DNA of 7,185 nt, from NCBI GenBank assembly GCA_003696125.1, contig RFHZ01000854.1, positions 1 through 7,185 on the forward strand. The letters run 5' to 3'. Numbering within the stretch: position 1 is the stretch's first letter; every line of letters begins with the position of its first letter. Made by a program: the position numbers and the translations under genes. The DNA comes from Nitrospinota bacterium (lineage in GTDB: Bacteria > Tectomicrobia > Entotheonellia > J063). A model generated the notes under the pieces. It saw nothing but the letters and a program-made list of their open reading frames with translations, ran no database searches and was not told where the DNA came from. Below are positions 1 through 7,185 of this stretch, one piece after another.

Positions 1-921
1 CACCAGGGCGATGCCGTTGGCGATACCGAATCCGAGATTGACAATGGCACCGGGAAAGAGCTCCAGGCTGGCACGGCGGGCGATGATCTTGCGTGCATCC
101 AGGGGGAGGCGGGGTAAGGTGGTCACCGGCTGTTTGATCTCTCCGGCGTATCCCGGGCTGTAGGAGGTCAGGTAGGTCTGGAGTTGATGCGGATCGAGCA
201 CGATGGCATCGACCAGCACGCCGGGTACCTTGACCTGTTTGGCCGGCAGGGTGCCCCGCTTGGCCAGTTGCTTGACCTGAGCGATGACGATGCCACCGGA
301 GTTATGGGCTGCGGCGGCAATGGAGAAGACCTCGCCGAAGAAGGCCTCCTGCTCCATGGTGATGTTCCCTGCTTCGTCGGCCGTGGTGCCGCGAATGAAG
401 GCCACATCGATGGGAAAGGCCTTGTAGAAGAGCCACTCTTTTCCTCCCAGGGTGACCAGCTCTACCAGGTCTTCCTGCGTGCGCCGGTTCACCTTGCCTC
501 CCCCGTAGCGGGGATCGACAAAGGTGCCGAGTCCCACATGGGTGACGAGGCCGGGTCGATGGGCGGAGATTTCGCGATAGAGTTGGGAGAGGACCCCTTG
601 CGGGAAGGAGTAAGCTTCGATCTTCTCTTCCAGGGCCAGCCGGCCGACGAGCGGGCCGTTGCCGTAGTTGCTGGTGATGCTGCGTTTGAGTAAGCCTTCC
701 TGTGCCAGGTGGCTTACCCCTTGCTTATCCCAGTCCCCGATCCCCACCGCATGGACCAGGGTCAGGTCCCGCGGTTCTCCGGTACGGCGAAAGCGCTCTG
801 CCAGGGTCTTGATGAGGAGTTCAGGGACGGCATGCCCTCCTCCTGACCCGCTGATGCAGAGCGTGGCACCACTCTTGACCAGGGCAACAGCCTGTTCCGC
901 CTCCATGAGTTTACCAGTCAC
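1..921 (-). CDS. Acyl-CoA:acetate/3-ketoacid CoA-transferase (COG4670/YdiF type), C-terminus outside window
   Basis: Moves CoA between a short acyl-CoA and a free carboxylate such as acetate, in the cytosol. I see about 307 of the roughly 520 residues usual for the family. The N-terminal half has a Gly-rich loop (SGSGGGHAVPE), then IEAYSFPQGVLSQLYRE, GLVTHVGLGTFVDPR and FPIDVAFIRGTTADEAGN, all typical of fused two-domain CoA-transferases. The second domain begins with PGAIVNLGFGIANGIALV at the window edge. The catalytic Glu normally lies a few residues further on, so it is not visible. I chose the GTG at 919-921 because AGAGGAG (930-936) lies 8 nt upstream and because the family usually starts with a short K-(V/L)-M-x-A-E segment. 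The ATG at 904-906 has no site at a proper distance. A heptamer repeat array lies upstream. The exact acyl substrate cannot be read from the sequence. Confidence 0.88.
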   Translation of the reverse strand, partial: MTGKLMEAEQAVALVKSGATLCISGSGGGHAVPELLIKTLAERFRRTGEPRDLTLVHAVGIGDWDKQGVSHLAQEGLLKRSITSNYGNGPLVGRLALEEKIEAYSFPQGVLSQLYREISAHRPGLVTHVGLGTFVDPRYGGGKVNRRTQEDLVELVTLGGKEWLFYKAFPIDVAFIRGTTADEAGNITMEQEAFFGEVFSIAAAAHNSGGIVIAQVKQLAKRGTLPAKQVKVPGVLVDAIVLDPHQLQTYLTSYSPGYAGEIKQPVTTLPRLPLDARKIIARRASLELFPGAIVNLGFGIANGIALV

Positions 922-986
922 TGACCTCTCTCCTCTTGGGAAGGACAACCCTCTGCGTAGAAGATACACCAGCCGCTCTCAGTACA

Positions 987-1015
987 AAAATACCCGAAAT
1001 TCTCTCCTGCTTCAA
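987..1015 (-). promoter_or_regulatory. Possible sigma-70 promoter for the CoA-transferase gene
   Basis: On the minus strand TTGAAG (1010-1015) is followed after exactly 17 nt by TATTTT (987-992). Each hexamer matches the consensus at four of six positions. Transcription would begin near 980 and give a leader of about 60 nt before the GTG start. The match is moderate, and it sits just downstream, in the direction of transcription, of the heptamer array. Array length could therefore affect the spacing of any upstream site, but that is inference. Confidence 0.35.
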
Positions 1016-1031
1016 CCGGTGAATCTCTTCA

Positions 1032-1157
1032 GAGTAACGAGTAATGAGTAACGAGTAATGAGTAACGAGTGATGAGTAATGAGTAATGAGTAATGAGTAA
1101 TGAGGGATGAGTAACGAGGGATGAGTAATGAGTAATGAGGGATGAGTAACGAGGGAT
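1032..1157. repeat. Heptanucleotide minisatellite, 18 perfect-length units (GAGTAAY family)
   Basis: Eighteen contiguous 7-bp units with no indels. There are four unit types: A gagtaac, B gagtaat, C gagtgat and D gagggat. Their order is A B A B A C B B B B D A D B B D A D. Units 9-13 (1088-1122) are repeated exactly as units 14-18 (1123-1157), a 35-bp tandem duplication. Units 1-5 alternate A and B, a 14-bp period. The pattern indicates growth by slippage or unequal exchange at several scales. On the minus strand the repeat has no stop codon in any frame and gives a 7-residue period (ITHYSLL-like), so the apparent reading frames across it are artefacts. A partial unit continues to 1163. Confidence 0.95.
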
Positions 1158-1162
1158 GAGTA

Positions 1163-1185
1163 GGGGCGCAGCGACGCTACGCCCT
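1163..1185. repeat. GC-rich imperfect inverted repeat at the end of the heptamer array
   Basis: GGGCG and CGCCC arms (1164-1168 and 1180-1184), a G-T wobble outside them, one C/A mismatch (1169/1179), then AGCG/CGCT (1170-1173 and 1175-1178) around a single A. As RNA the closing pair would open to a 3-nt loop. It lies about 30 nt past the stop of the flavin oxidoreductase gene and abuts the heptamer array. No T-tract follows on either strand, so an intrinsic terminator is not well supported. It could instead be a dispersed palindromic (REP-like) element, which one window cannot show. Confidence 0.55.
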
Positions 1186-1214
1186 GCCAGGTGTCTGGTA
1201 GCCGCCATATACAA

Positions 1215-2426
1215 TCATGCAGAAAAGCGGCTGAGCAGCGCTTCATCGATGGGGAGGGGAGGTTTTCCGTGCAGGATGAGTTCGGCAATGACCTTCCCTA
1301 CCATGGGGCCTTTGCCGAATCCCCCTCCTCCCAGGCCGGTGGCCAGGTAGAGGTTGGGGTATCCCTCCACCGGTCCCAGGATCAGTTGTCCATCCGGGGT
1401 AAAGGGCATCAGCCCGGCCCAGGCGCGGATGATGTTGACGTGGCGCAGAAAGGGGAAGATTTCAGCGGCGTGGCGCATGACGCTGCGGAGGCCCCGTATG
1501 GTGACCCGCTTGTCATAGCCGGCCAGTTCACGGGTGCCGCCGAAGTGGATGTTACCGGTCGGGGCCTGGTGGCCGTAGAGATGCCGGTACAGCTCGTGGC
1601 CGTTACGCGAGGTCGGGTACTCTGATGATTCGTGGACGCGGAGGGTTTCCGGATCCAGGCGGGCCAGGAGAGATTCGGCAGCCGAGATCGAGCTATGGAG
1701 GAGAGGGGGAAGGGGTTCGCTCACCCAGATCATGCCCCGCATGGGGGAGATGGGGATATCCAGTCCCAGCTTTCGGGCCAGGAAGGGGGTCCAGGCCCCG
1801 GTGGCCAGCACCACCTGCTGCGCATGGAGCTCTCCCCGGCTGGTGGAGAGACGGTACCCCTGGTCGGGGTGAGGGGTGAGGGAGTGGACCGGGGTGCAGG
1901 GATAGACTTTGGCACCCAGTTCCCGGGCACGGAGGGCAAAGCCGAGGGTGGTGCGGATCGGGTCGGCGTATCCCTGATGCGGGGTGAAGACGAGACCCAC
2001 CACCCTGGGGTTGAGGTGCGGTTCCTGTCGCAGTGCCGCCCCGCCGAGGAGGAGTTCGACCTCGTACCCCTGCTCTTGCCAGTGGGTGACCAGCCTGCTC
2101 ATGGGGGCGAGCTGGGCTTCGTGCTGGATGATGATCGAGCGTCCCGGCTGCTGAAACCCGATATCCCAGTCGAGTTCGGTAGCAAAGCGTTGGAAGATGT
2201 GGAGGGAGCCCATCTGGAGGCGGTTATTCAGGTGGAAGGTGCGACTCTCTCCCATGCCCCCTACCTCCCCGCTGTTCGCTCCCGACGCTTCACCGGCCAG
2301 GGCATGGCGCTCGAGCAGGGCAACGTGACGGCCGGACTGGGCCAGGAAATAGGTGGTGGCGGTGCCGGCGATGCCGCCACCGATCACGGCGATCTCTGTT
2401 TCGGTGATCCATGCAGGGATGTGCAT
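1215..2426 (-). CDS. FAD-dependent oxidoreductase, DAO family (sarcosine/glycine oxidase-like)
   Basis: A 403-residue flavoprotein that probably oxidises an amine or N-substituted amino acid to the imine, in the cytosol. The N-terminal Rossmann fold has G16-x-G18-x-x-G21 (VIGGGIAG), followed by an acidic residue at the end of the second strand (LLER, E39) that would bind the FAD ribose. ASGANSGEVGG (48-58) fits the pyrophosphate-contacting segment of DAO proteins. YADPIRTTLGFALRARELGAKVY and VVLATGAWTPFL are typical mid-protein signatures. The C-terminus has RAWAGLMPFTPDG and ATGLGGGGFGKGPMVGK, the family's flavin-closing motif. The length suits sarcosine oxidase beta, glycine oxidase and HcnC-like members. 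The start at 2426 is supported by AGGAG 6 nt upstream. No partner subunit gene is adjacent, so a stand-alone enzyme is likely. The substrate is undetermined. Confidence 0.9.
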   Translation of the reverse strand: MHIPAWITETEIAVIGGGIAGTATTYFLAQSGRHVALLERHALAGEASGANSGEVGGMGESRTFHLNNRLQMGSLHIFQRFATELDWDIGFQQPGRSIIIQHEAQLAPMSRLVTHWQEQGYEVELLLGGAALRQEPHLNPRVVGLVFTPHQGYADPIRTTLGFALRARELGAKVYPCTPVHSLTPHPDQGYRLSTSRGELHAQQVVLATGAWTPFLARKLGLDIPISPMRGMIWVSEPLPPLLHSSISAAESLLARLDPETLRVHESSEYPTSRNGHELYRHLYGHQAPTGNIHFGGTRELAGYDKRVTIRGLRSVMRHAAEIFPFLRHVNIIRAWAGLMPFTPDGQLILGPVEGYPNLYLATGLGGGGFGKGPMVGKVIAELILHGKPPLPIDEALLSRFSA

Positions 2427-2468
2427 AACTCTCTCCTGGGAAGAAGGTGAAAAGAAAGACCGATGCCT

Positions 2469-2496
2469 AGTGTAGCTGCTCGTGGGAAAAAGTCAA
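2469..2496 (-). promoter_or_regulatory. Sigma-70-type promoter of the DAO-family oxidoreductase gene
   Basis: On the minus strand TTGACT (2491-2496) and TACACT (2469-2474) are separated by 16 nt. The -35 box matches five of six positions and the -10 box four of six, including the first two and last positions. Transcription would start near 2462 and leave a short leader of about 35 nt carrying the AGGAG ribosome site. The rest of the divergent gap, 2497-2656, shows no convincing promoter for the plus-strand genes. It holds only a small CCCGG-N6-CCGGG dyad at 2616-2631. Confidence 0.6.
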
Positions 2497-2656
2497 GGAG
2501 GATCCTGCCGTTCCCTCTGCCCGGAATCCCGATCCATCCCTGTGCACCTGGCACGGATACTGCAGGGAGAACCAGGGAGAGAAGCGTTGCGCAATTGATG
2601 TCTCACCCCTGGTATCCCGGGTGTAACCGGGACTGGCATTGTAGACAGGTGTCGAT

Positions 2657-2869
2657 ATGAACAGCCCAGAACAGGTCTGGATCAAGAGTCCCATCATCGT
2701 CAAGGTGTGTCGTGTGCATAAAAAATTCTGGCGGCGAAGAGAATGGCTTGATCTTCCTGACGACTTTCTGGCAGAATTAGAGACCCTGGGAGAGGTGAAA
2801 ATAATACACCAGGAATGCAAAGATTGCATCGAGTCGGCCCAGAGAGGCATGGATGTCTGTACCTGGTAG
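2657..2869 (+). CDS. Small Cys/His protein (70 aa), possible zinc-binding
   Basis: An unrecognised 70-residue protein with no signal peptide or membrane segment. It contains VCRVHKKFW (C18, H21), a tryptophan-containing middle (REWLDLP) and HQECKDC (H51, C54, C57), so a C-x2-H plus C-x2-C zinc site is possible. The arrangement resembles the short CxxC...W...sHGICPdC module often attached to bacterial sensor kinases and response regulators, with His in place of the second Cys. That likeness is from memory of the pattern, not from a search. The ATG has an AGGTG 5 nt upstream. The PHP gene begins 43 bp after its stop on the same strand, which suggests co-transcription. A longer open frame on the opposite strand here lacks recognisable features, and I regard it as spurious. 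Confidence 0.6.
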   Translation: MNSPEQVWIKSPIIVKVCRVHKKFWRRREWLDLPDDFLAELETLGEVKIIHQECKDCIESAQRGMDVCTW

Positions 2870-2912
2870 CCGGCCTGCTATGCGCTGGAATACAGGGAGG
2901 AAATGGATATAG

Positions 2913-3677
2913 ATGCCCCTTTTAAAAGTGGAGTTGCATGCGCATGCCATGGAGGATCCTTATGATCGCGGGATTCGCTATTCGGCTCGACAACTGATCG
3001 ATCGTGTGGTGGAACAGAAGTTTGATGTGCTGGCCCTCACCTTGCACGGTCAGCCTTATTATCCGGAGGCGCTGGAGCGGTACGCGGCAGAGCAGGGCCT
3101 GCTCCTCATCCCCGGAGTTGAGGCCTATATCGAGGGACGCCATATCCTGCTCTACAATTTTGACTTCTCTACGCAGAGGTTGCGTAGCTTTGAGGATATC
3201 CGCCGTCACCAGAACGAGGAGACGCTGGTCATTGCCCCGCATCCCTATTATCCGGGATCGAGTTGCCTCCACTCGCTGCTGGAGCGGCACATAGACCTCT
3301 TTGATGCCGTTGAGTACTGCCATTTCTACCTCTCCTATTTCAATCCCTTTAACCGGCGGGCAGAGGAGATAGCACGGCGTTTCCATCTGCCCCTGGTAGG
3401 GACATCTGATATCCACCATCTCTGGCAGATCGGCTGGACCTATAGCCTGGTGGAGGGAGAAAAGAGTGTACCTGGTGTCATTGAGGCGATCAAGAGGGGT
3501 CGCGTTCAGGTCGTGACCCGGCCCCTCCCCTCCTCCCTGGTGTTACGGCGCCTGGGAGCGGATCTGCGCGGGGGAGTAGGGCGGGCCTGTGGGCGTTTTG
3601 CTCGCGCCCGTTCCTGGCGACTGCGGGGAGCGGTCAGGGAAGAAGCTCGCTCGATGGTCAAGAGCAGGTACTGGTAG
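2913..3677 (+). CDS. PHP-domain metal-dependent phosphoesterase-like protein (COG0613 type)
   Basis: A 254-residue protein of the PHP (polymerase and histidinol phosphatase) superfamily, whose members hydrolyse phosphoesters with a cluster of two or three metal ions. Expected ligands appear in order: H9-A-H11 (ELHAHAMED), H45 in LALTLHG, E70 in IPGVEAY, H110 in VIAPHPYYP, H137 in VEYCHF, and D166-I-H168 in VGTSDIHH. The usual TDH triplet is TLH here, so the Asp is L44 while the metal-binding His is kept. The core ends near residue 200. A basic tail of about 50 residues follows, rich in Arg and of unknown role. The start at 2913 has GGGAGG at 2895-2900, 12 nt away, which is rather long. The nearby ATG at 2903 is in another frame and soon meets a stop. 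The substrate is unknown. It sits 51 bp before the MaoC-like gene, probably in one transcript. Confidence 0.85.
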   Translation: MPLLKVELHAHAMEDPYDRGIRYSARQLIDRVVEQKFDVLALTLHGQPYYPEALERYAAEQGLLLIPGVEAYIEGRHILLYNFDFSTQRLRSFEDIRRHQNEETLVIAPHPYYPGSSCLHSLLERHIDLFDAVEYCHFYLSYFNPFNRRAEEIARRFHLPLVGTSDIHHLWQIGWTYSLVEGEKSVPGVIEAIKRGRVQVVTRPLPSSLVLRRLGADLRGGVGRACGRFARARSWRLRGAVREEARSMVKSRYW

Positions 3678-3728
3678 CGTTAAGGTGGTGATCGGTTTGG
3701 CACAGAGGGCCTGTAGAAAGGAGGGGAG

Positions 3729-4196
3729 ATGCAGGGGAAGTTCTTTGAGGATTTTACCGTGGGGGAGAAGATCTCTACCCTGTCCCGTACCGTCACCGAG
3801 ACCGATATCGTCAATTTTGTCTGCCTGGTAGGGATCACCGAAGAGCTCTTTACCAGCATCGAGTACATCCGTAACCGCAGCCTCTTCAAGGATCGGATCG
3901 CACCAGGGACACTCATCTTTGCCCTGGCCGAAGGGTTGACCATGCAGACCGGGATCCTGCACGATACCGGTCTCGCCTTCCTGGGGTTAAAGGATCTCCG
4001 CATCCCGGCACCGGTCTATAAGGACGATACCATTCGTGTGGAGATCGAGGTGGTAGAGAAGCGGGAGACGCGCAAGCCGGATCGGGGGGTGGTAACGTTT
4101 GTTCATCGTGTGCAGAATCAGCGAGGCGAAGTGGTGATGGAGTATACCATTACGCGCATGATGCGGCGAAGGGGGGAAGAGCAAGGTAAGGATTGA
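3729..4196 (+). CDS. MaoC-like hot-dog domain protein lacking the hydratase Asp/His
   Basis: A 155-residue single hot-dog protein resembling MaoC/(R)-specific enoyl-CoA hydratases. KFFEDFTVGEKI at the N-terminus, IAPGTLIFALAEGLTMQTG (58-76) and LGLKDLRIPAPVYKDDTIRVEIEV (85-108) follow the family layout. True hydratases such as PhaJ carry G-D-x-N-P-x-H, where Asp and His are catalytic. The aligned stretch here is G35-I-T-E-E-L-F41, so both catalytic residues are replaced by I36 and F41. Enoyl-CoA hydration by the usual mechanism is therefore unlikely. It may bind acyl-CoA, act as a thioesterase-like or structural protein, or use other residues. The start is well supported by AAAGGAGG (3717-3724) 4 nt upstream. 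It is the last gene of the plus-strand unit and meets a GC-rich stem-loop after its stop. Confidence 0.82.
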   Translation: MQGKFFEDFTVGEKISTLSRTVTETDIVNFVCLVGITEELFTSIEYIRNRSLFKDRIAPGTLIFALAEGLTMQTGILHDTGLAFLGLKDLRIPAPVYKDDTIRVEIEVVEKRETRKPDRGVVTFVHRVQNQRGEVVMEYTITRMMRRRGEEQGKD

Positions 4197-4223
4197 GGCT
4201 CGCAAAGGAGCAAGGGGAAAGAG

Positions 4224-4255
4224 GGGCAGGGGGAGCATTTCCTCTCCCCCTGCCC
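4224..4255. terminator. Stem-loop between convergent MaoC-like and groEL genes
   Basis: A perfect 12-bp inverted repeat, GGGCAGGGGGAG (4224-4235) and its complement (4244-4255), with an 8-nt loop. It lies in the 71-bp gap between the two converging stop codons. There is no run of T after the stem on the plus strand. On the minus strand only a mixed CTCTTTCCCCTT follows. It is most likely a bidirectional terminator or transcript-end stabiliser, and the lack of a clean T-tract leaves the mechanism open. Confidence 0.7.
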
Positions 4256-4267
4256 GACCAGTCCGGC

Positions 4268-5902
4268 TTAGTACTCGAGGTCACCCATGTCGTGGCTGTG
4301 CGGTGCGCCCGCCTTCTCCTTCTTCTCTTCCGGCACCTCGGTGATCAGCGCCTCGGTGGTCAGCATGAGCGCCGCGATGCTGGCCGCATTCTGCAGCGCA
4401 ATGCGGGAGACCTTCACCGGATCGATCACCCCGGCTGCGACCAGGTCTTCATAGGTGTCGGTGGCCACGTTGTACCCGAAATTCCCCTCTTCTTCCTTTA
4501 CCTTCTGCACCACGATCGATCCTTCCAGGCCGGCGTTGGCCACCAGTTGTCGCAGCGGCTCTTCCAGGGCGCGCTTGACGATGTTTACCCCGATCTGCTC
4601 GTCACCGGGGAGTTCCAGTTTCTCCAGGGCAGGTAAGGCCCGGATGTAGGCCACGCCTCCACCCGGAACGATCCCTTCTTCCACGGCGGCCCGGGTGGCG
4701 TTGAGCGCATCCTCTACCCGCGCCTTCTTCTCCTTCATCTCCGTCTCCGTGGCGGCACCGACCTTGATCACCGCCACTCCGCCGACCAGTTTGGCCAGCC
4801 GTTCCTGCAGCTTTTCCCGGTCATAGTCCGAGGTGGTCTCCTCGATCTGGAGCCGGATCTGTTTGACCCGTCCTTCGATATCCTCCGGTTTTCCTGCTCC
4901 CTCTACGATGGTGGTGTTATCCTTATCGATGGTGACACGGCGGGCCTGTCCGAGATCTTCCAGGGTCAGGTTCTCCAGCTTGATGCCCAGGTCTTCCGAG
5001 ATCATCTTCCCACCGGTCAGGATGGCGATGTCTTGCAGCATGGCCTTGCGGCGATCACCATAGCCGGGAGCCTTGACCGCAGCGCACTTGAGCGTTCCCC
5101 GTAGCTTGTTCACCACCAGGGTGGCCAGCGCTTCCCCTTCCACATCCTCGGCGATCACCAGCAGCGGTTTCCCGGAGCGTGCCACCTTCTCCAGGAGGGG
5201 GAGGAGGTCTTTCATCACGCTGATCTTCTTCTCATGGATCAGGATATAGGTATCCTCCAGCACCGCCTCCATCTTCTCCGGGTCGGTGACGAAGTACGGG
5301 GAGAGGTAGCCGCGGTCGAACTGCATTCCCTCCACCACTTCGAGGGAGGTCTCGATCCCCTTGGCCTCTTCCACCGTGATCACGCCATCCTTACCCACCT
5401 TCTCCATCGCTTCCGCGATCAGATCACCGATGACCTGGTCCCCGTTGGCCGAGATGGTACCGACCTGGGAGATCTCCTTCTTATCTTTGACCGGCTTGCT
5501 CAGCTTTTTCAGCTCTTCCACCACCGTCTCGACCGCATGTTCGATGCCGCGTTTGATGGCCATGGGGTTGGCCCCTGCGGTCACGTTTTTCAGTCCTTCC
5601 CGGTAGATCGCCTCTGCCAGCACGGTGGCCGTGGTGGTCCCATCTCCGGCCACATCACTGGTCTTGGAGGCGACTTCGCGGACCATCTGGGCACCCATGT
5701 TTTCGTAGCGGTCTTCCAGTTCGATCTCCTTGGCCACCGTTACGCCGTCTTTGGTGATGGTAGGCGAGCCCCACTTTTTGTCGAGGACCACGTTACGACC
5801 TTTGGGACCCAGGGTCACCTTGACCGCCTTGCTCAGCTTCTCTACGCCTTGCAGGATCTCCTGTCGGGCTGCTTCGCGAAATACGAGTTGTTTTGCCGGC
5901 AT
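4268..5902 (-). CDS. groEL: Chaperonin GroEL (Hsp60)
   Basis: A 544-residue 60-kDa chaperonin subunit. It forms the double-ring cage that folds cytosolic proteins with ATP and GroES. Near-invariant segments are seen: [19 protein letters not shown] (28-46), [13 protein letters not shown] with D52, [15 protein letters not shown] with D87, and [19 protein letters not shown] with the ATPase Asp near residue 398. The numbering stays level with E. coli GroEL through the N-terminal ATP site. The C-terminus does not have the usual Gly-Gly-Met repeats. It ends [13 protein letters not shown], a short acidic tail with two His. The start has AAAGGAG (5913-5919) 10 nt upstream. The gene follows groES by 25 bp on the same strand, the standard operon order, and would be transcribed from the sigma-54 promoter at 6310-6325. 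Confidence 0.99.
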
Positions 5903-5927
5903 TGCTCTCTCACTCCTTTCTATTGAC

Positions 5928-6215
5928 CTATTTGAGAATCGCTAGCACATCATCTTCCCGCAAGATAACACACTCTTCCCCGTTCAGTTTCACTTCCGTT
6001 CCCGCGTACTTGCTCATCAGGATCTTATCCCCTTCTTTGACCTCCATCGGGATGCGTTTGCCGTCATCGGTGAGCCGGCCCGGCCCTACGGCCAGGACCT
6101 CTCCCTGTTGTGGCTTTTCCTTGGCCGTATCCGGGATGATGATGCCACCCCGTTTGACCTCTTCCTCTTCGATCCGCTTGACTAAGATCCGGTCAGCGAG
6201 CGGTTTTACCTTCAT
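5928..6215 (-). CDS. groES: Co-chaperonin GroES (Hsp10)
   Basis: A 95-residue subunit of the heptameric lid that caps Gro[21 protein letters not shown] starts the beta-barrel. The mobile loop spans about residues 16-33, with the GroEL-binding hydrophobic tripeptide as III in [26 protein letters not shown], the roof-loop region, [13 protein letters not shown] and the final [10 protein letters not shown] are all typical. Length and sequence are normal for the family. The start is supported by AAAGGAGG (6224-6231) with 8 nt spacing. It is first in the groES-groEL operon, with an approximately 85-nt leader if transcription begins from the sigma-54 promoter upstream. Confidence 0.99.
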
Positions 6216-6309
6216 CTTTTTTTCCTCCTTTCTTCTGCTCTAGAATACTCCTGGCGCCTTATTATCACTCCTCGAGTTCGCTTCATCGTGAAGTCCCGCT
6301 CTGGAAAAA

Positions 6310-6325
6310 AGCAATTCGTGTGCCA
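6310..6325 (-). promoter_or_regulatory. Sigma-54 (-24/-12) promoter of the groES-groEL operon
   Basis: On the minus strand TGGCAC (6320-6325), five bases, then TTGCT (6310-6314). GG and GC are separated by exactly 10 nt, as sigma-54 requires, and both boxes fit the TGGCAC-N5-TTGCW consensus. A T-run follows the -12 box. Start of transcription is expected near 6299, about 85 nt before the groES ATG. The promoter points at groES, lies in non-coding DNA and is preceded by a sigma-54 activator gene. No sigma-70 promoter of similar quality and no CIRCE operator is visible here. Confidence 0.8.
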
Positions 6326-6409
6326 TGGGAAAGAGGAGGCGCGATGCCGCCTGGAAAAGGGTCTACGGGGAGTCCCTCCTCTCTGCCGCTACCCGAAGAC
6401 GGGCCGGAC

Positions 6410-6425
6410 TTTGCCCAAATGGCAG
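6410..6425. promoter_or_regulatory. Putative activator-binding site, proximal copy (16-bp repeat)
   Basis: TTTGCCCAAATGGCAG, identical to the copy at 6511-6526. It contains the dyad TGCC-N5-GGCA and, overlapping it, TTTG-N2-CAAA. It lies about 85-100 bp upstream of the -24 element, the usual distance for an enhancer bound by a sigma-54 activator. The binding protein is inferred to be the product of the adjacent upstream gene, with no direct evidence. Confidence 0.55.
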
Positions 6426-6427
6426 GC

Positions 6428-6510
6428 GAGAGAAGGGGAAAGGAGAGGGCAGGAGCGGGAGGTTGTGGGGCCAGAAAAGGGGAAGAGAGGGGGAGGATAG
6501 GGGGAGAGGA
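6428..6510 (-). other. C/T-rich, G-poor tract between the two 16-bp repeats
   Basis: The minus strand is strongly pyrimidine-rich here (long runs of C and T, few G), and the plus strand is correspondingly purine-rich. It lies just past the stop codon of the activator gene, on that gene's sense strand. C-rich, G-poor RNA is the classic loading sequence for Rho. The tract may therefore end activator transcription before groES, or it may simply be a spacer between the two putative operators. No coding potential is supported in 6216-6531. Confidence 0.35.
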
Positions 6511-6526
6511 TTTGCCCAAATGGCAG
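6511..6526. promoter_or_regulatory. Putative activator-binding site, distal copy (16-bp repeat)
   Basis: A second exact copy of TTTGCCCAAATGGCAG, 101 bp from the first. It starts 5 bp beyond the stop codon of the sigma-54 activator gene and lies about 190 bp upstream of the groES -24 element. The flanking bases of the two copies are not alike, so this is not simply a longer duplication. That favours a conserved binding site. Confidence 0.55.
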
Positions 6527-6531
6527 AGGGC

Positions 6532-7185
6532 TCAGGCGATTTGGTACTGCTTCTGTTTGCGGTACAGGGTGCGGAGACCAATGCCCAGGATTTCCGCCGC
6601 TTTCTGCTTATCGTAGCCCACGCTGCGCAGGGTCTGCTCGATGGCCACCTTCTCGATCTCCTCCATGGTCATCCCCACCCGCAGGTGGATGGTGGTGTCC
6701 GTGGCATTATCCTGGCGGAGCAGGTGTTCGGGGAGGTCAGACACATCGAGGACGCGGTTGGGGGGGGAGAGGGCCACCATCCCTTCGATACAGTTCTTCA
6801 GTTCCCGGATATTGCCGGGCCAGTGGTAGCGCAGGAGGAGATCCATCGCCCCGCGGGTGATCCCGGTGATGTTCTTGCCACTCTCCTGGTTAAACTCGCG
6901 GATAAAGGTGTCTACGAAGAGGGGAATATCCTGTTTCCGCTCTCGCAGCGGGGGGATCTTGAGGGTAACAACGTTCAGGCGGTAGTAGAGGTCTTCCCGG
7001 AATTTCCCCTGGCGGACCAGCTCTTCCAGGTCCCTGTTGGTGGCGGCGATCAGCCGGACATCGACACGAAAGGTGGTGGTACCGCCGACGCGCTCAAACT
7101 CGCGTTCCTCCAGGACACGGAGGAGCTTGGCCTGGGTGGAGAGGGAGATCTCGCTGATCTCGTCGAGGAACAGGGTACCGCCGTC
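6532..7185 (-). CDS. Sigma-54-dependent transcriptional activator (NtrC family), C-terminal part
   Basis: The last 217 residues of a bacterial enhancer-binding protein. The frame is open to the window edge and the N-terminus lies outside. The visible part begins inside the AAA+ domain at Walker B ([10 protein letters not shown]). It continues with [15 protein letters not shown], sensor I ([15 protein letters not shown]), the arginine-finger region ([12 protein letters not shown]), [11 protein letters not shown] and sensor II ([10 protein letters not shown]). The C-terminus has a Fis-type helix-turn-helix ([22 protein letters not shown]) that binds enhancer DNA. Walker A, the sigma-54-contacting GAFTGA loop and any receiver, GAF or PAS domain lie beyond the edge, so the signal it senses is unknown. 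Its stop is 316 bp upstream of groES in the same orientation, with two repeated dyads and a sigma-54 promoter between. This suggests it regulates the chaperonin operon. Confidence 0.95.

Follow-up and report, generated by a model that had tools for sequence, protein, structure and literature searches.

A groESL operon likely controlled by sigma-54 and an adjacent activator through paired upstream dyads

Bacterial heat-shock control is taught in terms of RpoH, HrcA/CIRCE, CtsR and HspR. In Myxococcus xanthus the heat-shock protease gene lonD is activated via sigma-54 by the NtrC-type protein HsfA, with HsfB, and groESL3 of Bradyrhizobium japonicum depends on sigma-54 together with the enhancer-binding activator NifA. 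The latter operon is cited in PMC6604987 as co-regulated with nitrogen-fixation genes. Sigma-54 promoters have also been predicted at a broad scale before groES, grpE and dnaK in Bacteroidota and Planctomycetota (PMC12316311); the available text of that work names no activator or enhancer motif for those genes, whereas here a motif, its spacing, an adjacent activator and further targets are linked. Sigma-54 control of groESL itself is already known, from Bradyrhizobium and NifA, or predicted elsewhere. In the literature searched, which misses most subscription papers, we found neither a sigma-54 heat-shock regulon with a defined activator nor an account of the enhancer motif, the activator family and the combined regulon presented below. 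We judge the system to be a variant of sigma-54 control of groESL.

The DNA analyzed (the window) is a whole contig of 7185 bp (C252) from the fragmented metagenome bin G000, an assembly of 4.18 Mb in 990 contigs with 94.8% completeness and 8% contamination. Its minus strand carries, in the order of transcription, the C-terminal part of an activator gene, an intergenic region of approximately 316 bp, groES and groEL. The following features were located:

6532..7185, minus strand: C-terminal 217 aa of a sigma-54 activator, comprising a partial AAA+ domain (Pfam PF00158, Sigma54_activat), a lid (PF25601, AAA_lid_14) and a Fis-type HTH (PF02954, HTH_8)
6513..6525, minus strand: distal enhancer-like dyad TGCCATTTGGGCA, just past the activator stop codon and 101 bp upstream of the proximal copy; centre 195 bp upstream of the -24 GG
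6412..6424, minus strand: proximal enhancer-like dyad TGCCATTTGGGCA; centre approximately 94 bp upstream of the -24 GG
6325..6310, minus strand: sigma-54 promoter TGGCACACGAATTGCT, TGGCAC-N5-TTGCT with GG-N10-GC, matching the consensus at 11 of 11 positions
6298..6300, minus strand: predicted transcription start, approximately 12 nt 3′ of the -12 GC according to general sigma-54 promoter geometry, giving a leader of approximately 84 nt
6225..6230, minus strand: ribosome-binding site AGGAGG 5′ of groES, by direct reading of the sequence
5928..6215, minus strand: groES, 95 aa (open reading frame; Pfam Cpn10, E 4.4e-37)
4268..5902, minus strand: groEL, 544 aa (open reading frame; Pfam Cpn60_TCP1), in one operon with groES and 25 bp 3′ of it

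A preliminary description of this DNA had reported a consensus -24/-12 promoter reading into groES and, upstream of it, a co-oriented gene for an NtrC-family activator. Both are borne out. TGGCACACGAATTGCT, which sits 110 bp 5′ of groES, is the sole zero-mismatch -24/-12 match in the window, and the probability of an 11/11 match with GG-N10-GC was estimated as P = 5e-5 by first-order simulation of 316 nt on one strand. Sigma-54 itself is encoded in G000 (rpoN, PF04552 at C633, E 1.4e-64). The Pfam domains agree with an activator of the type proposed, although only its last 217 residues are present: the N-terminus lies beyond the contig end at 7185, and the sensory domain is outside the available sequence.

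The same description had overlooked two dyads of the form TGCC-N5-GGCA between the activator gene and the promoter. Each is contained, as TGCC-ATTTG-GGCA, in one copy of an exact 16-bp direct repeat whose copies are 101 bp apart. Only two perfect copies of the 13-mer TGCCATTTGGGCA exist in the assembly, both of them in the window. Such distances are usual for the enhancers bound by sigma-54 activators, and the dyads, placed like enhancer sites, are predicted binding sites. Neither NifA-type (TGT-N10-ACA) nor NtrC-type sites were found in the intergenic region. The window resembles B. japonicum groESL3 in having groESL under predicted control of sigma-54 and an enhancer-binding activator, and differs from it in lacking NifA sites. 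One-mismatch neighbors of the 13-mer in other genomes occurred at the control level and were rejected as chance-like, with the exception of a G000 contig (C88) described below.

Control of groESL is also the point of likeness to HrcA/CIRCE, and HrcA is encoded in G000. That control is negative, however, and no CIRCE with three or fewer mismatches was found in the G000 assembly, which includes a second groEL only without its 5′ part. The best candidate 5′ of the window groES has seven mismatches and was rejected. The preliminary description had raised the question of a second groESL with CIRCE. A second groEL fragment does exist (C594, L124), 71% identical to the window groEL and adjoining glnA; it is cut on the 5′ side and its promoter lies off the contig. 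On the G000 contig with hrcA, grpE and dnaJ, sigma-54 sites and intergenic dyads are both absent. A scan of 6200-6640 gave neither a sigma-70-like promoter nor a terminator, and no RNA thermometer or other Rfam element gave a match at the gathering threshold.

These results bear on the possibility that groESL is transcribed mainly from an unrecognized housekeeping or ECF-type promoter, the sigma-54 site being a minor or conditional second one. Cells normally depend on GroEL, which requires a basal level of expression, and diverged promoters escape consensus scans. Basal levels may be supplied by the second groEL, which would equally free the window copy to be conditional. The absence of a sigma-70-like site from the region scanned and of CIRCE from the assembly argues against such a main promoter, as does the fact that the sigma-54 arrangement is strongly conserved elsewhere, and we consider it somewhat unlikely.

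Comparison of the activators located that conservation. The best matches of the window protein belong to a single family from a different lineage (f26), with identities of 66% in G313, 65% in G175 and 64% in G028; the next group is well below. In G313 and G175 the activator gene is directly upstream of groESL and co-oriented with it, and dyads and a -24/-12 site lie between them. The G175 dyad is TGCCATTTGGGCA, letter for letter, and that of G313 is CGCCATTTGGGCA. The distance from the start of the proximal dyad down to the promoter is 99 bp in the window and 102 bp in each of G175, G313 and G028, the last of which has kept promoter and dyad at groESL with the activator gene located elsewhere. 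An Eisenbacteria locus (L068, 459-2565) repeats the order of the window, from an activator gene through two dyads and a weaker -24/-12 site to groES; its activator has a degenerate receiver and 32% identity to the window protein, and the locus may be an independent or ancient version of the arrangement. The conservation among relatives to which the preliminary description had looked is therefore only partly found: distant genomes have the full arrangement, but it is not conserved within the class, where the groESL copies of four genomes (G001-G004) are preceded by CIRCE with 0-2 mismatches and by no strong sigma-54 site.

The contig could have come from contamination or, by recent transfer, from the f26 lineage, and the arrangement would then be uninformative about the host. 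The 8% contamination of the bin, the closeness of the activator to f26 and a groEL tree that puts the window near sigma-54-linked groELs fit this explanation. Composition speaks against it: tetranucleotide usage of the window correlates at 0.935 with the mean of the other G000 contigs and at only 0.47 with f26. In the groEL tree, moreover, grouping with class relatives was not rejected (AU p 0.23), and for this reason we do not claim horizontal transfer. A foreign origin of the contig appears very improbable.

It could also be supposed that the promoter is real and the neighboring activator not cognate, another activator acting in trans and the adjacency being accidental. There are 19 activator matches in G000, and one-mismatch dyads of a similar type adjoin another activator gene, on C749; the candidate regulator was not seen next to groESL in G028, G280, G043 or G252. 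Against accidental adjacency stands the recurrence of the order activator, dyad, promoter, groESL in G175 and G313, with activators 65-66% identical to that of the window, and of activator, dyads, groES in the Eisenbacteria locus. We therefore regard a non-cognate neighbor as improbable. Predicted control of groESL by sigma-54 and the neighboring activator is well supported, because rpoN is present, the enhancer-like dyads are paired, the arrangement is conserved in another lineage and CIRCE was not found in the assembly.

Full-length orthologues of the window activator are proteins with a receiver (Response_reg), an AAA+ domain and a Fis HTH, and in this they differ from NifA, which has a GAF domain. 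Candidate regulators in G043, G252 and G280 were picked by similarity. The activators of the window, f26, G280 and G043 cluster together in a tree with moderate support (SH-aLRT 83-86). Upon alignment with ordinary receivers, the phospho-acceptor Asp was seen to be replaced by Glu in the f26 and G280 proteins, by Pro in the G043 candidate and by Arg in the Eisenbacteria protein; no aligned protein has an unaltered acidic pair, not even that of G252, which retains the Asp. From these orthologues we infer the state of the window activator's own receiver. This degeneracy of the orthologous receivers makes ordinary kinase phosphorylation an improbable route for the signal. The resemblance to HsfA/HsfB and lonD, as that system is generally described, lies in an NtrC-type activator and sigma-54 acting on a heat-shock gene; unlike the activators with degenerate receivers seen here, HsfA is regarded as a response regulator that undergoes phosphorylation and has a partner kinase.

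A comparison across many phyla covered 110 groES upstream regions. CIRCE with three or fewer mismatches is present in 56 of them, and a strong sigma-54 site without CIRCE in six, the window included. With the window excluded, the dyad is present in 3 of the 5 regions that have such a sigma-54 site, versus 4 of 103 of the rest (Fisher p 0.0016). A pattern search over 386 genomes placed a sigma-54-like site 40-100 bp 5′ of groES in eight, and in no case in the reversed control; one of the eight sites (G007) is an overlapping CIRCE. In Verrucomicrobia and relatives (L016, L024, L034, L044, L047, L048) the groES upstream regions have neither CIRCE nor a strong sigma-54 site.

We then asked which genes follow the combined signature, a dyad with a sigma-54 site after 85-145 bp. 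This pattern gave 26 matches in 57 genomes, versus 2 in the control. A second survey covered all 386 genomes, with an AT-rich dyad core required, and gave 28 matches in 17 genomes versus a single match in the reversed control. Proteostasis or heat-shock genes follow 24 of the 28, in about ten families: groESL (six matches: G000, G175, G043, G115, G252, G280), dnaK (two: G005, G276), clpB (three, in three genomes of genus g115), lon (four matches on three genes, in the same three g115 genomes) and hsp20 (nine). The clpB and lon genes were identified by eye from translated N-termini, while dnaK and three of the hsp20 genes were confirmed with Pfam. The remaining four matches precede other genes, for example a DsrE-like gene in G163. 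The targets common to the signature are heat-shock genes and not nif genes, which is a further difference from the NifA system.

Within G000, matches are limited to groESL and one weaker candidate. On the minus strand of C88 (L291) the dyads TGCCATTTGGACA and TGCCAAATGGGCA, at 5037..5025 and 4945..4933, precede a promoter TGGTATGTCCTTTGCT at 4865..4850, which has a 9/11 match and lies downstream of both. The element reads into genes for an exported NPCBM-associated protein and for an ABC-2 permease, which probably form a second G000 target with this type of enhancer. An ABC-2 transporter cluster, with an ATPase, a permease and a GldG-like protein, comes after groESL at the f26 loci of G313, G175 and G028 (L258, L259, L186); the second candidate target in G000 is likewise an ABC-2 operon.

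The survey also bears on what the activator responds to. The dyad could be generic to the activator subfamily and carry no heat-shock meaning, with the window activator answering a non-heat signal, as the preliminary description had proposed. The four matches before other genes and the envelope/ABC-2 operon as second candidate in G000 would be in line with a generic site. For such a site, on the other hand, it would be unexpected that 24 of 28 unbiased matches fall at heat-shock or proteostasis genes in about ten families, and we think it unlikely. What stands of the earlier proposal, that groESL is induced by a dedicated signal through the neighboring activator, is the control by sigma-54 and activator, on the evidence of rpoN, dyads, conserved order and missing CIRCE. 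The further claim of a specific program rather than general heat shock is not supported, as dyad and promoter precede clpB, lon, dnaK, hsp20 and groESL elsewhere, which looks like a regulon for heat shock or proteostasis. Since the same enhancer marks these genes, the signal is likely to be protein-folding stress and not a separate metabolic program.

We are fairly confident that groESL is controlled by sigma-54 and the adjacent activator via the two dyads, likely for chaperone induction under folding stress. Promoter, dyads, activator gene, conserved order and the link to heat-shock genes in other genomes are seen in the sequence itself; DNA binding by the window activator, looping, transcription and the signal we infer, as follows. 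Sigma-54 polymerase would wait in the closed state at 6325..6310. The adjacent AAA+ activator would bind both TGCC-N5-GGCA dyads, at 94 and 195 bp upstream, contact the polymerase by looping and remodel and open the complex via ATP hydrolysis, so that groESL would be made once the activator is on. The likely output is induction of the chaperone by a positive route under protein-folding stress, instead of HrcA/CIRCE derepression. The trigger is perhaps a protein or ligand contact, possibly chaperone feedback, rather than a classical sensor kinase.

A broader reading is that of a multi-phylum sigma-54 heat-shock regulon, in which a family of activators with pseudo-receivers that cannot be phosphorylated would recognize TGCC-N5-GGCA enhancers and directly turn on groESL, dnaK, clpB, lon and hsp20 in place of RpoH or HrcA/CIRCE, the window being a version with the regulator beside groESL; here our confidence is evenly balanced. 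The same signature at heat-shock genes of several unrelated lineages points to a little-recognized way of running the heat-shock response. In G000 the signature was found only at groESL and C88, so that a heat-shock regulon is predicted for other genomes rather than for this one. An enhancer-dependent, ATP-driven positive route would differ in kinetics, be tightly off without its activator and need a stress sensor, and the degenerate receiver raises the concrete question of what switches the activator on. Because an enhancer motif is shared and a candidate regulator is at hand, cultivable relatives offer a direct test of the idea.

A looser pattern adds dyad and promoter pairs in front of G028 groESL and G280 rpoN. 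In the latter genome (G280:C3, L208/L271) the dyad TGCCGAGCAGGCA and the promoter TGGCATAGCAGTTGCT are directly 5′ of rpoN, which suggests autoregulation of sigma-54 within the same regulon. In genus g115 (G115, G252, G379; L204-L229) dyads and a sigma-54 site are found before clpB, lon, hsp20 and groESL, a near-complete predicted sigma-54 heat-shock regulon.
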